A DNA stretch of 64,000 nt, taken from Candidatus Poribacteria bacterium (GTDB lineage: Bacteria; Poribacteria; WGA-4E; WGA-3G). Location: NCBI GenBank assembly GCA_958295945.1, contig OY282386.1:186001-250000 (forward strand). Direction: 5' to 3'. Below, in pieces: positions 1 through 64,000 of the stretch. The notes under the pieces are model-generated. The model searched no databases. It worked only from the letters and a program-made list of their open reading frames with translations, and was not told where the DNA came from. The translations under genes and the position numbers were made by a program. The first letter of the stretch is position 1, and every line of letters begins with the position of its first letter.

Positions 1-167
1 ACCTACTAGGTTTGAGAAAATGAGAATTACCCGTTTAATAAATTAATCTTTATGTAAGCGCGCTGGATACTCAGAATTATACCGAAAATTACACACCATT
101 TGTGTGAGAGTTGTTGAATAAATTGCTAATAATGACTGCATCCTATTCGTGTAGAAATAGATGTTTT

Positions 168-920
168 TTATTTTTTGAGACTACCCCAAGTGACTGTGAC
201 CTTCTCCTTAGGATCAACAGCAAGACCACTTTCCAACCCATCGTTCATGACAGAATTTATGTCATCTTCACTCAATACGGTATTGAAGATAATAAATTCG
301 TCAAAGAGACCTTGCCAGTGGCGTTGATTGTCCCATGAACCAATTTTGCCGGGATCAAGAACTCCTGGATTTCCACCCCAATCGCTCTCAGCGTTTAGTT
401 CACCATTGATATAAAATCTGATCTTTTTTTCTATAGCACTGTAAGCAGTTGCGATATGAATCCACTTATTCAATTCACCACCTGTTACCTTGAAAGTAGC
501 AAATTGATCGTTTCCACCAGGGTTATCTTTGATGGAAAATTCTACTCTATTGTCAGGAGGCAATTGGTAGTGAATATCACCACCTTTCCAACCAGCAACA
601 TTGTAGAATGTCCGCCAATCACTATCTCTACCAGTGCATTTGACCCAATGCGCGAACGTAATCTCTTCAAATGACCCCATTTTTTTACTAATGGTAACCC
701 ATTCGTTTGTTCCGTTGAGTTCAATTGCTTGTCCTATTTTGCCCTCAACATATTTTCCACCTTGAGCTTCACCATCAAAACCATTTACAGACATATCTTT
801 GGCATCGCCATCAAAAAGCCATGCCGCGACAATAGAATCTTCTGAGATCTCCGCCACCCCGGACATATTCAGACACAGTAATAGCAGCAGAACCATCGCA
901 TAAGTTAATATTCTTAACAA
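168..920 (-). CDS. Secreted LamG-domain (concanavalin A-like) protein
   Basis: This 250-residue protein begins with a hydrophobic signal peptide (about residues 1-23). It then forms one LamG/laminin-G-like jelly-roll domain: DSIVAAWLFDGDAKD near residue 28, a central GGDIHYQLPPDN stretch and the closing GLFDEFIIFNTVLSEDDI motif near 205-222 that is typical of LamG_3 proteins. Such domains bind carbohydrate or act in adhesion, so an exported surface role is inferred. The start is TTG at 920, chosen because AGGAGG lies 6 nt before it; an ATG at 896 would cut the signal peptide. The C-terminus reads VDPKEKVTVTWGSLKK, closely like the ends of the proteins at 6383-7030, 7047-7691 and 16840-20925, and may be a sorting tag. 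It stands alone on the minus strand. Confidence 0.85.
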   Translation of the reverse strand: MLRILTYAMVLLLLLCLNMSGVAEISEDSIVAAWLFDGDAKDMSVNGFDGEAQGGKYVEGKIGQAIELNGTNEWVTISKKMGSFEEITFAHWVKCTGRDSDWRTFYNVAGWKGGDIHYQLPPDNRVEFSIKDNPGGNDQFATFKVTGGELNKWIHIATAYSAIEKKIRFYINGELNAESDWGGNPGVLDPGKIGSWDNQRHWQGLFDEFIIFNTVLSEDDINSVMNDGLESGLAVDPKEKVTVTWGSLKK

Positions 921-1046
921 AATGGACCTCCTGTGTAAAAACAGAAAATAGAGAACAGAAAAGCTCTCTTACTTTTGAATTTCTATGCTTAAACCAACGT
1001 ATATTTTTATATTATCACAAAAACAGATTAAATACAACAAACAGTG

Positions 1047-1928
1047 TTAAATTGACCTATGTTTAGCCACACCGCGTGGGTTTTCAAACGCATCCGCCCA
1101 CAAATGACACCATGCCGCGTGGTCTTTCAATACAGAATCAGGATTCTTACGACTGCGAACAATAAAATCAGGATGAGAAGTTCTGCCAGTATGATGTCCT
1201 GTCGTTTGGAAACGCAAGTCTAATGACCAACGACATCTATCTGACTGATTCGGTTGTGAACGGTGTGGGGCAAAACGACTGAATAAGATAATATCCCCAC
1301 GATAACACTCAAGCATTATCGGTTCAAAATCTGGCATCAAATCAGGCACTATCATCGTACCACCCTCTTTCTGATGTGTCAGGTATCCAATATCCTCGGT
1401 AACACCGGGTAACGCTTCCAAACACCCCATTTCAATAGTGCTATCACCCAACGGCAACCAACATGTAACTACATTTGAACATTCAGCCTCTTCCATCATT
1501 ACACCCGCATCCTGATGCCACGGCACACCACCTGCCCAACTTGCATTCCCATCAATTACGGGAGGTTTTGCCCGCACGTGTTGAATCGGATTGCATGTGA
1601 TTTCTGGTCCAACAACCCCTTCAATAACATCCAACAGGTTATCATTTCTCATGAACTCAAAGATTGCCGTACCCCGATAATGCATAATATCCATTCCACC
1701 GCCAATCTCTCCCGATTGAGCAAGCAGTTTGCCAAAACGTCTATCAAAAGGTTCATCCTCATACAAGTTCTCAATCTTTCCATGCTGGTGTAATTCATCC
1801 GCACGTTCTGAAATCCAATCTGATATTTCATCAATAACAGGTTGAGTATCTTCATCTGTCAAGGCATTTTTGACAATCAGAACGCCTTGTGTTCGATATG
1901 TTTCCTTCTGTTCAGGTGTAAGTTGCAT
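1047..1928 (-). CDS. Phytanoyl-CoA dioxygenase (PhyH) family protein
   Basis: A 293-residue member of the PhyH branch of Fe(II)/2-oxoglutarate oxygenases. The metal-binding facial triad is visible as the H and D of VPWHQDAG (about residue 137) and a distal H in FAPHRSQPNQSDRCR (about 221), the latter followed by the R expected to hold 2-oxoglutarate. The family hydroxylates diverse small substrates; the substrate here cannot be told. The start ATG at 1928 is preceded by AGGAGA at good spacing. The gene is monocistronic as far as the sequence shows, and a second PhyH paralogue lies at 61241-61975. Many diverse PhyH genes are typical of Poribacteria-like genomes (recalled knowledge). Confidence 0.88.
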   Translation of the reverse strand: MQLTPEQKETYRTQGVLIVKNALTDEDTQPVIDEISDWISERADELHQHGKIENLYEDEPFDRRFGKLLAQSGEIGGGMDIMHYRGTAIFEFMRNDNLLDVIEGVVGPEITCNPIQHVRAKPPVIDGNASWAGGVPWHQDAGVMMEEAECSNVVTCWLPLGDSTIEMGCLEALPGVTEDIGYLTHQKEGGTMIVPDLMPDFEPIMLECYRGDIILFSRFAPHRSQPNQSDRCRWSLDLRFQTTGHHTGRTSHPDFIVRSRKNPDSVLKDHAAWCHLWADAFENPRGVAKHRSI

Positions 1929-2005
1929 ATACTTTCTCCTAAAATCTCAAGTTAGCATTTATAATATCATTAACGCAAATGATAGACAAGAAGAAATAGG
2001 GAGTG

Positions 2006-2995
2006 GGGTATGTAAAGTTTTTGGCACTAAACAAAATATCAGATGAAATATACATGTTTTTTCCAAAAAAATCTAGAATATAGTGAAATACAAAGATTTA
2101 TTCACACTTTTGGTACGTGAGACCTAAACTAATGGACTGTGCCGTCCTACAAACTTTCAGTTTGTGCAGTCCTTCAAGACATTATTAACAAATGCTAATG
2201 GGATAAACATTTATAGAAATGGTATTACATTAACCCTATAGTCTCGTTCGTATATTCGTAGCACATGCAGCCAGCTTGTGCATGTAAAACTATGCCAAAA
2301 AGTCAGAAAAAGAATTAAAAGAATACAAATTTTGCTAAAATTGTAAAAATGCACTTGACTTACGTTATTTATTCGGTTATAATACATGTCACATACAAAT
2401 TAACTTCAATGCAGTAAATTATGAAACTAATACATCTTATGCAAAGAACAATGATGAACCTACAAGCAATCTCTTCATTATATAGAAATACATTACACAA
2501 AAATGAGAATACACAGACGTTCAATATGAAACCCTTAGGCATAAACTGCAAACCCTTAGGCATCACACCACTTTTGACATTTAGAAACATTCTATCTGCA
2601 TTCGTCCAATGCTGGACAAGTATGATGCTCAGTCTACCAATCTCACACAACAAAAGACGAATAGTGAAAGTGTACAAATTAAAAAATTTTTCTTTTTTTA
2701 TAAAACCTTTACCAACCCCGATATCGACTGCTCTGAAAGCACTAAAAAAAACTGTACAGATGTACGAAATAATGTCCAATTTCTGTACAGTTTTGATAAG
2801 CGAAAATTCCATAAAATTAGAAGGAAATCACAGAGAATATATTGTCAGATGAAACACAGAAAAATCTTAATATGAAGATTAATAAATTAATCTTCATCAG
2901 GCGTTCATACCGTTGATTACTTGATTTGGCACTACAATAGATTACAGGTTTTTCACTTAAATTGACGTATACGGTGACAAAAACTTTACACACCC
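2006..2995 (-). mobile_element. Terminal-inverted-repeat element, family M1, copy 1 (diverged)
   Basis: The ends are GGGTATGTAAAGTTTTTGG on the left and the inverse CAAAAACTTTACACACCC on the right. Beyond the ends, the interior is a diverged, inverted version of the elements at 50484-51227 and 57887-58571, including the promoter and small-ORF start. About 250-300 bases of extra sequence relative to those copies lie near its left part. No transposase is encoded, so this is a non-autonomous element. The interior also carries a 26-nt perfect palindrome (2872-2897). Orientation is given relative to copies 2 and 3. Confidence 0.7.
2355..2383 (+). promoter_or_regulatory. Sigma70-type promoter inside element M1 copy 1
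   Basis: TTGACT (2355-2360), a 17-nt spacer and TATAAT (2378-2383). The same promoter occurs at the equivalent place in the two other long copies, followed by an ATG-AAA small ORF, so it is conserved while the rest of the element diverges. Confidence 0.65.
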
Positions 2996-3277
2996 TAGTA
3001 GACTGTCCACACTAATTTTGCGGGTAAATACCGCGATTTGGAGATCGCTCCTACTGAATATAGCTCTGTCATTGTAGGAGGGAACTCCGATTCCCGATTT
3101 CTTTGGCAATTCATAATTTTAGTGTAGACGCTCTACTAGTAGACTGTCCACACTAATTTTGCGGGTAAATACCGCGATTTGGAGATCGCTCCTACTGAAT
3201 ATAGCTCTGTCATTGTAGGAGGGAACTCCGATTCCCGATTTCTTTGGCAATTCATAATTTTAGTGTAGACGCTCTAC
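2996..3277. repeat. Two perfect tandem copies of a 141-bp inverted-repeat element (family M2)
   Basis: Copies at 2996-3136 and 3137-3277 appear identical. Each starts TAGTAGACTGTCCACACTAA and ends with the imperfect inverse, TTAGTGTAGACGCTCTAC. The core carries the GGAGATCGCTCCTAC and GTAGGAGGGAACTCCGA modules also found in other element families. The first copy abuts the right end of the M1 element exactly. A diverged third copy is at 13285-13418, also abutting an M1 end. A short M1-like half end (GGGAGTGGGTATGTAAA) follows at about 3280-3297. Confidence 0.8.
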
Positions 3278-3372
3278 TAGGGAGTGGGTATGTAAAAACC
3301 AATGTTGGAAATAATACTGAAATGTGATAGGATAACGGTGTAATAAAACCTATGTTGAGGTAGACATTTTAC

Positions 3373-4989
3373 ATGTTGAAAAGGGCGTTGTTTATATACA
3401 CAAATATATTATTCTTCTGCATTTTTCTTGTCTGTAATGTGAATACTGCTGAAATTCATTTCATTGATGTTACAGAAGCATCTGGAATTCACTTTCAGCA
3501 TGCAGGTGGAATTGACCATCGCGTGGTGCCAGCCTTGGTTGGTTCTGGTGCAGCATGGCGAGATTATGATAACAACGGCACGCTTGATCTTTATATCGTA
3601 AACAGCACAGCAGTCAGACCTGAACCAAACACGATCCTACCAACTAACATTTTATACCGAAACAACGGAGATGGCACATTTACGGATATGACAGATAATG
3701 CAGGAGTCGGTGATATAGGTTGGGGAATGGGATGTGCTTTTGCTGATTATGATAACGACGGTGATGCGGATCTGTATGTCACAAACTATAAGGAGAACGT
3801 TTTCTATTTAAACAAGGGAGATGCAACTTTCAAAAAGTTCACATCAGGAGCAGGAGGTATTGGACATAAAGGCTTTGGATCCGGTATTGCATGGGGAGAT
3901 TTTGATTCAGATGGATTCCTTGAACTCTATGTAGGCAATTACATTGAATATACCAAAGTTCCTCAAGGCGATGAGGTATTTTTCCCCTACGATTTCTTTG
4001 GACAAACAAATCTCCTATATCTGAACAAAGGGGACGGTAGTTTTATTGATATTACCGATTCTGCTAAAGCGAATGGTGGATTTCACTTGACACTCGGTGT
4101 CGCCGCAGCAGATTATGACAATGATGATGACTTAGACATATATATCGCTAACGACTCGGATCAGAACATCCTTTATCGCAACGATGCTGAAATGACGTTT
4201 ACGAACACAAATCAACCGAATGCGAGAAGCCGCACAGGAGACATCCGTAGTGGTATGGGGATTGCTTGGGGAGATTATGACAATGATGGTGCTTTAGACC
4301 TATTCGTTACAAACTGGCTTGATGAAAACAACGTCCTCTACAGAAATAACGGAGATGGTACATTCACTGATGTATCCGCAAAGAGCGGGGTTTTTGAATC
4401 TGGACTTGGTAAGACGTGCTGGGGAACAGTGCTTTTTGATATGGATAACGACGCAGATTTAGATCTGTTTTTCTCCGCAGGACATATTGACCCTGCAACT
4501 TGGGAAAACCACGGTCAACAGGACGTTCTCATGCAGAATAATGGAGATGGTACATTCACCGACATATCCGAACAAACTGGACTCCGACAGTTTGAATCCC
4601 CGGGTGTTGGCAGAGGAGTCGCCGCTGCAGACTACGATGCAGATGGAGATTTAGACCTATTTATCGTAAATAGTGGCGAGAAACCGCGGTTGCTTCAAAA
4701 CAAAGGTGGAAACAAACTGAATTGGTTGCATATCCGCACTGTCGGTGTAGAGAGTAACCGAGATGGGATTGGCACTCGCATCAAAGTTATCACCGGTGAT
4801 ACCCATCAAATCCGCGAAGTCGCTTCTGGTAGCAGCTACCTATCACAACACAGTCCAGAAGTAGAATTTGGACTCGGAAACCATAAAATCGTTGATAAGA
4901 TTATTATGAAATGGCCGAGTGGTACTGAACAAACTCTAACAAATATTGCTGTGAATCAGATGCTTATAATAACAGAAAAAGTAGATTGA
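3373..4989 (+). CDS. Secreted FG-GAP/VCBS repeat protein with C-terminal ASPIC/UnbV domain (CRTAC1-like)
   Basis: The 538-residue product has a signal peptide (about 1-25), then an integrin-like beta-propeller built of FG-GAP/VCBS repeats. At least seven calcium-binding loops of the form DYDNDGDADLYV are visible (for example DYDNNGTLDL, DFDSDGFLEL, DYDNDDDLDIYI, DMDNDADLDLFF, DYDADGDLDLFI), each near a YRNNGDGTFTD strand. The last about 85 residues (NWLHIRTVGVESNRDGIGTR to ITE) match the ASPIC/UnbV domain. Proteins of this architecture are extracellular or surface proteins and are common in marine Planctomycetes, Acidobacteria and Poribacteria. A GAGGT sequence lies about 10 nt before the ATG. 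There are no same-strand partners; a repeat-rich gap follows. Confidence 0.9.
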   Translation: MLKRALFIYTNILFFCIFLVCNVNTAEIHFIDVTEASGIHFQHAGGIDHRVVPALVGSGAAWRDYDNNGTLDLYIVNSTAVRPEPNTILPTNILYRNNGDGTFTDMTDNAGVGDIGWGMGCAFADYDNDGDADLYVTNYKENVFYLNKGDATFKKFTSGAGGIGHKGFGSGIAWGDFDSDGFLELYVGNYIEYTKVPQGDEVFFPYDFFGQTNLLYLNKGDGSFIDITDSAKANGGFHLTLGVAAADYDNDDDLDIYIANDSDQNILYRNDAEMTFTNTNQPNARSRTGDIRSGMGIAWGDYDNDGALDLFVTNWLDENNVLYRNNGDGTFTDVSAKSGVFESGLGKTCWGTVLFDMDNDADLDLFFSAGHIDPATWENHGQQDVLMQNNGDGTFTDISEQTGLRQFESPGVGRGVAAADYDADGDLDLFIVNSGEKPRLLQNKGGNKLNWLHIRTVGVESNRDGIGTRIKVITGDTHQIREVASGSSYLSQHSPEVEFGLGNHKIVDKIIMKWPSGTEQTLTNIAVNQMLIITEKVD

Positions 4990-5110
4990 GATAACAAATT
5001 GTAAAGGGAATCACACATTTTGAGGTAGATAAAAAAAATATTGACATTTTTTTAGTAATTTTGTATGATTTCAGTCACAATTTCCGTAAATTAAATAATC
5101 AGAGTAATAA

Positions 5111-5535
5111 CAATACCTTCGCCATTTTTACGTGCTTCAATCGAATGAGAATATAGTGTTGCTCTATAATTGATCTGTGATATTGTGCGATAGCATGAAT
5201 AAAAATAACTTTAGGTTTTTCTTGAAGTGTTTTTAATTATCATAACCCAAGTTGCTACCTATCAGAATCTGGTCACCTTCGTTTTCTTTAAGTTATCCAC
5301 TCTTCCGCTCCAGCGGAGCGGTATGTTTATAGCACGCACTTTGTTTCAGTCTTCCGCTCCAGCGGAGCGGTATGTGAAAGAACCCTGAACAGACCGGACG
5401 ACTCGTTGGACCATTTCTAATAATAGATGCTTCCTTAACGTAGCATAAACTGTGAGTTTGTGCAGTATTCAAAAGGTTTTCATAACAACAAACCGCACAA
5501 TCTGGCAGAATGTGCTACAATTGGCGAAGGTATTG
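5111..5535. mobile_element. 425-bp MITE sharing ends with the IS4-like element at 42352-43806
   Basis: The left end CAATACCTTCGCCA and right end TTGGCGAAGGTATTG are the same terminal inverted repeats as the insertion sequence at 42352-43806. TAATAA flanks both sides directly, giving a 6-bp target duplication. The interior encodes no transposase and contains two hairpins at 5302-5326 and 5352-5376. Confidence 0.75.
5302..5376. repeat. Two hairpin repeats, CTTCCGCTCCAGCGGAGCGG type
   Basis: Copies at 5302-5326 and 5352-5376, each a 7-bp perfect stem (CCGCTCC/GGAGCGG) with an AGC loop, followed by TATGT; the first continues TTATAG. The CTTC prefix and ATGTTTATAG tail match the repeats at 27072-27103, 32771-32803 and 32821-32851, whose stems have a different sequence. 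Confidence 0.7.
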
Positions 5536-5669
5536 TAATAAAGATTAATTTATTAAACGGGGAACCTAAATCACCACGAACTTGTACGGGTACTTTGTAA
5601 GCACTCTAGACATTGAAGTCAAATTACCCAATTTATTTCTTAATCTTCATACCGCTGATTATAAGACAT

Positions 5670-5793
5670 TATAGTGAATTATCAAAATAAGTTGACAAAT
5701 CATCTGTAGGAGCGATCTCCGAATCGCGATAGACCGAGAATCGGAGTTCCTCCTACAACTCGTAATGTCAAGTTAATTGTAAAATCCACTATA
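5670..5793. mobile_element. 124-bp MITE, family M3, copy 1
   Basis: The ends are TATAGTGAATT and the near-inverse AAAATCCACTATA. The 124 bases are identical to the reverse complement of 49487-49610. The TA at each end suggests a TA target duplication as in IS630/mariner elements (inference). The rest of the gap between genes (4990-6382) holds this element, the MITE at 5111-5535 and a run of 13 C (6143-6155); no convincing gene was seen. Confidence 0.8.
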
Positions 5794-6382
5794 TAATGAA
5801 TTAATCTAAATCTAGATGGATGTGCTTTGTCCACTTGCTTGCTGTCAAATGAAATGACAAGAATTTTGTCCATACTCAAAATTTTGCGTCCTTTTAGAAA
5901 AACCTTTGACATTAATTGCGTTTAATAGGACAATCCATTTGTCCGTGTGGAATACGGAGGAAAAGGACGCTACTATGTCCTTTAATATTCAGACTTGGAT
6001 TTTTCTTTTTGAGTAGGAACAATGAAAAACCGACAAAGGAACCATCATTTTGCAATAATAAACGCGTCAGATATCTATTGTCTGCGCGGAGATTGGGTTT
6101 GTGCCCTGCTTGATAGTTCTGTTTTAACATCGGTTTTTGAGTCCCCCCCCCCCCCTACGTCACCGTTAAATATAACAACACAGAACGACAAAACAACTTT
6201 GAAAGCGTTAGTGGTTGGCCCGCTGCTGTGCCCACACGTCCATTTTGGAACGTCGTGGGTTTTTATTGTTACATTCGGTTTTGCGTGATGCATGCTGTTC
6301 GTAGCAGTGTATCGGAATTAAATCGGTATAATGTCTATTATGTAAATGAATATAAACAGAATTTCCAATAAAGGAGAATATA

Positions 6383-7030
6383 ATGCACAGGAAGTTAATA
6401 ATCTGTCTATGTGTACTACTTATTACAGTGCTAATTCACGATGCGATGCCTGCAGAAGAGATTCGTGTGATTGGCGGTGTAAATAATGATTATAAAGATG
6501 CGGATGGACGTATATGGTATTCGGGACAGAAAGAAAAACAAGATTGGGGTGGTTGGATTACGTTACTACCACGAACAGCAGCGGAGGCAGTACTTACTGC
6601 AAACGCTAAAAAGTTAGCTAAAGACGAAGGTTATGATGAAGTGATCTTCCATGCTGTAAGTTGGGCACAATTTCCTGCAATCGTTGAAGTTGATTTGAAC
6701 ACTGGAAAAGGCTTTTTTGACGTGACCTATCTCGTCGGTGAACATTGGTCCCCGAACAACCGAGGATTTGATATAATCATTGAAGACGAAGTCGTTGAAG
6801 CACTCTATGTCACGCCAGGCGATAATGAGATTGACATTAAACGTTATGAAGGCATTGAAGTTAAGGACAAAGTAATGAGTCTCGTTTTCGCTGGTAATAA
6901 AGCGACTGGGGCAGGTGACCTAAACGCAATGTTTAGTGGAATTGAAGTTGTTCCATCCAAATTAGACGTTGACCCAAAACAGAAACTAACTACAACTTGG
7001 GGTGCTCTTAAAGGGCAACACCAAGACTAA
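6383..7030 (+). CDS. Secreted malectin-like protein, paralogue 1
   Basis: A 215-residue protein with a signal peptide (about 1-24, ending MPAEE). It has a single malectin-like domain: IRVIGGVNNDYKDADGRIWY at the start, a buried FDVTYLVGEHWSPNNRGFDI motif in the middle and an MFSGIEVV strand at the end. The domain family binds carbohydrate, so export and glycan binding are inferred. It is followed 16 nt later by a clear paralogue (7047-7691) that shares most core motifs, so the pair is a tandem duplication and probably one transcript, AGGAG preceding this ATG. The C-terminus VDPKQKLTTTWGALK is a tail shared with three other secreted proteins in this window. Confidence 0.75.
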   Translation: MHRKLIICLCVLLITVLIHDAMPAEEIRVIGGVNNDYKDADGRIWYSGQKEKQDWGGWITLLPRTAAEAVLTANAKKLAKDEGYDEVIFHAVSWAQFPAIVEVDLNTGKGFFDVTYLVGEHWSPNNRGFDIIIEDEVVEALYVTPGDNEIDIKRYEGIEVKDKVMSLVFAGNKATGAGDLNAMFSGIEVVPSKLDVDPKQKLTTTWGALKGQHQD

Positions 7031-7046
7031 CCTAATGGAGGTAAAA

Positions 7047-7691
7047 ATGAGATTTTTAAGTATTTTGACTTTAACGCTGTTTATTGCGGCTGCATTGTTG
7101 CCGGGCATACTATCTGCTGAGGAATATCGTGCCCGTGGTGGTACTGCGGATGACTATACTGACTCACAAGGACGTGTGTGGTATGGTGCACAAAAAACTG
7201 ACCAAGACTGGGGTGGTTGGATTGAAACCGAACCACGCACTGCCGCATCCGGTAATCTAACTGATGACGCAAAGGCACAAGCAGAAGAAGCAGGTTACGA
7301 TGAAGTCCTCTTCCATGCAGTCAGCTGGGCGCAATCCCCTGCTACTGTTAAGTTTCAATTCAAAACTGGCAATGGCTTTTTTGATGTGACCTATCTCGTC
7401 GGTGAGCATTGGTCCCCTGAGAACCGAGGTTTTGATATTTTCATTGAAGACGAAGTCGTTGAAGCACTATATGTCACACCTGGCGCGGATGAAATTGACA
7501 TCAAAACCTACAATGGTATTGAAGTTACTGATGAAACACTTGATTTCAACTTTGTAGGAAATGCAGAAACTGGTGCAGGTGACCTTAACCCAATGTTCAG
7601 TGCGCTTGAAGCTATAGAAAGTGCTGACACTGCTGTTGACCCCAAGGCAAAGTTAACAACCACATGGGGCGCGTTGAAAGGTAATCGTTAA
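7047..7691 (+). CDS. Secreted malectin-like protein, paralogue 2
   Basis: The second member of the tandem pair, 214 residues, with a signal peptide (MRFLSILTLTLFIAAALLPG) and one malectin-like domain containing YTDSQGRVWYGAQ and FDVTYLVGEHWSPENRGFDI. The start is ATG at 7047 because GGAGG lies 5-6 nt before it; an upstream in-frame ATG at 7002 falls inside the preceding gene and would bury the signal peptide. It ends VDPKAKLTTTWGALKGNR, the same tail as its neighbour. A strong terminator follows directly. The binding partner is unknown. Confidence 0.78.
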   Translation: MRFLSILTLTLFIAAALLPGILSAEEYRARGGTADDYTDSQGRVWYGAQKTDQDWGGWIETEPRTAASGNLTDDAKAQAEEAGYDEVLFHAVSWAQSPATVKFQFKTGNGFFDVTYLVGEHWSPENRGFDIFIEDEVVEALYVTPGADEIDIKTYNGIEVTDETLDFNFVGNAETGAGDLNPMFSALEAIESADTAVDPKAKLTTTWGALKGNR

Positions 7692-7714
7692 TAAACAGAA
7701 ATATTTACTTCAAG

Positions 7715-7750
7715 AAAACACCCACGGCGCTTTACAACCGTGGGTGTTTT
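7715..7750 (+). terminator. Rho-independent terminator after the malectin-like pair
   Basis: A 13-bp perfect stem, AAAACACCCACGG / CCGTGGGTGTTTT, with a 10-nt loop and T-rich end. It is near-symmetric, so it may also act on the minus-strand gene that ends at 7792. Confidence 0.9.
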
Positions 7751-7791
7751 ACGTACGGATTTGTCTCTACGACACCAGCAAAGATGATACA

Positions 7792-8583
7792 CTATTCCGG
7801 TTCAGGTGTTGTCAGATCACCGCTCAAAATCGTAGGACACCAGAACTTCTCAATATATTCTATAATCAGCCGCGTCCCCTCTTCATGACTAACATAAGGC
7901 GGTTTGAAGGGATTATACATCGCATCCGTCAAATCACGCGCTAAAACAGCATTGAAACCCCATTTTACCATCGGCTTAATAGCAAAAGAACGACCCAACA
8001 CACACATATTCGTATGAACTCCCATAAATATCAGGTTCCGAATGCCTTTGTGAGCAAGTAAATTATATACTTCCTGTCCATTATCACTAATCACATCGCC
8101 GTCATCAATTTCAATGGCTGGGTGTTGACGGTGCCATGCCTTGTAGCTGTTCGTCTCACCCGTGTCTGACCCACCATCAGAGGCATCAACAGGTTGTGGC
8201 GGATCAGGCATTTCTCGTGCCTCTGGTGGATCAGCATGCGGGAACTCCTGCATAGCACTGCGCGCAGGATGCTTCTCGTAGAAATCCATCGTATCAGAAG
8301 GGGCATGGATAATCTGCACACCGCGCTGTCTTGCACGCTGCAGCACAACGTTCATTCGCGGCGCCATGATGTTCACCCGTTCAGTTGCACCCCACGACCA
8401 ATGTTTATTCCACATGTCCACCACAATAATCGCAGTTTCGTCTGCCTGCCAGTCAACCTCTTCCTCAATGATACGCCATCCGTTCCTACCAACTGTCCGC
8501 GCCTCCTGCCTGCGTAGACAAAGCGATAACTTTTCTCCGTCAGCTGTAGCATGAAAAGCATTTCGTGCAATATCAAATATCAT
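7792..8583 (-). CDS. Isochorismatase-family cysteine hydrolase
   Basis: A 263-residue protein of the isochorismatase-like fold. The N-terminal catalytic aspartate is in AIIVVDMWNKHW (D56) and the nucleophile cysteine in GVHTNMCVLGRSF (about residue 193), preceded by the family LIFMGVHTN strand. These enzymes hydrolyse amides or enol ethers (for example nicotinamide, N-carbamoylsarcosine, isochorismate); the substrate cannot be named here. An acidic insert (about 120-150, rich in D, P and G) is longer than in small family members. AGAGGT lies 8-9 nt before the ATG. It converges on the malectin-like pair across the terminator. Confidence 0.85.
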   Translation of the reverse strand: MIFDIARNAFHATADGEKLSLCLRRQEARTVGRNGWRIIEEEVDWQADETAIIVVDMWNKHWSWGATERVNIMAPRMNVVLQRARQRGVQIIHAPSDTMDFYEKHPARSAMQEFPHADPPEAREMPDPPQPVDASDGGSDTGETNSYKAWHRQHPAIEIDDGDVISDNGQEVYNLLAHKGIRNLIFMGVHTNMCVLGRSFAIKPMVKWGFNAVLARDLTDAMYNPFKPPYVSHEEGTRLIIEYIEKFWCPTILSGDLTTPEPE

Positions 8584-8646
8584 AGATTCATACCTCTTTT
8601 ATGTGCGTTTTATAATGCCGATTTCTTAAAAAAGAGTAGACGCTGC

Positions 8647-9117
8647 TTATTCCTGCATGTGTTTTCGCAAGATATAAGCATCGCTACCATCACTATAGTA
8701 TCTTTTCCGTTGACCAAAAACTTCAAATCCGAATTGTTTATATAGATGTAGTGCCGCACTGTTATTCACAGAAACTTCAAGAAACACGACTTCGGCACCA
8801 TCGGTCTGAATAATCTCAAATGCATAGTCAATCAGATATTTTGCTACACCCCTCCGCCTATATTCTTTAGCAACCGCAATATTCATGATGTGTGCTTCAC
8901 CGAAACTGAGATAAAAAACAACATACCCGATAACTTTCTCAGCTAAACGCGCAATATATAGATGCATGTGTTTTTTCCGAGGATGAAGTTGTCTCTTGAA
9001 AAAGGACACATGCCACGGATCAGGGAAAGCATCCTCTTCTATTTCCATCACCTGTTTCAAGTCTTTCTTCTGCATTTTTTCAATATGTATATCTGGTATC
9101 GGCTTGTCATTTATCAT
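8647..9117 (-). CDS. rimI: Ribosomal-protein-alanine N-acetyltransferase RimI-like (GNAT)
   Basis: A 156-residue GNAT protein with the RimI pattern: EEDAFPDPW near 28-36, the acetyl-CoA-binding segment MNIAVAKEYRRRGVAKYL, then FLEVSVNNSAALHLYKQFGF and the RKRYYSDGSDAYILRK ending. RimI acetylates the N-terminal alanine of ribosomal protein bS18. No good Shine-Dalgarno sequence precedes the ATG at 9117. It is divergent from rpsU, another small-subunit ribosomal gene, which fits the assignment; other GNAT substrates cannot be excluded. Confidence 0.85.
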   Translation of the reverse strand: MINDKPIPDIHIEKMQKKDLKQVMEIEEDAFPDPWHVSFFKRQLHPRKKHMHLYIARLAEKVIGYVVFYLSFGEAHIMNIAVAKEYRRRGVAKYLIDYAFEIIQTDGAEVVFLEVSVNNSAALHLYKQFGFEVFGQRKRYYSDGSDAYILRKHMQE

Positions 9118-9203
9118 TGTCGCATTTTAGCATGAGGGGAATACGGTGTCAAGTTCAGTTGGGTAAATAGAGTAATTATACAGATGCGTATTCCCAAAAA
9201 AAG

Positions 9204-9232
9204 TTGACATCCACCCTCTCACATGCTATAAT
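9204..9232 (+). promoter_or_regulatory. Consensus sigma70 promoter of rpsU
   Basis: TTGACA (9204-9209), a 17-nt spacer and TATAAT (9227-9232): a perfect match to the vegetative consensus, 33 nt upstream of the rpsU ATG. It suggests strong constitutive expression of rpsU and the following dsRBD gene. Confidence 0.85.
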
Positions 9233-9265
9233 ATTATAGCAATTTTACTTTAGGAGGATATTAAC

Positions 9266-9487
9266 ATGGTACAAGTTGAAGTTTCTGTTTCATCAGAGGA
9301 ATCTTTTGACAGAGCACTCGCACGATTCAAAAAGATGTGTGGTAAAGCGGGGGTTGTTACAGAAATAAAAAAACGAAGTTTTTATGAAAAACCGAGCGAA
9401 AAACGCCGCCGAATTGAACTCAAACGCCAACGGAAAGTCAAACCCCGAACTACTGAATACCGTCCCCGCTACGATAATAGCAGATAA
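9266..9487 (+). CDS. rpsU: 30S ribosomal protein bS21
   Basis: A 73-residue, very basic protein matching bS21: the VEVSVSSEESFDRALARFKK start, then the KKRSFYEKPSEKRRR core and a basic tail. It is a small-subunit protein involved in initiation at the anti-Shine-Dalgarno region of 16S rRNA. TAGGAGGA lies 6-7 nt upstream of the ATG and a consensus promoter is at 9204-9232. The dsRBD gene begins 21 nt after its stop, so the two are likely co-transcribed. Confidence 0.96.
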   Translation: MVQVEVSVSSEESFDRALARFKKMCGKAGVVTEIKKRSFYEKPSEKRRRIELKRQRKVKPRTTEYRPRYDNSR

Positions 9488-9508
9488 CGCAGTTCCAGGA
9501 GGATGTCT

Positions 9509-10081
9509 ATGACCGTTCAGGAAGTTGTGGAACCTGATGGTAACTACAAAGGACTTTTAATTCAATACTGCCAAGAACGCGGATTGAGCCAACCGAAATT
9601 CACTGAAACACAGCACGGTACGCCAGACGCTCCCAGTTGGAAAGTGACTGTTCATTATGGAGACAGAGTCCACGAAACAACTGACCCGATCCCAGGTGCA
9701 AAGAAAGGGGCTCATCAATTCGCCGCAAAACAAGTGCTTGATTCAATCAATGAAAATCGCCAACGCCTTTTGACGGGTGATATGACTACAGAATACGATG
9801 ATAGCCAAGATGATATCGGTCAAGATGGTATTGCCAAAGAGATTATTGCCCAAGAAAATGTGAAAAGTCAAGAACGGACTGACCCGATTGATGTCTCATT
9901 ACCACTTGTCACAGGTGCATTGACGATAGCAAATGAACGACTGACTTCCGCACAACCTGGTCGTTATCGCACTATCTCTGATGCAGAATTTTCTCGGAAA
10001 GTCGCACAACTCACAATGCAGATCGTAAGAGATTTGGTGAAAGCAGCGGATGAAGCGAATGTCCAATTCCCGCAAACCTAA
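9509..10081 (+). CDS. Protein with an N-terminal double-stranded-RNA-binding domain
   Basis: A 190-residue protein. Residues about 11-81 fit a dsRBD: GNYKGLLIQYCQERGLSQP helix, the three beta strands with SWKVTVHYGD, and the GAKKGAHQFAAKQVLDSI helix bearing the conserved KK that contacts RNA. Residues 110-190 are unlike anything recognised and end in a predicted helix. In bacteria this domain is mostly found in RNase III; a stand-alone form is unusual. ATG 9509 is preferred because AGGAGG (9497-9502) is 6 nt upstream; an ATG at 9503 touches that motif. Its place behind rpsU suggests a role in RNA or ribosome biology (inference). Confidence 0.75.
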   Translation: MTVQEVVEPDGNYKGLLIQYCQERGLSQPKFTETQHGTPDAPSWKVTVHYGDRVHETTDPIPGAKKGAHQFAAKQVLDSINENRQRLLTGDMTTEYDDSQDDIGQDGIAKEIIAQENVKSQERTDPIDVSLPLVTGALTIANERLTSAQPGRYRTISDAEFSRKVAQLTMQIVRDLVKAADEANVQFPQT

Positions 10082-10137
10082 GTAGTGATGGCAGGGTTAA
10101 CGCATGACCCTGTCTTTGTTGCTGTTAGTACTTAACC

Positions 10138-10821
10138 ATGATTGATCGGATCAAAAACCGATTACGACAACACCGCTTTTTAGCTCCCCTCATGGGATGT
10201 CCTTATCCCGCCCCGCGTTGGAATAAATCTGTCAAACGCATCATACGAGAATTAGACCCAGAAGCGAAGATTTTAGACCTCGGTTCTGGCACACACCGCC
10301 GCGCCCCGAATGTCATTAACCTTGAAATTGAAGCAACCCCCACAGTAGACATCGTCGCTGATGGTCACAATCTCCCATTTCCTGATAACACTTTTGATGC
10401 GGTAATCTCCGAAGCAGTGCTGGAACATGTTCGCAATCCCCAACAAGTCGTCACTGAGATACACCGCGTGCTGAAACCGGACGGATATGTGTGCGCTGCC
10501 GTTCCGTTCCTCCAAGGTTACCACGCCTCCCCACACGATTTTCAACGCTGGACAACAACCGGATTTGTTACGTTATTCTCCCAGTTCGATGAAATTGAAA
10601 GCGGTGCATGTGCGGGACCCACTGCCACGCTCCATTGGATTTTCCGTGAGTATGTCGGCCTTGTCTGCTCATTCGGGAGTTTACTGGTTGCCAAGGCGAT
10701 TTCTCTCCTCGTTGGGTGGTTGACATTCCCGTTAGTATGGTTAGATTCCCTGTTGATGTTGCACCCACATTCCCACATCTTAGCCTCTGCGGTTTATTTT
10801 GTTGGGCGGAAGGTCAATTAG
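10138..10821 (+). CDS. Class I SAM-dependent methyltransferase with hydrophobic C-terminus
   Basis: A 227-residue protein of the Methyltransf_11 type. Motif I is AKILDLGSGT (43-52), the acidic post-I residue is in INLEIE, and DGHNLPFPDNTFDAVISEAV with the LEHVRNP block marks the SAM-binding core. Residues about 171-205 form two hydrophobic segments, so the protein may sit on the membrane. The substrate is unknown. No Shine-Dalgarno sequence is evident before ATG 10138. It follows the dsRBD gene by 56 nt, but a small CAGGGT/ACCCTG hairpin (about 10093-10111) lies between them. Confidence 0.8.
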   Translation: MIDRIKNRLRQHRFLAPLMGCPYPAPRWNKSVKRIIRELDPEAKILDLGSGTHRRAPNVINLEIEATPTVDIVADGHNLPFPDNTFDAVISEAVLEHVRNPQQVVTEIHRVLKPDGYVCAAVPFLQGYHASPHDFQRWTTTGFVTLFSQFDEIESGACAGPTATLHWIFREYVGLVCSFGSLLVAKAISLLVGWLTFPLVWLDSLLMLHPHSHILASAVYFVGRKVN

Positions 10822-10830
10822 TCGTCTGAA

Positions 10831-10951
10831 TTGTAGCGCGTGGTCTCCGTCCACGTAAAAAGAAACACATTGTAGCGCGTGGTCTCCGTGCCACGCCATC
10901 CTAAAATTGCGAAAAACTATAGATACACACGGAGACCTCGCACTACAATGT
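10831..10951. repeat. GC-rich GGTCTCCGTGCC repeats between convergent genes
   Basis: Two direct copies of TGTAGCGCGTGGTCTCCGT are followed by an inverted copy ending CACTACAATG. The whole block can fold into a long hairpin between the plus-strand methyltransferase and the minus-strand cytochrome gene and may serve as a bidirectional terminator (inference). The same motif family recurs at 22046, 22930, 23620, 24325, 25962, 28434, 30820, 38610 and 40246. Confidence 0.7.
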
Positions 10952-10970
10952 CTATGGTGATTCAGTTCTA

Positions 10971-12218
10971 CTACTCCACTGGCTGATACTCACCCGCATC
11001 AACCATATACAAAAACCCGATACACATCTCATCAGTCGTCTTATCACCCCACCCCACAGGAACAGGCGGATTATGCGGATTAGCAGGATTACTCGCAGAA
11101 TTATCAAAATGTGCAACAAGCGACACATTCGTGCCAGCCGGTAAGAAAATCGGTTTGCGATAGTAATAGATATCCTGCCAATTGAAATCCCAATCCTGTA
11201 TCCAAATCAACTCAATCGGGTCACCTGTCGGCGGCGTTGCTATAATCTGCATATCACGACCCAACAGATGCATGTGCGGCATCGTTGCCAACAAATAAGC
11301 ATCCTTTTTCACACGTCTGGATGCTTGGACAGCAAATTTCTTCTCACCGGCAGGAATTTTGAACTCACTATTAATCGCCGAATCTATCTGTAACGGTGCT
11401 GTCTTCTCGGTCTTATTGAAATATAACGCAACACGCGATTGGTCGTGCTCAGTATGACCCGTGCGGTAGTAGTGTACCTGCATCACAATATCAGCACCCT
11501 TCGGCAACAGATACCCAACACCTTCAGGCAGGACATAAGGTTGAAGACCGGGTGCCCATCCACCGAGTGAACCTGCAATGTCAATACCCGGACCTGTGCC
11601 TTCTGTCACATATCCTGGCTTCGGATCTTTCGCTGCACGTTCTCGTCCTTGTCCTTTCGTATCTAAATAGAGAATGACGTGGTGCACCGTCTTACGATTA
11701 CCCGGTTGCACATCTACTGCCTGCACAAACATGTCCGTGTCAAAGTTTGTCGGTATGATAAAGTGGCGATACTCGTCCTCGCCTTCAGGTTCAATCTCAT
11801 ATTCCACTGGCATTTCAACGATATGGTCAGGATCACCAAGTTTCCAACCATTATGGAACTTCGGGTTTGGTGGTGTTTTGGACAAATCTCCAGCAGGCGC
11901 GCCTGCTTCTGCCCAATCCGTAAGCATCTGTATCTCTTTTTCGGACAACCGCCGTTCATTCTTGAAGTGCCCGAATCCCTTTGCCGGTTTCCAAGGCGGC
12001 ATCAACCGTGCCTTCGTATATTCTGCAATCTCCGTTGCCCACGCCTTCGCATCTTGGTAATCAGTCAGTGCAAACGGTGCCACTTCTCCTTGTCTATGGC
12101 ACGATTGACACTCCCGTTGTATTATCGGTGCAATGTCTTTACTATAGGTGATTTCGGCTTGCACACACGGTACTATCATTGCTGCTAATGCTAGGACTAT
12201 AAATAGAAACTTTTTCAT
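10971..12218 (-). CDS. Secreted cytochrome c / copper type II monooxygenase-like fusion
   Basis: A 415-residue protein with a signal peptide (1-21). Residues 22-110 form a c-type cytochrome domain with a single haem site CQSCH (37-41) and a possible axial M in RLMPPW. The rest resembles the copper type II ascorbate-dependent monooxygenase (PHM) fold: the His pair in KTVHHVILY, VHYY, and HMHLLGRD are candidate copper ligands. Such fusions are known from Planctomycetes and relatives; a periplasmic oxidative role is inferred but the substrate is unknown. The start is ATG 12218 with AGGAGG upstream. The array of KAEG proteins begins 48 nt upstream on the same strand. Confidence 0.8.
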   Translation of the reverse strand: MKKFLFIVLALAAMIVPCVQAEITYSKDIAPIIQRECQSCHRQGEVAPFALTDYQDAKAWATEIAEYTKARLMPPWKPAKGFGHFKNERRLSEKEIQMLTDWAEAGAPAGDLSKTPPNPKFHNGWKLGDPDHIVEMPVEYEIEPEGEDEYRHFIIPTNFDTDMFVQAVDVQPGNRKTVHHVILYLDTKGQGRERAAKDPKPGYVTEGTGPGIDIAGSLGGWAPGLQPYVLPEGVGYLLPKGADIVMQVHYYRTGHTEHDQSRVALYFNKTEKTAPLQIDSAINSEFKIPAGEKKFAVQASRRVKKDAYLLATMPHMHLLGRDMQIIATPPTGDPIELIWIQDWDFNWQDIYYYRKPIFLPAGTNVSLVAHFDNSASNPANPHNPPVPVGWGDKTTDEMCIGFLYMVDAGEYQPVE

Positions 12219-12266
12219 TTTTACAGTTATATCCTCCTATGTTCGTTATTTTTAATAAACATGATA

Positions 12267-12515
12267 TTAGGAAGGTGGCGGTTCATTGAACTCCTCACCT
12301 TTCGCCTCTGCTTCCAGACGGCGGTTATTCCACGCTATCCATAGTTCGCGTTCTTTAGCTTCGCCTTCAGCTTTGCCTTCAGCAATACCTTCCGCTTTGC
12401 CTTCCGCTTTGCCTTCCGCTTTGCCTTCTTCTCTTGCTATCTGTCGAAGCCTCTTGTTTCTTTCTGCATACCAATCTGATAACAACATGATAAAATCTAT
12501 GCCTCCTATTATCAT
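12267..12515 (-). pseudogene. Truncated KAEG-repeat membrane protein (type A, unit 1)
   Basis: 82 residues corresponding to the second TM segment, the KAEG repeats and the shared tail of the type A protein. The homology to full copies stops abruptly at MIIGGIDFIM, where the sequence switches to the inter-unit repeat AATGAATTAATCAGCGTC. The N-terminal TM and normal start are lost. It has the longest uninterrupted run of KAEG units among the type A copies, and ends FNEPPPS instead of FNEPPPTETQ, so its tail is also shortened. Confidence 0.75.
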
Positions 12516-12604
12516 TGCAATGAATTAATCAGCGTCCCCTGTGAACATCGTAGGGGCGGGGAACTCTGACCGGACACGCCACGGCAGGAAGAACATAACA
12601 AAAT

Positions 12605-13087
12605 CTACTCTGTTAGGTGTTGTGTTTCAGTCGGTGGCGGTTCATTGAACTTCTCACCTTTCGCCTCTGCTTCCAGACGGCGGTTGTTCCACGCTATCCA
12701 TAGTTCGCGCTCTTTAGCTTCGCCTTCTGCTTTGCCTTTAGCTATACCTTTAGCTTCGCCTTCAGCAATACCTTCCGCTTTTGCTGCCTCTCTTTCCCGA
12801 TCAATTCGTTTTAAATACCTTTGTGTAAGAAACATAACAAAATCTACTCCTTGTAAAATAATCAATGTTGTGCCAGTCGCAACAGCCATTGCAGCAGCAA
12901 GCTGCATCATTAGGACTTGTAACGTCTCCATCACTGGATTGCCTTTACCTACCTCGGACCTTATCAAGAAAATAGCGTAAATAATGACTTGAACCGAGAA
13001 TATTGCCGGCGCAAGATCAACCCATATAGGACGGACCGTAAATAAAGTGACTCTCTCCTCTTTTTCTGCTCTCTCCTCTTTATCCAA
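12605..13087 (-). CDS. KAEG-repeat two-TM protein, type B (unit 2)
   Basis: A 160-residue protein of unknown function. It has a charged start (DKEERAEKEERVT), TM1 near residues 24-44 (VDLAPAIFSVQVIIYAIFL), TM2 near 67-92 ending GVDFVMFLTQRY, then a helix of tetrapeptide repeats (KAEGIAEGEAKG). It ends in the tail ELWIAWNNRRLEAEAKGE, EPPPTETQHLTE. The start is TTG 13087, chosen because GGAGG sits 7 nt before it; the same arrangement is in unit 6. The tail is almost identical to type A units although the N-terminal halves differ, so modules have been exchanged. The repeats have a 12-bp period at DNA level and their number varies between copies. Confidence 0.7.
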   Translation of the reverse strand: MDKEERAEKEERVTLFTVRPIWVDLAPAIFSVQVIIYAIFLIRSEVGKGNPVMETLQVLMMQLAAAMAVATGTTLIILQGVDFVMFLTQRYLKRIDREREAAKAEGIAEGEAKGIAKGKAEGEAKERELWIAWNNRRLEAEAKGEKFNEPPPTETQHLTE

Positions 13088-13154
13088 TTTTGTTCCTCCA
13101 CATTATTATTATAGCATGTTTGATGGTTGAATGGCAACTGCCACTTAGTGAATG

Positions 13155-13284
13155 GGGTGTGCAAAGTTTTTGGCATGAACCGCTAAATTCATTGTCCGAG
13201 GGAACTCCGATTCCCGACAGGCGCGATTCGGAGATCGCTCGGACAGAATGTCTGTGTCCATTTTGCCAAAAACTGGACACGCCC
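13155..13284. mobile_element. 130-bp short M1-type inverted-repeat element
   Basis: The ends GGGTGTGCAAAGTTTTTGG and CCAAAAACTGGACACGCCC match M1 elements, but the interior is replaced by the GGAACTCCGATTCCCGA and GGAGATCGCTC modules otherwise seen in families M2 and M3. It lies 68 nt upstream of the unit 2 start. Confidence 0.7.
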
Positions 13285-13418
13285 TAGTGGAGCGTCTACA
13301 CTAAAATTATGAATCTCCAAAGAAATCGGGAATCGGAGTTCCCTCCTACCGGACACAAGGTTTCTGTCCGAGAGATCCCCAAATCGCGACGGACAATTTT
13401 AGTGTAGACAGACCACTA
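13285..13418. mobile_element. 134-bp M2-type inverted-repeat element (diverged, inverted)
   Basis: It starts TAGTGGAGCGTCTACACTAA and ends TTAGTGTAGACAGACCACTA. The interior carries GGGAATCGGAGTTCCCTCC. It abuts the preceding M1-type element without a gap, the same juxtaposition as at 2995/2996. The rest of the gap to 13660 contains an isolated M1-like half end near 13427 and the inter-unit repeat. Confidence 0.7.
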
Positions 13419-13660
13419 GTGAAAGAGGTGTGTCCAGTTTTTGTCACACATCTCATCATCCCTTGCCCTGCGGCGGAGTCTCCGTTCCCCGCCATTGTTG
13501 GGAGATTGAGAGATGACAGGGCACGAAGACCCCGCAGGACAATGAAGCCCGATGGTTTTCTATTAGACATTATAATGAATTAATCAGCGTCCCCTGTGAA
13601 CATCGTAGGGGCGGGGTTTCCCCGCCCGGACACGCCACGGCAGGAAGAACATAACAAAAT

Positions 13661-14122
13661 CTACTCTGTTGGGTGTTGTGTTTCAGTCGGTGGCGGTTCA
13701 TTGAACTTCTCACCTTTCGCCTCTGCTTCCAGACGGCGGTTATTCCACGCTATCCATAGTTCGCGCTCTTCAACTTTGCCTTCAGCTTTGCCTTTAGCTT
13801 CGCCTTCAGCTTTGCCTTCTTCTCTTGCTATCTGTCGAAGCCTCTTGTTTCTTTCTGCATACCAATCTGATAACAACATGATAAAATCTATGCCTCCTAT
13901 TATCATTGCGACGATTGCCCCGCCTACAGGGACAAATGATGATATATCTTTCATGACATTCTGAACCGATTCATGTCCGTTCCATCCTCGGCTTACCTCA
14001 AATTCTAATGCTGTATTTCCATATATCAACACAAAAATTGATATAAAGAATAAGGCAACCCCTGCTTTTCCTGTTTTCCAAAATTCTCTTATGGAATTCC
14101 CGAACGTCCAACGATTTTTCAC
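13661..14122 (-). CDS. KAEG-repeat two-TM protein, type A (unit 3)
   Basis: 153 residues of unknown function: TM1 around GKAGVALFFISIFVLIYG, TM2 around VGGAIVAMIIGGIDFIMLL, the basic link AERNKRLRQIA, repeats EEGKAEGEAKGKAEG and the shared tail ending EPPPTETQHPTE. The start is taken as GTG at 14122 because GGAGG lies 5 nt before it and the homologous gene at 22139-22627 has the same GGAGG-ACATT-TTG layout. An upstream ATG (14134) is replaced by TTG in unit 4, so it is not the start. It is 97 percent or more alike to unit 4 over the N-terminal part by eye. Confidence 0.72.
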   Translation of the reverse strand: MKNRWTFGNSIREFWKTGKAGVALFFISIFVLIYGNTALEFEVSRGWNGHESVQNVMKDISSFVPVGGAIVAMIIGGIDFIMLLSDWYAERNKRLRQIAREEGKAEGEAKGKAEGKVEERELWIAWNNRRLEAEAKGEKFNEPPPTETQHPTE

Positions 14123-14195
14123 TATGTCCTCCATCTCATCAACTCTGAGCACAGCATATCATTTGACCCTTGAAATGAATTAATCAGCGTCCCCT

Positions 14196-14309
14196 GTGAA
14201 CATCGTAGGGGCGGGGTTTCCCCGCCCGGACACGTGAACATCGTAGGGGCGGGGTTTCCCCGCCCGGACACGTGAACATCGTAGGGGCGGGGTTTCCCCG
14301 CCCGGACAC
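14196..14309. repeat. Three tandem 38-bp repeats with GGGCGGGG hairpins
   Basis: Units start at 14196, 14234 and 14272, each containing a hairpin of 8 bp (GGGCGGGG / CCCCGCCC, 3-nt loop). Single copies of the same motif lie between the other units of the array (13600, 14869, 14908; degenerate at 12547). They sit downstream of each minus-strand gene and could end its transcription (inference). No spacers are present, so this is not CRISPR. Confidence 0.85.
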
Positions 14310-14336
14310 GCCACGGCAGGAAGAACATAACAAAAT

Positions 14337-14786
14337 CTACTCTGTTAGGTGTTGTGTTTCAGTCGGTGGCGGTTCATTGAACTTCTCACCTTTCGCCTCT
14401 GCTTCCAGACGGCGGTTATTCCACGCTATCCATAGTTCGCGCTCTTTAGCTTCGCCTTCAGCAATACCTTCAGTTTTGCCTTCTTCTCTTGCTATCTGTC
14501 GAAGCCTCTTGTTTCTTTCTGCATACCAATCTGATAACAACATGATAAAATCTATGCCTCCTATTATCATTGCGACGATTGCCCCGCCTACAGGGACAAA
14601 TGATGATATATCTTTCATGACATTCTGAACCGATTCATGTCCGTTCCATCCTCGGCTTACCTCAAATTCTAATGCTGTATTTCCATATATCAACACAAAA
14701 ATTGATATAAAGAATAAGGCAACCCCTGCTTTTCCTGTTTTCCAAAATTCTCTTATGGAATTCCCGAACGTCCAACGATTTTTCAC
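14337..14786 (-). CDS. KAEG-repeat two-TM protein, type A (unit 4)
   Basis: 149 residues, a near duplicate of unit 3 with identical TM segments but fewer tetrapeptide repeats (EEGKTEGIAEGEAKE). It has the same ELWIAWNNRRLEAEAKGE tail and ends HLTE. The start is GTG 14786 with GGAGG 5 nt before it. The function is unknown; topology suggests a membrane hairpin with a long helical domain on one side. The repeat number is the main difference from unit 3, which points to slippage or unequal recombination in the 12-bp repeats. Confidence 0.72.
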   Translation of the reverse strand: MKNRWTFGNSIREFWKTGKAGVALFFISIFVLIYGNTALEFEVSRGWNGHESVQNVMKDISSFVPVGGAIVAMIIGGIDFIMLLSDWYAERNKRLRQIAREEGKTEGIAEGEAKERELWIAWNNRRLEAEAKGEKFNEPPPTETQHLTE

Positions 14787-14961
14787 TATGTCCTCCAACT
14801 CATCAACTCTGAACACAGAATATCATGTGACCCTTGAAATGAATTAATCAGCGTCCCTGTGAACATCGTCCGGGCGGGGTTTCCCCGACCGTCCACGTGA
14901 ACATCGTAGGGGCGGGGTTTCCCCGCCCGGACACGCCACGGCAGGAAGAACATAACAAAAT

Positions 14962-15192
14962 CTACTCTGTTGGGTGTTGTGTTTCAGTCGGTGGCGGTTC
15001 ATTGAACTTCTCACCTTTCGCCTCTGCTTCCAAGCGGCGGTTGTTCCACGCTATCCATAGTTCGCGTTCTTTAGCTTCGCCTTCAGCTTTGCCTTCAGCA
15101 ATACCTTCAGCTTTGCCTTCAGCAATACCTTCAGCTTTTGCTGCCTCTCTTTCCCGATCAATTCGTTTTAAATATCTTTGTGTAAGAAACAT
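14962..15192 (-). pseudogene. Truncated KAEG-repeat protein, type B (unit 5)
   Basis: 76 residues beginning inside TM2 (MFLTQRYLKRIDRERE) and continuing through five tetrapeptide repeats to the shared tail. Upstream the sequence jumps directly to the stop region of unit 6. The junction falls in a stretch shared by the two parents (ACATAACAAAATCTACT on the plus strand), so a recombination through this microhomology deleted the N-terminal half. Confidence 0.75.
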
Positions 15193-15200
15193 AACAAAAT

Positions 15201-15659
15201 CTACTCTGTTAGGTGTTGTGTTTCAGTCGGTGGCGGTTCATTGAACTTCTCACCTTTCGCCTCTGCTTCCAGGCGGCGGTTGTTCCACGCTATCCATAGT
15301 TCGCGTTCTTCAACTTTGCCTTCAACTTTGCCTTCAGCAATACCTTCTGCTTTTGCCGCTTCTCTTTCACGATCAATTCGTTTTAAATATCTTTGTGTAA
15401 GAAACATAACAAAATCTACTCCTTGTAAAATAATCAATGTTGTCCCAGTCGCAACAGCCATTGCAGCAGCAAGCTGCATCATTAGGACTTGTAACGTCTC
15501 CATCACTGGATTGCCTTTACCTACCTCGGACCTTATTAAGAAAATAGCGTAAATAATGACTTGAACCGAGAATATTGCCGGCGCAAGATCAACCCATATA
15601 GGACGGACCGTAAATAAAGTGACTCTCTCCTCTTTTTCTGCTCTCTCCTCTTTATCCAA
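15201..15659 (-). CDS. KAEG-repeat two-TM protein, type B (unit 6)
   Basis: 152 residues. The first 105 residues are almost identical to unit 2, but the repeat region is shorter (KAEGIAEGKVEGKVEE). The tail is as in all units and ends HLTE. The start is TTG 15659 with GGAGG 7 nt upstream. The upstream flank (TATTATTATAGCATG and ATGGCAACTGCCAC) is shared with unit 2, so gene and leader were copied together. Function unknown. Confidence 0.7.
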   Translation of the reverse strand: MDKEERAEKEERVTLFTVRPIWVDLAPAIFSVQVIIYAIFLIRSEVGKGNPVMETLQVLMMQLAAAMAVATGTTLIILQGVDFVMFLTQRYLKRIDREREAAKAEGIAEGKVEGKVEERELWIAWNNRRLEAEAKGEKFNEPPPTETQHLTE

Positions 15660-15762
15660 TTTTGTTCCTCCACATTATTATTATAGCATGATTAATGGTT
15701 GAATGGCAACTGCCACATAGTGAAAAAGTTCCCGTATTTACCCGTTGATTTGCATGTTTTTT

Positions 15763-16193
15763 GTCTGAACCAGGATTTCCAGGATTAGTAGATTTCCAGG
15801 ATTTTGAGTTTGGCACTCCAAAGTTCCTATTCACAATTTGACGTTATTTTTTGGATGAGATTTTGATGTTTCAGACTCTTATCCTGAAAATTGGAATTGT
15901 CTGAACCAGGATTTTCAGGATTGGTAGATTTCCAGGATTTTGAGTTTGGCACTCCAAAGTTCCTATTCACAATTTGACGTTATTTTTTGGATGAGATTTT
16001 GATGTTTCAGACTCTTATCCTGAAAATTGGAATTGTCTGAACCAGGATTTTCAGGATTGGTAGATTTCCAGGATTGTGAGTTTGGGTATCATAGGCCCAT
16101 TCATAAAGATAACGCCTATTTTGTGAAAGGAAACATGGGAGTCCCAAACTCTAATCCTGGAAATCTACTAATCCTGGAAATCCTGGTTCAGAC
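15763..16193. repeat. Cluster of three GTCTGAACCAGGATT palindromic repeats
   Basis: Repeat bodies start at 15763, about 15898 and about 16033. Each begins GTCTGAACCAGGATTTTCAGG (or a close variant) and carries GTAGATTTCCAGG. The last body closes with the inverse (CCTGGTTCAGAC) at 16193. Two bodies have the TTTGGCACTCCAAAGTTCC core and the last has the CATTCATAAAGATAACGCC core. The gap 15660-16201 holds only these and the unit 6 leader. Confidence 0.85.
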
Positions 16194-16201
16194 ATCCAAC
16201 T

Positions 16202-16579
16202 TCAGTCATTTCTGTTAGGATTAAACAACCTTTTATGCTCTAAACTCTTACCTCCAAGATTAATCAATAGCCCGATATCTAAATCAAATGCTTCCAGATA
16301 GTTTCTGGCTTGTGCTATATGGATATCTCCTAACGCTATGAGTGCCTTTAATTCTATTACCACCTTTTCTCCAACAATGAAGTCTGCCCTCCTTTGCCCG
16401 ATTTCAATCTTATCATAATAGACTGGATATACCACTTCACGCTCAAAAGCAATCCCTGCCCGTTCCAATTCAATCGCAAGAGCACGTTGATAGATCACTT
16501 CTTGGAATCCGTTACCAAGCTTTCTATGAACTTCCATTGCACAGCCGATGATTTGGTAAGTTAATTTCTCTTCTTTCAT
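16202..16579 (-). CDS. GxxExxY protein (PD-(D/E)XK-like family)
   Basis: 125 residues matching the GxxExxY family: IIGCAMEVHRKLGNGFQEVIYQRAL carries the GNGFQEVIY motif, followed by the RRADFIVGEKVVIELKAL segment, where D and ExK look like a PD-(D/E)XK nuclease site. It ends LLINLGGKSLEHKRLFNP. The function is not established; a nuclease-like role is inferred from the fold. The start is ATG 16579 with AGGAGA upstream. An in-frame extension to 16723 is only the translated palindromic repeat, so it is not used. Palindromic repeats flank the gene on both sides. Confidence 0.82.
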   Translation of the reverse strand: MKEEKLTYQIIGCAMEVHRKLGNGFQEVIYQRALAIELERAGIAFEREVVYPVYYDKIEIGQRRADFIVGEKVVIELKALIALGDIHIAQARNYLEAFDLDIGLLINLGGKSLEHKRLFNPNRND

Positions 16580-16609
16580 TTGACTCTCCTTTTTATTTAT
16601 ATTTTTCTT

Positions 16610-16769
16610 GTCTGAACCAGGATTTTCAGGATTAGTAGATTTCCAGGATTTTGAGTTTGGGGCATCATAGGTCCATTCATAAAGATAACGCCTATTTTGT
16701 GAAAGGAAACATGGGAGTCCCAAACTCTAATCATGGAAATCTACCAATCCTGAAAATCCTGGTTCAGAC
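16610..16769. repeat. GTCTGAACC palindromic repeat (160 bp)
   Basis: The two ends GTCTGAACCAGGATTTTCAG and its inverse enclose the CATAAAGATAACGCC and GGAAACATGGGAGTCCC core. It lies immediately upstream of the GxxExxY gene and next to the terminator of the lamin-tail gene. Confidence 0.85.
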
Positions 16770-16802
16770 AAAAAAAAAGCGGACAACGAACCGAAGTCCG
16801 CC
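16770..16802 (-). terminator. Rho-independent terminator of the lamin-tail gene
   Basis: On the minus strand, GCGGAC/GTCCGC forms a 6-bp stem around an 11-nt loop, followed by a run of nine or more T (plus-strand A run 16770-16778). It lies about 40 nt after the stop at 16840. Confidence 0.85.
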
Positions 16803-16839
16803 ATCCGCTCGGGGGTAGGTTAGTTAGAATATCCCTGTG

Positions 16840-19800
16840 TTAATTCTGTGATTTCAATTCGCTCCACGTTGTTGTGAGCTTGTTCTTGGCCGAGATCAAG
16901 CCTTTCAACTTCGTTGTCGTAAGCGTATTCCGCTCACCTGCGAAAGATACATCTTCAATTTGATAGTAGTAAACTGCACCAGGTTTCGCTGAACTATCAA
17001 CCCATTTATAGGTAGAACGTTCTGCAGTGGTACCTTTACCTTGCACTAACTTGTCATTGACTTTTGTGAACTCACCATTACGATCTTGACTACGAAGGAT
17101 ATTAAATCCAGCGTTGTCAAGTTCTGATTCGGTTGTCCAACGGATAACAACTTTACCATCTTCCAATGTTGGACGGAAGAATGACAATGAAACGGGTAGG
17201 GGTTGACCAACGGTTTGACCCGGTGTGCCTATATCGGTAGCTTGTCCGAAGTAGACAATATCAATACGATTAGTTCTACCGTCCATGCTGGAAAGGACCC
17301 AACCGAAAGATTCAGTCCCAAGATTTTTGCCCGGATCAACAAAATTTCCGCCATCTGGAACATGAAGGACCTCATGTGTACGAGCAACAGAAACACGTTC
17401 GTCTTCTTCATTGAAGGCATTAGGCCAGTTCCAACGAACATCGTCAAAACGTTCCGTTGCTACTGCTTCGCCGCGTCTACGATCGTCTCCCGTCCTACGT
17501 TCCGCAAGGTTACCGACTGAGTCAGCTAACTGCCAATCTTGTGGTTTATTAATGTCATTGCCTTTAGCATGTAAAGTAATGTTGAAGCCATATTGATTGA
17601 GTATAGCATTACCACGTACCTTCTGACCAAACGCACCCTTATTCTTTTTAAAGGTATTGTAGATACGATGATCTGGTATGGACATTTTCTCCCGTCTTGC
17701 TGTTGCTGATACTATCAACACAGTTTCTTTCGGTGGTAAGGATAAACCGTTCAGCAAAACAGTAGCACTTTCAGCACCATCCCAATTCACCATGTTTCCA
17801 TCAGCATCCACTGTTTGATCGTGGTTTGTAATGGTTAAACGGAAGTTATCCAAGTTGACAGAAATCGTGCTTGATGGATTGTAAAGTTCAATCCACTGCG
17901 GTGGGTCTTGTGTCCCGCCTTTATGTGCATACATAATTTCAGTGATAATAACATTTGCTGTAGCATCTGTACCATCAGTCTTATAGGCACCGTTATCGTA
18001 ACCAGGAGTGCCTTGTGCCATTTTTGCACTGACAGCCCGGTCATAACCAATACCGCCTTTATATCCAGCGTGACCACCGCCATCTTTCAAGAAACCGTTG
18101 TTAGTTCCGTTACGTGCCCAAGCTTTACCAAGATCAAAATCAGCATTAGAATCAAGGTAAGCATTGGTATTATTGGCACCGTCTGCACCAGTCGCTTTGA
18201 GACCTGTCCAACCGTTCAGGGGCCAAATCTCTGTCTCCCAAATCTGTTTCGGGTCACCTGAATGTTCTTCTGTCATTATCTCTGCAGCAGCAAGCGTTTT
18301 TCTGTCAAAAGTTGCTGGTCCGACTACATCATGTAGACGATCCCGTGAACCTAGACGTTCCCAACCCTTTCCTGTGCGGAGAGTCAACAAGTATTCACTT
18401 GTGTCATCGGGAAGACCGTCATTTTTCCAACTAATGACCTTATACTTATGTGTTCCTCTACCAGGATCTTGATTGGCTTCTTCAGTAACATCTAAATCAT
18501 GTCCTGGAGCAAGGTTTACACCCTCTGTAGTTGGTTGTTTAGAAATAAGTAACCAGATGTCACCCTCAGGTATTGTAACTTTCGGGAAACGGTAAATCTC
18601 GGTTTCAGTGCCAGCAGCGGTTACTTTAGTTATAATCCAGTTTTCAAGATTAGTTGTCTTGAGTGCTCGAATTTCAATCCAATCATTATCTGTACCAGAA
18701 GCATTGAAAACTTCGTTGATGATAACATCGCTCTTCGGTGGCGTGAATTTTGTTGGTTTTGGACGGGTAGTCACTGTCACTGCGGAACGCGTATTTTCCT
18801 TACCTGGTGTTCCTCTATGTTTCACATGAGATAACTCTGTGGATTCTAACCAATGTGCACCGTTTACACCATCGTCATCACCACGTTTATCAGATTTGCG
18901 ATACATAGAGATAAACTCTTTGGTTGATTCCTCATTAGAGTTACCGCTTTGACCATGATTGTCACCAAGTTGCCACCCCGTTGTAGTTCCAAATCGGACA
19001 ACGTTACTCAAACGATCAGTCCGTGTGCCTTTGTCATCAGGAGCACCAACAAGCGCGCGAGGCTTAAACCAGAGTGTGATTGTTTCTGCTCCAGCATCAT
19101 CACTGGAATTATTGTAAAGTTCAATCCACTGGTGAGCAGTATGACCCTCTGTACCAACTTCATTTTCGTCTAATCCCCACATAACTTCGTTTATGATAAT
19201 GTCAGGAGTTGGGTCGCCCTCATCAGCATCTACGTAAACATCAACAGTACCACCACCATAGAGTAGATCCTCTAAATCTGGCATATCCGCTTGGGTTTCA
19301 CGCATGTCTTCCGCCAAAGCCCGGGGTAGCACGTCAACGTTCATTCTTTCATCCATATCAGTGCTTTCATCATCCTCATACTCAATCATAGCAGGCGTGA
19401 CAACCAGATATTCACCCGCATCCAACCCCGCTGTCAATGTAAAGAAGGTCGGAGGATGTGGTGTTTCCTCTTCCTCTACACTTGTAACGAAAGTGGTTTT
19501 ATCTTCCCCCACTTGCACTGTTACTGTTACAGGATTTCCCGCCGTCGGATCGTTAGGATCAATTCGAACCTTGTATTCTTTTCCTGAACCGGTGAGAGAA
19601 TCGGCAACAATATCTCCGTTCTCAACTGTGATAGCACCAACCGTAAGCGCGGTCGCTGGTTCAACGCTATACTTGATAGTTACGAGAAAAGGTGCACCAC
19701 CTACTGGCACATTATCCGGACCCGTAAAAGTCACATCATGTTGTTCTTCAGACTTATTATTTACCGTTATCGTTTCATTGAATTCAAAAGCAGCTCCCAC

Positions 19801-20925
19801 TGCATTTTTCACCGTTATATCATAAGTCTCACCCAGTCCACCACGTGGTAGAATAGTTACCTTATATTTTGTCCGTGGTTCATCATCCGCCGACATATCG
19901 GTGATACCTTCATCCATATCCTCAGTGCTTGAATCATCCTCTTTAATGTCTCCATTCGTAACTATAATATTTTTACGAGTAGGAACATCTGACTCATTAA
20001 GCCCAGGATCAAAAGTTAAGGTTAATGCAACCGGTTGATGACTTCCGATTTCACCGGAAGGTTTACGTGCTATATCTACATCAGATATTGCTCTTGCGAT
20101 AACTTGGAAATCAAATTGTTGATAGTCATCATCTGGATCTGTTCCATCATACCCAACGTTTCCGAGTCCGGGTTGCTCTGCCTTATAAGGCGTAATAACC
20201 CGATTCTTACCGATGCCAAAGACTCTATCCCTATTAATAGTTAAGGCAATGTTTATCGGCAGACTACCGTAAGCATCATCCTCTACTTGAACCGTTACAT
20301 AAAACTTACGAAGACTATACTCATCATCGGTGGTATCATCAGTAGTCTTCGCACCAGCTGTCTGAACGCGCGTAACATTATCTACTATTGAAATATTAGT
20401 TGTTACGTCCATACCATCCGTGATACCTAATGCAGAAAGTATCGTAAAACCCTCATAGGTGATATCAGTTGCAGTAATTGCTGCAGTGCCTGTTGTGCGG
20501 GTAGCACTTCGATCATGCAGAGTGGTATCAGGATCACTGCTGGGGGCATCGGGCCTTGCATCCGCACTCTTGTATACATCCTGATCAAATGTAAGGATTA
20601 GACGGAACGTGCCGTCAGGTGGACTATCAGCCCCTACATCAACAAGATCAGCGCGTGGTGCGTCCGGTGTTCCATCAAATGTCCCGGTTCTAGTAAGTAG
20701 GGCATTACCGTTACTCACAGTAGCCTTTGATGGAATTGCGTCTGCTACATCTTCGGGAGGGGTGGTAACCGCATCTACACCAGTAGTCGGGGAAGCATCT
20801 AATACAATCGACTCTATTCGCGGACCACCTTCAGCTGCCATTGCGGGCGCAACGGCAAGGGCGAACGCTGCAGCGAGTACAACAGAAAAAATTAAAGAAA
20901 ATGTCAATCGATTTGACAGGTTCAT
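16840..20925 (-). CDS. Very large secreted protein with three lamin-tail domains
   Basis: 1361 residues with a signal peptide (1-30, ending PAMAAEG). Residues about 40-560 are repetitive beta-rich, acidic segments (bacterial Ig-like; SSTEDMDEGITDMS and similar). Lamin-tail domains start near 579 (IIINEVMWGLDENE, HQWIELYNNS), 737 (VIINEVFNASGTDNDWIEI) and 1005 (VIITEIMYAHKGG, PQWIELYNPS). A fibronectin-III-like stretch follows near 1245 (VIRWTTESELDNAGFNILRS), and the C-terminus KNKLTTTWSELKSQN is the tail shared with three other secreted proteins. The domain set suggests an extracellular surface or matrix protein. The start ATG has AGGAGA upstream, and two tandem promoters lie about 300-390 nt upstream. 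Confidence 0.85.
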   Translation of the reverse strand: MNLSNRLTFSLIFSVVLAAAFALAVAPAMAAEGGPRIESIVLDASPTTGVDAVTTPPEDVADAIPSKATVSNGNALLTRTGTFDGTPDAPRADLVDVGADSPPDGTFRLILTFDQDVYKSADARPDAPSSDPDTTLHDRSATRTTGTAAITATDITYEGFTILSALGITDGMDVTTNISIVDNVTRVQTAGAKTTDDTTDDEYSLRKFYVTVQVEDDAYGSLPINIALTINRDRVFGIGKNRVITPYKAEQPGLGNVGYDGTDPDDDYQQFDFQVIARAISDVDIARKPSGEIGSHQPVALTLTFDPGLNESDVPTRKNIIVTNGDIKEDDSSTEDMDEGITDMSADDEPRTKYKVTILPRGGLGETYDITVKNAVGAAFEFNETITVNNKSEEQHDVTFTGPDNVPVGGAPFLVTIKYSVEPATALTVGAITVENGDIVADSLTGSGKEYKVRIDPNDPTAGNPVTVTVQVGEDKTTFVTSVEEEETPHPPTFFTLTAGLDAGEYLVVTPAMIEYEDDESTDMDERMNVDVLPRALAEDMRETQADMPDLEDLLYGGGTVDVYVDADEGDPTPDIIINEVMWGLDENEVGTEGHTAHQWIELYNNSSDDAGAETITLWFKPRALVGAPDDKGTRTDRLSNVVRFGTTTGWQLGDNHGQSGNSNEESTKEFISMYRKSDKRGDDDGVNGAHWLESTELSHVKHRGTPGKENTRSAVTVTTRPKPTKFTPPKSDVIINEVFNASGTDNDWIEIRALKTTNLENWIITKVTAAGTETEIYRFPKVTIPEGDIWLLISKQPTTEGVNLAPGHDLDVTEEANQDPGRGTHKYKVISWKNDGLPDDTSEYLLTLRTGKGWERLGSRDRLHDVVGPATFDRKTLAAAEIMTEEHSGDPKQIWETEIWPLNGWTGLKATGADGANNTNAYLDSNADFDLGKAWARNGTNNGFLKDGGGHAGYKGGIGYDRAVSAKMAQGTPGYDNGAYKTDGTDATANVIITEIMYAHKGGTQDPPQWIELYNPSSTISVNLDNFRLTITNHDQTVDADGNMVNWDGAESATVLLNGLSLPPKETVLIVSATARREKMSIPDHRIYNTFKKNKGAFGQKVRGNAILNQYGFNITLHAKGNDINKPQDWQLADSVGNLAERRTGDDRRRGEAVATERFDDVRWNWPNAFNEEDERVSVARTHEVLHVPDGGNFVDPGKNLGTESFGWVLSSMDGRTNRIDIVYFGQATDIGTPGQTVGQPLPVSLSFFRPTLEDGKVVIRWTTESELDNAGFNILRSQDRNGEFTKVNDKLVQGKGTTAERSTYKWVDSSAKPGAVYYYQIEDVSFAGERNTLTTTKLKGLISAKNKLTTTWSELKSQN

Positions 20926-21222
20926 TTACTTGTTCTCCTATTTATTTATAAAATTTTCTAAAATACGTTTAACTTAGGGGCGACACGTGCTTTGTCTTAA
21001 TGTCATCGCACCCAACAATTCAATTTGAAAAATCAAGAACAGATTCAGGGATTAAATCTATTCTACTAACCTTTTGGTATCAGACATGTGCATTCCCGCT
21101 GCGCATGTCCTCCGTTTTATTAAGGGGTTCGGTCTGTTTCGTATCTAACTATTCAGGAACTCCGATTCCCGATCTTCGTTCCCACAACTTCAAACCGATC
21201 TGTATTTATATTAACGTCATCT

Positions 21223-21251
21223 ATTATAACATAAGTTACAAAAAATGTCAA
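21223..21251 (-). promoter_or_regulatory. Consensus sigma70 promoter P1 for the lamin-tail gene
   Basis: On the minus strand: TTGACA (21251-21246), a 17-nt spacer, TATAAT (21228-21223). Perfect consensus; leader to the ATG about 290 nt. Confidence 0.75.
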
Positions 21252-21292
21252 CCGATTTAAATTCTCGGTCCTACGTTTAAACTACGTTCCCC

Positions 21293-21320
21293 ATTCTACA
21301 TAAGTTACAAAAAATGTCAA
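21293..21320 (-). promoter_or_regulatory. Sigma70 promoter P2, duplicate of P1
   Basis: On the minus strand: TTGACA (21320-21315), a 16-nt spacer, TAGAAT (21298-21293). The TTGACA and spacer are a copy of P1 (shared 20 bases), so the promoter has been duplicated with a weaker -10. The remaining stretch 21321-21615 shows no gene. Confidence 0.6.
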
Positions 21321-21615
21321 CTTATTAAATTTGCTGCGCGTCTCACCTATATTAAGTGTTGCGCTGCGTTTAGTAAAAAATATAGTGCGTTGGAGAGTTC
21401 AAAATGTGTGTAATCAGGGAGGACACAAGCAAATAGAATATAATGTCCATATTAACTCTCTGTTCGCAGAATATAATTATAACACAACTGATAATTATTT
21501 GTCAAGTATATTTGAAAAAAATGTTTGGCATCCATAAAAATTCTGCAAAGAATTCATGCCACGATATTAAGTATACATCTAAATGCAAAGTTTGTCAAGT
21601 ATTTTTCAAAAAAAT

Positions 21616-22106
21616 GTCTGAACCAGGATTTTCAGGATTAGTAGATTATGAGGAATTGTCTGAACCAGGATTTTCAGGATTGGTAGATTTCCAGGATTTT
21701 GAGTTTGGGGCATCATAGGTCCATTCATAAAGATAACGCCTATTTTGTGATCTGAACCAGGATTTTCAGGATTAGTAGATTAGCAGGATTTTGAGTTTGG
21801 CTCTCCAAAGTTCCTATTCCGAAGTTGCGGTTTATTTTTTGGCTGAGATTTTGATGTTTCAGACTCTTATCCTGGAAATTGGAATTGTCTGAACCAGGAT
21901 TTTCAGGATTGGTAGATTTCCAGGATTTTGAGTTTGGCTCTCCAAAGTTCCTATTCCGAAGTTGCGGTTTATTTTTTGGCTCAGATTTTGATGTTACAGA
22001 CTCTTATCCTGGAAATCCTATAATCCTGAAAATCCTGGTTCAGACAAAGGCGAGGTCTCCGTGCCACGCCTACCGAACGCATTGTCTGAACCAGGATTTT
22101 CAGGAT
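21616..22106. repeat. Cluster of GTCTGAACC palindromic repeats
   Basis: At least five GTCTGAACCAGGATT-type starts (21616, 21658, about 21750, about 21886, 22084), with a closing inverse at 22045. Both core types occur. A GCGAGGTCTCCGTGCCACGC motif is inserted at 22049-22068. The cluster occupies most of the gap upstream of 22627 and downstream of the promoters. Confidence 0.8.
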
Positions 22107-22138
22107 AAGACACTTCAGCGCATACCAATTCTAAACTG

Positions 22139-22627
22139 TTATTCTTCTGAATTCTCCTGTGATTTTGTCGGCGGGGGTTCTGTGAACGCCTCACCCCGAT
22201 CTGCTGCTTCTTTTCGCCTGCGCTCCCATTCTGCGATCTCGCGATATACTTCTGCTTTACCTTCTGCCTTACCTTCTGCTTTACCTTCTGCTTTACCTTC
22301 TGCTTTGCCTTCTTCTTTAGCAGCGACTTTGGCAGCTTCTATTTTTTTCTCACGTCTTGCTTGAATAAAATCTGATAATAACATCATTAGGTCTATACCT
22401 CCGATTATCATTGCGACGGTTGCCGCACCTACTGGAATAAATGCCGAAATATCTTTGACGACGTTTTGAACGGATACGTGTCCCTTCCAGCCTTGTGTGA
22501 TCTCAAAATCCAGTGCAATCTTTCCGTATATGAGAGCGAAAAGGGAAATTAGAAATAGGGCAACACCTGTTTTTCCTGTTCCCCAGAAATCTCTAACGGC
22601 TTGCCAGAAGGTGTCGAATTTCTTCAA
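22139..22627 (-). CDS. KAEG-repeat two-TM protein, type C
   Basis: 162 residues, a distant paralogue of the type A proteins: FWGTGKTGVALFLISLFALI is TM1 and VGAATVAMIIGGIDLMMLL is TM2. Next come five perfect EGKA repeats and a different tail, REIAEWERRRKEAADRGEAF then TEPPPTKSQENSEE. The tail still fits the pattern W-x-x-R-R-x-E-A-x-x-x-G-E-x-F-x-E-P-P-P of the array proteins. The start is TTG 22627 with GGAGG 6 nt before it. Function unknown; the divergence shows the family was here before the recent duplications at 12.3-15.7 kb. Confidence 0.75.
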   Translation of the reverse strand: MKKFDTFWQAVRDFWGTGKTGVALFLISLFALIYGKIALDFEITQGWKGHVSVQNVVKDISAFIPVGAATVAMIIGGIDLMMLLSDFIQARREKKIEAAKVAAKEEGKAEGKAEGKAEGKAEGKAEVYREIAEWERRRKEAADRGEAFTEPPPTKSQENSEE

Positions 22628-22764
22628 AATGTCCTCCGTTTTGTTGATTGTACTACAGTATATTAGATTTCAGACAAAAAGTCAAGTGAACTGCAATTTG
22701 GCAGGGTTATTTAGTTTTAGGATTTTTGGTCGGACTTTATCACATTCGTGAATTAGATACGTAG

Positions 22765-22925
22765 GTCAGAACCAGGATTTTCAGGATTGGTAGATTTCCA
22801 GGATTGGGAGGTTGGGGCATCAGAGTTCCATTTATAAGGATAACGCATATTCTGTGAAAGGAAACATGGGAGTAAAAAACTCGTAATCCTGGAAATCTAC
22901 CAATCCTGAAAATCCTGGTTCAGAC
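22765..22925. repeat. GTCTGAACC palindromic repeat (161 bp)
   Basis: The left end is GGTCAGAACCAGGATT and the right end CCTGGTTCAGAC. It is followed by a GGCGGGGCACGGAGACCCCG hairpin (about 22934-22956). This repeat plus hairpin recurs as the boundary of each unit of the nuclease array: 23456-23616, 24159-24319 and 25796-25956. Confidence 0.85.
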
Positions 22926-23035
22926 AAAAAGGATGGCGGGGCACGGAGACCCCGCCCTACAATGGTTGGTGAATGCGTATCACAAGATCAACATTTGCAC
23001 TGCCAAGGACGGTGACTTTGGGCTGCTACATTGGT

Positions 23036-23423
23036 TTACATTTCCGATCCGTTCAATGCCTGTAAGAATGCCTCAACACTTGGTGTGTCAATTGCAGTGA
23101 GATGCAGCTCTGATAATCGATCCAGGTCATGAATAGAATCCATTGCTTCCGCCATAGGTTGTACATCGCTTAGCGGAAAACGTTTTGTAAGCACAGACTG
23201 AATATTCTTGATTGCCATTTCACGGGCACCTTGCTGAACACCTCGTTCAACACCACGCTGAAGGACGATTTCGTAGTAAGGAGATTCTTGCATGATTTCC
23301 TCCGTTATTAGTTTCTCAAAAAAACTTGGGTCATAGACTAAGCCACCTAATAAAGATAAAGCAAAGAACAGCGTTCCACGCGTCTGTGAGTCAACGGGGG
23401 CTGCTTCTATCTTCTCAACACAT
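23036..23423 (-). pseudogene. C-terminal-only Rpn copy 1, with intact internal start
   Basis: The part homologous to the full nucleases begins at CVEKIEAAPVDSQTRG; the whole PD-(D/E)XK domain is missing and replaced by repeat-derived sequence. An in-frame upstream extension to 23539 is just the translated palindrome. GGAGG lies exactly 5 nt before an in-frame ATG at 23293 (MQESPYYEIV), so an 85-residue C-terminal protein could still be made. It carries the RGVERGVQQGARE tetrapeptide-like helix. Several substitutions (PMAEAMDSIHDLDRLSELHL) make it the most diverged copy, so it is older or evolving freely. Confidence 0.65.
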
Positions 23424-23726
23424 TTGTCACGATTTTGTAAGTCCACATTGGCCTTGTCAGAACCAGGATTCACAGGATTGGTAGATTTCCAGGATTGGGA
23501 GGTTGGGGCATCAGAGTTCCATTTATAAGGATAACGCATATTCTGTGAAAGGAAACATGGGAGTAAAAAACTCGTAATCCTGGAAATCTACCAATCCTGA
23601 AAATCCTGGTTCAGACAAAAAGGATGGCGGGGCACGGAGACCCCGCCCTACAATGGTTGGTGAATGCGTATCACAAGATCAACGTTTGCACTGCCAAGGA
23701 CGGTGACTTTGGGCTGCTACATTGGT

Positions 23727-24126
23727 TTACATTTCCGATCCGTTCAATGTCTGTAAGAATGCCTCAACACCAGATGTTTTGACTGCTGTCCGATGTAGTT
23801 CTGTCAAATGATCAAGGTCTTGTATAGATTCAAGCATACGTACCACTGGTTGCACATCGCTCTGTGGAAAACGCTCAGTTAGCACAGAAACTATATTCTT
23901 GATGTTGGTTTCGCGGGCACCTTGCTGAACACCTTGCTGAACACCTCGTTCAACACCACGCTGAAGGACGATTTCGTAGTAAGGAGATTCTTGCATGATT
24001 TCCTCCGTTATTAGTTTCTCAAAAAAACTTGGGTCATAGACTAAGCCACCTAATAAAGTTAAAGCAAAGAACAGCGTCCCACGCGTCTGTGAGTCAACGG
24101 GGGCTGCTTCTATCTTCTCAACACAT
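23727..24126 (-). pseudogene. C-terminal-only Rpn copy 2, with intact internal start
   Basis: The same breakpoint as copy 1, with the nuclease domain absent. The internal start is ATG 23996 with GGAGG 5 nt upstream, giving 89 residues including a duplicated GVQQGVQQG repeat. The C-terminus TSGVEAFLQTLNGSEM is intact. Identical breakpoints in copies 1, 2 and 4 indicate one ancestral truncation followed by duplication rather than three independent events. Confidence 0.65.
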
Positions 24127-24429
24127 TTGTCACGATTTTGTAAGTCCACATTGGCCTTGTCAGAACCAGGATTCACAGGATTGGTAGATTTCCAGGATTG
24201 GGAGGTTGGGGCATCAGAGTTCCATTTATAAGGATAACGCATATTCTGTGAAAGGAAACATGGGAGTAAAAAACTCGTAATCCTGGAAATCTACCAATCC
24301 TGAAAATCCTGGTTCTGACAAAAAGGATGGCGGGGCACGGAGACCCCGCCCTACAATGGTTGGTGAATGCGTATCACAAGATCAACGTTTGCACTGCCAA
24401 GGACGGTGACTTTGGGCTGCTACATTGGT

Positions 24430-25299
24430 TTACATTTCCGATCCGTTCAATGCCTGTAAGAATGCCTCAACACCAGATGTTTTGACTGCTGTCCGGAGTA
24501 GTTCTGTCAAATGATCAAGGTCTTGTATAGATTCAAGTGCATGTACCACTGGTTGCACATCGCTCTGTGGAAAACGCTCAGTTAGCACAGACTGAATATT
24601 CTTGATTGAATTTTCACGTGCACCTTGCTGCATTAATTGTTCAATGAAGGGAGATTCTTGCATCATTGCCTCCGATATAAGTTTTTGTAAAAATGTAAGG
24701 TCATGGGCTAAACTACTCAACGTTGTTAAAGCAAAGAACAGCGTCCCACGCGTCTGTGAGTCAACGGGGGCTGCTTCTATCTTCTCAACACATCTTTCCA
24801 ACCATACTTCCGTGTTCATACCCTCTGGCGGTTTCATCAAAGGCGTAAAAGGTAGCAATCCAACCGATGCCGCTTCCAAAAACGATTCCCCATCTAAATC
24901 CGCCAGCCGAATGACTTGATACCTATGCTGCAATCCGAATTCATCATTTCCATAACTATAACCACCCGGGTCATTCACTCCGGCCTTTGGACTGAGATAT
25001 ATCACCACTGAATACACAGGAAGTTCATGACGCAGCAGGAGTTCACTTGCATAAGCAAGGACGCGTAACGGCATCGGTTTATCTCTACTATCCTCTGTTT
25101 GCACCTCTATATGTAGAAGGACTGTCTCATTGTGCAATAGCACCTTAAACGTCATGTCATTGCGATGCACCTTTACCCGTTGTTGTTCGGTGTCCAGTGT
25201 CTCTAAAACTTGGACATCGGACGTGCCAAAGGATAACATTGCGAACTCATCGGCGTAACGGTCCATCAAATGCTTAACGATCTCATCATATTGTGCCAT
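24430..25299 (-). CDS. Rpn-family recombination-promoting nuclease / putative transposase, full copy A
   Basis: 289 residues. The N-terminal 165 residues form a PD-(D/E)XK domain: D48 in VHRNDMTFKV and E65-x-Q67 in LLHIEVQTED are the probable active-site residues, followed by YASELLLRHELPVYSVVIYL. The C-terminal part begins ERCVEKIEAAP and includes LMQQGARENSIKNI and a conserved AFLQALNGSEM end. The family (PDDEXK_2, Rpn) includes E. coli RpnA, a DNA endonuclease tied to recombination and phage defence. No strong Shine-Dalgarno sequence lies near ATG 25299, while a strong one lies inside the gene. Compared with copy B, the segment from SSLAHDLTFLQKL to SPFIEQL is diverged, as if converted from another donor. 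Confidence 0.82.
   Translation of the reverse strand: MAQYDEIVKHLMDRYADEFAMLSFGTSDVQVLETLDTEQQRVKVHRNDMTFKVLLHNETVLLHIEVQTEDSRDKPMPLRVLAYASELLLRHELPVYSVVIYLSPKAGVNDPGGYSYGNDEFGLQHRYQVIRLADLDGESFLEAASVGLLPFTPLMKPPEGMNTEVWLERCVEKIEAAPVDSQTRGTLFFALTTLSSLAHDLTFLQKLISEAMMQESPFIEQLMQQGARENSIKNIQSVLTERFPQSDVQPVVHALESIQDLDHLTELLRTAVKTSGVEAFLQALNGSEM
24661..24673 (-). promoter_or_regulatory. Internal ribosome-binding site and start within full copy A
   Basis: GGAGG (24673-24669), 5 nt, then in-frame ATG 24663 (a second ATG at 24666). It would give a 77-residue protein, MQESPFIEQLMQQG to NGSEM, equal to the C-terminal domain. The same arrangement is kept in all five copies. Confidence 0.5.
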
Positions 25300-25430
25300 G
25301 CTGTGTGTTATGCCTCGATTTTCGGGTGTTTTATTGATTATACTTGATGAGAGACGGGTTTGTCAAGGGAAATTTCGGACAGAACTAAAGAGGAGGGGTG
25401 CCAACGTTTAACTATAAACATATCGTCCCT

Positions 25431-25763
25431 TGTAGTTCTGTCAAATGATCAAGGGCTTGTATAGATTCAAGTGCATGTACCACTGGTTGCACATCGCTCT
25501 GTGGAAAACGCTCAGTTAGCACAGAAACTATATTCTTGATGTTGGTTTCGCGGGCACCTTGCTGAATACCTTGCTGAATACCTCGTTCAACACCACGCTG
25601 AAGGACGATTTCGTAGTAAGGAGATTCTTGCATCATTGCCTCCGATATTAGTTTCTCAAAAAAACTTGGGTCATAGACTAAGCCACCTAATAAAGTTAAA
25701 GCAAAGAACAGCGTCCCACGCGTCTGTGAGTCAACGGGGGCTGCTTCTATCTTCTCAACACAT
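25431..25763 (-). pseudogene. Rpn copy truncated at both ends
   Basis: It has the same upstream breakpoint as copies 1 and 2 and also lacks the last about 25 residues: after DHLTELQG the sequence runs into the AACTATAAACATATCGTCCC repeat and stops at 25412. The internal GGAGG-ATG (25633) remains. It lies 113 nt upstream of the start of full copy A. Confidence 0.7.
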
Positions 25764-26066
25764 TTGTCACGATTTTGTAAGTCCACATTGGCCTTGTCAG
25801 AACCAGGATTCACAGGATTGGTAGATTTCCAGGATTGGGAGGTTGGGGCATCAGAGTTCCATTTATAAGGATAACGCATATTCTGTGAAAGGAAACATGG
25901 GAGTAAAAAACTCGTAATCCTGGAAATCTACCAATCCTGAAAATCCTGGTTCTGACAAAAAGGATGGCGGGGCACGGAGACCCCGTCCTACAATGGTTGG
26001 TGAATGCGTATCACAAGATCAACATTTGCACTGCCGGGAACGGTGACTTTGGGCTGCTACATTGGT

Positions 26067-26960
26067 TTACATTTCCGATCCGTTCAATGCCTGTAAGAAT
26101 GCCTCAACACCAGATGTTTTGACTGCTGTCCGGAGTAGTTCTGTCAAATGATCAAGGTCTTGTATAGATTCAAGTGCATGTACCACTGGTTGCACATCGC
26201 TCTGTGGAAAACGCTCAGTTAGCACAGAAACTATATTCTTGATGTTGGTTTCGCGGACACCTTGCTGAACACCTCGTTCAACACCACGCTGAAGGACGAT
26301 TTCGTAGTAAGGAGATTCTTGCATGATTTCCTCCGTTATTAGTTTCTCAAAAAAACTTGGGTCATAGACTAAGCCACCTAATAAAGATAAAGCAAAGAAC
26401 AGCGTCCCACGCGTCTGTGAGTCAACGGGGGCTGCTTCTATCTTCTCAACACATCTTTCCAACCATACTTCCGTGTTCATACCCTCTGGCGGTTTCATCA
26501 AAGGCGTAAACGGTAGCAATCCAACCGATGCCGCTTCCAAAAACGATTCCCCATCTAAATCCGCCAGCCGAATGACCTGATACTTATGCTGCAATCCGAA
26601 TTCATCATTCCCATAACTATAACCACCCGGGTCATTCACTCCGGCCTTTGGACTGAGATATATCACCACTGAATACACAGGAAGTTCATGACGCAGCAGG
26701 AGTTCACTTGCATAAGCGAGGACGCGTAACGGCATCGGTTTATCTCTACTATCCTCTGTTTGCACCTCTATATGTAGAAGGACTGTTTCATTGTGCAATA
26801 GCACCTTAAACGTCATGTCATTGCGATGCACCTTTACCCGTTGTTGTTCGGTGTCCAGTGTCTCTAAAACTTGGACATCGGACGTGCCAAAGGATAACAT
26901 TGCGAACTCATCGGCGTAACGGTCCATCAAATGCTTCACGATCTCATCATATTGTGCCAT
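26067..26960 (-). CDS. Rpn-family recombination-promoting nuclease / putative transposase, full copy B
   Basis: 297 residues. The first 190 residues are almost identical to copy A (D48, E65-x-Q67 present). The segment after TRGTLFFAL follows the C-terminal-only copies (LLGGLVYDPSFFEKL, EEIMQESPYYEIVLQRG) with a RGVERGVQQGVRE repeat. An internal GGAGG lies 5 nt before ATG 26324 and would give an 85-residue C-terminal product. The 5-prime flank (about 26961-27110) is almost identical to that of copy A at 25300-25430, so whole units were duplicated. Probably a DNA nuclease; target unknown. Confidence 0.82.
   Translation of the reverse strand: MAQYDEIVKHLMDRYADEFAMLSFGTSDVQVLETLDTEQQRVKVHRNDMTFKVLLHNETVLLHIEVQTEDSRDKPMPLRVLAYASELLLRHELPVYSVVIYLSPKAGVNDPGGYSYGNDEFGLQHKYQVIRLADLDGESFLEAASVGLLPFTPLMKPPEGMNTEVWLERCVEKIEAAPVDSQTRGTLFFALSLLGGLVYDPSFFEKLITEEIMQESPYYEIVLQRGVERGVQQGVRETNIKNIVSVLTERFPQSDVQPVVHALESIQDLDHLTELLRTAVKTSGVEAFLQALNGSEM
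26322..26334 (-). promoter_or_regulatory. Internal ribosome-binding site and start within full copy B
   Basis: GGAGG (26334-26330), spacer AAATC, in-frame ATG 26324. This spacing is better than anything found before the full-length start at 26960. Confidence 0.5.
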
Positions 26961-27071
26961 GCTGTGTGTTATGCCTCGCTTTTCGGGTGTTTTATTGATT
27001 ATACTTGATGAGAGACGGGTTTGTCAAGGGAAATTTCGGACAGAACTAAAGAGGAGGGGTGCCAACGTTTA

Positions 27072-27415
27072 ACTATAAACATATCGTCCCTACGGGACTG
27101 AAGAGGGTTTTTGCATCTAAATATTCCTTAAGTGGACACATATTGGGCGGGGTTTCCCTGCCCGCCTATTACCGAATTACCGAATTAATAAATTAATCTT
27201 CGGACAGGTTGTGGTACAGGACGCACAATCTGGAAGAATGTGGGACAAGGACGCACAATCTGGCAGAATGTGCTACCAGAATGTGAGACAAGGACGCACA
27301 AGCTGGCAGAATGTGGGACAAGGATAACGCCTATTCTTTGAAAGTCCACATGGGAGTCCCAAACTCACAAACTGAAAATCTAAAAACCCGTGAAAATCAT
27401 GGTTCAAACAAAACG
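27072..27415. repeat. Repeat patch upstream of the ThuA-like gene
   Basis: 27072-27103 is an inverted copy of the CAGTCCCGTAGGGACGATAT hairpin repeat. 27145-27167 is a GGGCGGGGTTTCC motif. 27210-27325 holds four imperfect units of GGACGCACAATCTGGCAGAA, period about 33. 27326-27410 is a degenerate relic of a GTCTGAACC palindrome. No gene is seen in 26961-27488. Confidence 0.65.
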
Positions 27416-27441
27416 CACATGACGAAATAAAAAAAATATGC

Positions 27442-27447
27442 TATACT
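27442..27447 (+). promoter_or_regulatory. Possible extended -10 (TGCTATACT) of the ThuA-like gene
   Basis: TATACT preceded by TG(C), 42 nt before the ATG; the -35 region is weak (near ATGACG). Confidence 0.35.
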
Positions 27448-27488
27448 CAATACCATAAAATCTTAAAGACAGGAGATACACAGATATA

Positions 27489-28424
27489 ATGAACAATCAA
27501 TGGGTAGACTACGAAGGACACGAAGGTGCCGGAAAAGGCAAAAACATCGTACTCGTGAGTGGAGACGAAGAATATCGTTCCGAAGAGGCACTACCGATGC
27601 TCGGGAAAATCCTGGCAACACATCACGGATTCAATTGCTCCGTCCTATTCGCAATCGACCCCGACACAGGAGAGATTGACCCAAACAATCAGAACAACAT
27701 ACCGGGGTTACATCTACTGGAAGATGCCGATATGCTCGTCCTATTCACTCGTTTCAGAGAACTCCCCGACGAACAGATGAAACACATCATTGACTGGACA
27801 AACGCAGGCGGACCAGTCATGGGCTTACGCACCGCAACACACGCCTTCAACTACACTGAAAACAAAGACAGTCCGTATGCGAAATATAGTTTCAACAGCC
27901 AAGAATTTGATGGAGGCTATGGTCGGCAAGTGCTCGGAGAGACGTGGATAAACCATCACGGACACCACGGCAAAGAGAGTGCGCGCGGTGTCATAGACGA
28001 AGAAAACAAAGATCACCCTATATTAAAAGGTGTGGAAGATATATGGGGTCCTTCAGATGTCTACGGAATCAAATCCTTGACGGGGGATGCGCAAGTATTG
28101 GTTCACGGACAAGTGCTTACCGGCATGGAACCCGATGATCCACCCAAACCCGACACCACCACAATGCCGATGGCGTGGATAAAAACCTATACGGGAGAGA
28201 CAGGCAACACCTGCCGCGTATTCAACACAACCATGGGAGCCTCAGTAGATTTGGAAAGCGAAGGATTACGGCGGCTACTTGTCAACGGAATATATTGGTG
28301 TGTCGGCATTGAAGACACCATCCAAGACTCCGCCCATGTAGACTATGTAGTAGAATACAAACCAACAATGTTCGGCTTCGGTACCTTCAAAAAAGGCCTC
28401 ACCCCCGCCGACCATGCATTGTAA
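27489..28424 (+). CDS. ThuA-like domain protein
   Basis: 311 residues with a ThuA/class I glutamine amidotransferase-like fold: NIVLVSGDEEYRSEEALPML at the start, ADMLVLFTRFRELPDEQM, WTNAGGPVMGLRTATHAF and NHHGHHGKESARG in the middle. The end is TCRVFNTTMGASVDLES then LLVNGIYWCVG, typical of ThuA. The family is linked with sugar utilisation, but its biochemical role is poorly defined; many copies occur in marine Planctomycetes and Poribacteria. AGGAGA precedes the ATG by 12 nt, rather far. No signal peptide is seen, so it is probably cytoplasmic. It is a single gene converging on the SDR gene across a palindromic repeat. Confidence 0.87.
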   Translation: MNNQWVDYEGHEGAGKGKNIVLVSGDEEYRSEEALPMLGKILATHHGFNCSVLFAIDPDTGEIDPNNQNNIPGLHLLEDADMLVLFTRFRELPDEQMKHIIDWTNAGGPVMGLRTATHAFNYTENKDSPYAKYSFNSQEFDGGYGRQVLGETWINHHGHHGKESARGVIDEENKDHPILKGVEDIWGPSDVYGIKSLTGDAQVLVHGQVLTGMEPDDPPKPDTTTMPMAWIKTYTGETGNTCRVFNTTMGASVDLESEGLRRLLVNGIYWCVGIEDTIQDSAHVDYVVEYKPTMFGFGTFKKGLTPADHAL

Positions 28425-28433
28425 ACACCATCA

Positions 28434-28633
28434 TTGTAGGGCGTGGTCTCCGTGCCACGCCTACCGAACGCATTGTCTGAACCAGGATTTTCAGGATTAG
28501 TAGATTATGAGGATTATGAGTTTGGCTCTCCAAAGTTCCTATTCCGAAGTTGCGGTTTATTTTTTGGCTGAGATTTTGATGTTTCAGACTCTTATCCTGA
28601 AAATCCTATAATCCTGAAAATCCTGGTTCAGAC
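28434..28633. repeat. GC-rich hairpin plus GTCTGAACC palindrome between convergent genes
   Basis: 28434-28462 carries TAGGGCGTGGTCTCCGTGCC and its partner arm. 28475-28633 is a full palindromic repeat with the CCAAAGTTCCTATTCCG core. It ends 3 nt before the stop of the SDR gene and may act as a bidirectional terminator (inference). Confidence 0.8.
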
Positions 28634-28636
28634 AAA

Positions 28637-29401
28637 TCACAAAGACAAAATACCACCCTCAACAAGCATAGGAGCACCTGTCATATACCGAGACTCATCA
28701 GAAGCCAAATAAACCGCAGCCCAAGCAATATCAACAGGTTCACCGATACCCAACGGGTGTAAATCAACAATCTCACTATTCACAGCATCCGGGTCATCCT
28801 GCTGCGACAAGAACTCCTGATAAAGTTCAGTATTAATAGTCCCCGGACACAAACTATTTACACGGATATTATCCTCAGCATACCGAACCGCCATACTACG
28901 CGACAAATGCACAACCGCAGCCTTAGAGGAGGTATAAGCAGGATGCATCGGAAACCCAACAAAAGCCGACTCACTCGCCATATTGATAATAGAACCACCC
29001 CCCGCAGCACGCATCAACGGGATAATCGCACGCGAGACAAGATAAATGCTTTTCACATTCACAGCATACTGCCGATCCCATTCAGCTTCCGTAATCTCCT
29101 CCAATTCGCCAACAACAGCGATACCCGCATTATTGAACAGCACATTCGGCGAACCAAGTTCAGAGGAAACCCGTTGCGTAGCAGCCACAATCTGCGACGC
29201 ATCCGTAACATCACACGCACAGAAAACAGCCGTGCCACCTTGAGCGTTAATCAGTTGAGTCGTCTCTTCACCGCGTGCAACGTTCATGTCCCAGACAGCG
29301 ACAGCCGCGCCTTCAGCAGCAAAGAGTTCCGCACTCTTCGCACCGATACCCCGTGCACCACCAGTAATAATTGCAATCTTGTTAGCCAGTCTATGTGCCA
29401 T
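28637..29401 (-). CDS. Short-chain dehydrogenase/reductase (SDR)
   Basis: 254 residues of the classical SDR type: TGGARGIG (13-20) for NAD(P) binding, NNAG in VLFNNAGIAV, a catalytic S in INMASESAF, YTSSK near 155, and the PG motif in VNSLCPGTINTEL. It ends YMTGAPMLVEGGILSL. The substrate is not predictable. It starts 6 nt after the antitoxin stop, with no good Shine-Dalgarno sequence, so it may be translated or transcribed from the toxin-antitoxin operon upstream. Confidence 0.9.
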   Translation of the reverse strand: MAHRLANKIAIITGGARGIGAKSAELFAAEGAAVAVWDMNVARGEETTQLINAQGGTAVFCACDVTDASQIVAATQRVSSELGSPNVLFNNAGIAVVGELEEITEAEWDRQYAVNVKSIYLVSRAIIPLMRAAGGGSIINMASESAFVGFPMHPAYTSSKAAVVHLSRSMAVRYAEDNIRVNSLCPGTINTELYQEFLSQQDDPDAVNSEIVDLHPLGIGEPVDIAWAAVYLASDESRYMTGAPMLVEGGILSL

Positions 29402-29407
29402 AGGTGA

Positions 29408-29743
29408 TTAAAATGGAATTGAGAATTCAATCTCTGATGCGGTGTTGTATGCCGGTTTTCCACGCACAACTATTTCTACATCACAATCCAATTTTCTTAT
29501 GAGTGAAAAGAGATAATCAATAGAAAAACCATCAAGCAATCCATCAAGCAACATAGACAGTTCCGACTGGTTAAGATCAAGGATTTTAGCTGCATCTTCA
29601 TGTGTGAGTTCACTCTCGGATACAATACCTTTAATAATCAATGCCAGACGCGTCTTTGCAAGATATTCCTCAGGATTAGGTATCTCTAAATCCTTAAATA
29701 TGTTACCACTACCTTCTTCAACGCTAATTATCTCTTTAGACAT
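29408..29743 (-). CDS. HigA-like XRE-family antitoxin
   Basis: 111 residues with a helix-turn-helix: TRLALIIKGIVSESELTHEDAAKILDLNQSELSMLLDG. It is the DNA-binding antitoxin partner of the HigB-like toxin just upstream. The start is ATG 29743, with GGAGAG before it, overlapping the toxin stop by 8 nt. The antitoxin normally binds the operon promoter and represses it (family knowledge). Confidence 0.85.
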   Translation of the reverse strand: MSKEIISVEEGSGNIFKDLEIPNPEEYLAKTRLALIIKGIVSESELTHEDAAKILDLNQSELSMLLDGLLDGFSIDYLFSLIRKLDCDVEIVVRGKPAYNTASEIEFSIPF

Positions 29744-30086
29744 TGTTTCTCTCCGATTCAGCATGCTGTCTTGCTATATTTAAACGTCTACGAATCAAAT
29801 CTATTTCCTTCTTTGGTGTCTTAATCCCTTGTGTTGATTTCTTTTGAAAACTGTGAAGCACATAAATAAGCGAACTCAATTTCAAAACAAATACTGTCCG
29901 ATAGGTGTTACCTTTATAGTCTGTGACAATCTCGTATACGCCAGATAATCCGCGTAATGGTTTGGTGTTACCGGGCATTTCACCGCCCTGTATCTCCTCC
30001 AATGTGTAACCTATTTTTTTTCTAACAGCAATTGGAAAATCTATTAACCTCTTTTTTGAGTCTCCAACCCAGAAAACAGACCGCAT
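29736..30086 (-). CDS. HigB-like (RelE/Gp49 family) toxin
   Basis: 116 residues matching the phage-derived Gp49-like/HigB family: VFWVGDSKKRLIDFP, GYTLEEIQGG, KPLRGLSGVYEIVTDYKG, YRTVFVLKLSSLIYVLHSFQKKS and GIKTPKKEIDLIRRRL. These toxins are RNA endonucleases that cut mRNA on the ribosome. The toxin-first order with a short overlap into the antitoxin gene is usual for higBA. Confidence 0.88.
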   Translation of the reverse strand: MRSVFWVGDSKKRLIDFPIAVRKKIGYTLEEIQGGEMPGNTKPLRGLSGVYEIVTDYKGNTYRTVFVLKLSSLIYVLHSFQKKSTQGIKTPKKEIDLIRRRLNIARQHAESERNNV

Positions 30087-30256
30087 TTAACTATCTTACC
30101 TTTTAATTTTATTGGAGCGGTTTATAACACCGATATTATAGACTTTCCACTTATATCTAAACCACGATTTACAGGATAGACAGTCAGTTGATTTACCATA
30201 GGGGCTAAAAAGGAATTAAGATGCTAATTTCTGTTGCGGGGTTGTAGTTGCAACGG

Positions 30257-30499
30257 CTAAATTTGTAAATTGGACAATAACGCCTTTTTAACGGCAATAG
30301 GCAACTGAAGTATATGAAAACGATTAGATGTGTAGGCATAATCTTCCCCACTTCCATCTATCACGCGAACATATCCACGTTTTGCCGCTTCCTCATCAGG
30401 AATAACCCAATATACTTTTCCTATTTCAAGAGAAGCAGCATACCCTTCGTTATTTAGACAAAGTCCAAATTGTGCTAATTGTGTCTCTTTTGTGTTCAT
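30257..30499 (-). CDS. Small conserved protein, second gene of a two-gene pair
   Basis: 80 residues of unknown function: FGLCLNNEGYAASLEIGKVY, VIPDEEAAKRGYVRVIDGSGEDY, then a hydrophobic ILQLPIAVKKALL end. From memory, very similar small proteins (start of the type LCxxNEGYxxSLExxKxY, then DExA, then GEDY) occur in cyanobacteria and others beside the partner seen here. It starts 2 nt after the stop of the partner gene (30502). A toxin-antitoxin role is possible but not shown. Confidence 0.7.
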   Translation of the reverse strand: MNTKETQLAQFGLCLNNEGYAASLEIGKVYWVIPDEEAAKRGYVRVIDGSGEDYAYTSNRFHILQLPIAVKKALLSNLQI

Positions 30500-30501
30500 C
30501 T

Positions 30502-30756
30502 TTAATCAAGAAACGGAAACTTTATTTTGAATTCCTTCTTGCCAATGTTATCAGCTTGATACCAATGAATTTCGGCAAGATGTATTGAACCATCAACCAG
30601 TCGGACGTGTGCTTTTCCCTTTAACTTACGCCAATTTCCTTGACCGTAAATGTGTTGTAATCGCGCAAGGTTGCGAATTCCATTGCCACGACTAATTGTT
30701 TCTATCTGTTTGATTTCTCCGACAATTTCAAAGTCCACAACGATATTAATACGCAA
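30502..30756 (-). CDS. Small conserved protein, first gene of a two-gene pair
   Basis: 84 residues: FEIVGEIKQIETISRGNGIR, LQHIYGQGNWRKLKGKAHVR, then HLAEIHWYQADNIGKKEFKIK. The pattern is that of a compact beta-rich, basic protein found next to the other small gene in several phyla (recalled, not checked). Basic charge and small size resemble toxins of type II systems. It is the promoter-proximal gene of the pair. Confidence 0.7.
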   Translation of the reverse strand: MRINIVVDFEIVGEIKQIETISRGNGIRNLARLQHIYGQGNWRKLKGKAHVRLVDGSIHLAEIHWYQADNIGKKEFKIKFPFLD

Positions 30757-30819
30757 TTGATTTTAAATTATAACACACCTTCGGTAAATCCTCAAGTAAA
30801 GTGAACATTTTATTAATCC

Positions 30820-30942
30820 AGTGTAGGGGCGGGTCTCTGTGCCCGCCCGTTGCATTACAGGACAGGGAATGGCGAGGCACGGAGACCACGCGCTACAATG
30901 TTCAGACATTGGCGAGGCACGGAGACCTGTCTCTACAATATA
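30820..30942. repeat. GC-rich GGTCTCTGTGCC / GGCACGGAGACC repeats
   Basis: One direct copy (about 30822-30850) and two inverted copies (about 30872-30899, 30911-30940), each next to TACAAT or TGTAG. They fill the space between the small gene pair and the RseB-like gene. Confidence 0.7.
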
Positions 30943-30956
30943 TGAACAATCCAAAA

Positions 30957-32027
30957 CTACTTCTTATCTTTTTTAATGATAATAGACTCAACGACTTTCT
31001 GCAATTCCGAATGAGGTATCGGACCAGAAATAAAGAAATTGACACCATCGCTTTTCCACCCGAACCCATTATCCGGACCACGTCGATGTTTACGCACCGA
31101 TGTATCACCAATTGTGATCATAGGCACATCTCGGTTTCTATCACCACGGTTGGGTGGTCTATTGGTATTTTCAGATCTTACCGTCCCTGTTGTTTGATAA
31201 ATACTGAAATCCAACAAACCATCTGTATATTTCAAGCGAACGGGATGGTTGTCCCTAATTTGAAGTTTATATAGATCTGCCAGTTGGAAACCGGGAGGAA
31301 GGTATGTCGGTTGAATCGGTTTTCTCTTGAGGATTTTTCCTGCTTCAGCAAGTGTAATAATAGGAAGGTTATGCCACGGTTGCGGATTAATGTCCTTTTG
31401 CAGATTTTTCCACTTAGTTTCAACAACTTTCTGTTCAAAACTAATGCGATTATAAACGAACATATTCCGTAGAATACCTGCAGCATCTAAATCCTCCACC
31501 CGTAAGATAACTCCATTTTTTCGCGCAAAATAGATATGTTTGGTGGATCTGTTCGCATGTTTCGGTTTAATGATGAGAAGATCTGTCTGATGTCCAGCGA
31601 TATTCTCTCCCCAATGTCTGAGTTCTAACTCATAGTTTTGTGCAATCAACTCAATCTCTTTTATAGAAAATTGACTTCGGTGGCGTTGCCATCTGAACTC
31701 TCTACCTCTCCTATTACGCGTATCTCTATTTCTGTCCACCTGTTTCTTATCCTGATCATTTTCTTCTGTCAATGCTTTCGGCGCACCGATAATGGATACA
31801 AACTTACGATAAGAGTCCTCTGAATTTCTATGAATGACCATCTCTTCCACCGTCCGAGAACCGCTGGATGTGCTTGATGTCTTGAGACGCAATCCGATAT
31901 ATGCAACATCACTCTCACCTTCTGCGATTCGCTTCAACGTATCAACATCAGCAAAAAGGTAACTGGATGACAGGATAAAAACAAATAATATACAGTAGCA
32001 AAACACAGATATAGGTTTTGTTCGCAT
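30957..32027 (-). CDS. RseB/MucB-like periplasmic regulator of the ECF sigma system
   Basis: 356 residues with a signal peptide (MRTKPISVFCYCILFVFILS). The pattern YIGLRLKTSS and EEMVIHRNSEDSYRKFV fits the N-terminal RseB/LolA-like domain, as do HQTDLLIIKPKHANRSTKHIYF, GVILRVEDLDAAGILRNMFVY and IEWKNLQK-type strands. A C-terminal domain starts near PPGFQLADLYKLQ. RseB binds the periplasmic part of the anti-sigma factor. The start is ATG 32027 with AGGTGA upstream; a longer frame to 32051 is possible. An acidic/basic insert of D, R and K (about 113-130) is unusual. Confidence 0.72.
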   Translation of the reverse strand: MRTKPISVFCYCILFVFILSSSYLFADVDTLKRIAEGESDVAYIGLRLKTSSTSSGSRTVEEMVIHRNSEDSYRKFVSIIGAPKALTEENDQDKKQVDRNRDTRNRRGREFRWQRHRSQFSIKEIELIAQNYELELRHWGENIAGHQTDLLIIKPKHANRSTKHIYFARKNGVILRVEDLDAAGILRNMFVYNRISFEQKVVETKWKNLQKDINPQPWHNLPIITLAEAGKILKRKPIQPTYLPPGFQLADLYKLQIRDNHPVRLKYTDGLLDFSIYQTTGTVRSENTNRPPNRGDRNRDVPMITIGDTSVRKHRRGPDNGFGWKSDGVNFFISGPIPHSELQKVVESIIIKKDKK

Positions 32028-32140
32028 AGAATCACCTAAAAGATCTCTCACAGACCCGGTAGATGCGGTTTCCTAACCAATTCAGAATACCAAAAGCGTC
32101 CTCTGATGGGATACAGAAATCTGATTTATCAAACTCACGT

Positions 32141-32653
32141 TCAATCACTAAAATAGACATCCAGCAAGGTCCCTGTCCCGTCTTCAACTTCCTCGGTGTC
32201 CGTTGCAGGGATACTCAGCGGTGTTGCAACATTTGACTTCAACGGATTATTCGCTACCTCTTCGGTATGAACACCAAAATAGAAATCTACAAGCTCATCA
32301 TATTGCGGGGCAGGTGAAGACGAAAAGTAGAAAAACGCTAAGATGAAGCAGAGTGTTGAAAATGCTGTCGCACCGACGGTAAAAGGACGGAACACCCATC
32401 GTCTAAAGATGTCAAGGAATGTGCTACGAGAAGATGCTTCCGCTGCTCGTATCTTAGCCAAAACCACATGCTTCATAGACGGTGCGGGGTGCACAAGTTC
32501 AGCAATCTGCTGCCGATTTACTTTGAAATCTTCCAGCATGCCAGCACAATCTTCACAGGTGTGCAGATGTTCTTTAACCTTTTTACGCAATACCGGTGCT
32601 AATTCGTTGTCTAAATATGCTGATAAATGTTTCTGAATACGACGATGTTTCAT
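32141..32653 (-). CDS. Anti-sigma factor with zinc-finger (zf-HC2) domain
   Basis: 170 residues: HLSAYLDNELAPVLRKKVKEHLHTCEDCAGML gives the H-x-C-x-x-C zinc-binding anti-sigma domain. A single TM segment lies around FTVGATAFSTLCFILAFFYF (about 95-115), then a short outer part rich in acidic residues. It should hold the ECF sigma factor encoded upstream at the membrane. ATG 32653 is used; a TTG at 32665 is possible, and neither has a clear Shine-Dalgarno sequence. Two hairpin repeats separate it from the sigma gene (gap about 240 nt). Confidence 0.85.
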   Translation of the reverse strand: MKHRRIQKHLSAYLDNELAPVLRKKVKEHLHTCEDCAGMLEDFKVNRQQIAELVHPAPSMKHVVLAKIRAAEASSRSTFLDIFRRWVFRPFTVGATAFSTLCFILAFFYFSSSPAPQYDELVDFYFGVHTEEVANNPLKSNVATPLSIPATDTEEVEDGTGTLLDVYFSD

Positions 32654-32770
32654 TTTTTTAACCAAATGGGGTTACATAGCAAATGTAACAAGTTGTGCTA
32701 AAAAACTATTTGTAAATCAATGTTCAAACAAACAAATCGTGTAGCAAATTCTAATCATATTTGCTATACT

Positions 32771-32851
32771 CTTCAGTCCCGTAGGGACGATATGTTTATA
32801 GAAAAACCTAATAACACCTTCTTCAGTCCCGTAGGGATGATATGTTTATAG
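32771..32851. repeat. Two CTTCAGTCCCGTAGGGACGA hairpin repeats
   Basis: Direct copies at 32771-32803 and 32821-32851, each with stem GTCCC/GGGAC (GGGAT in the second) and the tail GATATGTTTATAG. Inverted copies lie at 27072-27103 and, truncated, at 25410-25430. They sit between the sigma and anti-sigma genes. Confidence 0.8.
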
Positions 32852-32890
32852 AATTTGTTCAGTATGTATGAAATCAATAAAAATTCAACC

Positions 32891-33511
32891 TTACCATTCT
32901 ATTCGTTCAAGTTCTTCCCTCAAAGCTTTTCGTGCCTCATGCAGTCGTGATTTGACGCGCCCCAGCGTGCAGTTCAGCACTTCCGCTATCTCTTCATAAG
33001 AAAGTTCACGCAATTCACGCAGGATCAAGATCGTCCGATAACTCTCTTTCAATCTACCAAGGGCAGCATGAAGGATCTCACTCTGTTCAGTGCGAAGCAC
33101 TTCCTGTTCAGGAGTCACGTTGTCAAGCGGCACCCAAGGTTGTGAGTCATCAATATCCATAGGATCCGTCTTTCTGCGTTTTCGTTGACCAATAACATTC
33201 AGGCATTTATTCTTCACAATTCGGTACAGCCATGTAGAAAACCGTGATCGGAATTTGAAACTATCTATATTTTGCCAAACAGAGAGGAACGCGTCGTGCG
33301 CTGCATCCTCCGCATCTTCATGATGACCCAGCATACCATAAGCGATATTATACACCCAGTGCTGGTATTGCACTATGAGCGTTCCCATCGCTGCTGAATC
33401 TCTCTCTTGGCATCGCAAGATAAGTTCGCGTTCCTGTTCGGTATCAAAATCTTCCACTTGTGCTATTTCCGAATAGGTTTCCATATTAACCGTCAGTGTC
33501 GAAACGGACAT
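32891..33511 (-). CDS. ECF-type RNA polymerase sigma factor (RpoE-like)
   Basis: 206 residues with sigma region 2 (DAAHDAFLSVWQNIDSFKFR, STWLYRIVKNKCLN) and region 4 (RTILILRELRELSYEEIAEV, TLGRVKSRLHEARKAL). It directs transcription of envelope-stress or similar genes and is controlled by the anti-sigma factor and RseB-like protein encoded downstream on the same strand. The start is ATG 33511 with GGAGGAG upstream. Confidence 0.92.
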   Translation of the reverse strand: MSVSTLTVNMETYSEIAQVEDFDTEQERELILRCQERDSAAMGTLIVQYQHWVYNIAYGMLGHHEDAEDAAHDAFLSVWQNIDSFKFRSRFSTWLYRIVKNKCLNVIGQRKRRKTDPMDIDDSQPWVPLDNVTPEQEVLRTEQSEILHAALGRLKESYRTILILRELRELSYEEIAEVLNCTLGRVKSRLHEARKALREELERIEW

Positions 33512-33647
33512 TTATCTCCTCCAGAAGTCATGTAAGTCTCACGTAGTTTTCTTGCTATTCGTTTCAAATTTTGCTTTTAACCCGTTAGACATCACAAGAA
33601 TAAAAAGGTTCGTATTTCTTTTGGAGATACTCTTTTTATGACTAAGG

Positions 33648-36152
33648 CTACCTGTTTTGTTTTCCCGGTGTCATCGGTAAAACTTGAAATTCACCGTTGG
33701 CATTTGGCAATCTGCCAATAGCAGAATCTCTCTCCAACTGCTCAAAAGCAATGATGTCAACAATTTGATTGTTGCGTGCATCCGTATCCACCAATATCAC
33801 AGTTTCACCGTTTCGTGACAATTTAAAGTTAGCATGCAGTCCTTCTGTTGCCTTGCCATCTTCATCTAACCATACAATTAAGTACCCACGCGCAGGAATC
33901 GTGGTCCCTTCAGGGAATACCCATTTCTTCAAATTGTCAACTTTATCAGTGAGATACATCCCAGTCAAATTTACAGGTGCATCCGTGATGTTGTGCAGTT
34001 CAAGCCAGTCTTCGTAATCACCTTGCGGATCAGTTATGCTCTGTGTATTTGCCGCCATCAATTCATTTATTACAACTGATACCGTTTTCGCACGCGGTGC
34101 AGCAACTCGGTAATGTGCCGCTCCAAATTCTGCACGTGCAGGTGAAAATGTTGTAGTACCATGTGTTTCCACAGCACTCGCTTCAACATAGTAATATACG
34201 AGTGTCTCCGCAGGAAAACCGGGAATACTTCCTACATATCTGTCGCCGTTTCTTGACATTTCCACATGCGTATAAGGTGCATGTCTGTCAGTGCCATAAT
34301 ACAACAGAACAGAATCCGCTGCAACAGAATTATCCAATTCTGTCATTATCTCAATAGGTTGATTCGCATTCGGATTTTCTGGTGTGGAAACCGAGAGAAT
34401 CTTCGGTGTCGGTTTGTTCAATTCAGGATGATTCAGTAGATTATCGCGTCGTTGTGTAACAAATACTTTGAAACTCGGAGTGCGTCGAACACCTTCTCTA
34501 TCAGGACTTTCCAGAAAACTATTGTAGTCGTATAGTTTCTTATTATCTTTCTCAACTTCCGCAGCAATTAGGGTGTGATACTCTCTGATAACAGGTTCCA
34601 TAACTTCCCAATTGAGCCACTCATCCACGACAGTTTGGACATGTGCGATATACCGCGCTTTCCATTCTGGTATTCCGAGCAGACGGCTAATAACTGGTCG
34701 CATAGTATTGTCTGCATGGGTAACAGGTGATACCATCCCAGCTGACAGTTCTCCCCACGACCAACCGCCGGGACCTCCTCCACCAGGACCACCACCACGC
34801 CGTTCAGCACCAAATCTGAAACTTTCATTGTTATCATGTGATATAAGATGGAATCTCTCGTTGACATCCTGATAGATAGAAAAATCTCCACCTTTGTGAA
34901 TGTAACTATCATCATCCATAAAGACGTTTGAAACAGCGAGTTGCCACAGTGCACGGTCAATATTTAATATGGATGGTAGATCGGTTTTCAACTTCTCATT
35001 AGGTGTCTTTGCATCAAGCATCTCAGTGAGTTCAATCAGGTTATCATAAGGGTTTTCAACATTCGCAGTCTTCAGTTGATACGTCCGTTGATATGCTTCA
35101 ACATCGTTTCCTGTATAAGTCAACCCGCCACCACCAGGTCCCACTTTAAACCGCACTCCATCTCTTGTGCCAAACCACTCATCCAAAAAATCTTTGTTAT
35201 ACTGTTGTAGGTTGATATAGACACCCCAACTTTCACCGTTGATAACTAATTTGACAAAGTTCGTTTTCATTGCAGGAAAATAGTCTCGTGCAATTCGATT
35301 ATACAGCACCTCTCTGAGAAATGAAGCATCAACATGTCCATTGAGCAGATTGAGTGTTTTGTATCCATAAAGCCTTTGGGAATCGTCACCATAATCAATG
35401 GCAACATTAAACGATTTCTTAGGAGAATTTACAGTGAAGTAGGATGAAGTGCCACGAGCCCGAACACCTATCTCCTTATATACCTTCCCATCTACGACTA
35501 AATCTGCAGGCACTTCAACATCAGTGCGATAAAATGCGTTCAGTTGTGCATACCAATCCTCATCGTGAAAACGGAGGTATAATGTGCGGAGTGTTCCCGC
35601 ATCGTAGAATTTCGGTGTATCTTTTGGTACTGCAGCAAGGCTATTTTTCACATCATCTTGAATATCACCAACAGGTGTGCCTGCACGTTGTTCAGGCTGA
35701 TATACTTCACCTCGTGATTCAATAGCTGCTTTTCGCTCGTCTCCTGTCAACTTACCATCTTTATTGATATCAAACTGTTCAACCAATTTTTCCGGTGGAC
35801 GGGGACCCCGTCGCCCTCCTCCAAAACCTTGTGGGGGGCGACCTCCACTAAATCCTTGAGGTGGACCGCCACCACCAAAACCCCGCGGAGGTCCATCACC
35901 AAAACCTTGAGGCGGACCGCCACGCATTTTCTCTATCTCTTCACTGCTGAGTTTACTATCAGTGATGGATTCTAAAGTTGTTACTTGGACCATCACTAAG
36001 GTTTCATCAGGACTAAGCGTTCCATTCCCATCAAAGTCAAATCGTTTCTGGTCTTTAGTAAGTTTCTCTGCTGTCGCACTGTCTTGCGCATAAGAATATG
36101 TAACCAAACATAATATGATGCCAAATAGTAGTATTATTTTTATCTGTTTCAT
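33648..36152 (-). CDS. Secreted CotH-kinase-family protein with EF-hands and lamin-tail domain
   Basis: 834 residues with a signal peptide (1-22). EF-hand-like loops lie near 38-50 (DFDGNGTLSPDE) and 128-140 (DINKDGKLTGDE), separated by a Gly/Pro/Phe-rich stretch (GGGPPQGFSGGRPPQGFGG type). A CotH domain (about 195-560) shows KKSFNVAIDYGDDSQRLYGY, NGESWGVYINLQQYNKDFL and HLISHDNNESFRFG, the last resembling the CotH metal/ATP-site block. Then come a beta-sandwich and a C-terminal lamin-tail domain (VVINELMAANTQSITD, DWLELHNITD). CotH proteins phosphorylate proteins in spore coats; exported bacterial homologues have unclear targets. DUF4956 lies next upstream, a common neighbour. Confidence 0.88.
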   Translation of the reverse strand: MKQIKIILLFGIILCLVTYSYAQDSATAEKLTKDQKRFDFDGNGTLSPDETLVMVQVTTLESITDSKLSSEEIEKMRGGPPQGFGDGPPRGFGGGGPPQGFSGGRPPQGFGGGRRGPRPPEKLVEQFDINKDGKLTGDERKAAIESRGEVYQPEQRAGTPVGDIQDDVKNSLAAVPKDTPKFYDAGTLRTLYLRFHDEDWYAQLNAFYRTDVEVPADLVVDGKVYKEIGVRARGTSSYFTVNSPKKSFNVAIDYGDDSQRLYGYKTLNLLNGHVDASFLREVLYNRIARDYFPAMKTNFVKLVINGESWGVYINLQQYNKDFLDEWFGTRDGVRFKVGPGGGGLTYTGNDVEAYQRTYQLKTANVENPYDNLIELTEMLDAKTPNEKLKTDLPSILNIDRALWQLAVSNVFMDDDSYIHKGGDFSIYQDVNERFHLISHDNNESFRFGAERRGGGPGGGGPGGWSWGELSAGMVSPVTHADNTMRPVISRLLGIPEWKARYIAHVQTVVDEWLNWEVMEPVIREYHTLIAAEVEKDNKKLYDYNSFLESPDREGVRRTPSFKVFVTQRRDNLLNHPELNKPTPKILSVSTPENPNANQPIEIMTELDNSVAADSVLLYYGTDRHAPYTHVEMSRNGDRYVGSIPGFPAETLVYYYVEASAVETHGTTTFSPARAEFGAAHYRVAAPRAKTVSVVINELMAANTQSITDPQGDYEDWLELHNITDAPVNLTGMYLTDKVDNLKKWVFPEGTTIPARGYLIVWLDEDGKATEGLHANFKLSRNGETVILVDTDARNNQIVDIIAFEQLERDSAIGRLPNANGEFQVLPMTPGKQNR

Positions 36153-36209
36153 TGTAGTCTCCTTTACTGTTTCAGGTTTAGACAGCTGATGTACAGAAGT
36201 GTTCGTATC

Positions 36210-36956
36210 TTACTTCTTATCCAATTTCACTTCTACAATGTCTTCATTCGCCGTGAGTTCATTATAAAACGTCAGCCAGTCAAGAGGTTTTGCCAATTTG
36301 ATACGGAAATTCAGCTCAACAACCTGTGTCTTTTTGATCCGTTTTTCAATCAGACGTTCCTGAATAACGTGCTTATCAAATATTTGGCGATAAACCTTTT
36401 CGGAGGTATTGTTAGATGCCAAACAGATTTCAAGCGTGAATTCATCTCCTTTATCAAAATGTTGATGCCAATGATACATACAAAGTATGATGATACCGAT
36501 GAGAAAGGTTGCAAGTATAGCAACAGCAGGGTTACCAGCACCAACTGCCATTCCAACAGCTAACGCATAAAACACAAATCCAATGTCACGCGGGTCTTGG
36601 ATCGCTGTACGAAAACGGATAATTGACAAAGCACCAACAAGACTAAATGCACGCGCAATACTATCACCAATAACTACCATCACCACTGATATTAGCATAC
36701 ACAATATAATAAGTGTATTGGCAAAAGATCTTTGTGGTACCTTGCTATGTGTCCACTGATAGATAAGTACAATAAATAGACCTAGCGCAAAAGAGAGGAG
36801 TATCCTGAGTGCGTTCAGACCGAGTGCATTATACGTGGGCAAAGTAAAAAAATCTAACAAAGTATGTATTCCATATAATATTTCACAGCAAGTTTCATCA
36901 CGGTGAACACCGTAGGTCGGATTGCACGCAATAATCTTGACTGATTCTGAAGTCAA
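36210..36956 (-). CDS. DUF4956 integral membrane protein
   Basis: 248 residues with about four TM segments: LRILLSFALGLFIVLIYQW, TLIILCMLISVVMVVIGDS, the re-entrant-looking FSLVGALSIIRFRTAIQDPR and AILATFLIGIIILCMY. A soluble C-terminal part follows (FTLEICLASNNTSEK to VEVKLDKK). The SIIRFRTAIQDPRDIG block is the family hallmark. DUF4956 proteins often accompany VTC-type polyphosphate polymerases and CotH proteins; here CotH is the next gene (57 nt downstream) but no VTC gene is present. The TTG start at 36956 is weak, without a Shine-Dalgarno sequence; a TTG near the LLDFF codons is an alternative. Confidence 0.82.
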   Translation of the reverse strand: MTSESVKIIACNPTYGVHRDETCCEILYGIHTLLDFFTLPTYNALGLNALRILLSFALGLFIVLIYQWTHSKVPQRSFANTLIILCMLISVVMVVIGDSIARAFSLVGALSIIRFRTAIQDPRDIGFVFYALAVGMAVGAGNPAVAILATFLIGIIILCMYHWHQHFDKGDEFTLEICLASNNTSEKVYRQIFDKHVIQERLIEKRIKKTQVVELNFRIKLAKPLDWLTFYNELTANEDIVEVKLDKK

Positions 36957-37031
36957 AGCATATTCAAAGACGGTATTTCCGCATTATATCAGAATTAGAC
37001 AAATATGTGCAAGAATTGTTGAAATATTGTG

Positions 37032-38537
37032 TCACACATCTTCTTTGCGGATAAGGAAGTGGACAAAAAGTGCGGAAAAAAGTAGTATTACAAATGCATT
37101 GAGTGCTGCTTCTGCATACATTGCTTCATTTGTATAGTCCCATACATTCGCAGCTAATGTCTCATAACCGGGTGGACGTAGAAGGAGTGTAAGCGGCAAT
37201 TCCTTCATTGTAGCAAGGAATACAAGGGCAATGGATATGAACATACCACGTAAAAGAAGAGGTAATACAGTCCTGCAAAATGCTTGGAAAGAGGAACAAC
37301 CAAGTGTACGTGCTGCTTCCTCTAAATGTGGTGAGGTCTGATAGATGGAACTGCGGACAGGACCTGTCGCTTCTGCAAGGAAATGAAGAATACACGCACA
37401 GATCATTATCAACGCGGAATTAGTACTTCCGATACAAAAGATAATAGATAGACCAAGAGCAAGTGGTGGGATAGCGTAAATAAAATAAGGGATACGTGCC
37501 AGTATGTTTGAGAAGCGTCCGGAATAACGCACACCAATATATGCAAACGGGACTGCTAATACAGCACTACAAATTGCTGTCGGAACAGCAACACCTAAAG
37601 AACCAATCAACGATTCAAATAGGTCACCTAATGTTGATGCGTCAAACCCCTTCAACAGCCAAAGACATACTGTTGTAGTTGGTATTCCAACTGTTACGAT
37701 GAACAGCAATACCAAGTATGAATAACCGATACCTGACCATTTTTCCAAAGGAATTAAAGATCGATGATGGGAAACACCATGTCCAGCACGAAAAAGAGTT
37801 ACAGTACTTAAAAGACGCGTTTCAAGGAATAGAAGACAACCCGTAAAACCGAGAAGAATAAGACCAAGCCACGCTGCGTAGTTATATTCAAATGCAACAC
37901 TATACTCAACATATAGCGCATAACTAAATGTCTCATAACGCATCAGCGAGACAACACCGAAATCACCAACCACATGAAGGACAATAAGCATCCCCGCAGC
38001 ATAAAATGCCGGACGAAGTTGTGGTAAGATAACACGAAAAAACACACGCCACTGCCGATACCCCAGACTTCTTGCGGACTCCTCAAGATTGGGATCAAGA
38101 CCTTGAAGTGCTGTCCGTAAGTTCAGAAAAAGATATGGACTTGTGTAGAAGGAGAGCGCGATTAAAGCACCCCAGTAACCGCTAAGACGAGGGATGCTTT
38201 TACCAAAAAGTGATGCGAAAATACCGTTATTACCACCAAGTCCCAAGAGTGCTAATGCCATCACATACGCAGGAATTGCTAACGGTAAAGTACAAAGGAT
38301 ACTAAAAATCCGTTTGCCACGCAGGTCTGTATGTGCTGTCAACCACGCAGCAGGAGTCACCAATAGAATATTAAGAACAAGGACACCAAATGCCAGCAGC
38401 AATGTATTGTAAAATAGTTTCGCATTAAGCATGCGAAACAGATTTTCAACAAGGACACTACCTTCGACATTAATCGCTTCAATTATCAGATATAGTAATG
38501 GCACCAAACCACATACACCAACAAGTATTGTCGGCAC
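37032..38537 (-). CDS. Iron(III) ABC transporter permease (FbpB-like, duplicated)
   Basis: 501 residues with two fused binding-protein-dependent permease domains and about 12 TM segments. EESARSLGYRQWRVFFRVILPQLRP and EEAARTLGCSSFQAFCRTVL are the EAA loops that dock the ATPase. The closest type is the ferric iron FbpB/AfuB permease, in keeping with the iron-type binding protein encoded upstream. GTG 38537 is the likely start, since an in-frame stop lies shortly upstream and no ATG is available. No ATPase gene is present nearby. Confidence 0.88.
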   Translation of the reverse strand: MPTILVGVCGLVPLLYLIIEAINVEGSVLVENLFRMLNAKLFYNTLLLAFGVLVLNILLVTPAAWLTAHTDLRGKRIFSILCTLPLAIPAYVMALALLGLGGNNGIFASLFGKSIPRLSGYWGALIALSFYTSPYLFLNLRTALQGLDPNLEESARSLGYRQWRVFFRVILPQLRPAFYAAGMLIVLHVVGDFGVVSLMRYETFSYALYVEYSVAFEYNYAAWLGLILLGFTGCLLFLETRLLSTVTLFRAGHGVSHHRSLIPLEKWSGIGYSYLVLLFIVTVGIPTTTVCLWLLKGFDASTLGDLFESLIGSLGVAVPTAICSAVLAVPFAYIGVRYSGRFSNILARIPYFIYAIPPLALGLSIIFCIGSTNSALIMICACILHFLAEATGPVRSSIYQTSPHLEEAARTLGCSSFQAFCRTVLPLLLRGMFISIALVFLATMKELPLTLLLRPPGYETLAANVWDYTNEAMYAEAALNAFVILLFSALFVHFLIRKEDV

Positions 38538-38604
38538 AATGAAGGGCCATTTTTGGCTAACAGAAGAAAATGTAGAGTGTCTTATGACGTCTCACCTCGT
38601 ACAT

Positions 38605-38800
38605 TCAACCATTGTATTGCGGGGTCTCCGTGCAACGCAATTACCATTGTAGCCCATGCTCTCCGTGCAACGCACACTGTTTAAATGTAGCAGGTTTAGG
38701 CTGGCACGGAGACCCGGGGAATGCCATAAGCGCATTCATACCGTTGATTTGGCACTACAATGTATGGTAAGAAGTTAGTGCCAAAAACTATACACACCCT
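38605..38800. repeat. Repeat block between permease and binding-protein genes
   Basis: It contains GGGGTCTCCGTGCAACGC, GCTCTCCGTGCAACGC and the inverse GGCACGGAGACCC. It then has TTCATACCGTTGATTTGGCA (also near 2903) and a lone M1 right end, GCCAAAAACTATACACACCC (about 38780-38799). It separates the two transporter genes, so they may be transcribed apart. Confidence 0.6.
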
Positions 38801-38900
38801 GACGGTGTTTTGGGTTGCGTTGGACCTGCATTTCGTTCAATTGAATACTCGTGATGAACCAATTGCTTATATTCGAACTCACGTTTTGTATTCAAACCTT

Positions 38901-39914
38901 CTACATAATCTCAACACGACGCAGAAGTTTCAGTGTACCTTCAAGATCGTCCATCTCATTTAAATTAAAAGTTGGTACAATCTTTAGCAATTCATTTAAA
39001 GGCAACAAGTTGGCATTTGGTATCACACCCTCAGTAACGGGATACTCAAACACTTCACTGACGAAGTATTGTTGTGCCTTCACAGAAAGCAGATACTCTA
39101 TGAACTTCAGTGCAGTTTCTTGGTTTTCACTACTTTTTAATAAACCAATTCCAGCAACATTTACAAGATTACCTGGATCTTTTGCTTTTTTAAAAAAGGT
39201 TTGCTCTACAGGAAATTTTGAATTTCCTTTTTTGAAACGAAAGAGATAGTAATGGTTTGGTAAACCGAGATCAATCTCCCCTGCGGCAAGAGCTTCAATA
39301 ATCGGCGTATTCTTTGGATATGTTTTTGCCCCATTTGCTTTCATTTCACGTAGCCATTGTTCAGCGCGTTCCTCGCCTACCTGCGCGCGCATTGCTGTTA
39401 AAAACGCTTGGAACGAAGCATTGAGCGGTGCCCATCCCACTTTACCTTTCCACTTCGGTTGTGTCAATTCAAACACACTTTCCGGGAGCACTTCGGTACT
39501 CACACGTTCAGGTGAATATGCAAGCACACGTGCTCTACCACTGGTTGCAATCCACAAGCCATCAGTGTGTTGAAAGGTCTTTGGAACTTGAGAAAGAACA
39601 GATTCTGGAAGTTTCGCAAATAGACCTTTTTTGCTTACCGCACCCAGCGCCCCTGCATCTTGTGCCCAAAATAAATCTGCAGGACTTTTGTCTCCCTCAG
39701 TCCGAAGCTTCGCTGCCAACTGAGTTGTATTCGCATAACTAACCTTTACTTCAATACCTGTTTCTTTTTCAAATTGCTGAATAATTGGATCAACCAAACT
39801 TTTACTACGACCGGAATACAGGGTTAATGTTTCTGCATGTGTCATACTAATTAATGTCAACACCAACACAAATATTAGAAAGTAACTGATAAAATTGAAA
39901 TGGTCTTTAAACAT
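38901..39914 (-). CDS. Iron(III) ABC transporter substrate-binding protein (FbpA/FutA-like)
   Basis: 337 residues with a signal peptide (to about residue 29, ISMTHAETL). LTLYSGRSKSLVDPIIQQFE, DLFWAQDAGALGAVS, SGRARVLAYSPERV and LPNHYYLFRF fit the class of ferric-iron binding proteins; the paired tyrosines in NHYYLF match the iron-ligand tyrosines. The start is ATG 39914, 7 nt after AGGAG; longer frames lack that spacing. It works with the permease at 37032. Confidence 0.9.
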   Translation of the reverse strand: MFKDHFNFISYFLIFVLVLTLISMTHAETLTLYSGRSKSLVDPIIQQFEKETGIEVKVSYANTTQLAAKLRTEGDKSPADLFWAQDAGALGAVSKKGLFAKLPESVLSQVPKTFQHTDGLWIATSGRARVLAYSPERVSTEVLPESVFELTQPKWKGKVGWAPLNASFQAFLTAMRAQVGEERAEQWLREMKANGAKTYPKNTPIIEALAAGEIDLGLPNHYYLFRFKKGNSKFPVEQTFFKKAKDPGNLVNVAGIGLLKSSENQETALKFIEYLLSVKAQQYFVSEVFEYPVTEGVIPNANLLPLNELLKIVPTFNLNEMDDLEGTLKLLRRVEIM

Positions 39915-40245
39915 AGTCATCTCCTTATTTCTATAGAATTTGATACTGAAAATAAAAGGAAAACGCCACATATAGATACGGTTTTACCATGAGTATCAAT
40001 TCAAGAACAAAATCAACAGGTATTCGTGTCGCATTTTAAACACTGAAGACAGAGATAAAAGAATACACTTCTACAAACAACAAGACACACCTCTTTGCAT
40101 GATATTGAGACTCATATTCATAATATAGTTTAAGTTCAATCCAACAATTGAATTTGATTGATATATTACACATGATAGGTAAGTTTGTCAAATCTTTTTG
40201 TCATAAAGGGTGTGTAGAGTTATTGCACAGATACGACTTTATGTA

Positions 40246-40327
40246 ATTGTAGCGCGGGTCTCCGTGCCCCGCTCATTGTTTGTATGTAGAAGGTTTCGGC
40301 TGGGCACGGAGACCCCGCGCTACAATA
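40246..40327. repeat. 82-bp inverted repeat (GGGTCTCCGTGCCCC arms)
   Basis: The arms of about 27 nt (ATTGTAGCGCGGGTCTCCGT and its near-perfect inverse ending GCGCTACAAT) enclose a 25-nt loop. The single M1-type end GGGTGTGTAGAGTTATTG lies at 40208. Nothing else is seen in 39915-40464. Confidence 0.75.
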
Positions 40328-40464
40328 GGGATGGAAATTTTGGACTATCTCAAATGCGTCCAACAAGAAAAAACCGCACCTACCGCCTTGGGATTAACTT
40401 TCAGTAAATCTCTATTTTTGAAAATACTTATAACTAAATAACCCCAAACGACATTAAGCTATTC

Positions 40465-40493
40465 TTGACATCAACCCATAGATGTGCTATACT
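40465..40493 (+). promoter_or_regulatory. Sigma70 promoter of the CADD-like gene
   Basis: TTGACA (40465-40470), a 17-nt spacer and TATACT (40488-40493), 90 nt before the ATG. Confidence 0.75.
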
Positions 40494-40582
40494 ACAAACA
40501 GATTTTCAATGGAGACATGGAAATCTGAATAGTGAGTTTATCAACAACCCAAGTTCATAAAAATGATATGGAGTGCTAATCA

Positions 40583-41173
40583 ATGGATTACAAAAAAGCG
40601 TTAGACAGTAGAATATCCAAATATAATTTACTCAAACATCCGTTTTATCAAGCATGGAGTGCTGGTGAATTGCCAGTTGAAGCATTGAAATGTTATGCCC
40701 GCGAATATGGTGCCTTTATCTCAACGATACCTAAGGGATGGGAAACAATAAACGATGCTGAAACAGCAGAAGAGGAAACAGAACATATTGAGATGTGGAA
40801 AGATTTTGCCGATGGACTTGACACCGAAATTTCGGATGCACAGATACCACAAGTGAAAACTCTCTTGAATACTGCCGATAATCTCTTTTCTAATAGAGAA
40901 ACAGCATTAGGCGCGCTTTATGCTTTCGAGGCACAACAACCAGAAACAGCAAAATCCAAGTTGACAGGACTGAAAGCGTTCTATCAACTTCCAGAAAAAG
41001 TGGAACCGTATTTTGAAATACATTCACATAATGAACATGAAGCAGAAGAACTACTTGAGAGAATTGGCGCGTTGTCATCGGATGCACAAGAAGTTGTAGT
41101 ACAGTCATGTGAACAGATGAGCAATGCACTGTGGGATGCACTCACAGGAATTCACGATGCAGAATGCGTGTGA
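40583..41173 (+). CDS. CADD-like haem-oxygenase-fold protein (possible para-aminobenzoate synthase)
   Basis: 196 residues of the TenA/PqqC-like haem-oxygenase-fold dimetal family. It aligns well by eye with Chlamydia CADD: HPFYQAWSAGELPVEALKCYAREY, HIEMWKDFADGL, ALYAFEAQQPETAKSKLTGLKAFY. The tyrosine matching CADD Tyr27 (Y22) and the lysine matching Lys152 (K126), both linked to self-sacrificing pABA formation, are kept. The expected metal motif H-x-x-x-D-x-x-H is H147-x-x-x-E151-x-x-A154-like here (EIHSHNEHEAEE), with extra histidines at 149 and 152. It is the first gene of a run with the NTF2-like and HAD genes. Another oxidase activity remains possible. Confidence 0.75.
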   Translation: MDYKKALDSRISKYNLLKHPFYQAWSAGELPVEALKCYAREYGAFISTIPKGWETINDAETAEEETEHIEMWKDFADGLDTEISDAQIPQVKTLLNTADNLFSNRETALGALYAFEAQQPETAKSKLTGLKAFYQLPEKVEPYFEIHSHNEHEAEELLERIGALSSDAQEVVVQSCEQMSNALWDALTGIHDAECV

Positions 41174-41543
41174 TACGGTAAAAGCGTATTTTGACGCACT
41201 TATCGCCAGAGATGCTGAAACCCTTATTGCGATGATGCTCCCTGTCGCACACTATGTGAAAATAGGCACAGATGCAGACGAAGTCATTGAAGGGAGAGAT
41301 GGAATTGCAGCCTATTATCAAAGTCATATTGCGAGTACTGAGGATTTCAGCATCACAGTCATCAATCTTGATGTGCAGGAACGAGATAGTGTTGCTTGGT
41401 TCTATACTCGGCAGATGTGGAAACTCAAATGGCAAGGCGAAGAAGAAGAATTTGAGATGAGGATGACAGGCGTATTGGAAAAAATTGACCAGACGTGGAA
41501 ATTCGCACAGATTCATGCTTCTATTGGCGTGCCTAAATCTTAG
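41157..41543 (+). CDS. SnoaL/NTF2-like protein
   Basis: 128 residues: VKAYFDALIARDAETLIAMM, EVIEGRDGIAAYYQSHI, then a run of strands with TGVLEKIDQTWKFAQIHASI. This is the cone-shaped NTF2-like fold used by small enzymes and binding proteins (SnoaL, ketosteroid isomerase, DUF4440). The active site is not identified. ATG 41157 overlaps the previous gene by 17 nt, with AGGA before it, indicating translational coupling. Confidence 0.75.
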   Translation: MQNACDTVKAYFDALIARDAETLIAMMLPVAHYVKIGTDADEVIEGRDGIAAYYQSHIASTEDFSITVINLDVQERDSVAWFYTRQMWKLKWQGEEEEFEMRMTGVLEKIDQTWKFAQIHASIGVPKS

Positions 41544-41561
41544 TATTTTGAGGAGATATCT

Positions 41562-42266
41562 TTGAAAATATCCGTTATCTCTTTTGATGGTGACATGACC
41601 TTGTGGGATTTTTATAAGGTCATGCGTCATTCGCTAAAACAAACTTTAACTGAACTGCAAAGACAAGTTCCCACACAACGGGCATTAGAACTGACAATTG
41701 ATGAGATGATTTGGATCCGAGACCAATTTGCAAATGAAGTAAAAGGTGAAATTTGGAATCTTGAAGAAATCAGACGAGGTGCTTTTGAACAGACACTTGA
41801 ATATGTAGGATATCCTAACAAAAAACTGGCTGCACACCTAAATGCAATTTATCTCAAGCACCGTTTTGAAGATATACAGTTGTACCCTGATGTAATACCG
41901 ACATTTGATGTTCTGTCACAACATTTCAAGTTAGGATTGCTCTCAAATGGAAACACCTATCCTGAACGATGTGGACTTGAAGATTATTTTGCTTTTGTTA
42001 TTTTTTCACAAGATGTACAGGTTGAGAAACCAGATCCACAGATTTTTGAGGTTACTGTCCAGCAGGCAGATTGCAAATTCTCGCAGCTAATGCATGTTGG
42101 TGATTCACTTGAAAACGATGTTCAAGGCGCACAAAATGTTGGAGCACATGCTGTTTGGCTTAACCGTGACAATGTTCAGAATGATACTGATGCACAACCA
42201 GACTATGAAATAGGTTCACTGACTGAAATACCTGCGATATTGGGATTAGACAGCGAAATACAATAA
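41562..42266 (+). CDS. HAD-superfamily hydrolase
   Basis: 234 residues with the four HAD motifs: FDGDMTLWDF (nucleophile D), LGLLSNGNTYP (motif II), VEKPDPQIF (K of motif III), MHVGDSLENDVQGAQNVGA (motif IV). Probably a phosphatase acting on a small phosphate ester. The start is TTG 41562 with GAGGAGA upstream; a start inside would lose motif I. It follows the NTF2-like gene by 18 nt, so the three genes from 40583 probably form one operon. Confidence 0.85.
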   Translation: MKISVISFDGDMTLWDFYKVMRHSLKQTLTELQRQVPTQRALELTIDEMIWIRDQFANEVKGEIWNLEEIRRGAFEQTLEYVGYPNKKLAAHLNAIYLKHRFEDIQLYPDVIPTFDVLSQHFKLGLLSNGNTYPERCGLEDYFAFVIFSQDVQVEKPDPQIFEVTVQQADCKFSQLMHVGDSLENDVQGAQNVGAHAVWLNRDNVQNDTDAQPDYEIGSLTEIPAILGLDSEIQ

Positions 42267-42351
42267 GCACAAATTTTTAGAAGACTTCAAAAGTAATTCA
42301 TGAAACTCAAAGTTATTTAGTTTTAGGATTTTATTAACTCCTACTTAATAC

Positions 42352-43806
42352 CAATACCTTCGCCAAAAAAATTGTTGAATAAATTGGGCAAATGTCCTAA
42401 AGTTATGCAAATATATTAATAAAATAACTTTGAAAGGACAATTGCCCATGCAAGTAATTATAGCACTTTTTGCAGTTTTTGCACCACATATATCTGCAAC
42501 GACAGGACGCCAATTATCATGTGTTGTCCTCGCAGTGCTTGCGATGACAGGACGGGTCACCATGTTAAATATCTCTCGTTGGACATCAAAAGGCGGTAGC
42601 TACCGCACACTTCAACGCTTTTTCAACACGGTGCTGCCTTGGCCGACCCTCTTCTGGGTGTTTTTTCGCACACACCTGCTTGATCGTGAAAGCGAATATA
42701 TCATCGTAGGAGACGAAACAATCAAGCCCAAAACGGGTTCAAAGACTTTTGGTTTAGACCGTTTCTTTTCTTCAACACATGGCAAAACGATCCCAAGTTT
42801 GTCATTCTTAGCCGTGTCCTTAGTGAGTGTCAATGAACGGCGTTCTTATCCAATGGCTATAGAACAAATCGTCCGAGATGACACATCATCGACTTCAGCT
42901 GCCAAACAAGATGCTACCCCAAAGGACCCCTTGAAACGCCCGCGTGGACGCCCAAAAGGGAGCAAAAACCGAGATAAAACCGATGTCGTGATTATCGGTG
43001 TTTTGAAACAACTTCAAATTATGATCAAAACGCTACTGTCAAAAGTCGGCGGTGCGATCCAACTCCGGTATTTAGTGCTTGATGGATATTTTGGACATAA
43101 TAACGGAGGACAAATGACAAGACAATGTGATCTCCATCTCATCTCAAAACTTCGCTCGGATGCCGCACTGTTTTGGCAACCGACAGACGAAAAAGAAGGC
43201 CCCGGACACCCACGGCTCTACGGGGAAAGGTTCAACCCACAACAGATTGATCCGAAATATCGCATCTCTATCCAAACCGATGGAAATATCAGAACCGACA
43301 TATATCAAGGACACCTGCGAAACCAAAAGTTCCCAGAACTTCTAAACGTCGTTTGCCTCCTCAAGACAAACTTGAAAACAAAAAAGCAATCACACATCCT
43401 ATTGTTTAGTTCTGATTTAGCATTAGACGCAGAAAAGATGATTGACTATTATTCCCTTCGTTTCCAAATCGAGTTCAACTTCCGGGATGCGAAACAATAT
43501 TGGGGATTGCAAGATGCTATGAATGTCAACAAAGAACCCGTGAACACTGCAGCAAATCTATCAATGTTTATGATCCATGTCAGTGCGAAACTCATGGAAA
43601 AGGACAGATGTCAGAATCCCGAATATAGTGTATTAGATCTCAAATCGCGCTACCGAGGGCTGAAATATGTGCATGAAACATTAAAAATGCTTCCGCAAAA
43701 ACCTGAACCAATTGTTATTCAGCAAATCACTGAACATCTGGGTTCAATCGGTGCTATTCATCACACACAACCCAATCTTAACCCAGGATAATTGGCGAAG
43801 GTATTG
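42352..43806 (+). mobile_element. IS4-like insertion sequence
   Basis: 1455 bp with terminal inverted repeats CAATACCTTCGCCAA (42352-42366) and TTGGCGAAGGTATTG (43792-43806), enclosing one transposase gene. No clean target duplication is visible (TAATAC against ATAATG). A MITE with the same ends is at 5111-5535. Confidence 0.85.
42448..43791 (+). CDS. IS4-type DDE transposase
   Basis: 447 residues. IIVGDETIKPKTGSKTFGLD holds the first catalytic D, YLVLDGYFGHN the second and YYSLRFQIEFNFRDAKQYWG, a YREK-like block, the E. A basic spacer (RPRGRPKGSKNRDK) sits between the first and second D. The start is ATG 42448 (AGGA 9 nt upstream). The reading frame is intact, so the element may be active. 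It lies between a HAD gene and sbcD. Confidence 0.85.
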   Translation: MQVIIALFAVFAPHISATTGRQLSCVVLAVLAMTGRVTMLNISRWTSKGGSYRTLQRFFNTVLPWPTLFWVFFRTHLLDRESEYIIVGDETIKPKTGSKTFGLDRFFSSTHGKTIPSLSFLAVSLVSVNERRSYPMAIEQIVRDDTSSTSAAKQDATPKDPLKRPRGRPKGSKNRDKTDVVIIGVLKQLQIMIKTLLSKVGGAIQLRYLVLDGYFGHNNGGQMTRQCDLHLISKLRSDAALFWQPTDEKEGPGHPRLYGERFNPQQIDPKYRISIQTDGNIRTDIYQGHLRNQKFPELLNVVCLLKTNLKTKKQSHILLFSSDLALDAEKMIDYYSLRFQIEFNFRDAKQYWGLQDAMNVNKEPVNTAANLSMFMIHVSAKLMEKDRCQNPEYSVLDLKSRYRGLKYVHETLKMLPQKPEPIVIQQITEHLGSIGAIHHTQPNLNPG

Positions 43807-43842
43807 ATAATGAATAATAGGACATTGTAAAATGAGGTAGAC

Positions 43843-45012
43843 ATGCGTATTCTGCACACTGCCGATTGGCATATCGGACAGCGACTTTATGAACGTCAAC
43901 GACATGATGAACATGAACAGTTTCTAACATGGTTACTTCAGATTATCAAAGAAAATAACATTGACCTGCTCCTTGTTTCAGGTGATATTTTTGACACTTC
44001 TCTGCCATCCGCAGAAGCTACTAACCTATATTATAAATTTCTATACAAACTATATAAAAATACTCAGACATACACCGTTATTATTGCAGGTAACCACGAT
44101 TCTGCACGTCACTTAGAAGCACCCAAAGAATTTCTCAAAATGGGGCGCATTCATGTTGTAGGACAAGCAACTACACCAGAAGAATGCGTTGTCCAGATTC
44201 CCCCTGATGATCCCAAAATTGCTATTGCTGCTGTACCATATCTGTCAGAAAATGAACTCCCACATGTCTCTTTTGAATCTGATATAGATAAGACTGAACG
44301 ATATCGTCAAAGACTCAAAGATTTGTATGCAAAGTGTGTCTCACGAATGCCTATCCAACTCCCGAAAATATTGATGGGACACCTGTTTGTTCACAACGGA
44401 CAAGAGATGAATTCTGAACGAAATATTCAGATTGGTGGGGCATCTGCAATACAAGCATCCGATTTTCCTAATGGCGTTGATTACATCGCACTCGGTCATC
44501 TACATAGGCCACAAAGTAACAATGAAACTGACTTCCCAATCCGTTATTCTGGTTCACCAATTCCTCTTAGGTTTAATGAAGCAACATATAGTAAACAGGT
44601 GTTTCTGCTTGAGTTTTCAGAGAATGGAGAGATAATTAAAGATGAAGAGATGGAAATACCAATTTTCAAAGAACTGCGTACAATTAAAGGTGATGCAGAC
44701 TCTGTAGTTTTACAAGCGACTACAGAAAATTGGACTAACAAATTCATTCAGGTACAACTGAAATTAGACACAGTTGCCCCCGGAATTAACGATACCATAC
44801 GACAGGTATTTGCCGAACGTGGTGGCGATGTACTAAGTGTTGAAATAGAGTTACCCGAACCAGAAGATCGACCACAACTAAATGTTGATGAGATGAAAAG
44901 TCCTGAAGATGTATTCATACAATATTACAAGTCTAATGTTGGTGAAATTCTAGATGAATCAATGCAACAAACATTTAAAGAACTACTCCAATTGGTAGAG
45001 AATAATCAATGA
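43843..45012 (+). CDS. sbcD: Exonuclease SbcCD, nuclease subunit D
   Basis: 389 residues with calcineurin-like phosphoesterase motifs: HTADWHIGQRL (D8, H10), LVSGDIFD, IIAGNHDSARH, MGHLFVHNG and IALGHLHRPQ. It is the Mre11-type nuclease that processes hairpins and DNA ends with SbcC. GAGG precedes the ATG. Its stop overlaps the sbcC start by 4 nt (ATGA). The abundance of long palindromes in this genome makes SbcCD, which cleaves hairpins, an apt neighbour. Confidence 0.95.
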   Translation: MRILHTADWHIGQRLYERQRHDEHEQFLTWLLQIIKENNIDLLLVSGDIFDTSLPSAEATNLYYKFLYKLYKNTQTYTVIIAGNHDSARHLEAPKEFLKMGRIHVVGQATTPEECVVQIPPDDPKIAIAAVPYLSENELPHVSFESDIDKTERYRQRLKDLYAKCVSRMPIQLPKILMGHLFVHNGQEMNSERNIQIGGASAIQASDFPNGVDYIALGHLHRPQSNNETDFPIRYSGSPIPLRFNEATYSKQVFLLEFSENGEIIKDEEMEIPIFKELRTIKGDADSVVLQATTENWTNKFIQVQLKLDTVAPGINDTIRQVFAERGGDVLSVEIELPEPEDRPQLNVDEMKSPEDVFIQYYKSNVGEILDESMQQTFKELLQLVENNQ

Positions 45013-48000
45013 AACTATGTAAATTAAAACTTAAGAATATAAACAGTTTTCGATATGAAGAAGAACTCAATTTTGAGGACACTCCCCTTAATGATGCTTC
45101 TCTTGTGGCAATTACCGGTCCTACGGGTGCCGGTAAAACAACATTGTTGGATGCGATTTGCGTTGCCCTCTATGGCAAAACACCGCGTCTAACAGGTTCT
45201 GGCACTCAAAATCCAAAAAATCTAATTAGTCACGGGGAAAAAGAATGCTTTGCTGAAGTGCATTTTATTGCAAACAATACACGATACATCGCAACTTGGT
45301 CTGCCAAGCAGAGCGGTTCTCCAAATGGAAGTTTGTTTTATGCGGATTCAGAAGAACTCATTACTGATAGACTATCAAAACAAGGAAAATCATTAGGTTC
45401 ATCGGAAAAGACAATCAGTGAGGAGATTACTTCTATCTTAGGACTTGATTTTGATAGTTTTAGACGTTCAGTGATGTTAGCACAGGGTGAATTCGCTGCG
45501 TTTTTAAAAGCAAAAGACGAAGTGCGGCGAACAATTTTAGAATCTGCTGCGGGTGTTGATATCTACGATGAACTGAAAAGGACATTAAACGATAAGGTGA
45601 CAACTGTTGAAACTGAATATCAGAATGTTTTGCAAAAGTTGGCAGCTGTTCCTGAAGCCTCACTTGAACAACTCTCAGAAACAAAAACAGAGCTTGCTAG
45701 ATGGCAAGCAGAAGCAGGAAAATTAGGCATAAAAAATCAGCAAGTTCAAGCAGAAAAAGAGCATGAAACAAAACGTAAAGAGGACTATGAGAAATTACAA
45801 TCTTCTGAAGAAAATCAAAAAGAACTTATCAATCAGCAACCGATGATTGACGAACTGAAATCGGAACTTGACCGTGCTGAACGTGCAAACCAACTCCGTC
45901 CAGAAAAACAGTTGTTTGATACGTCAAAATCGAATCATGAAAAAGCAGCAGATGACCTACAAAAGGCTGAAATCGAGTTTACGGATACACAAAAGCAAGT
46001 GGAGACCAACCAAGCCGATTTTGACAAGAAAGACGAGACTTATCAAACAGCTTTATCCGAGCGTGAACGGAGAATTGACATTTTTAACACTGCAATATTA
46101 GAAGTAAGTCAGGCAGAAAACCAATTTGAACAAGCAAATAACCAAATAACCGATAAGAAAAAAATAGACGACCAAATTGAAACAACGTTAAACAAGTTAA
46201 CCGTGAAGGTGACTCGTCAAACTGAATTGCAAGAACAAATTGCGGAAGCGCAAACCTTTTTAGATGAAAACCCTCTCCCATCAGATCGGCAGTCACGTCT
46301 AAACCGAATAAGTGTTCTTCTATCAGAACTCAATTTAAAATGCCAACTGCAAAAGGAAAAAGTAAATGACCAGACGGAGTACGAGTCACAAATAGGAAAG
46401 TTAGAAGAAAAGTTAAAAGAATTAACTGAGAATAGGAAAGAACTACTTTTGAAAGAAAAAACTGTAAAAAACTCTCTTAAACAAGCAGAAGCAGAATTCA
46501 AAGAACTTCAAGAAAATGGTACACTTGAGGAATGGCAAAGCAGAAGAGACAATGCAAGAAAAGCGCAACCGATAGCGCAACAGTATGAAAATTTGGTCGA
46601 TCAACTCGGTGATAGAAGGGACGATCTCGCGGAATTAAGGGAAAATATCAACGGACTTGATGAATCCCTTGATGACCTAAAGAGAAACCTTGAAGTTCAA
46701 TCTCTACTCTGCAAGCAATCAGATGCAGAAGTTGAGAAATTAGAAGCAGAGAGGGAAATAGCACTTTTAGCGGACCCTGTAAATCAACTCCGACATCAGC
46801 TTGAACCAGGACAACCGTGTCGTGTATGTGGTGCTACAGATCATCCTTATGCTGATAAAGTTCAGCATGAAAACGAGGCGTTACTTGAAGGTATTGAGAA
46901 AACATTAGACGATGCCGAAACAGAGGCAATCAAGGCACAGAAGCAGAAACAAAAATTAGAACAGACTCAGACACGTCTCCAACAAGATAAATCTAACACC
47001 GTTGAACAAGTTGACGAGTGTATTGAAGAAATAGAAAACCTAAATACCGAAACCGAAGACCTTTGTGCAAAGTGGAAAGAACTTTATGAATCTGCAGACA
47101 TCTCATTCGAATGGATTGATGATAGGTTTGATGAAGCAGACACTACGATTGCGAATCTCAACACTACCCAAGAAACTTTCAATGAAGTATCCAACAAATT
47201 GAATGAAATTTCTCATAAACTTGAAACCTGTGAAAATAATCTCAATCGAGAAAATGAACTGTTGAACGATACAAAACAGAAATTGGAATCTGTAACAGAT
47301 GAGATTGAGGTCTTGAAATTGGACATTTCTGATACCGAGAAAGATTTTTGGACTTCAATGCCCGAAGTTTTTCACGGTGTTACGCCAGATGCTGCCGTAG
47401 AGCAATTTTCTGATAAAATAGAAAAGGTTAGTTTACAAGGTCAGGAACTTACCACTAAAAACAACCAACTTAAGGTGCTTAACACCGAAATTCAGGGGGA
47501 GCAACGCGAGCTTGAAAGTTTACAAAAAAGCTGCAAAGAATTGCAAGCTAAAATTGATCTCCACCAAACAGAAGGTGAAATGCTTTTAGATTCTGTTCGT
47601 GAAAAGACTGACGGCTTAGAAACAGAAGACGAAATCAATGAAGCGACTAACAAGTTAGATGCTGAACTCAAGACAAAGATGAATGAACGCGATGAAGCCA
47701 AACAACAGTTAGAAAAAAGCCGTATACAATTAACTGAAAAAGAAACGGCTCAGGAATTTCGCGGAGAGCAATTGAAGGAGAAAAGTGAAAATTTTGAAGC
47801 ATCGCGCGATGTCTATTTTGATAAGTTAGACAAAGCAGGATTTGATTCACCAGACGCACACAATGACGCATTCCGAGAAGAAACCCAGATAAAAGAACTT
47901 ACTGAAAAAATTGATATTCATGAGAGTGAAAAACAGCAACTGGAAGTAGAAATTGTTGCATTGCGAACGCGGTTTGAAGAAGTACCATTTGACCTTGAAG

Positions 48001-48653
48001 TATTAAAACTGATTAGATCCCAAGCAGAAGAAATTGCGGCAGAGATACAAAGGGCACAAGAAGAAATTGGCAGGCAAAATGAGAAAATTGACAACCTGAA
48101 ACATAGCTTAAAAAAACGTGAGGAACTTGATAGCGAAGTGCATGCGGCCAAGCAAGAATGGGAACGTTGGAAAAATTTACAAGATTTAATTCCGCATAAC
48201 AGACTCAGAGACTTCGCTTTAGAAATTATGTTTCAACAAGTTAGTAAGATAGCAAATGTTCAGTTGGAATATCTGACATCAGAACGTTATCAGCTCAAAG
48301 TTGAAACTATTGGTAAACTCAGTGTAATAGACCGTTGGAATGCCAATGAGGAGCGACCTGTTGAAACACTTTCTGGAGGAGAATCATTCCTCACAAGCCT
48401 CGCGTTAGCACTTGCCCTCTCTGAACTCAGCCAAGGGAGGACACAACTCTCCTCTCTCTTCCTTGATGAAGGATTTGGCACATTGGATGCTGAAACACTT
48501 GATATTGCTATCGCAGCTTTAGAAGGACTTCGCATGCAAGGACGAAACATCTACATTATCAGTCACATACAAGAGTTAACAAGACGACTACCAGTCAAAA
48601 TTATCGTTAAGAAAAAAGGTGATGGTAGTTCAACTATTGATATCAAAGGATAA
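45009..48653 (+). CDS. sbcC: Exonuclease SbcCD, ATPase subunit C
   Basis: 1214 residues, the SMC/Rad50-like partner of SbcD. Walker A is GPTGAGKTTLLDAI (about 36-49). Long coiled coils flank a zinc hook, QPCRVCGATDH (about residue 605). The signature motif is TLSGGESFLTSLALALALSE and Walker B is LSSLFLDEGFGTLDAETL near the C-terminus. It uses ATP to control the nuclease and bridges DNA ends by hook dimerisation. Length and layout are normal. Confidence 0.96.
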   Translation: MKLCKLKLKNINSFRYEEELNFEDTPLNDASLVAITGPTGAGKTTLLDAICVALYGKTPRLTGSGTQNPKNLISHGEKECFAEVHFIANNTRYIATWSAKQSGSPNGSLFYADSEELITDRLSKQGKSLGSSEKTISEEITSILGLDFDSFRRSVMLAQGEFAAFLKAKDEVRRTILESAAGVDIYDELKRTLNDKVTTVETEYQNVLQKLAAVPEASLEQLSETKTELARWQAEAGKLGIKNQQVQAEKEHETKRKEDYEKLQSSEENQKELINQQPMIDELKSELDRAERANQLRPEKQLFDTSKSNHEKAADDLQKAEIEFTDTQKQVETNQADFDKKDETYQTALSERERRIDIFNTAILEVSQAENQFEQANNQITDKKKIDDQIETTLNKLTVKVTRQTELQEQIAEAQTFLDENPLPSDRQSRLNRISVLLSELNLKCQLQKEKVNDQTEYESQIGKLEEKLKELTENRKELLLKEKTVKNSLKQAEAEFKELQENGTLEEWQSRRDNARKAQPIAQQYENLVDQLGDRRDDLAELRENINGLDESLDDLKRNLEVQSLLCKQSDAEVEKLEAEREIALLADPVNQLRHQLEPGQPCRVCGATDHPYADKVQHENEALLEGIEKTLDDAETEAIKAQKQKQKLEQTQTRLQQDKSNTVEQVDECIEEIENLNTETEDLCAKWKELYESADISFEWIDDRFDEADTTIANLNTTQETFNEVSNKLNEISHKLETCENNLNRENELLNDTKQKLESVTDEIEVLKLDISDTEKDFWTSMPEVFHGVTPDAAVEQFSDKIEKVSLQGQELTTKNNQLKVLNTEIQGEQRELESLQKSCKELQAKIDLHQTEGEMLLDSVREKTDGLETEDEINEATNKLDAELKTKMNERDEAKQQLEKSRIQLTEKETAQEFRGEQLKEKSENFEASRDVYFDKLDKAGFDSPDAHNDAFREETQIKELTEKIDIHESEKQQLEVEIVALRTRFEEVPFDLEVLKLIRSQAEEIAAEIQRAQEEIGRQNEKIDNLKHSLKKREELDSEVHAAKQEWERWKNLQDLIPHNRLRDFALEIMFQQVSKIANVQLEYLTSERYQLKVETIGKLSVIDRWNANEERPVETLSGGESFLTSLALALALSELSQGRTQLSSLFLDEGFGTLDAETLDIAIAALEGLRMQGRNIYIISHIQELTRRLPVKIIVKKKGDGSSTIDIKG

Positions 48654-48718
48654 AACAATATCTATCAGGTTGTTGGTACACCAGATAGAGAAATTTAGTG
48701 TATATATGGAGGAATCAC

Positions 48719-49477
48719 ATGATATTTGGTTTCATGTCGTCTGTCTGTCCACCATTGTCGTTGACAGAACTTATTGACAAGGCAAAACAGTATAGTTATG
48801 AACATTTGGAACTTCGTGTAGAATGGGATCACGGACACGGTGTAGAATTAGACTCCTCACCACAACAACTTAGCGATGCAAAATCACAATTTGAAGATAG
48901 TGGCATTGCATTATCTTGTATTGCAACGGGTGTCCGATTTATTGATCCAGATGCTCAGAAACGCCAGCATCAAGTTGACTTGCTAAAACGATATATTGAT
49001 CTCTCAGAAAAGATGGGAGCAAAAAATATCCGTATCTTCGGCGATCCTGTCCCGAAAACACCGAATGAAGTCGATCAAACCCTGGATTGGGAAGCTGATG
49101 GAATTAGGCAATGTGATGGGATAGCAGGTGAGGCAGGAGTAGCACTCTGTTTGGAAACTCACGGCAATCTATTAGCAAGTTACTTGGCAGAAGTGTTATA
49201 TCGTTCAGATGCGAAGAACACCTTTGTGAATTGGCATGCAGGCCACCACGTCCGACACGGACAACCTGTGGATGTGGCGTATGTACATCTTCGTAATAAA
49301 GTCCGTCATGCGCACGTCAGTTTTGGGGACGAAGGTCCGATGCCCGATACTGAAAAAGACTCTTTAACACTTCTTGCAGAAGATAATTATACAGGGTTTA
49401 TCTCTATTGAGGTGATTAATCCTAAGGATTCAGATGCTGTGTTGAAACGGCATGCAGAACTCTACAAAACACTCTGA
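48719..49477 (+). CDS. Sugar phosphate isomerase/epimerase-like TIM-barrel protein
   Basis: 252 residues of the xylose-isomerase-like/AP-endonuclease-2 fold: YEHLELRVEWDHGHG, LLKRYIDLSEKMGAKNIRIF, LCLETHGN (metal-site E and H), VNWHAGHHVRHG, VRHAHVSFGDEGP and FISIEVINPKD. The metal ligands E and H residues are visible. Substrate unknown. The start is ATG 48719 with GGAGGA 5 nt upstream; an upstream GTG frame lacks such a site. Confidence 0.82.
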   Translation: MIFGFMSSVCPPLSLTELIDKAKQYSYEHLELRVEWDHGHGVELDSSPQQLSDAKSQFEDSGIALSCIATGVRFIDPDAQKRQHQVDLLKRYIDLSEKMGAKNIRIFGDPVPKTPNEVDQTLDWEADGIRQCDGIAGEAGVALCLETHGNLLASYLAEVLYRSDAKNTFVNWHAGHHVRHGQPVDVAYVHLRNKVRHAHVSFGDEGPMPDTEKDSLTLLAEDNYTGFISIEVINPKDSDAVLKRHAELYKTL

Positions 49478-49486
49478 ATGTTATTG

Positions 49487-49610
49487 TATAGTGGATTTTA
49501 CAATTAACTTGACATTACGAGTTGTAGGAGGAACTCCGATTCTCGGTCTATCGCGATTCGGAGATCGCTCCTACAGATGATTTGTCAACTTATTTTGATA
49601 ATTCACTATA
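49487..49610. mobile_element. 124-bp MITE, family M3, copy 2
   Basis: TATAGTGGATTTT to AATTCACTATA, the exact reverse complement of 5670-5793. It occupies the space after the sugar isomerase-like gene. Confidence 0.85.
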
Positions 49611-49640
49611 TCACGAAAATGGTAAATGATACCTAAAATA

Positions 49641-49680
49641 CCGGTAGACATGTAAAGATTGCATTTCTACCGGATTTTCA
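49641..49680 (-). terminator. Terminator of the Fe-S pair
   Basis: CCGGTAGA (49641-49648) pairs with TCTACCGG (49666-49673); read from the minus strand it is followed by TATTTTAGG, read from the plus strand by ATTTTCATTT. Probably bidirectional. Confidence 0.7.
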
Positions 49681-49681
49681 T

Positions 49682-50017
49682 TTACACACTGAAAGATTCA
49701 CCACAGCCACATGTGTTTTTGGCATTTGGATTAGAGATCTTAAATCCTGATTCCATGAGACCGTCATTGTAATCCAGCACCGAACCGGCAAGATATAGAG
49801 AACTGCGGGGATCAATATAGACCTTCAACCCATGAAATTCATACACTCTATCAGTTCCCTTCGCTTCACCGAATTCAAGGCTATACTGGAAACCTGAACA
49901 GCCACCACCGACCACCTGCATGCGTAAACCGAGTTCACCATCGGTGTCATTGTCATTGTCATTGCCATTAATCAGTGTAATCGCTTTTTGTGCTGCTGAT
50001 TCCGTTACATTAATCAT
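49682..50017 (-). CDS. A-type iron-sulfur carrier (IscA/ErpA/HesB family)
   Basis: 111 residues with the three family cysteines: C40 in QVVGGGCSGFQYSLEF and C103 and C105 in NTCGCGESF. It delivers Fe-S clusters to apoproteins. An insert of N, D and T residues at 18-27 (INGNDNDNDTDGE) is encoded by a short tandem repeat and is absent from typical members. It is separated by 13 nt from the upstream NifU-like gene, so they form one unit. Which subtype (erpA, iscA, sufA) is not decidable. Confidence 0.92.
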   Translation of the reverse strand: MINVTESAAQKAITLINGNDNDNDTDGELGLRMQVVGGGCSGFQYSLEFGEAKGTDRVYEFHGLKVYIDPRSSLYLAGSVLDYNDGLMESGFKISNPNAKNTCGCGESFSV

Positions 50018-50030
50018 TGGTCATCTCCTG

Positions 50031-50390
50031 TTATCTATTTAAGTTCGCGAGAGCTTCCTTTAGTGCTTGTTCTGCATGTTCAGCATAACGTTGTTTGTCT
50101 ACTGGCAATCCACCTAACGCATTTGATATATCTGCTGCTGTAATCTCAAATACATCAACAAGTCGGTTACCCGCCACTAATTCTGTAAGAACAGACCCAC
50201 TTGCAATTGCAGTCGGACAACCAAAGGCACGGAACTTCACATCCACCACAGAATCATCCAATATTCTTATGGTAAGTTTCAACATCTCCCCACTTGCAGC
50301 AGAACCGATAGTGGCAGAACCATCCGCATCAGCAATTGTGCCAATATTGCGCGGGTTTTCAAAGTGCTCTGTTACCTGTTGTGAATGCAT
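50031..50390 (-). CDS. NifU/IscU-like scaffold protein lacking two cysteines
   Basis: 119 residues with the NifU_N fold: VTEHFENPRNIGTI, LKLTIRILDDSVVDVKFRAFGCPTAIASGSVLTELV, then ALGGLPVDKQRYAEHAEQALKEAL. The position of the first cluster cysteine is Ser (GSAASGEML, S33 instead of A-C-G-D) with Glu for the usual Asp. The second is kept (C58 in FGCPTAIAS). The third, normally before the S-x-L-A helix, is Tyr/Ala (RYAEHA). So it cannot hold a cluster as canonical IscU does; a specialised subfamily is likely, not decay, because the frame and fold motifs are intact. Confidence 0.85.
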   Translation of the reverse strand: MHSQQVTEHFENPRNIGTIADADGSATIGSAASGEMLKLTIRILDDSVVDVKFRAFGCPTAIASGSVLTELVAGNRLVDVFEITAADISNALGGLPVDKQRYAEHAEQALKEALANLNR

Positions 50391-50717
50391 GAACGTTTCC
50401 TGTTCAGTAGTATAACATTACACCGACAAACTCTATAATTTCATATTATACATCATTCTATTGCAATTGTCAAATCAAGTTAAGGGTGTGTAAAGTTTTT
50501 GGCATGAACAATTTCATTTTCATGTTGAATGGAAGCTTGAAATCCAATCAATCCAATTCAAAGCCGAATGCGCTTAGGGTATTCTTCGGGTTGAAAACCC
50601 TCCAACTATGTCCTCGTGGTTGAAAACCACTCCAACAATGTGAGATGAATGTCCGAGGTGCAATGAATTGCGCTTGGTGAATATGCATAAGACATTCACA
50701 TTGAACGCGTGTCTTGT

Positions 50718-50820
50718 TATAGTGGATTTTGAAAGGACTTGAACACTCTGCATCGGCGAGGTTAGGAAACCTCGCCTACCATGGGACGAAAGTGTCAACT
50801 TATATTTATAATTCACTATA
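50718..50820. mobile_element. 103-bp M3-type MITE nested in the M1 element
   Basis: TATAGTGGATTTTG to TAATTCACTATA. The core is GGCGAGGTTAGGAAACCTCG instead of the GGAGATCGC core of the other M3 copies. The empty site is visible in copy 3 (GTGTCTTGTTAATTAAATCC). Confidence 0.8.
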
Positions 50821-50940
50821 ATGAAAGTCAAGATTTTTCCCTTATCAAAACCGTAGAAAAGACGTACAAATTCCCGTACAACTGTACGTCTTTGTGCGTC
50901 GCTGTAAGAGCAGTGGACATAAGGGTTCGTCCGGTATTTA

Positions 50941-51051
50941 TTAAGAAACAGATTTTTTTTTAAATTGTACGTCTTCACTATTTTGTCTATGTCCTGAAAA
51001 GATTGCTTGTAGGATGATCATTATTCCTTGTGTCCGTTGTTTTGTTTTCAT
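50941..51051 (-). pseudogene. Small ORF of element M1, copy 2 (shifted)
   Basis: 36 codons, MKTKQRTQGIMIILQAIFSG then a premature stop. The downstream segment (NKYRTNPYVHCSYSDAQRRT) survives in the next frame, so one indel broke it. AAGGAAGAG precedes the ATG and a promoter is at 51090-51119. Homologue in copy 3: 58216-58395. Confidence 0.45.
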
Positions 51052-51089
51052 AATTCTCTTCCTTATTCAACAAGTTATATGTGACGTAT

Positions 51090-51119
51090 ATTATAACACA
51101 ATCAAATTACTTAAGTCAA
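51090..51119 (-). promoter_or_regulatory. Promoter within M1 copy 2
   Basis: Minus strand: TTGACT (51119-51114), an 18-nt spacer, TATAAT (51095-51090), 38 nt before the small ORF. Confidence 0.6.
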
Positions 51120-51601
51120 GTTATTATTTACATTTTTTAACATTTCTTTTAATATTTTACAGTTTTTTGGAAAAACGTGTCCATTTCATCGGATATTGAG
51201 TTTAGAGCCATTAACTTTACACACCCCTTGTCCGATATGAGTTTAGAGAGCACGCAAGGCGCATATGCGGGTCTCGATATAAAAGTTTTGAGCTACCTCA
51301 TGTTATTGCAGGTAAGCATCTCAGAACGTCGCACATTCCATCAAGGACAACTTGAACTCACTGGACAAAGACAGATGTTACTTGAAATCAGGGCGCATTT
51401 TCATGAACTAAACCCGAAAGAACCTTGATAATTACTGATATTTGGCAACTTTTGAGAAATATCAGTTAGACTATTTCATATATGCTAAGCAATACCCAAA
51501 ATAAGAATTATGGACACGACAAGCCCATTTCAGAACCAGTTGAGACTATAATTCTGATCGCCCTACTATAAATCTATAATAAAATCAAATATAATGCTAA
51601 T

Positions 51602-51854
51602 ATGTCAAAACTTGTAGAAATCTCATTGCCAAATCCAACTTACAACAAAACTCTCAAATTCGCTGAACACATCAACTGCGTGTCGCAACAGAGAACCCAC
51701 AGCCATCAGATGCCGTGAGAAAAGTCTTTCGCACAATACTCAATATTACAGCGATGAGAAATTTCAAGAATGCCTCGAAGAAGGTTTAGACACACTCGCC
51801 TACGTGCAAAGGTGCATCAATAGAGGGACGAAAGAAAGTCTCGGAGAAAAATAA
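51602..51854 (+). pseudogene. Possible frameshifted small gene
   Basis: The first frame gives MSKLVEISLPNPTYNKTLKF and stops at 51718. A one-base shift continues EKSLSHNTQYYSDEKFQECL and LDTLAYVQRCINRGTKESLG to 51854. Not recognised. An 81-codon frame at 51873-52118 overlaps a terminator and is probably not a gene. The rest of 51228-51601 shows nothing convincing. Confidence 0.25.
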
Positions 51855-52044
51855 ATAGGTGAGAAAGCAAAAGTGTTACGAATATATAACGGTATGCACG
51901 CTACAACAAGACGCAAAAGTAAAGGACGAAAGAAAAAACACCGTAGATCGTTTCGCGCAACATATAAGGATGGATGGGAACGCAAAAAAGCTGGCGGATT
52001 AGCACCAGCAACTTTCTATGAAAAAAAGGCAGTCCGTAATTTTG

Positions 52045-52079
52045 AAAAAAAGGCAGATACCCAAAATGGATACCTGCCT
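52045..52079 (-). terminator. Terminator of the exported-protein cluster
   Basis: On the minus strand AGGCAG...CTGCCT with GTATCC/GGGTAT inner pairing, then seven T. It lies 23 nt after the stop at 52102. Confidence 0.85.
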
Positions 52080-52101
52080 GTAAAGAGTTTAGTAGAGTTG
52101 A

Positions 52102-53337
52102 TTATTGTGCAGCCGTGACCGTGATCCTTATCCATTCGCTGTCAACAGATCCGGCTGAATTGGTTGCGGTAAATCGAAATGATCTGCTCTCCACGCTCGT
52201 CGCCGTCCCACTAATCACGCCATTGCTAAATGACAATCCCGCAGGAATCACACCGCCATTCCGCGTGAACGTTGGACTGCCAGTGACATAACTGCTCAAA
52301 TCTAAATAAAAACTATCAGCGACCGTGAGATTATAAGGGTCCGGTATATCACTCCAAACAGGGGCTACCACTGTTGGCGGAGCAGGATACACATGCGTAT
52401 GAGACTGACACGCATAGAAATTTGTCTCGGTGCAGTATTGTCCATGACTATCCGTCTCTAAACAACTCGCCTGCAACGAATGATCTCCGGATTGCCAATC
52501 CTCATGAACACCACACACATGGTACGTGGGCGTTGGACTGGGCGTTGGGGAAGACGTAGGAGTGTCTGCCTCTATATTGTTGTGAGAGCTGCCTCCGTGT
52601 AATGACTGGGGCATACAGCGTCTGAATGGTTCCTTACAGTTAGGTTTTTCGCAATATTGTATTCCATGCTCTTCACTATCTGCGCACCAGTAATAATCCC
52701 GTCCGCACCCTGCTGTGACAGAACGACCAGCGAGAAGTACCAAGACAATATGATCATGATTTCCTATGATTTCTCCACGCTTCTCTACTGCTTCATCGTC
52801 AACATTTTTTCCGTCTCCACATTTCACTAGGTGTGCATATTTTGCTTCATACGGCGTTCTAAACGTCCCACTACACACCTGATAATTACCCTTACACTGA
52901 TACTTATAGGGAAGATCGGGCTTCACAACAAAATCGCCAAATGTCATAAACTTTGTAAAATTATGGTCTTCTTTACTCGTCGTATCACCAGTATGAAAAC
53001 CTCTATGATAATACCCCGATGTGCCGCCACCCTTTACTGAATTCTCCAGCACCTCGAATGTCAACGTCACTTTGTTCTCATACTTCCCTACATAATACTC
53101 ATACCCATTCAGATGAGAGACCGCCATACTCAAATACGCATCATACTCAGGATCATAGCCTTTTGTGTATTCCGCATAGTATGCCGCCCCGATATAACTT
53201 CCAGGGGGTTCTTTCACAAGATACCCGCCGTTATACGCTGCCTCTACATTTGCACGCGCCGTATCCATCAACGACAATAGAGCTGACATGGATGTCAAAT
53301 ACTTTTCCTTTTGGACATCATAGTTAGATTGAGCAGA
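52102..53337 (-). pseudogene. Cysteine-rich secreted protein with Ig-like domain, 3-prime part (split by an IS)
   Basis: The frame reads through from the IS edge at 53337 (SAQSNYDVQKEKYLTSMSAL) for 411 residues. It has an N-terminal helical part, then a region with many cysteines (KYQCKGNYQVCSG, CGRDYYWCADSEEHGIQYC, CGVHEDWQSGDHSLQASC, NFYACQSHTHVYPAP). A Ser/Pro/Thr linker (TPTSSPTPSPTPTY) lies between, and there is a C-terminal putative Ig-like domain (GVIPAGLSFSNGVISGTATS). The signal peptide part lies on the other side of the IS (54420-54774). The role is unknown; surface location is inferred. A protein could only start from an internal codon, so export is probably lost. Confidence 0.8.
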
Positions 53338-54419
53338 ACTTACGCATTTTTAAAAATTATTGAAGGATTAGAGAGTTGAAATCGCATATAATCATCCAAT
53401 AAACTTTGTTTTAGTTCATAAATTGTTTTACCATGTTTGCGCGCAACACGTTTCAAACAGACCCATACTTGAAAACAACAAGCAATATGATTTCTTTGGG
53501 CACGCAACTTGCGGCATTGACATTTACCAATACCGGTGACTTGTTTGATCTCACGATGAAGTTGTTCAATCTTCCAACGCACGCGACATTCTTGGCGTGT
53601 CGCATCCGCATCCGATTGAGATAAATCGTTTGTCGCAATATATTCCGTGCGTCCGTTAGAGGAGACTAACCGGAACAACTTCACTTGATGCCCTTTTGGA
53701 AACTTCTTGATGTGCACGTGCTTTCCGTGTTGCGTTTCTGTCTGTGTCCAAGATAACTTTTGGACTTGTTGGTGTGGTTCAACGCCGTCCGTATCGTTTA
53801 CAAGACGATTGCGTTTCAGTGGCACATAATAAATCTTAGAAAGTTTTTCAATCGCTTTCATGACTTGCATGGATGCATACCAACTATCCATTAGCACCGT
53901 CCGAAACGGGAGTTGTTTTTTGAAGACCGCGTTTTGCAGCATGTCTAATAAATGGTCTATTTTGGTTTTTCCATCATGGTCTTTGTCGTAAATGCGATAA
54001 TCAATGATCCAATACTCTTGCGTCTTTGGGTTGACATAGAGACACGTTACAATACCGATGCCATCAACGACTTTTTTGTCGCTACCACTCCACTGAGGAC
54101 GGAGAGCTTCAATCTTTTTCGCATGCGGTTTAGGTAGCACAACATCATCAAAAGCAATGTGCCCTTGATCATCAAACTCAATGTCATCCTGGACAGACTG
54201 CCAGAGTTCGCTTGATGGAATGTTCTCATTTCTCAAAAAACGATTGAGTTGATCATGGCTCCATTTCTCAGACTGATCACCAAAGTACGTTTGCGTCCAG
54301 TTCGTAAAACTTGATAACAAAAATTGACAATAATCGGAAAATAGGTTTTCCTTCTTTTTAGATTGTGTCCATGTAGTCATAATAGAATAGTATACACCAT
54401 TTTATAAAAATGCGTAAGT
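53338..54419 (-). mobile_element. Insertion sequence splitting the secreted-protein gene
   Basis: 1082 bp with ends ACTTACGCATTTTTA and the inverse TAAAAATGCGTAAGT. It contains one transposase gene on the minus strand. No clear target duplication: the flanks are TTGAGCAGA and CCTGTTGAG. Confidence 0.85.
53340..54380 (-). CDS. DDE transposase (IS4/IS701-like)
   Basis: 346 residues. IAFDDVVLPKPHAKKIEALR gives the first D, FRTVLMDSWYASMQVMKAI the second, and CRVRWKIEQLHREIKQVTGI the YREK-like block with E. It ends SNPSIIFKNA close to the element edge. Unlike the IS at 42352, so this is a second IS family. The frame is intact. Confidence 0.82.
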   Translation of the reverse strand: MTTWTQSKKKENLFSDYCQFLLSSFTNWTQTYFGDQSEKWSHDQLNRFLRNENIPSSELWQSVQDDIEFDDQGHIAFDDVVLPKPHAKKIEALRPQWSGSDKKVVDGIGIVTCLYVNPKTQEYWIIDYRIYDKDHDGKTKIDHLLDMLQNAVFKKQLPFRTVLMDSWYASMQVMKAIEKLSKIYYVPLKRNRLVNDTDGVEPHQQVQKLSWTQTETQHGKHVHIKKFPKGHQVKLFRLVSSNGRTEYIATNDLSQSDADATRQECRVRWKIEQLHREIKQVTGIGKCQCRKLRAQRNHIACCFQVWVCLKRVARKHGKTIYELKQSLLDDYMRFQLSNPSIIFKNA

Positions 54420-54774
54420 CCTGTTGAGTATACATCGCCTTCGCCCCAGTTACAGCAAGCACATAAGCCGCTGGATATAGAGAACCGCCACTGGCAACAC
54501 TGATAACCGCACCTGCTACAGCGATGACAGACAACAAATCATGGTTCGCCTTAGCAATTTCAGCATCATCCCATTCGCCTATCAACGCCTTCAGATCCTC
54601 CTGAATGACATGATACTGATCACGCTCTGTTTCCATTATTGATTTTGCGGTCTCTACTTTTTCTCTGGCCCCTATCCAAGTGTTTAATGCTGCGCCAGCA
54701 TAGGATATGTTATTGATAAAAAAGAAAGAAAACACACAAACAATAAGCACTAAAACTATACTTCTCTTAAACAT
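54420..54774 (-). pseudogene. 5-prime part of the split secreted-protein gene
   Basis: 118 residues up to the IS edge: signal peptide (MFKRSIVLVLIVCVFSFFF), a helical segment (AREKVETAKSIMETERDQYH) and a hydrophobic Ala/Gly-rich stretch (LLSVIAVAGAVISVASGG). The frame runs into the IS and stops at 54358. GGAGG precedes the ATG at 54774. Continuation: 52102-53337. Confidence 0.8.
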
Positions 54775-54788
54775 TCTAATACCTCCAT

Positions 54789-55499
54789 TTATTTAGGAAC
54801 ATCAATAAAATCTGGGAAATAGTCCGAAGGGAACAGACGCGCCCTACCGTATCGGGTCATACCGCCATAGGGTCTAATATAACCTGCATCAAGATTTGTC
54901 CACATTATTCGTAGCAAATCACACTTACGTGCACCACTTGGATATTCAGAAAAAACATCCATTTGTGATAAATACGCCCGCGCAGCATTTCCATATATAG
55001 GGTTACTTTCATCGCCAATACTTTCATAATAGTGTACCAGATACCGATTTCTTGCAAACTCTTGTGCTTCGGTGTCATCTGTCGGGAATGGCGGTATGTG
55101 GTCCTTGCTCCAGTGTCCGCGTTCTTCTGCCTGTAATCTCAAAGCTTTCACGGGATTCGTTTCAAGGAGTTCCGCGTGGTAAGTTAACCCACCGCTTTTC
55201 GTTGTCGGCACTGTTTCAACCGACTTGGTATTTGGCGTTGACACTTCCGTTTCAGAGATTGGCACTTCATGGTAATGGTCATCATGCAAAACCATTTTAT
55301 ATCCCGGTCTCGCGGTGGGTACTTTTCCCTTCTCAATAGTCCCTTGAATTTGAGATTTTACCAGTTCTTCTTCTTCTGATGTGAGAGGATTGTAGACAAC
55401 CTCTGTTTTGGTATCCGTAGTCCGTGTCAACAAGAATACAGATACACCGACAAGTAAAACTATGAGGGTAGCTACGCCCCATATCATTTTCTTTCTCAT
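54789..55499 (-). CDS. Membrane-anchored protein of unknown function
   Basis: 236 residues with one N-terminal TM (IWGVATLIVLLVGVSVFLL). Next is an acidic/His segment (KMVLHDDHYHEVPISETEVS), a Thr-rich linker and a C-terminal domain ending LFPSDYFPDFIDVPK. Not recognised. AAGGAGA precedes the ATG. It is the middle gene of three closely spaced minus-strand genes (gaps 13 and 14 nt), so it probably works with its two neighbours at the cell surface. Confidence 0.65.
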   Translation of the reverse strand: MRKKMIWGVATLIVLLVGVSVFLLTRTTDTKTEVVYNPLTSEEEELVKSQIQGTIEKGKVPTARPGYKMVLHDDHYHEVPISETEVSTPNTKSVETVPTTKSGGLTYHAELLETNPVKALRLQAEERGHWSKDHIPPFPTDDTEAQEFARNRYLVHYYESIGDESNPIYGNAARAYLSQMDVFSEYPSGARKCDLLRIMWTNLDAGYIRPYGGMTRYGRARLFPSDYFPDFIDVPK

Positions 55500-55512
55500 G
55501 AGAATGTTCTCC

Positions 55513-55773
55513 TTATTGAGTTATTCCTTGCTCCGATTGTTCCAGCGGGCAAGGATTGACAATTTTAGGACATACCGGTATGTCCTTTTCATAAGGTTTC
55601 ATCTTATTAGGACATTCATCCGTGATAAACGGTTCACACGGCTGTGTCTCAGGATGTGTTGCTTTAATAGCCAAACTTCCCAACGCCAGTGCAGCAACAA
55701 TAAAACCAAGAATAAAATATTTGATGTATTCGCGGAGTTTAAACTTGTAGCCTCGTTTCATCTCGGACCTCAT
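55513..55773 (-). CDS. Small membrane protein of unknown function
   Basis: 86 residues: a basic start, one TM (YFILGFIVAALALGSLAIKA), then an outer part with four cysteines (PCEPFITDECPNKMK, VCPKIVNPCPLEQ) that could form disulfides. First gene of the exported cluster. The start may be ATG 55773 or the ATG four codons later; neither has a clear Shine-Dalgarno sequence. Confidence 0.55.
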   Translation of the reverse strand: MRSEMKRGYKFKLREYIKYFILGFIVAALALGSLAIKATHPETQPCEPFITDECPNKMKPYEKDIPVCPKIVNPCPLEQSEQGITQ

Positions 55774-56022
55774 CTATGCCCCACGGTAGGCGAGGTTTCC
55801 TAACCTCGTCACCCCACGGTAGGCCAGGTTGATTATCCAGACAGACTACAGAAATTGGCAGGTAAGCGAGATATTTTTTGCAATCTCTGTAGAGTCGCTG
55901 GTCTCTATAATTCCGAATGACATGAAAGCCATATCGTGATATGATAGACACCAGCGCTGGTAGACGACTCTCTATCAGTGCTACGCATCGGCAGTGTCTT
56001 TACCACTGTCGGTGCATTTTAT
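55774..56022. other. Gap with GC-rich repeats and a terminator-like hairpin
   Basis: It holds two CCCCACGGTAGGC copies, the GGCGAGGTTTCCTAACCTCG hairpin and ACCAGCGCTGGT. A stem of about 12 bp with G-T pairs (GCATCGGCAGTG / CACTGTCGGTGC, 55985-56015) is followed by ATTTTATT, which could end plus-strand transcription. No gene recognised up to 56211. Confidence 0.45.
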
Positions 56023-56211
56023 TAAGCACCCCCGACATAATCCACGCTCCCCGTGAATTTCTAATGTCTAAAAAGCATTGTATAAAAAATGTGAAATTTA
56101 GTCAAGAAAAAAATAAGTTATTTTGTCCGTATAATATTCAACTGACATTTATCAGAATAGTGGTGCATCCACTAAATATCACTACATTGAGGGTATAGTA
56201 AAAACAACTAT

Positions 56212-56515
56212 GTGATGACAATAAACAACAAGAAATTGAAACTTTCGGTTTATAAGAAATCCGGACAACTGCAGCCAAAACAATGGGGGTGCGATAAACA
56301 TGTCTGTCGTGTTCAAGCCACAAGTCCAACATTTGGTGAGTGTCCTGTGCTTTTCTTTTCAGATATGGGAAAGGGACGCACACTCTTAGTCTTTGGTAAA
56401 CCCTTACGCACTTGTGAAGCACTCAGAATATGGTTTCAACACAACGGCATCGAACTCTATTGGAGACAATTGAAATCCAACCTGCATTTATCCGACTATA
56501 TATTTATCAATTTAC
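56212..56515 (+). pseudogene. Probable transposase C-terminal relic
   Basis: About 100 codons: LVFGKPLRTCEALRIWFQHN then GIELYWRQLKSNLHLSD resembles the R-W-x-I-E-x-x-x-R-x-x-K block of IS4-type transposases. No N-terminal catalytic part is seen and no inverted repeats were found. It overlaps the end of the convergent enolase-superfamily gene. Confidence 0.4.
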
Positions 56516-57783
56516 CACTTGGCATGCACAGGTTTTTCAGTTACTTTCTCATATAAATCTGTCCACTCCTTTGTGCCATCGTCATAGGTCAACTCCAGTC
56601 GTGCTCCTTCAACATAAGCATCACCATTCCCCGCATTGAAATAACTCAATCCGTCGCCTGCCATGTGGATGCAATTTCCGTCTGGATAGACAGCAGTTTT
56701 TATGATCCGAGGATGATGATGAATGGTATATCCATCATCATCTAAATCTTCATCAGGGACGCGGTATTTTTCAATTGCTGCTTCGTCCACGACAACACCT
56801 AATCCTGGCTTATCAGGAACAGTATGACATCCTTCTGACACTTCTATGGGGTCTGTAATCAGATGATCACTGTAAAGATTTAGACATGTGATAGCTGGCC
56901 ATGTGGCATGCGTTAGGACACTACCGAGATGTGCAGCCCAAGTGGATGTTAATCCATTGCCAACAATTTGGAGCCAGAAGGGCAGGTCTGCTGCAGCACT
57001 AAGGTATCCATCGTACATCGTCCGAGATTTACCACCACCGATCACAAATCCATCACAGACTTCTTCCTTAATGCATGTGATATATGGAGGAGAACCAAAA
57101 TGCATGGCAATTGGACAATCAACATCCTGTCGTATCTGTTTGTTTCCCTGAACATCATTTTGTGGAATGGGTGATTCGAAGATTGCGACATTTGGATGTG
57201 CTGCGAGTTTCTGTAATATAGGGATTGCGGTTTCAGCATCCCGTAAGCAGGCATTTGGATCAAGGTCCAATTTGTAGTCGTTTGGCACAACATCTGCGAC
57301 TGCCTCAACCTGCTGAACAATATCCCACCAAGGGCGCGGTTTATTCTTGAAACTGGTGTAACCGTTTGTGACAGAATCTGCTGCCTCTGCTGCCCAATTT
57401 TCTGGTGATGAGTCAATGCTCCACCAAGAGATTGGTACATTGTCCCGACATTTAGTTCCAAGGAGTTTATGGACTGGAACTTCCAAGATTTTACCAACGA
57501 CATCAAAGAGTGCAATTTGTAGTCCAGCACCTAGAGAGTCATCGTTCATATATTCTGCTGGACTTTGCCCAAGCACACGCTCCACGCTACTATCACTTAC
57601 ACGACTGTAGGTATAATGTATAACGGTTTCACCCCACCCAATGTGTCCCGTATCTGTAGTAACTTTACAGAGTTCAAAAAGAGACCAGTTGTAAACTGTT
57701 GAGACGCTGGTAGTAGTTATTTCTTGTTGGCGCGGTGTGAATGGAACATCAACTATAATGCGATCAATATCTGTTACTTTCAT
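56512..57783 (-). CDS. Mandelate racemase/muconate lactonizing enzyme-family protein
   Basis: 423 residues of the enolase superfamily. The lid domain is at 1-125 and the barrel carries a K-x-K-like SFKNKPRPW, LDLDPNACL (metal D) and AIFESPIPQND (metal E). The third ligand position reads CPIAMHFGSPP, without the usual acid, and VIGGGKSRTMYDG follows. The fold abstracts a proton next to a carboxylate; the substrate is unknown and the altered ligand set means the reaction may differ. The start is ATG 57783 with AGGAG upstream rather than a longer frame. Single gene between repeats. Confidence 0.88.
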   Translation of the reverse strand: MKVTDIDRIIVDVPFTPRQQEITTTSVSTVYNWSLFELCKVTTDTGHIGWGETVIHYTYSRVSDSSVERVLGQSPAEYMNDDSLGAGLQIALFDVVGKILEVPVHKLLGTKCRDNVPISWWSIDSSPENWAAEAADSVTNGYTSFKNKPRPWWDIVQQVEAVADVVPNDYKLDLDPNACLRDAETAIPILQKLAAHPNVAIFESPIPQNDVQGNKQIRQDVDCPIAMHFGSPPYITCIKEEVCDGFVIGGGKSRTMYDGYLSAAADLPFWLQIVGNGLTSTWAAHLGSVLTHATWPAITCLNLYSDHLITDPIEVSEGCHTVPDKPGLGVVVDEAAIEKYRVPDEDLDDDGYTIHHHPRIIKTAVYPDGNCIHMAGDGLSYFNAGNGDAYVEGARLELTYDDGTKEWTDLYEKVTEKPVHAKW

Positions 57784-58215
57784 GGTTACTCCTATGACAG
57801 CAGTAGATTGTATTGAAAGATTGAAATTCAAACGTCATATAAATGTATCAATATTTCATAAAAGTGTCAAGGTTATGGACTATACAGGGTGTGTAAAGTT
57901 GTTGGCATTAACCATTTCATTTCAGGTTGGATGGAAAGCTTGAAATCCAATCAATCCAATTCAAAGCCGAATGCGCTTACGGTATTCATCGGGTTGAAAA
58001 CCCTCCAACTATGTAATCGTGGTTGAAAACCCTCCAACACTGTTGACATTCTAATAAATCGTGGTTGAAAACCACTCCAACAATGTGAGATGAATGTCCG
58101 AGGTGCAATGAATAGTGCTTGGTGAATGTGCATAAGACATACACATTGAATGTGTGTCTTGTTAATTAAATCCGAGATTTTTCCTTTGTCAAAACTGTAC
58201 AATTGACGTACAAAT

Positions 58216-58395
58216 TCACGTACAACCTGTACGTCTTTGTATGTCGCTGTAAGAGCAGTGGACATAAGGGTTCGTCCGGTATCTATTAAAAAACAGAAAT
58301 TTTTGAAATTGTACGTCTTCTGTATATTCTCTATGTCTTGAAAAGATTGCTTGTAGGGTGATCATTATTCCTTGTGTCCGTTGTTTTGTTTTCAT
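58216..58395 (-). CDS. Small ORF of element M1, copy 3
   Basis: 59 residues: MKTKQRTQGIMITLQAIFSR, then FLFFNRYRTNPYVHCSYSDI and a short basic end. AAGGAAGAG precedes the ATG. No family recognised. In copy 2 the frame continues after the equivalent point with REFVRLFYGFDKGKI, so this copy may itself be cut short by a small indel (here a VVREFVRQLYSFDKGKI frame overlaps). Conserved start, promoter and core across copies suggest the ORF once had a function. Confidence 0.4.
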   Translation of the reverse strand: MKTKQRTQGIMITLQAIFSRHREYTEDVQFQKFLFFNRYRTNPYVHCSYSDIQRRTGCT

Positions 58396-58433
58396 AATTC
58401 TCTTCCTTATTCAACACGTTATATGTGACGTAT

Positions 58434-58463
58434 ATTATAACACAATTAAATTACTTAAGTCAA
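58434..58463 (-). promoter_or_regulatory. Promoter within M1 copy 3
   Basis: Minus strand: TTGACT (58463-58458), an 18-nt spacer, TATAAT (58439-58434), followed by the small ORF start at 58395. Confidence 0.6.
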
Positions 58464-58667
58464 ATTATTATTTACAATTTTTAACATTTCTTTTAATATT
58501 TTACAGTTTTTTGGAAAAACGTGTCCATTTCATCGGATATTGAGTTTAGTGCCAAAAACTTTACACACCCCGATGTAAAACAATATTGACTTAGCTGTCT
58601 AATGTTGTTATGTTAATGCATTAGATTGAGAAAATGTAGTGTTTTTATTGATGTCGTAACAAATATA

Positions 58668-58690
58668 GGGCAAGATCTAAAATCCTGCCC
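58668..58690 (-). terminator. Probable terminator of the cytochrome-like lipoprotein gene
   Basis: GGGCAGGAT / ATCTTGCCC stem on the minus strand, 27 nt after the stop, followed by TATATTTGTT. Confidence 0.6.
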
Positions 58691-58716
58691 ACAATTGGAT
58701 TTTCAAACCAAATAAT

Positions 58717-59205
58717 TTAGTTGTTTTCTGCACCTTCGTTGATCCAATCTACAAAGAATTGGATTTGGTCTGCATTTAGTGGATTTCCACCGAATGGCAT
58801 TTGCGGTTGCTTTTCACCTTTAATATATTTTACAACAAGACTATTGTCTGCATCCTCTACGACAAAAGCAGCCCCGCTTTTTCCACCTTTCTTGAAGTTG
58901 TCATAAGAAGTAAGGTTCAGCCCACCAGAAGCAACATTGTCGTGGCAATTAGCATTTGCGCAACTCTCAGCAAGGATTGGATTAATATCCTGATTAAAAG
59001 AAACTCCAGGTGCTGGTGGATCAACAACAGGATCCACAGGATCAGGTTCTGGTTCTGTGACTTTATCACCATCTCCGTTCATCATATCAGTAACAGGATC
59101 ACCTTCGTCACCACAACCGGAGATTAATGCAGCAGAAACTAAGAGACTAATTGCAAATATCGCAAATAACATCGTACGACTATGAATTATTTTTTTATTT
59201 TCCAA
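58717..59205 (-). CDS. Lipoprotein with c-type-cytochrome-like domain
   Basis: 162 residues. A signal peptide ends in a lipobox, LISGC (Cys 31). A Pro/Asp linker (EPEPDPVDPVVDPPAP) follows and a domain with FNQDINPILAESCANANCHD, where the haem motif would be C-x4-C-H rather than C-x2-C-H. It ends MPFGGNPLNADQIQFFVDWI, as in cytochrome-like proteins of Planctomycetes and Bacteroidetes. Probably anchored in the outer membrane or periplasm. The start is TTG 59205, with AAGGAGG 8-9 nt before. Confidence 0.78.
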   Translation of the reverse strand: MENKKIIHSRTMLFAIFAISLLVSAALISGCGDEGDPVTDMMNGDGDKVTEPEPDPVDPVVDPPAPGVSFNQDINPILAESCANANCHDNVASGGLNLTSYDNFKKGGKSGAAFVVEDADNSLVVKYIKGEKQPQMPFGGNPLNADQIQFFVDWINEGAENN

Positions 59206-59279
59206 ACTATTTTCCTCCTTAGAAAAACGCTTGTCATAGTTATGTAATTAGCATACCAAGAATTGGAGAAGATTTCAAC

Positions 59280-60224
59280 ATGAAAATATTGATAAATTCA
59301 GAGATCACATCTGAACAGAAACAACAGATAGAATCAATTTCTGATACATTGAATATAGTAACCCCTAAGAATGCCACTGAAGCGTTAGAAGAAATCGTTG
59401 ACACGGACATTGTATTCGGTGGATTCAATCGAACACTATTTGAAAAAACAACAAAATTGAAGTGGGTACAAGTGTGGGCAGCAGGCGTAGACGGAATTTT
59501 GTTTCCAGATTTTGTTGAAAGCGATATCGTTCTGACAAGTGCAAAGGGATATGTTGGTACACATCTTGCGGATCAGGCATGGGCATTGATTTTGGGTCTA
59601 CTTCGCGGTATTGGACGATCAGTACGTGAACGGACGTGGGACAATAAAATGTCAATACGTTTAGCCGCATGGGAACTTGGTGAACGGACATTGGGTATTG
59701 TTGGTCTGGGTGGGACGGGCATAGAAGTTGCACGTCGTGCACAAGGTTTTGAAATGTGTGTTATTGCTGTTGACCCAGAATCCGTAGATGCCCCAACATT
59801 TGTTCATGAAGTATGGAAAATGGACAGATTAGATGATTTGCTATCTCAATCCGACATAGTTTGTATCTGTGCACCATTGACACCTGAAACAGAGTGTATG
59901 TTTAACGATGATGTGTTTGGTAAAATGAAATCGCATGCATTACTGATTAACGTTACTCGTGGTAAGATAGTTGATGGTCCTGCCCTTATTCGCGCATTAG
60001 ATGAAGGGCAAATAGGTGGTGCAGGTTTAGATGTTACACCTGTTGAGCCGCTTCCTGATGATAATCCTTTGTGGGATATGCCGAATGTTATTATCACACC
60101 ACACGTCGCAGGTGGTTCACCGATTCGGATGGATCGGACTGTATCACTATTTTGTGATAACTTAGAACGATTTCTTGTTGGCAAACCGCTGCTGAGTGTG
60201 ATAGATAAACGGAAGGGATATTAG
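59280..60224 (+). CDS. D-2-hydroxyacid dehydrogenase family protein
   Basis: 314 residues: the NAD site is LGIVGLGGTGIEVARRA (about 142-158) and the catalytic R is in NVTRGKIVD, E in VTPVEPLP, H in ITPHVAGG. It reduces or oxidises 2-hydroxy/2-keto acids; which one is unknown. GGAGA is 10 nt before the ATG. It converges on the CurA-like gene with a 13-nt gap. Confidence 0.9.
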   Translation: MKILINSEITSEQKQQIESISDTLNIVTPKNATEALEEIVDTDIVFGGFNRTLFEKTTKLKWVQVWAAGVDGILFPDFVESDIVLTSAKGYVGTHLADQAWALILGLLRGIGRSVRERTWDNKMSIRLAAWELGERTLGIVGLGGTGIEVARRAQGFEMCVIAVDPESVDAPTFVHEVWKMDRLDDLLSQSDIVCICAPLTPETECMFNDDVFGKMKSHALLINVTRGKIVDGPALIRALDEGQIGGAGLDVTPVEPLPDDNPLWDMPNVIITPHVAGGSPIRMDRTVSLFCDNLERFLVGKPLLSVIDKRKGY

Positions 60225-60237
60225 GTTTTATAGTGGT

Positions 60238-61248
60238 TTAACTTGGCTCTGAGATTTTTACCAGTTGTTTTCCGATATTACCGCCTTTGAGCATGCTTAT
60301 AAACGCAGCTGGAGCATTTTCTATGCCACCTTCAGCAATTGTCTCACGATATTTTAATTTACCTTGCTGCAGCCATTCTGCCATTTGAGCAAGTGCCTCA
60401 GTTTGTTTGTCAAAATAATCTGAGACAAGGAAACCTTCAATACGCGCTCGTTTTGTAATCATATACCATAGGAAACGCGGACCGGTTTCAAGACTTTCTA
60501 AGTTGTATTGTGAAATCTGTCCACAGATTACAACACGTCCCTTTAATCTTAAGTTTGGAAATACAGCGTCTGTAATTTCACCACCAACATTATCAAAATA
60601 CACATCAATTCCAACAGGACATAGTTCCGCTAACTTTGCGGGATAATCATTGACATTCTTATAGTTGAAGGCTTCGTCAAAACCGAGTTCGTTTGTGATG
60701 TAAGCAATCTTTTCGTCTGAACCTGCTGCTCCGATGACACGACATCCTTTTATTTTCGCAATCTGTCCGACTACCGAACCTACAGCACCCGCTGCCCCTG
60801 ACACGAATACAGTTTCTCCATCTTGAAGTTGACCTACTTCAAGCAATCCGAAATATGCAGTCAGACCAGGCATACCGAGAATACCAATTCCTGTTGAGAT
60901 CGGTGCGATTGAAGGATCAATCTTTCGCAAACCATCACCACCAGAAATGCCGTATTCTTGCCAACCTATATGTGCGTTAACAATATCACCTGCTTGAAAG
61001 TCTGTGTGTTTTGATTCCACTACCTGAGCGACCACACCACCAACCATCACTTCATTGAATTCAACGTTTGCAGCATAAGACCGTGCCTGATTCATTCGTC
61101 CACGCATATACGGGTCCACTGAAAGGTAAATAGTTTTTAGTAAGACTTGACCATCTTCTGGTGTTGGAATTGGGGTTTCAACAAGTTTAAAATCTGATTC
61201 TTTTGGATATCCAACGGGGCGTGCGGCTAACGTTATTTGTTTATTCAT
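60238..61248 (-). CDS. NADP-dependent MDR oxidoreductase (CurA-like)
   Basis: 336 residues of the zinc-free MDR/LTB4-dehydrogenase branch: VDPYMRGRM, FVSGAAGAVGSVVGQIAK for NADP, CRVIGAAGSDEK, YFDNVGG, then FLVSDYFDKQTEAL. These reduce C=C bonds conjugated to carbonyl groups (curcumin, alkenals, prostaglandins). The start is ATG 61248 with AAGGAGTG upstream, overlapping the PhyH stop by 8 nt, so the two are co-expressed. Confidence 0.9.
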   Translation of the reverse strand: MNKQITLAARPVGYPKESDFKLVETPIPTPEDGQVLLKTIYLSVDPYMRGRMNQARSYAANVEFNEVMVGGVVAQVVESKHTDFQAGDIVNAHIGWQEYGISGGDGLRKIDPSIAPISTGIGILGMPGLTAYFGLLEVGQLQDGETVFVSGAAGAVGSVVGQIAKIKGCRVIGAAGSDEKIAYITNELGFDEAFNYKNVNDYPAKLAELCPVGIDVYFDNVGGEITDAVFPNLRLKGRVVICGQISQYNLESLETGPRFLWYMITKRARIEGFLVSDYFDKQTEALAQMAEWLQQGKLKYRETIAEGGIENAPAAFISMLKGGNIGKQLVKISEPS

Positions 61249-61975
61249 TTTCACTCCTTTTATTGAATTGTACTGTATCTTTTCCACTAATTTCTATCAA
61301 CTTATGATTGGGTGAATCCCAATTAAATACCTTTACAATTGGTACGATCACACGGACAGCCAGTCCGATACGTCTTTTGTCAGAACGGTTTGCTTCAGAG
61401 TGGTGAAGTGTCCGTTCGTTAAAGAGAACAAATTCACCCGGCTGCATTTCAAGATTGACAAAATTGCTTGCGTCAACATAGTCAAGATCTCCCATCTGTC
61501 CGAATGCCATATCTGATGTTGCTTTTACATGTGGAATTACTTTACGATGTGATCCTGGCACAATCTGTAGACAACTGTTCTCTAATGTGGCTGAATCAAC
61601 AGCGATCCATGCGGAAATGATGATTGGGGGTTCAAGTGGCCAATAGTTGAAATCCTGATGCCACGGAATTTCTTTTGCCCCTGGTTCTTTGACGAAAAAA
61701 TTGGTTCGCCAAAGCAAGAGATCAGGACCATAGAGTGATGCCATACGGTCAACGATGGATGGATGTGTAGCAAGGTCGTGAATTAATGGATAATCAAGAT
61801 GACGGTTATGGACTCTATTCTTATGATCTGGTGCATCTGTTTTGAGTATTTTTACAACTTCTGGTTGTCGTTTGCGCATTTCTTCTGGGCTGCAGAGAGT
61901 ATAGGGTCCAAGGTAACCTTGATTCCGAAATTGATTTGCTTCCTCAGAACTCAATTTATAACTATTATCTGACAT
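61241..61975 (-). CDS. Phytanoyl-CoA dioxygenase family protein (2)
   Basis: 244 residues: GYLGPYTLCSPEEMRK start, H and D of IPWHQDFNYWP (about 105), distal H in TLHHSEANRSDKRRIGLAVR (about 190) with the R for 2-oxoglutarate. Fe(II)/2-oxoglutarate oxygenase. Middle gene of the three-gene minus-strand operon with an acyl-CoA synthetase upstream, so a fatty-acyl substrate is a fair guess. Low overall likeness to the paralogue at 1047. Confidence 0.88.
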   Translation of the reverse strand: MSDNSYKLSSEEANQFRNQGYLGPYTLCSPEEMRKRQPEVVKILKTDAPDHKNRVHNRHLDYPLIHDLATHPSIVDRMASLYGPDLLLWRTNFFVKEPGAKEIPWHQDFNYWPLEPPIIISAWIAVDSATLENSCLQIVPGSHRKVIPHVKATSDMAFGQMGDLDYVDASNFVNLEMQPGEFVLFNERTLHHSEANRSDKRRIGLAVRVIVPIVKVFNWDSPNHKLIEISGKDTVQFNKRSENE

Positions 61976-62032
61976 ACTGACATCCTTTAAATATGATAGA
62001 ATTGTTCCGTGAATATACCAAACTCACGTAAT

Positions 62033-63637
62033 TTATTTCGTAAAAACTCCATCTAATGTTCTTCTAATTGCAACTTTATCAGTTTTTCCTAATCCTGTTT
62101 TCGGTATCTTTTCAACAATAACAAACTTATCTGGAATCCAGAATTTAGGAAAATCCTTAGATAGGTGTTCTCTCAATATTTCTGATATATCATCGCTATC
62201 CTGATCTGATATTGCAACAACTGCGATAGGTCTTTCACCCCATTTCTCATCAGAAATACCGACAACTGAACTATCCGTAACAAGTGGATGTTTCAAAAGT
62301 GCTGCTTCTAATTCCATAGGAGAAATGGATTCGCCACCGCTTTTTATAAGTGATTTTGATCTGTCAACGATCTTCATGTAACCATCCTCATTGATTGTTG
62401 CCAGATCCCCTGTTCGTAACCATCCGTCTTTAGTTAAACTATCATCTAATCCCTTTTTAAAATAACTGTTCGCAGTCCATGGACTTTTTACCTGCACCTC
62501 TCCAACACAAATTCCATCATTAGGAAGTATACACTGGTTCTCATCAACGAGCCGTAACTGGACACCTGGAATGGGTTGACCTTGTAATGCTTTTATCTTA
62601 TATTTTTCTTCATCAGATAGTTTCTGATGTTTCTTTTTTAGTATAGAAAATGTTCCTGTAGGAGACATTTCTGTCATACCCCATGCATGCCTTATTTCTA
62701 TATTAAGCTCTTTTTCATATATTTCAATGAGGTCCTCTGGCATCGGTTCTCCACCTACAATTATTCGTTGTAGAGAAGGAACATCATTCTTTCTTTTCAG
62801 TAATTCAGGTATTAGTTTTTTCCAGAGTGTTGGGACACCTGCAGCAACAGTAACTTTGGTTTCTGCGATGAGATCAATAATATGTTGATTGATTGGATCG
62901 GTTAATACGAGGTCAGCACCAACAAACATAGCAGCGTAATGTAGTCCCCATCCCATTGCATGATACAATGGTACGAGTGGCATCACAACATCTGCTTCTG
63001 TTAGACCAAATACATCAGCTTGATTGACAGCCAAAGTATGTAATAACATTGAACGGTGTGTATAGAGAACTCCTTTTGGTTCACCATTTGTACCACTTGT
63101 ATAACATAATGCCATTGCCATATTTTCGTCTTGGATATCTGTGGTGTAATTATCTCTTGCATTAGTTAACAACTTTTCATATTCACATGATAGTTCATTT
63201 TGCGAATTCTGTAAGTTGAATACGATAGAATATATACCTTCTATTTGATTGCACAAGTTGACGTATTTGTCATAGATCATTCCATCAACAAATATGATTT
63301 TGTCATCTGCTTCTCTGATAATCTTTGAAAGTTGAACAGGTGAGAGTTTAATGTTGAGTGGATGGATAACTGAACCCGATATTGGAATAGCAAAACAAAG
63401 TTCTAAGTGTTGGTGATTGTTGGATGAAAAAGTGCCTATAACTTCTCCTTGTTGTATACCTAATTGTGTGATTGCATCTGCTAATTTCATTGTGCGGGAA
63501 TACAGGTTAGAATAAGTATAGTTGTGTATCTTTCCATCTGGTGAAAGTGAATAGACATACTTTTCACCGTGTATCTGATTAGCGTGTTCAATTATTAGTG
63601 TTATCGAAAGAGGATTGTCCATCATTGTGCCAAACAT
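62033..63637 (-). CDS. Acyl-CoA synthetase / AMP-binding protein
   Basis: 534 residues of the ANL superfamily: P-loop-like ALCYTSGTNGEPKGVLYTH, the A5 motif HAWGMTEMSPTG, WLRTGDLATINEDGYMKIVD and the hinge DRSKSLIKSGGESISPMELE. The catalytic K is in KIPKTGLGKTDK. It most resembles medium/long-chain fatty-acyl-CoA ligases. It activates a fatty acid with ATP to the acyl-CoA. First gene of the operon with PhyH (57 nt downstream) and the CurA-like reductase. A start a few codons later (MMDNPLS) is possible. Confidence 0.92.
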   Translation of the reverse strand: MFGTMMDNPLSITLIIEHANQIHGEKYVYSLSPDGKIHNYTYSNLYSRTMKLADAITQLGIQQGEVIGTFSSNNHQHLELCFAIPISGSVIHPLNIKLSPVQLSKIIREADDKIIFVDGMIYDKYVNLCNQIEGIYSIVFNLQNSQNELSCEYEKLLTNARDNYTTDIQDENMAMALCYTSGTNGEPKGVLYTHRSMLLHTLAVNQADVFGLTEADVVMPLVPLYHAMGWGLHYAAMFVGADLVLTDPINQHIIDLIAETKVTVAAGVPTLWKKLIPELLKRKNDVPSLQRIIVGGEPMPEDLIEIYEKELNIEIRHAWGMTEMSPTGTFSILKKKHQKLSDEEKYKIKALQGQPIPGVQLRLVDENQCILPNDGICVGEVQVKSPWTANSYFKKGLDDSLTKDGWLRTGDLATINEDGYMKIVDRSKSLIKSGGESISPMELEAALLKHPLVTDSSVVGISDEKWGERPIAVVAISDQDSDDISEILREHLSKDFPKFWIPDKFVIVEKIPKTGLGKTDKVAIRRTLDGVFTK

Positions 63638-63790
63638 TTGTCAGTGTTATCCCACAATACAATGTATGATTTGTCTTTATTCAATAGAAATAATACTATT
63701 CATCAAAAAGTGTTTTTAGTTTAGCATACATTTTGAGATTCGTGCTACAATAAAATGAGTATAGGTGGATTTTGAATGATATGAATTGAT

Positions 63791-64000
63791 ATGAAAGAAA
63801 TAGGTTTTATTACTGCATTATCAACAAATAATCTTGATGCTATAAGGGCAGCACCTAAAACAGATGTCCATTCTCACGCTTTTCTAAGCACAAGATTGCG
63901 GAATTTGGAAAAATGGTTAGGACATTCTGTGCCGAGACCTCCTCATAGGATGAATGGACTTGAGGGGATGATGGAATATATTCTCGCAGTTTTAGTACCT
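63791..64000 (+). CDS. Adenosine deaminase-like metallohydrolase, N-terminal part
   Basis: 70 codons to the window edge. AAPKTDVHSHAFLSTRLRNL resembles the start of adenosine deaminases, the H-x-H being the metal pair. Then comes KWLGHSVPRPPHRMNGLEGM. The active-site remainder lies outside the window, so the assignment is provisional. It is divergent from the acyl-CoA synthetase operon. Confidence 0.6.
   Translation, partial: MKEIGFITALSTNNLDAIRAAPKTDVHSHAFLSTRLRNLEKWLGHSVPRPPHRMNGLEGMMEYILAVLVP

What the first reader, a model, noticed from the sequence alone, without database searches (positions are those of the whole stretch)
22930..27110. Every Rpn nuclease copy has an internal start for a C-terminal small protein, and three copies keep only that part
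Seen: in all five copies GGAGG lies 5 nt before an in-frame ATG (23293, 23996, 24663, 25633, 26324), giving 77-89 residue products from the four copies with complete 3-prime ends. The full-length starts at 25299 and 26960 lack such a site. Three copies have lost the PD-(D/E)XK domain but keep the internal start. Known: E. coli rpn genes make an intragenic C-terminal protein that inhibits the full-length nuclease. Inference: this locus is an expanded version in which stand-alone inhibitor copies accumulated.
Basis: partly seen in the sequence, partly recalled or inferred. Interest (0 to 1): 0.87.

Follow-up and report, generated by a model that had tools for sequence, protein, structure and literature searches.

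The report
Nested nuclease inhibitor start, conserved phylum-wide
In these sponge-associated bacteria (Poribacteria-type), genes for a nuclease-like protein carry a second, strongly conserved start site that should also make their tail as a separate small protein, probably the nuclease's own inhibitor, and that tail has repeatedly been copied out as a stand-alone gene.

Summary
In detail: all five copies have GGAGG-N5-ATG, and the two full-length starts lack such a site. The five copies are recent duplicates and prove little alone, so I tested homologues. 109 of 113 distinct full-length homologues, most fetched through a nuclease motif, keep GGAGG-N5-ATG/GTG; in control genes 4 of 1635 internal ATGs do. 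The residue before GAG varies (S, P, T, L, Q, R, K, M), yet its codon ends in G in 112 of 113. Those two codons are the strongest synonymous constraint in the gene. The internal start is therefore selected. Stand-alone C-terminal genes recur in many loci, usually 17-230 nt downstream of a full-length gene, often copied from just above the ribosome site. The proteins are distant Rpn relatives (profile E=8e-10; catalytic D and ExQ aligned; 4-residue repeats) but miss curated Rpn cut-offs. Nested RpnL/RpnS, stand-alone RpnS and tandem arrays are already published for E. coli. New here: most relatives place a -35/-10 promoter 6-7 nt before the full-length ATG (leaderless toxin), while the short form has a perfect Shine-Dalgarno. 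Inhibition is inferred. In the window, copy A has lost its 3' end; copies B and C are intact but have no proven promoter.

The parts
26067..26960 (-). full-length gene FL1 (297 aa), Rpn-like nuclease domain plus C-terminal S domain
   Evidence: ORF; distant Rpn homology, D48 and E65-x-Q67 aligned with E. coli RpnA D63 and E82-x-Q84; AF2 pLDDT 87
26998..27027 (-). promoter-like TTGACA-N18-TATAAT of FL1, ending 37 nt before the ATG; no SD
26330..26334 (-). GGAGG of the internal start in FL1
   Evidence: conserved 109/113
26067..26324 (-). S product of FL1 (85 aa): long helix with 4-residue repeats plus three short helices
25412..25768 (-). copy A: nuclease remnant plus S, 3' end lost by fusion to FL2 upstream DNA (S part 25633-25412, 73 aa)
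25639..25643 (-). GGAGG of copy A
24430..25299 (-). full-length gene FL2 (289 aa); S part 24663-24430 (77 aa) is 8 residues shorter in the repeat region than FL1
25337..25366 (-). promoter-like TTGACA-N18-TATAAT of FL2
24669..24673 (-). GGAGG of the internal start in FL2
23727..24131 (-). copy B: nuclease remnant plus intact S (S 23996-23727, 89 aa, one repeat more than FL1)
24002..24006 (-). GGAGG of copy B
23036..23428 (-). copy C: nuclease remnant plus intact S (S 23293-23036, 85 aa; middle of S from a different allele, mosaic)
23299..23303 (-). GGAGG of copy C
22765..23035 (-). interspersed repeat element that follows the last copy; near-identical elements at 23456-23726, 24159-24429 and 25796-26066 separate the copies
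   Evidence: 90 matches genome-wide to this query
24225..24252 (-). promoter-like TTCACA-N16-TATAAA inside the element upstream of copy B (same at 25862-25889 and 23522-23549); weak, inferred
   Evidence: not in the list because its -10 ends in A
24329..24350 (-). terminator-like hairpin after FL2 (similar at 25968-25985, 23626-23647, 22935-22956)

Best explanation
Each full-length gene encodes two proteins in one frame: a long Rpn-like PD-(D/E)XK nuclease (L) and a short C-terminal protein (S), translated from an internal Shine-Dalgarno-led start on the same message. S shares the oligomerisation helix and 4-residue repeats of L, and most likely binds L and holds it inactive, as RpnS does in E. 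coli. L starts without a Shine-Dalgarno sequence, on leaderless mRNA in most relatives and on a short SD-less leader in this window's clade; S starts with a perfect one, which should keep S in excess. The SD+S segment is repeatedly duplicated into stand-alone S genes. Here two intact ones (B, C) and one broken one (A) arose by tandem duplication. Shown from sequence: the conserved internal start, the promoter placement, the homology and the stand-alone S genes. Inferred: translation, inhibition, phage defence.
For: GGAGG-N5-NTG in 109/113 homologues, most of them retrieved through a nuclease motif; the aligned start codon is ATG 108, GTG 4, TGG 1. Codon -4 ends in G in 112/113 with 8 different residues, and codon -3 is GAG in 109; these are the top two of 297 columns for synonymous constraint in 29 representatives below 65% identity (scores 29.1 and 28.1, next 12.6). 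Poisson-binomial P=5e-16, and 3e-5 at below 45% identity. Internal SD starts also occur in other families and orders of the phylum and in an own-genome TIGR01784-type protein. Leaderless-type promoter in 19/28 representatives against 8/243 control genes; SD at 1/108 full-length starts against 119/255 control genes. Stand-alone S genes at about 25 places with ORFs kept; duplication edges are often 10-60 nt above the S start. In L019 the nuclease remnant gained a stop while S stayed open. Three own-genome paralogues have a broken nuclease frame but an open S (L005, L017, L025/L026), and L031 has lost most of the nuclease but keeps S. 4-residue repeats vary between copies, as in RpnS (PMC10327210).
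Against: No expression or biochemical data. Homology to Rpn is distant: TIGR01784 is below its curated cut-off and Foldseek finds no confident PDB match for L or S. Terminator-like hairpins separate the window copies. Pooled dN/dS of about 0.5 between stand-alone and nested S could come from constraint on the nested copy alone. About half of the stand-alone copies differ in repeat number from their neighbour.
Confidence: 0.75

Rival explanations
1. The internal start is real and selected, but S is a structural or activating subunit of the L complex (as Cas11d is for Cas10d), not an inhibitor.
For: Conservation of the start says only that S is needed; S carries the predicted long oligomerisation helix.
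Against: Homology to E. coli Rpn, where RpnS was shown to inhibit (PMC10327210). Copies with a broken nuclease keep S, which a subunit needed only for activity would not explain unless S serves other L proteins.
Confidence: 0.12
2. The three nuclease-less copies in this window are recombination debris between interspersed repeats, with no function of their own, although the internal start in full-length genes is real.
For: 97-99% identical repeat units with the same junction; copy A has lost its 3' end; terminator-like hairpins and no strong promoter in front of B and C.
Against: B and C keep complete S frames with GGAGG-N5-ATG; C has diverged strongly from FL1 (22.5 synonymous and 26.5 non-synonymous changes) yet stays open. 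Stand-alone S genes with other breakpoints recur in many loci.
Confidence: 0.35
3. GGAGG and ATG are by-products of protein constraint (S/T-E-E-x-M-Q-E-S) and codon bias.
For: E at -3 and M at the start are highly conserved residues.
Against: The residue at -4 is free but its codon nearly always ends in G; every Glu at -3 is GAG although GAG is 38% of Glu codons; M to V changes are all GTG.
Confidence: 0.01

Closest known systems
E. coli RpnL/RpnS (rpnA-rpnE; COG5464, TIGR01784), Zhong et al. 2023, PMC10327210
   Same: PD-(D/E)XK-type L with D and E-x-Q; in-frame internal SD start for the C-terminal part; variable 4-residue repeats in the first S helix; tandem arrays by duplication.
   Different: Profile similarity is below curated cut-offs; S is 70-100 aa with four predicted helices instead of about 49-60 aa and three; L is SD-less and mostly leaderless, whereas E. 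coli rpnA has an SD-like AAGGA upstream; internal transcription starts were reported in E. coli but only 12/112 have a promoter-like site here.
Stand-alone RpnS genes (ypaA/rpnES, downstream rpnCS; DUF4351 proteins), PMC10327210
   Same: C-terminal-only copy downstream of the full-length gene, arisen independently several times.
   Different: Here several per genome, sometimes two or three in one locus, and usually carrying the ancestral GGAGG-N5-ATG (17 of 26).
Leaderless toxin-antitoxin transcripts of M. tuberculosis, PMC8485053, PMC3898074
   Same: Toxin-antitoxin genes expressed from leaderless mRNA.
   Different: Here only the long form is leaderless and the nested short form is SD-led, within one gene.

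Membership tests
Rpn nuclease family (TIGR01784 / COG5464) | score above the curated TIGR01784 cut-off (52.1 bits) | tested here: not met
   FL1 15.8 bits; best of 19 paralogues E=7.7e-6, no own-genome match over the cut-off
Rpn nuclease family (TIGR01784 / COG5464) | profile-level homology to characterised Rpn proteins along the whole length | tested here: met
   hhalign against E. coli RpnA/B/C/E E=2.7e-5, probability 74; with own-genome Rpn-type L163/L164 added E=8.3e-10, probability 96.5; reversed control E=0.24
Rpn nuclease family (TIGR01784 / COG5464) | catalytic D and E-x-Q | tested here: met
   D48, E65, Q67 invariant in 19 paralogues, aligned with RpnA D63, E82, Q84
Rpn nuclease family (TIGR01784 / COG5464) | PD-(D/E)XK fold | tested here: inconclusive
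   AF2 model good (pLDDT 87) but best Foldseek hits E>=0.035, among them weak R.SwaI, EcoO109I and BamHI
RpnL/RpnS intragenic toxin-antitoxin | internal in-frame start with RBS for the C-terminal part | tested here: met
   109/113 GGAGG-N5-NTG under synonymous constraint; translation itself not testable
RpnL/RpnS intragenic toxin-antitoxin | variable 4-residue repeats in the first S helix | tested here: met
   copies differ mostly by 4, 8 or 16 residues of GIEQ-type repeats within a predicted helix
RpnL/RpnS intragenic toxin-antitoxin | S blocks L toxicity or cleavage | not testable with these tools
   needs experiment
DUF4351 (PF14261), stand-alone RpnS | Pfam match | tested here: inconclusive
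   1 of 12 S sequences at E=0.004
Leaderless gene | transcription start at or within a few nt of the start codon | tested here: inconclusive
   -10 hexamer ends 6-7 nt before ATG in most relatives; the window genes have it 37 nt upstream; no transcript data

The most novel reading that the evidence does not exclude
The two forms use different modes of initiation on one message: leaderless or SD-less for the toxic nuclease, SD-dependent for the nested inhibitor. Anything that damages SD-dependent initiation (for example a phage takeover or an anti-SD-cleaving toxin) would stop S but not L and so release the nuclease, making the gene a sensor of translation-initiation damage.
Probability: 0.15. 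Interest if true: 0.85.

Novelty: new variant of a known kind. Interest (0 to 1): 0.62.

Why it matters
It shows that the gene-within-a-gene antitoxin design extends to a divergent Rpn-like family expanded to dozens of copies per genome in uncultured sponge-associated bacteria, with codon-level proof that the internal start is selected. The split between SD-less long form and SD-led short form suggests a simple way to set, and perhaps switch, the toxin-to-antitoxin ratio. The many stand-alone copies with altered repeat numbers make the question of antitoxin specificity testable.

Tried and rejected
Chance or codon bias as the source of GGAGG: rejected by the codon test. An internal promoter for S: promoter-like sites within 100 nt in only 12/112, so not general. 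Structure searches and PDB sequence searches gave no usable relative. Pfam gave no family for L or S above cut-off. PADLOC gave only weak hits. dN/dS of stand-alone S is below 1 but not decisive because the nested partner is constrained. Leaderless placement is not phylum-wide: distant relatives in other families have different upstream regions, some SD-like.

Full report
What is there. On the minus strand between 27030 and 22765 lie two full-length genes and three nuclease-less copies, in the order FL1, A, FL2, B, C. All five have GGAGG-N5-ATG at the stated positions. The copies are tandem duplicates separated by a 271-base repeat element that is 97-99% identical between copies; that query finds 90 matches in the genome. 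Copy A has lost its 3' end. B and C keep complete S frames. The named nearest relatives are Candidatus Poribacteria, so the genome is most likely one; this is inferred.

Is the internal start more than chance? Five young copies cannot answer that. The own genome has 34 matches, and relatives of the same family have 3-53 each. I used 113 non-identical full-length homologues; the GTDB ones were found through the nuclease motif [GA]L[LIM]PF[TA]PLM, which does not see the internal start. At the aligned position 109 have GGAGG-N5-ATG/GTG. The codon before GAG encodes S, P, T, L, Q, R, K or M, and its third base is G in 112 of 113. The Glu codon is GAG in all 109 cases, although GAG is only 38% of Glu codons in these genes. 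Where Met is replaced by Val, the codon is GTG in 4 of 4. In a scan of 297 columns over 29 representatives these two codons rank first and second (29.1, 28.1; third 12.6). The signal survives thinning to below 45% identity. In control genes of the same genome 4 of 1635 internal in-frame ATGs have this context. More distant relatives in other families keep an SD at the corresponding place with spacings of 5-8. The internal start is under selection for translation.

The long form's start. None of the full-length starts has GGAGG and only 1 of 108 has any SD, against 119 of 255 control genes. In most relatives a TTGACA/TATAAT pair ends 6-7 nt before the ATG, which by the usual distance from -10 to transcription start predicts a leaderless message: 19 of 28 representatives against 8 of 243 control genes. 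The clade of this window has shifted the promoter: a perfect TTGACA-N18-TATAAT ends 34-43 nt upstream, still without SD. Promoter-like sites just upstream of S are rare (12 of 112), so S is probably translated from the same message; this is inferred.

What the proteins are. No Pfam family matches above cut-off; TIGR01784 is below cut-off. Profile-profile comparison gives E=2.7e-5 with E. coli RpnA/B/C/E and 8e-10 when two Rpn-type proteins of the same genome are added, against 0.24 for a reversed control. Catalytic D and E-x-Q align. Fold searches were not informative. The S part is predicted as one long helix carrying the 4-residue repeats plus three short helices.

Stand-alone S copies. About 25 distinct places in the fetched loci carry S without a nuclease part. 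Most lie 17-230 nt downstream of a full-length gene on the same strand. The duplicated segment often begins only 10-60 nt above the S start, so the unit copied is SD+S. Of 26 cases examined, 17 keep GGAGG-N5, 3 a partial SD, 6 none. In L019 the nuclease remnant contains a stop while S is open. In the own genome three paralogues have a broken nuclease frame (L005, L017, L025/L026) and one has lost most of it (L031), all with S open. Pooled dN/dS of S pairs is about 0.5 (P=2e-6 against 1), but the nested partner alone could cause this.

A caution on 'inhibitor copies'. Zhong et al. (PMC10327210) showed that adding one 4-residue repeat to RpnCS abolishes its action on RpnC. Here B has one repeat more than FL1, C has the same number as FL1 but a different middle part, and FL2 is 8 residues shorter than FL1. 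Elsewhere about half of the stand-alone copies differ from their neighbour. They may act on other L proteins of the genome, or be specificity variants in transit. Terminator-like hairpins follow FL1, FL2, B and C; the only candidate promoters for the truncated copies are weak sites in or beside the repeat element.

What is known. Intragenic RpnS, stand-alone RpnS (ypaA, rpnCS), DUF4351 proteins and tandem rpn arrays are described in PMC10327210. I found no paper in the library on this family in Poribacteria or on leaderless Rpn; subscription journals are not covered. New here: the divergent family, the codon-level proof of the internal start, the SD-less long form against the SD-led short form, and the frequency of stand-alone S genes.

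Noticed in passing
window 29408-30086, minus strand: A HigBA-like pair: Gp49-family protein (PF05973) followed by an HTH_37 protein (PF13744), another toxin-antitoxin module 2.5 kb from the array.
   Followed up: partly
window 22765-23035 and about 90 matches genome-wide: Palindromic interspersed repeat (CCAGGATTTTCAGGATT type with a GGCGGGG..CCCCGCC hairpin) that separates the copies, looks like a terminator and probably mediated the duplications.
   Followed up: partly
L005, L017, L025/L026, L031 (own genome): Paralogues with a broken or mostly deleted nuclease part (insertion with stop, stop codon, frameshift, deletion) whose S frame is still open.
   Followed up: partly
L024 (own genome C1:3840980-3841906): The only aligned own-genome full-length paralogue without an internal SD/start (TGG in place of ATG), although its S region and repeats remain.
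   Followed up: no
L202 (own genome C1:2797000-2800000): Orphan S-like ORF of the TIGR01784 type lying alone between unrelated genes.
   Followed up: no
L097, L087, L093 (uncultured Poribacteria OY282383.1): S proteins with very long runs of GIEQ/GIER repeats (S up to 130 aa) and an array with two stand-alone S genes and further full-length copies nearby.
   Followed up: no
window 22139-22627, minus strand: Predicted protein starting TTG, with a hydrophobic stretch and a GKAE repeat tail, directly downstream of the array; no family.
   Followed up: no
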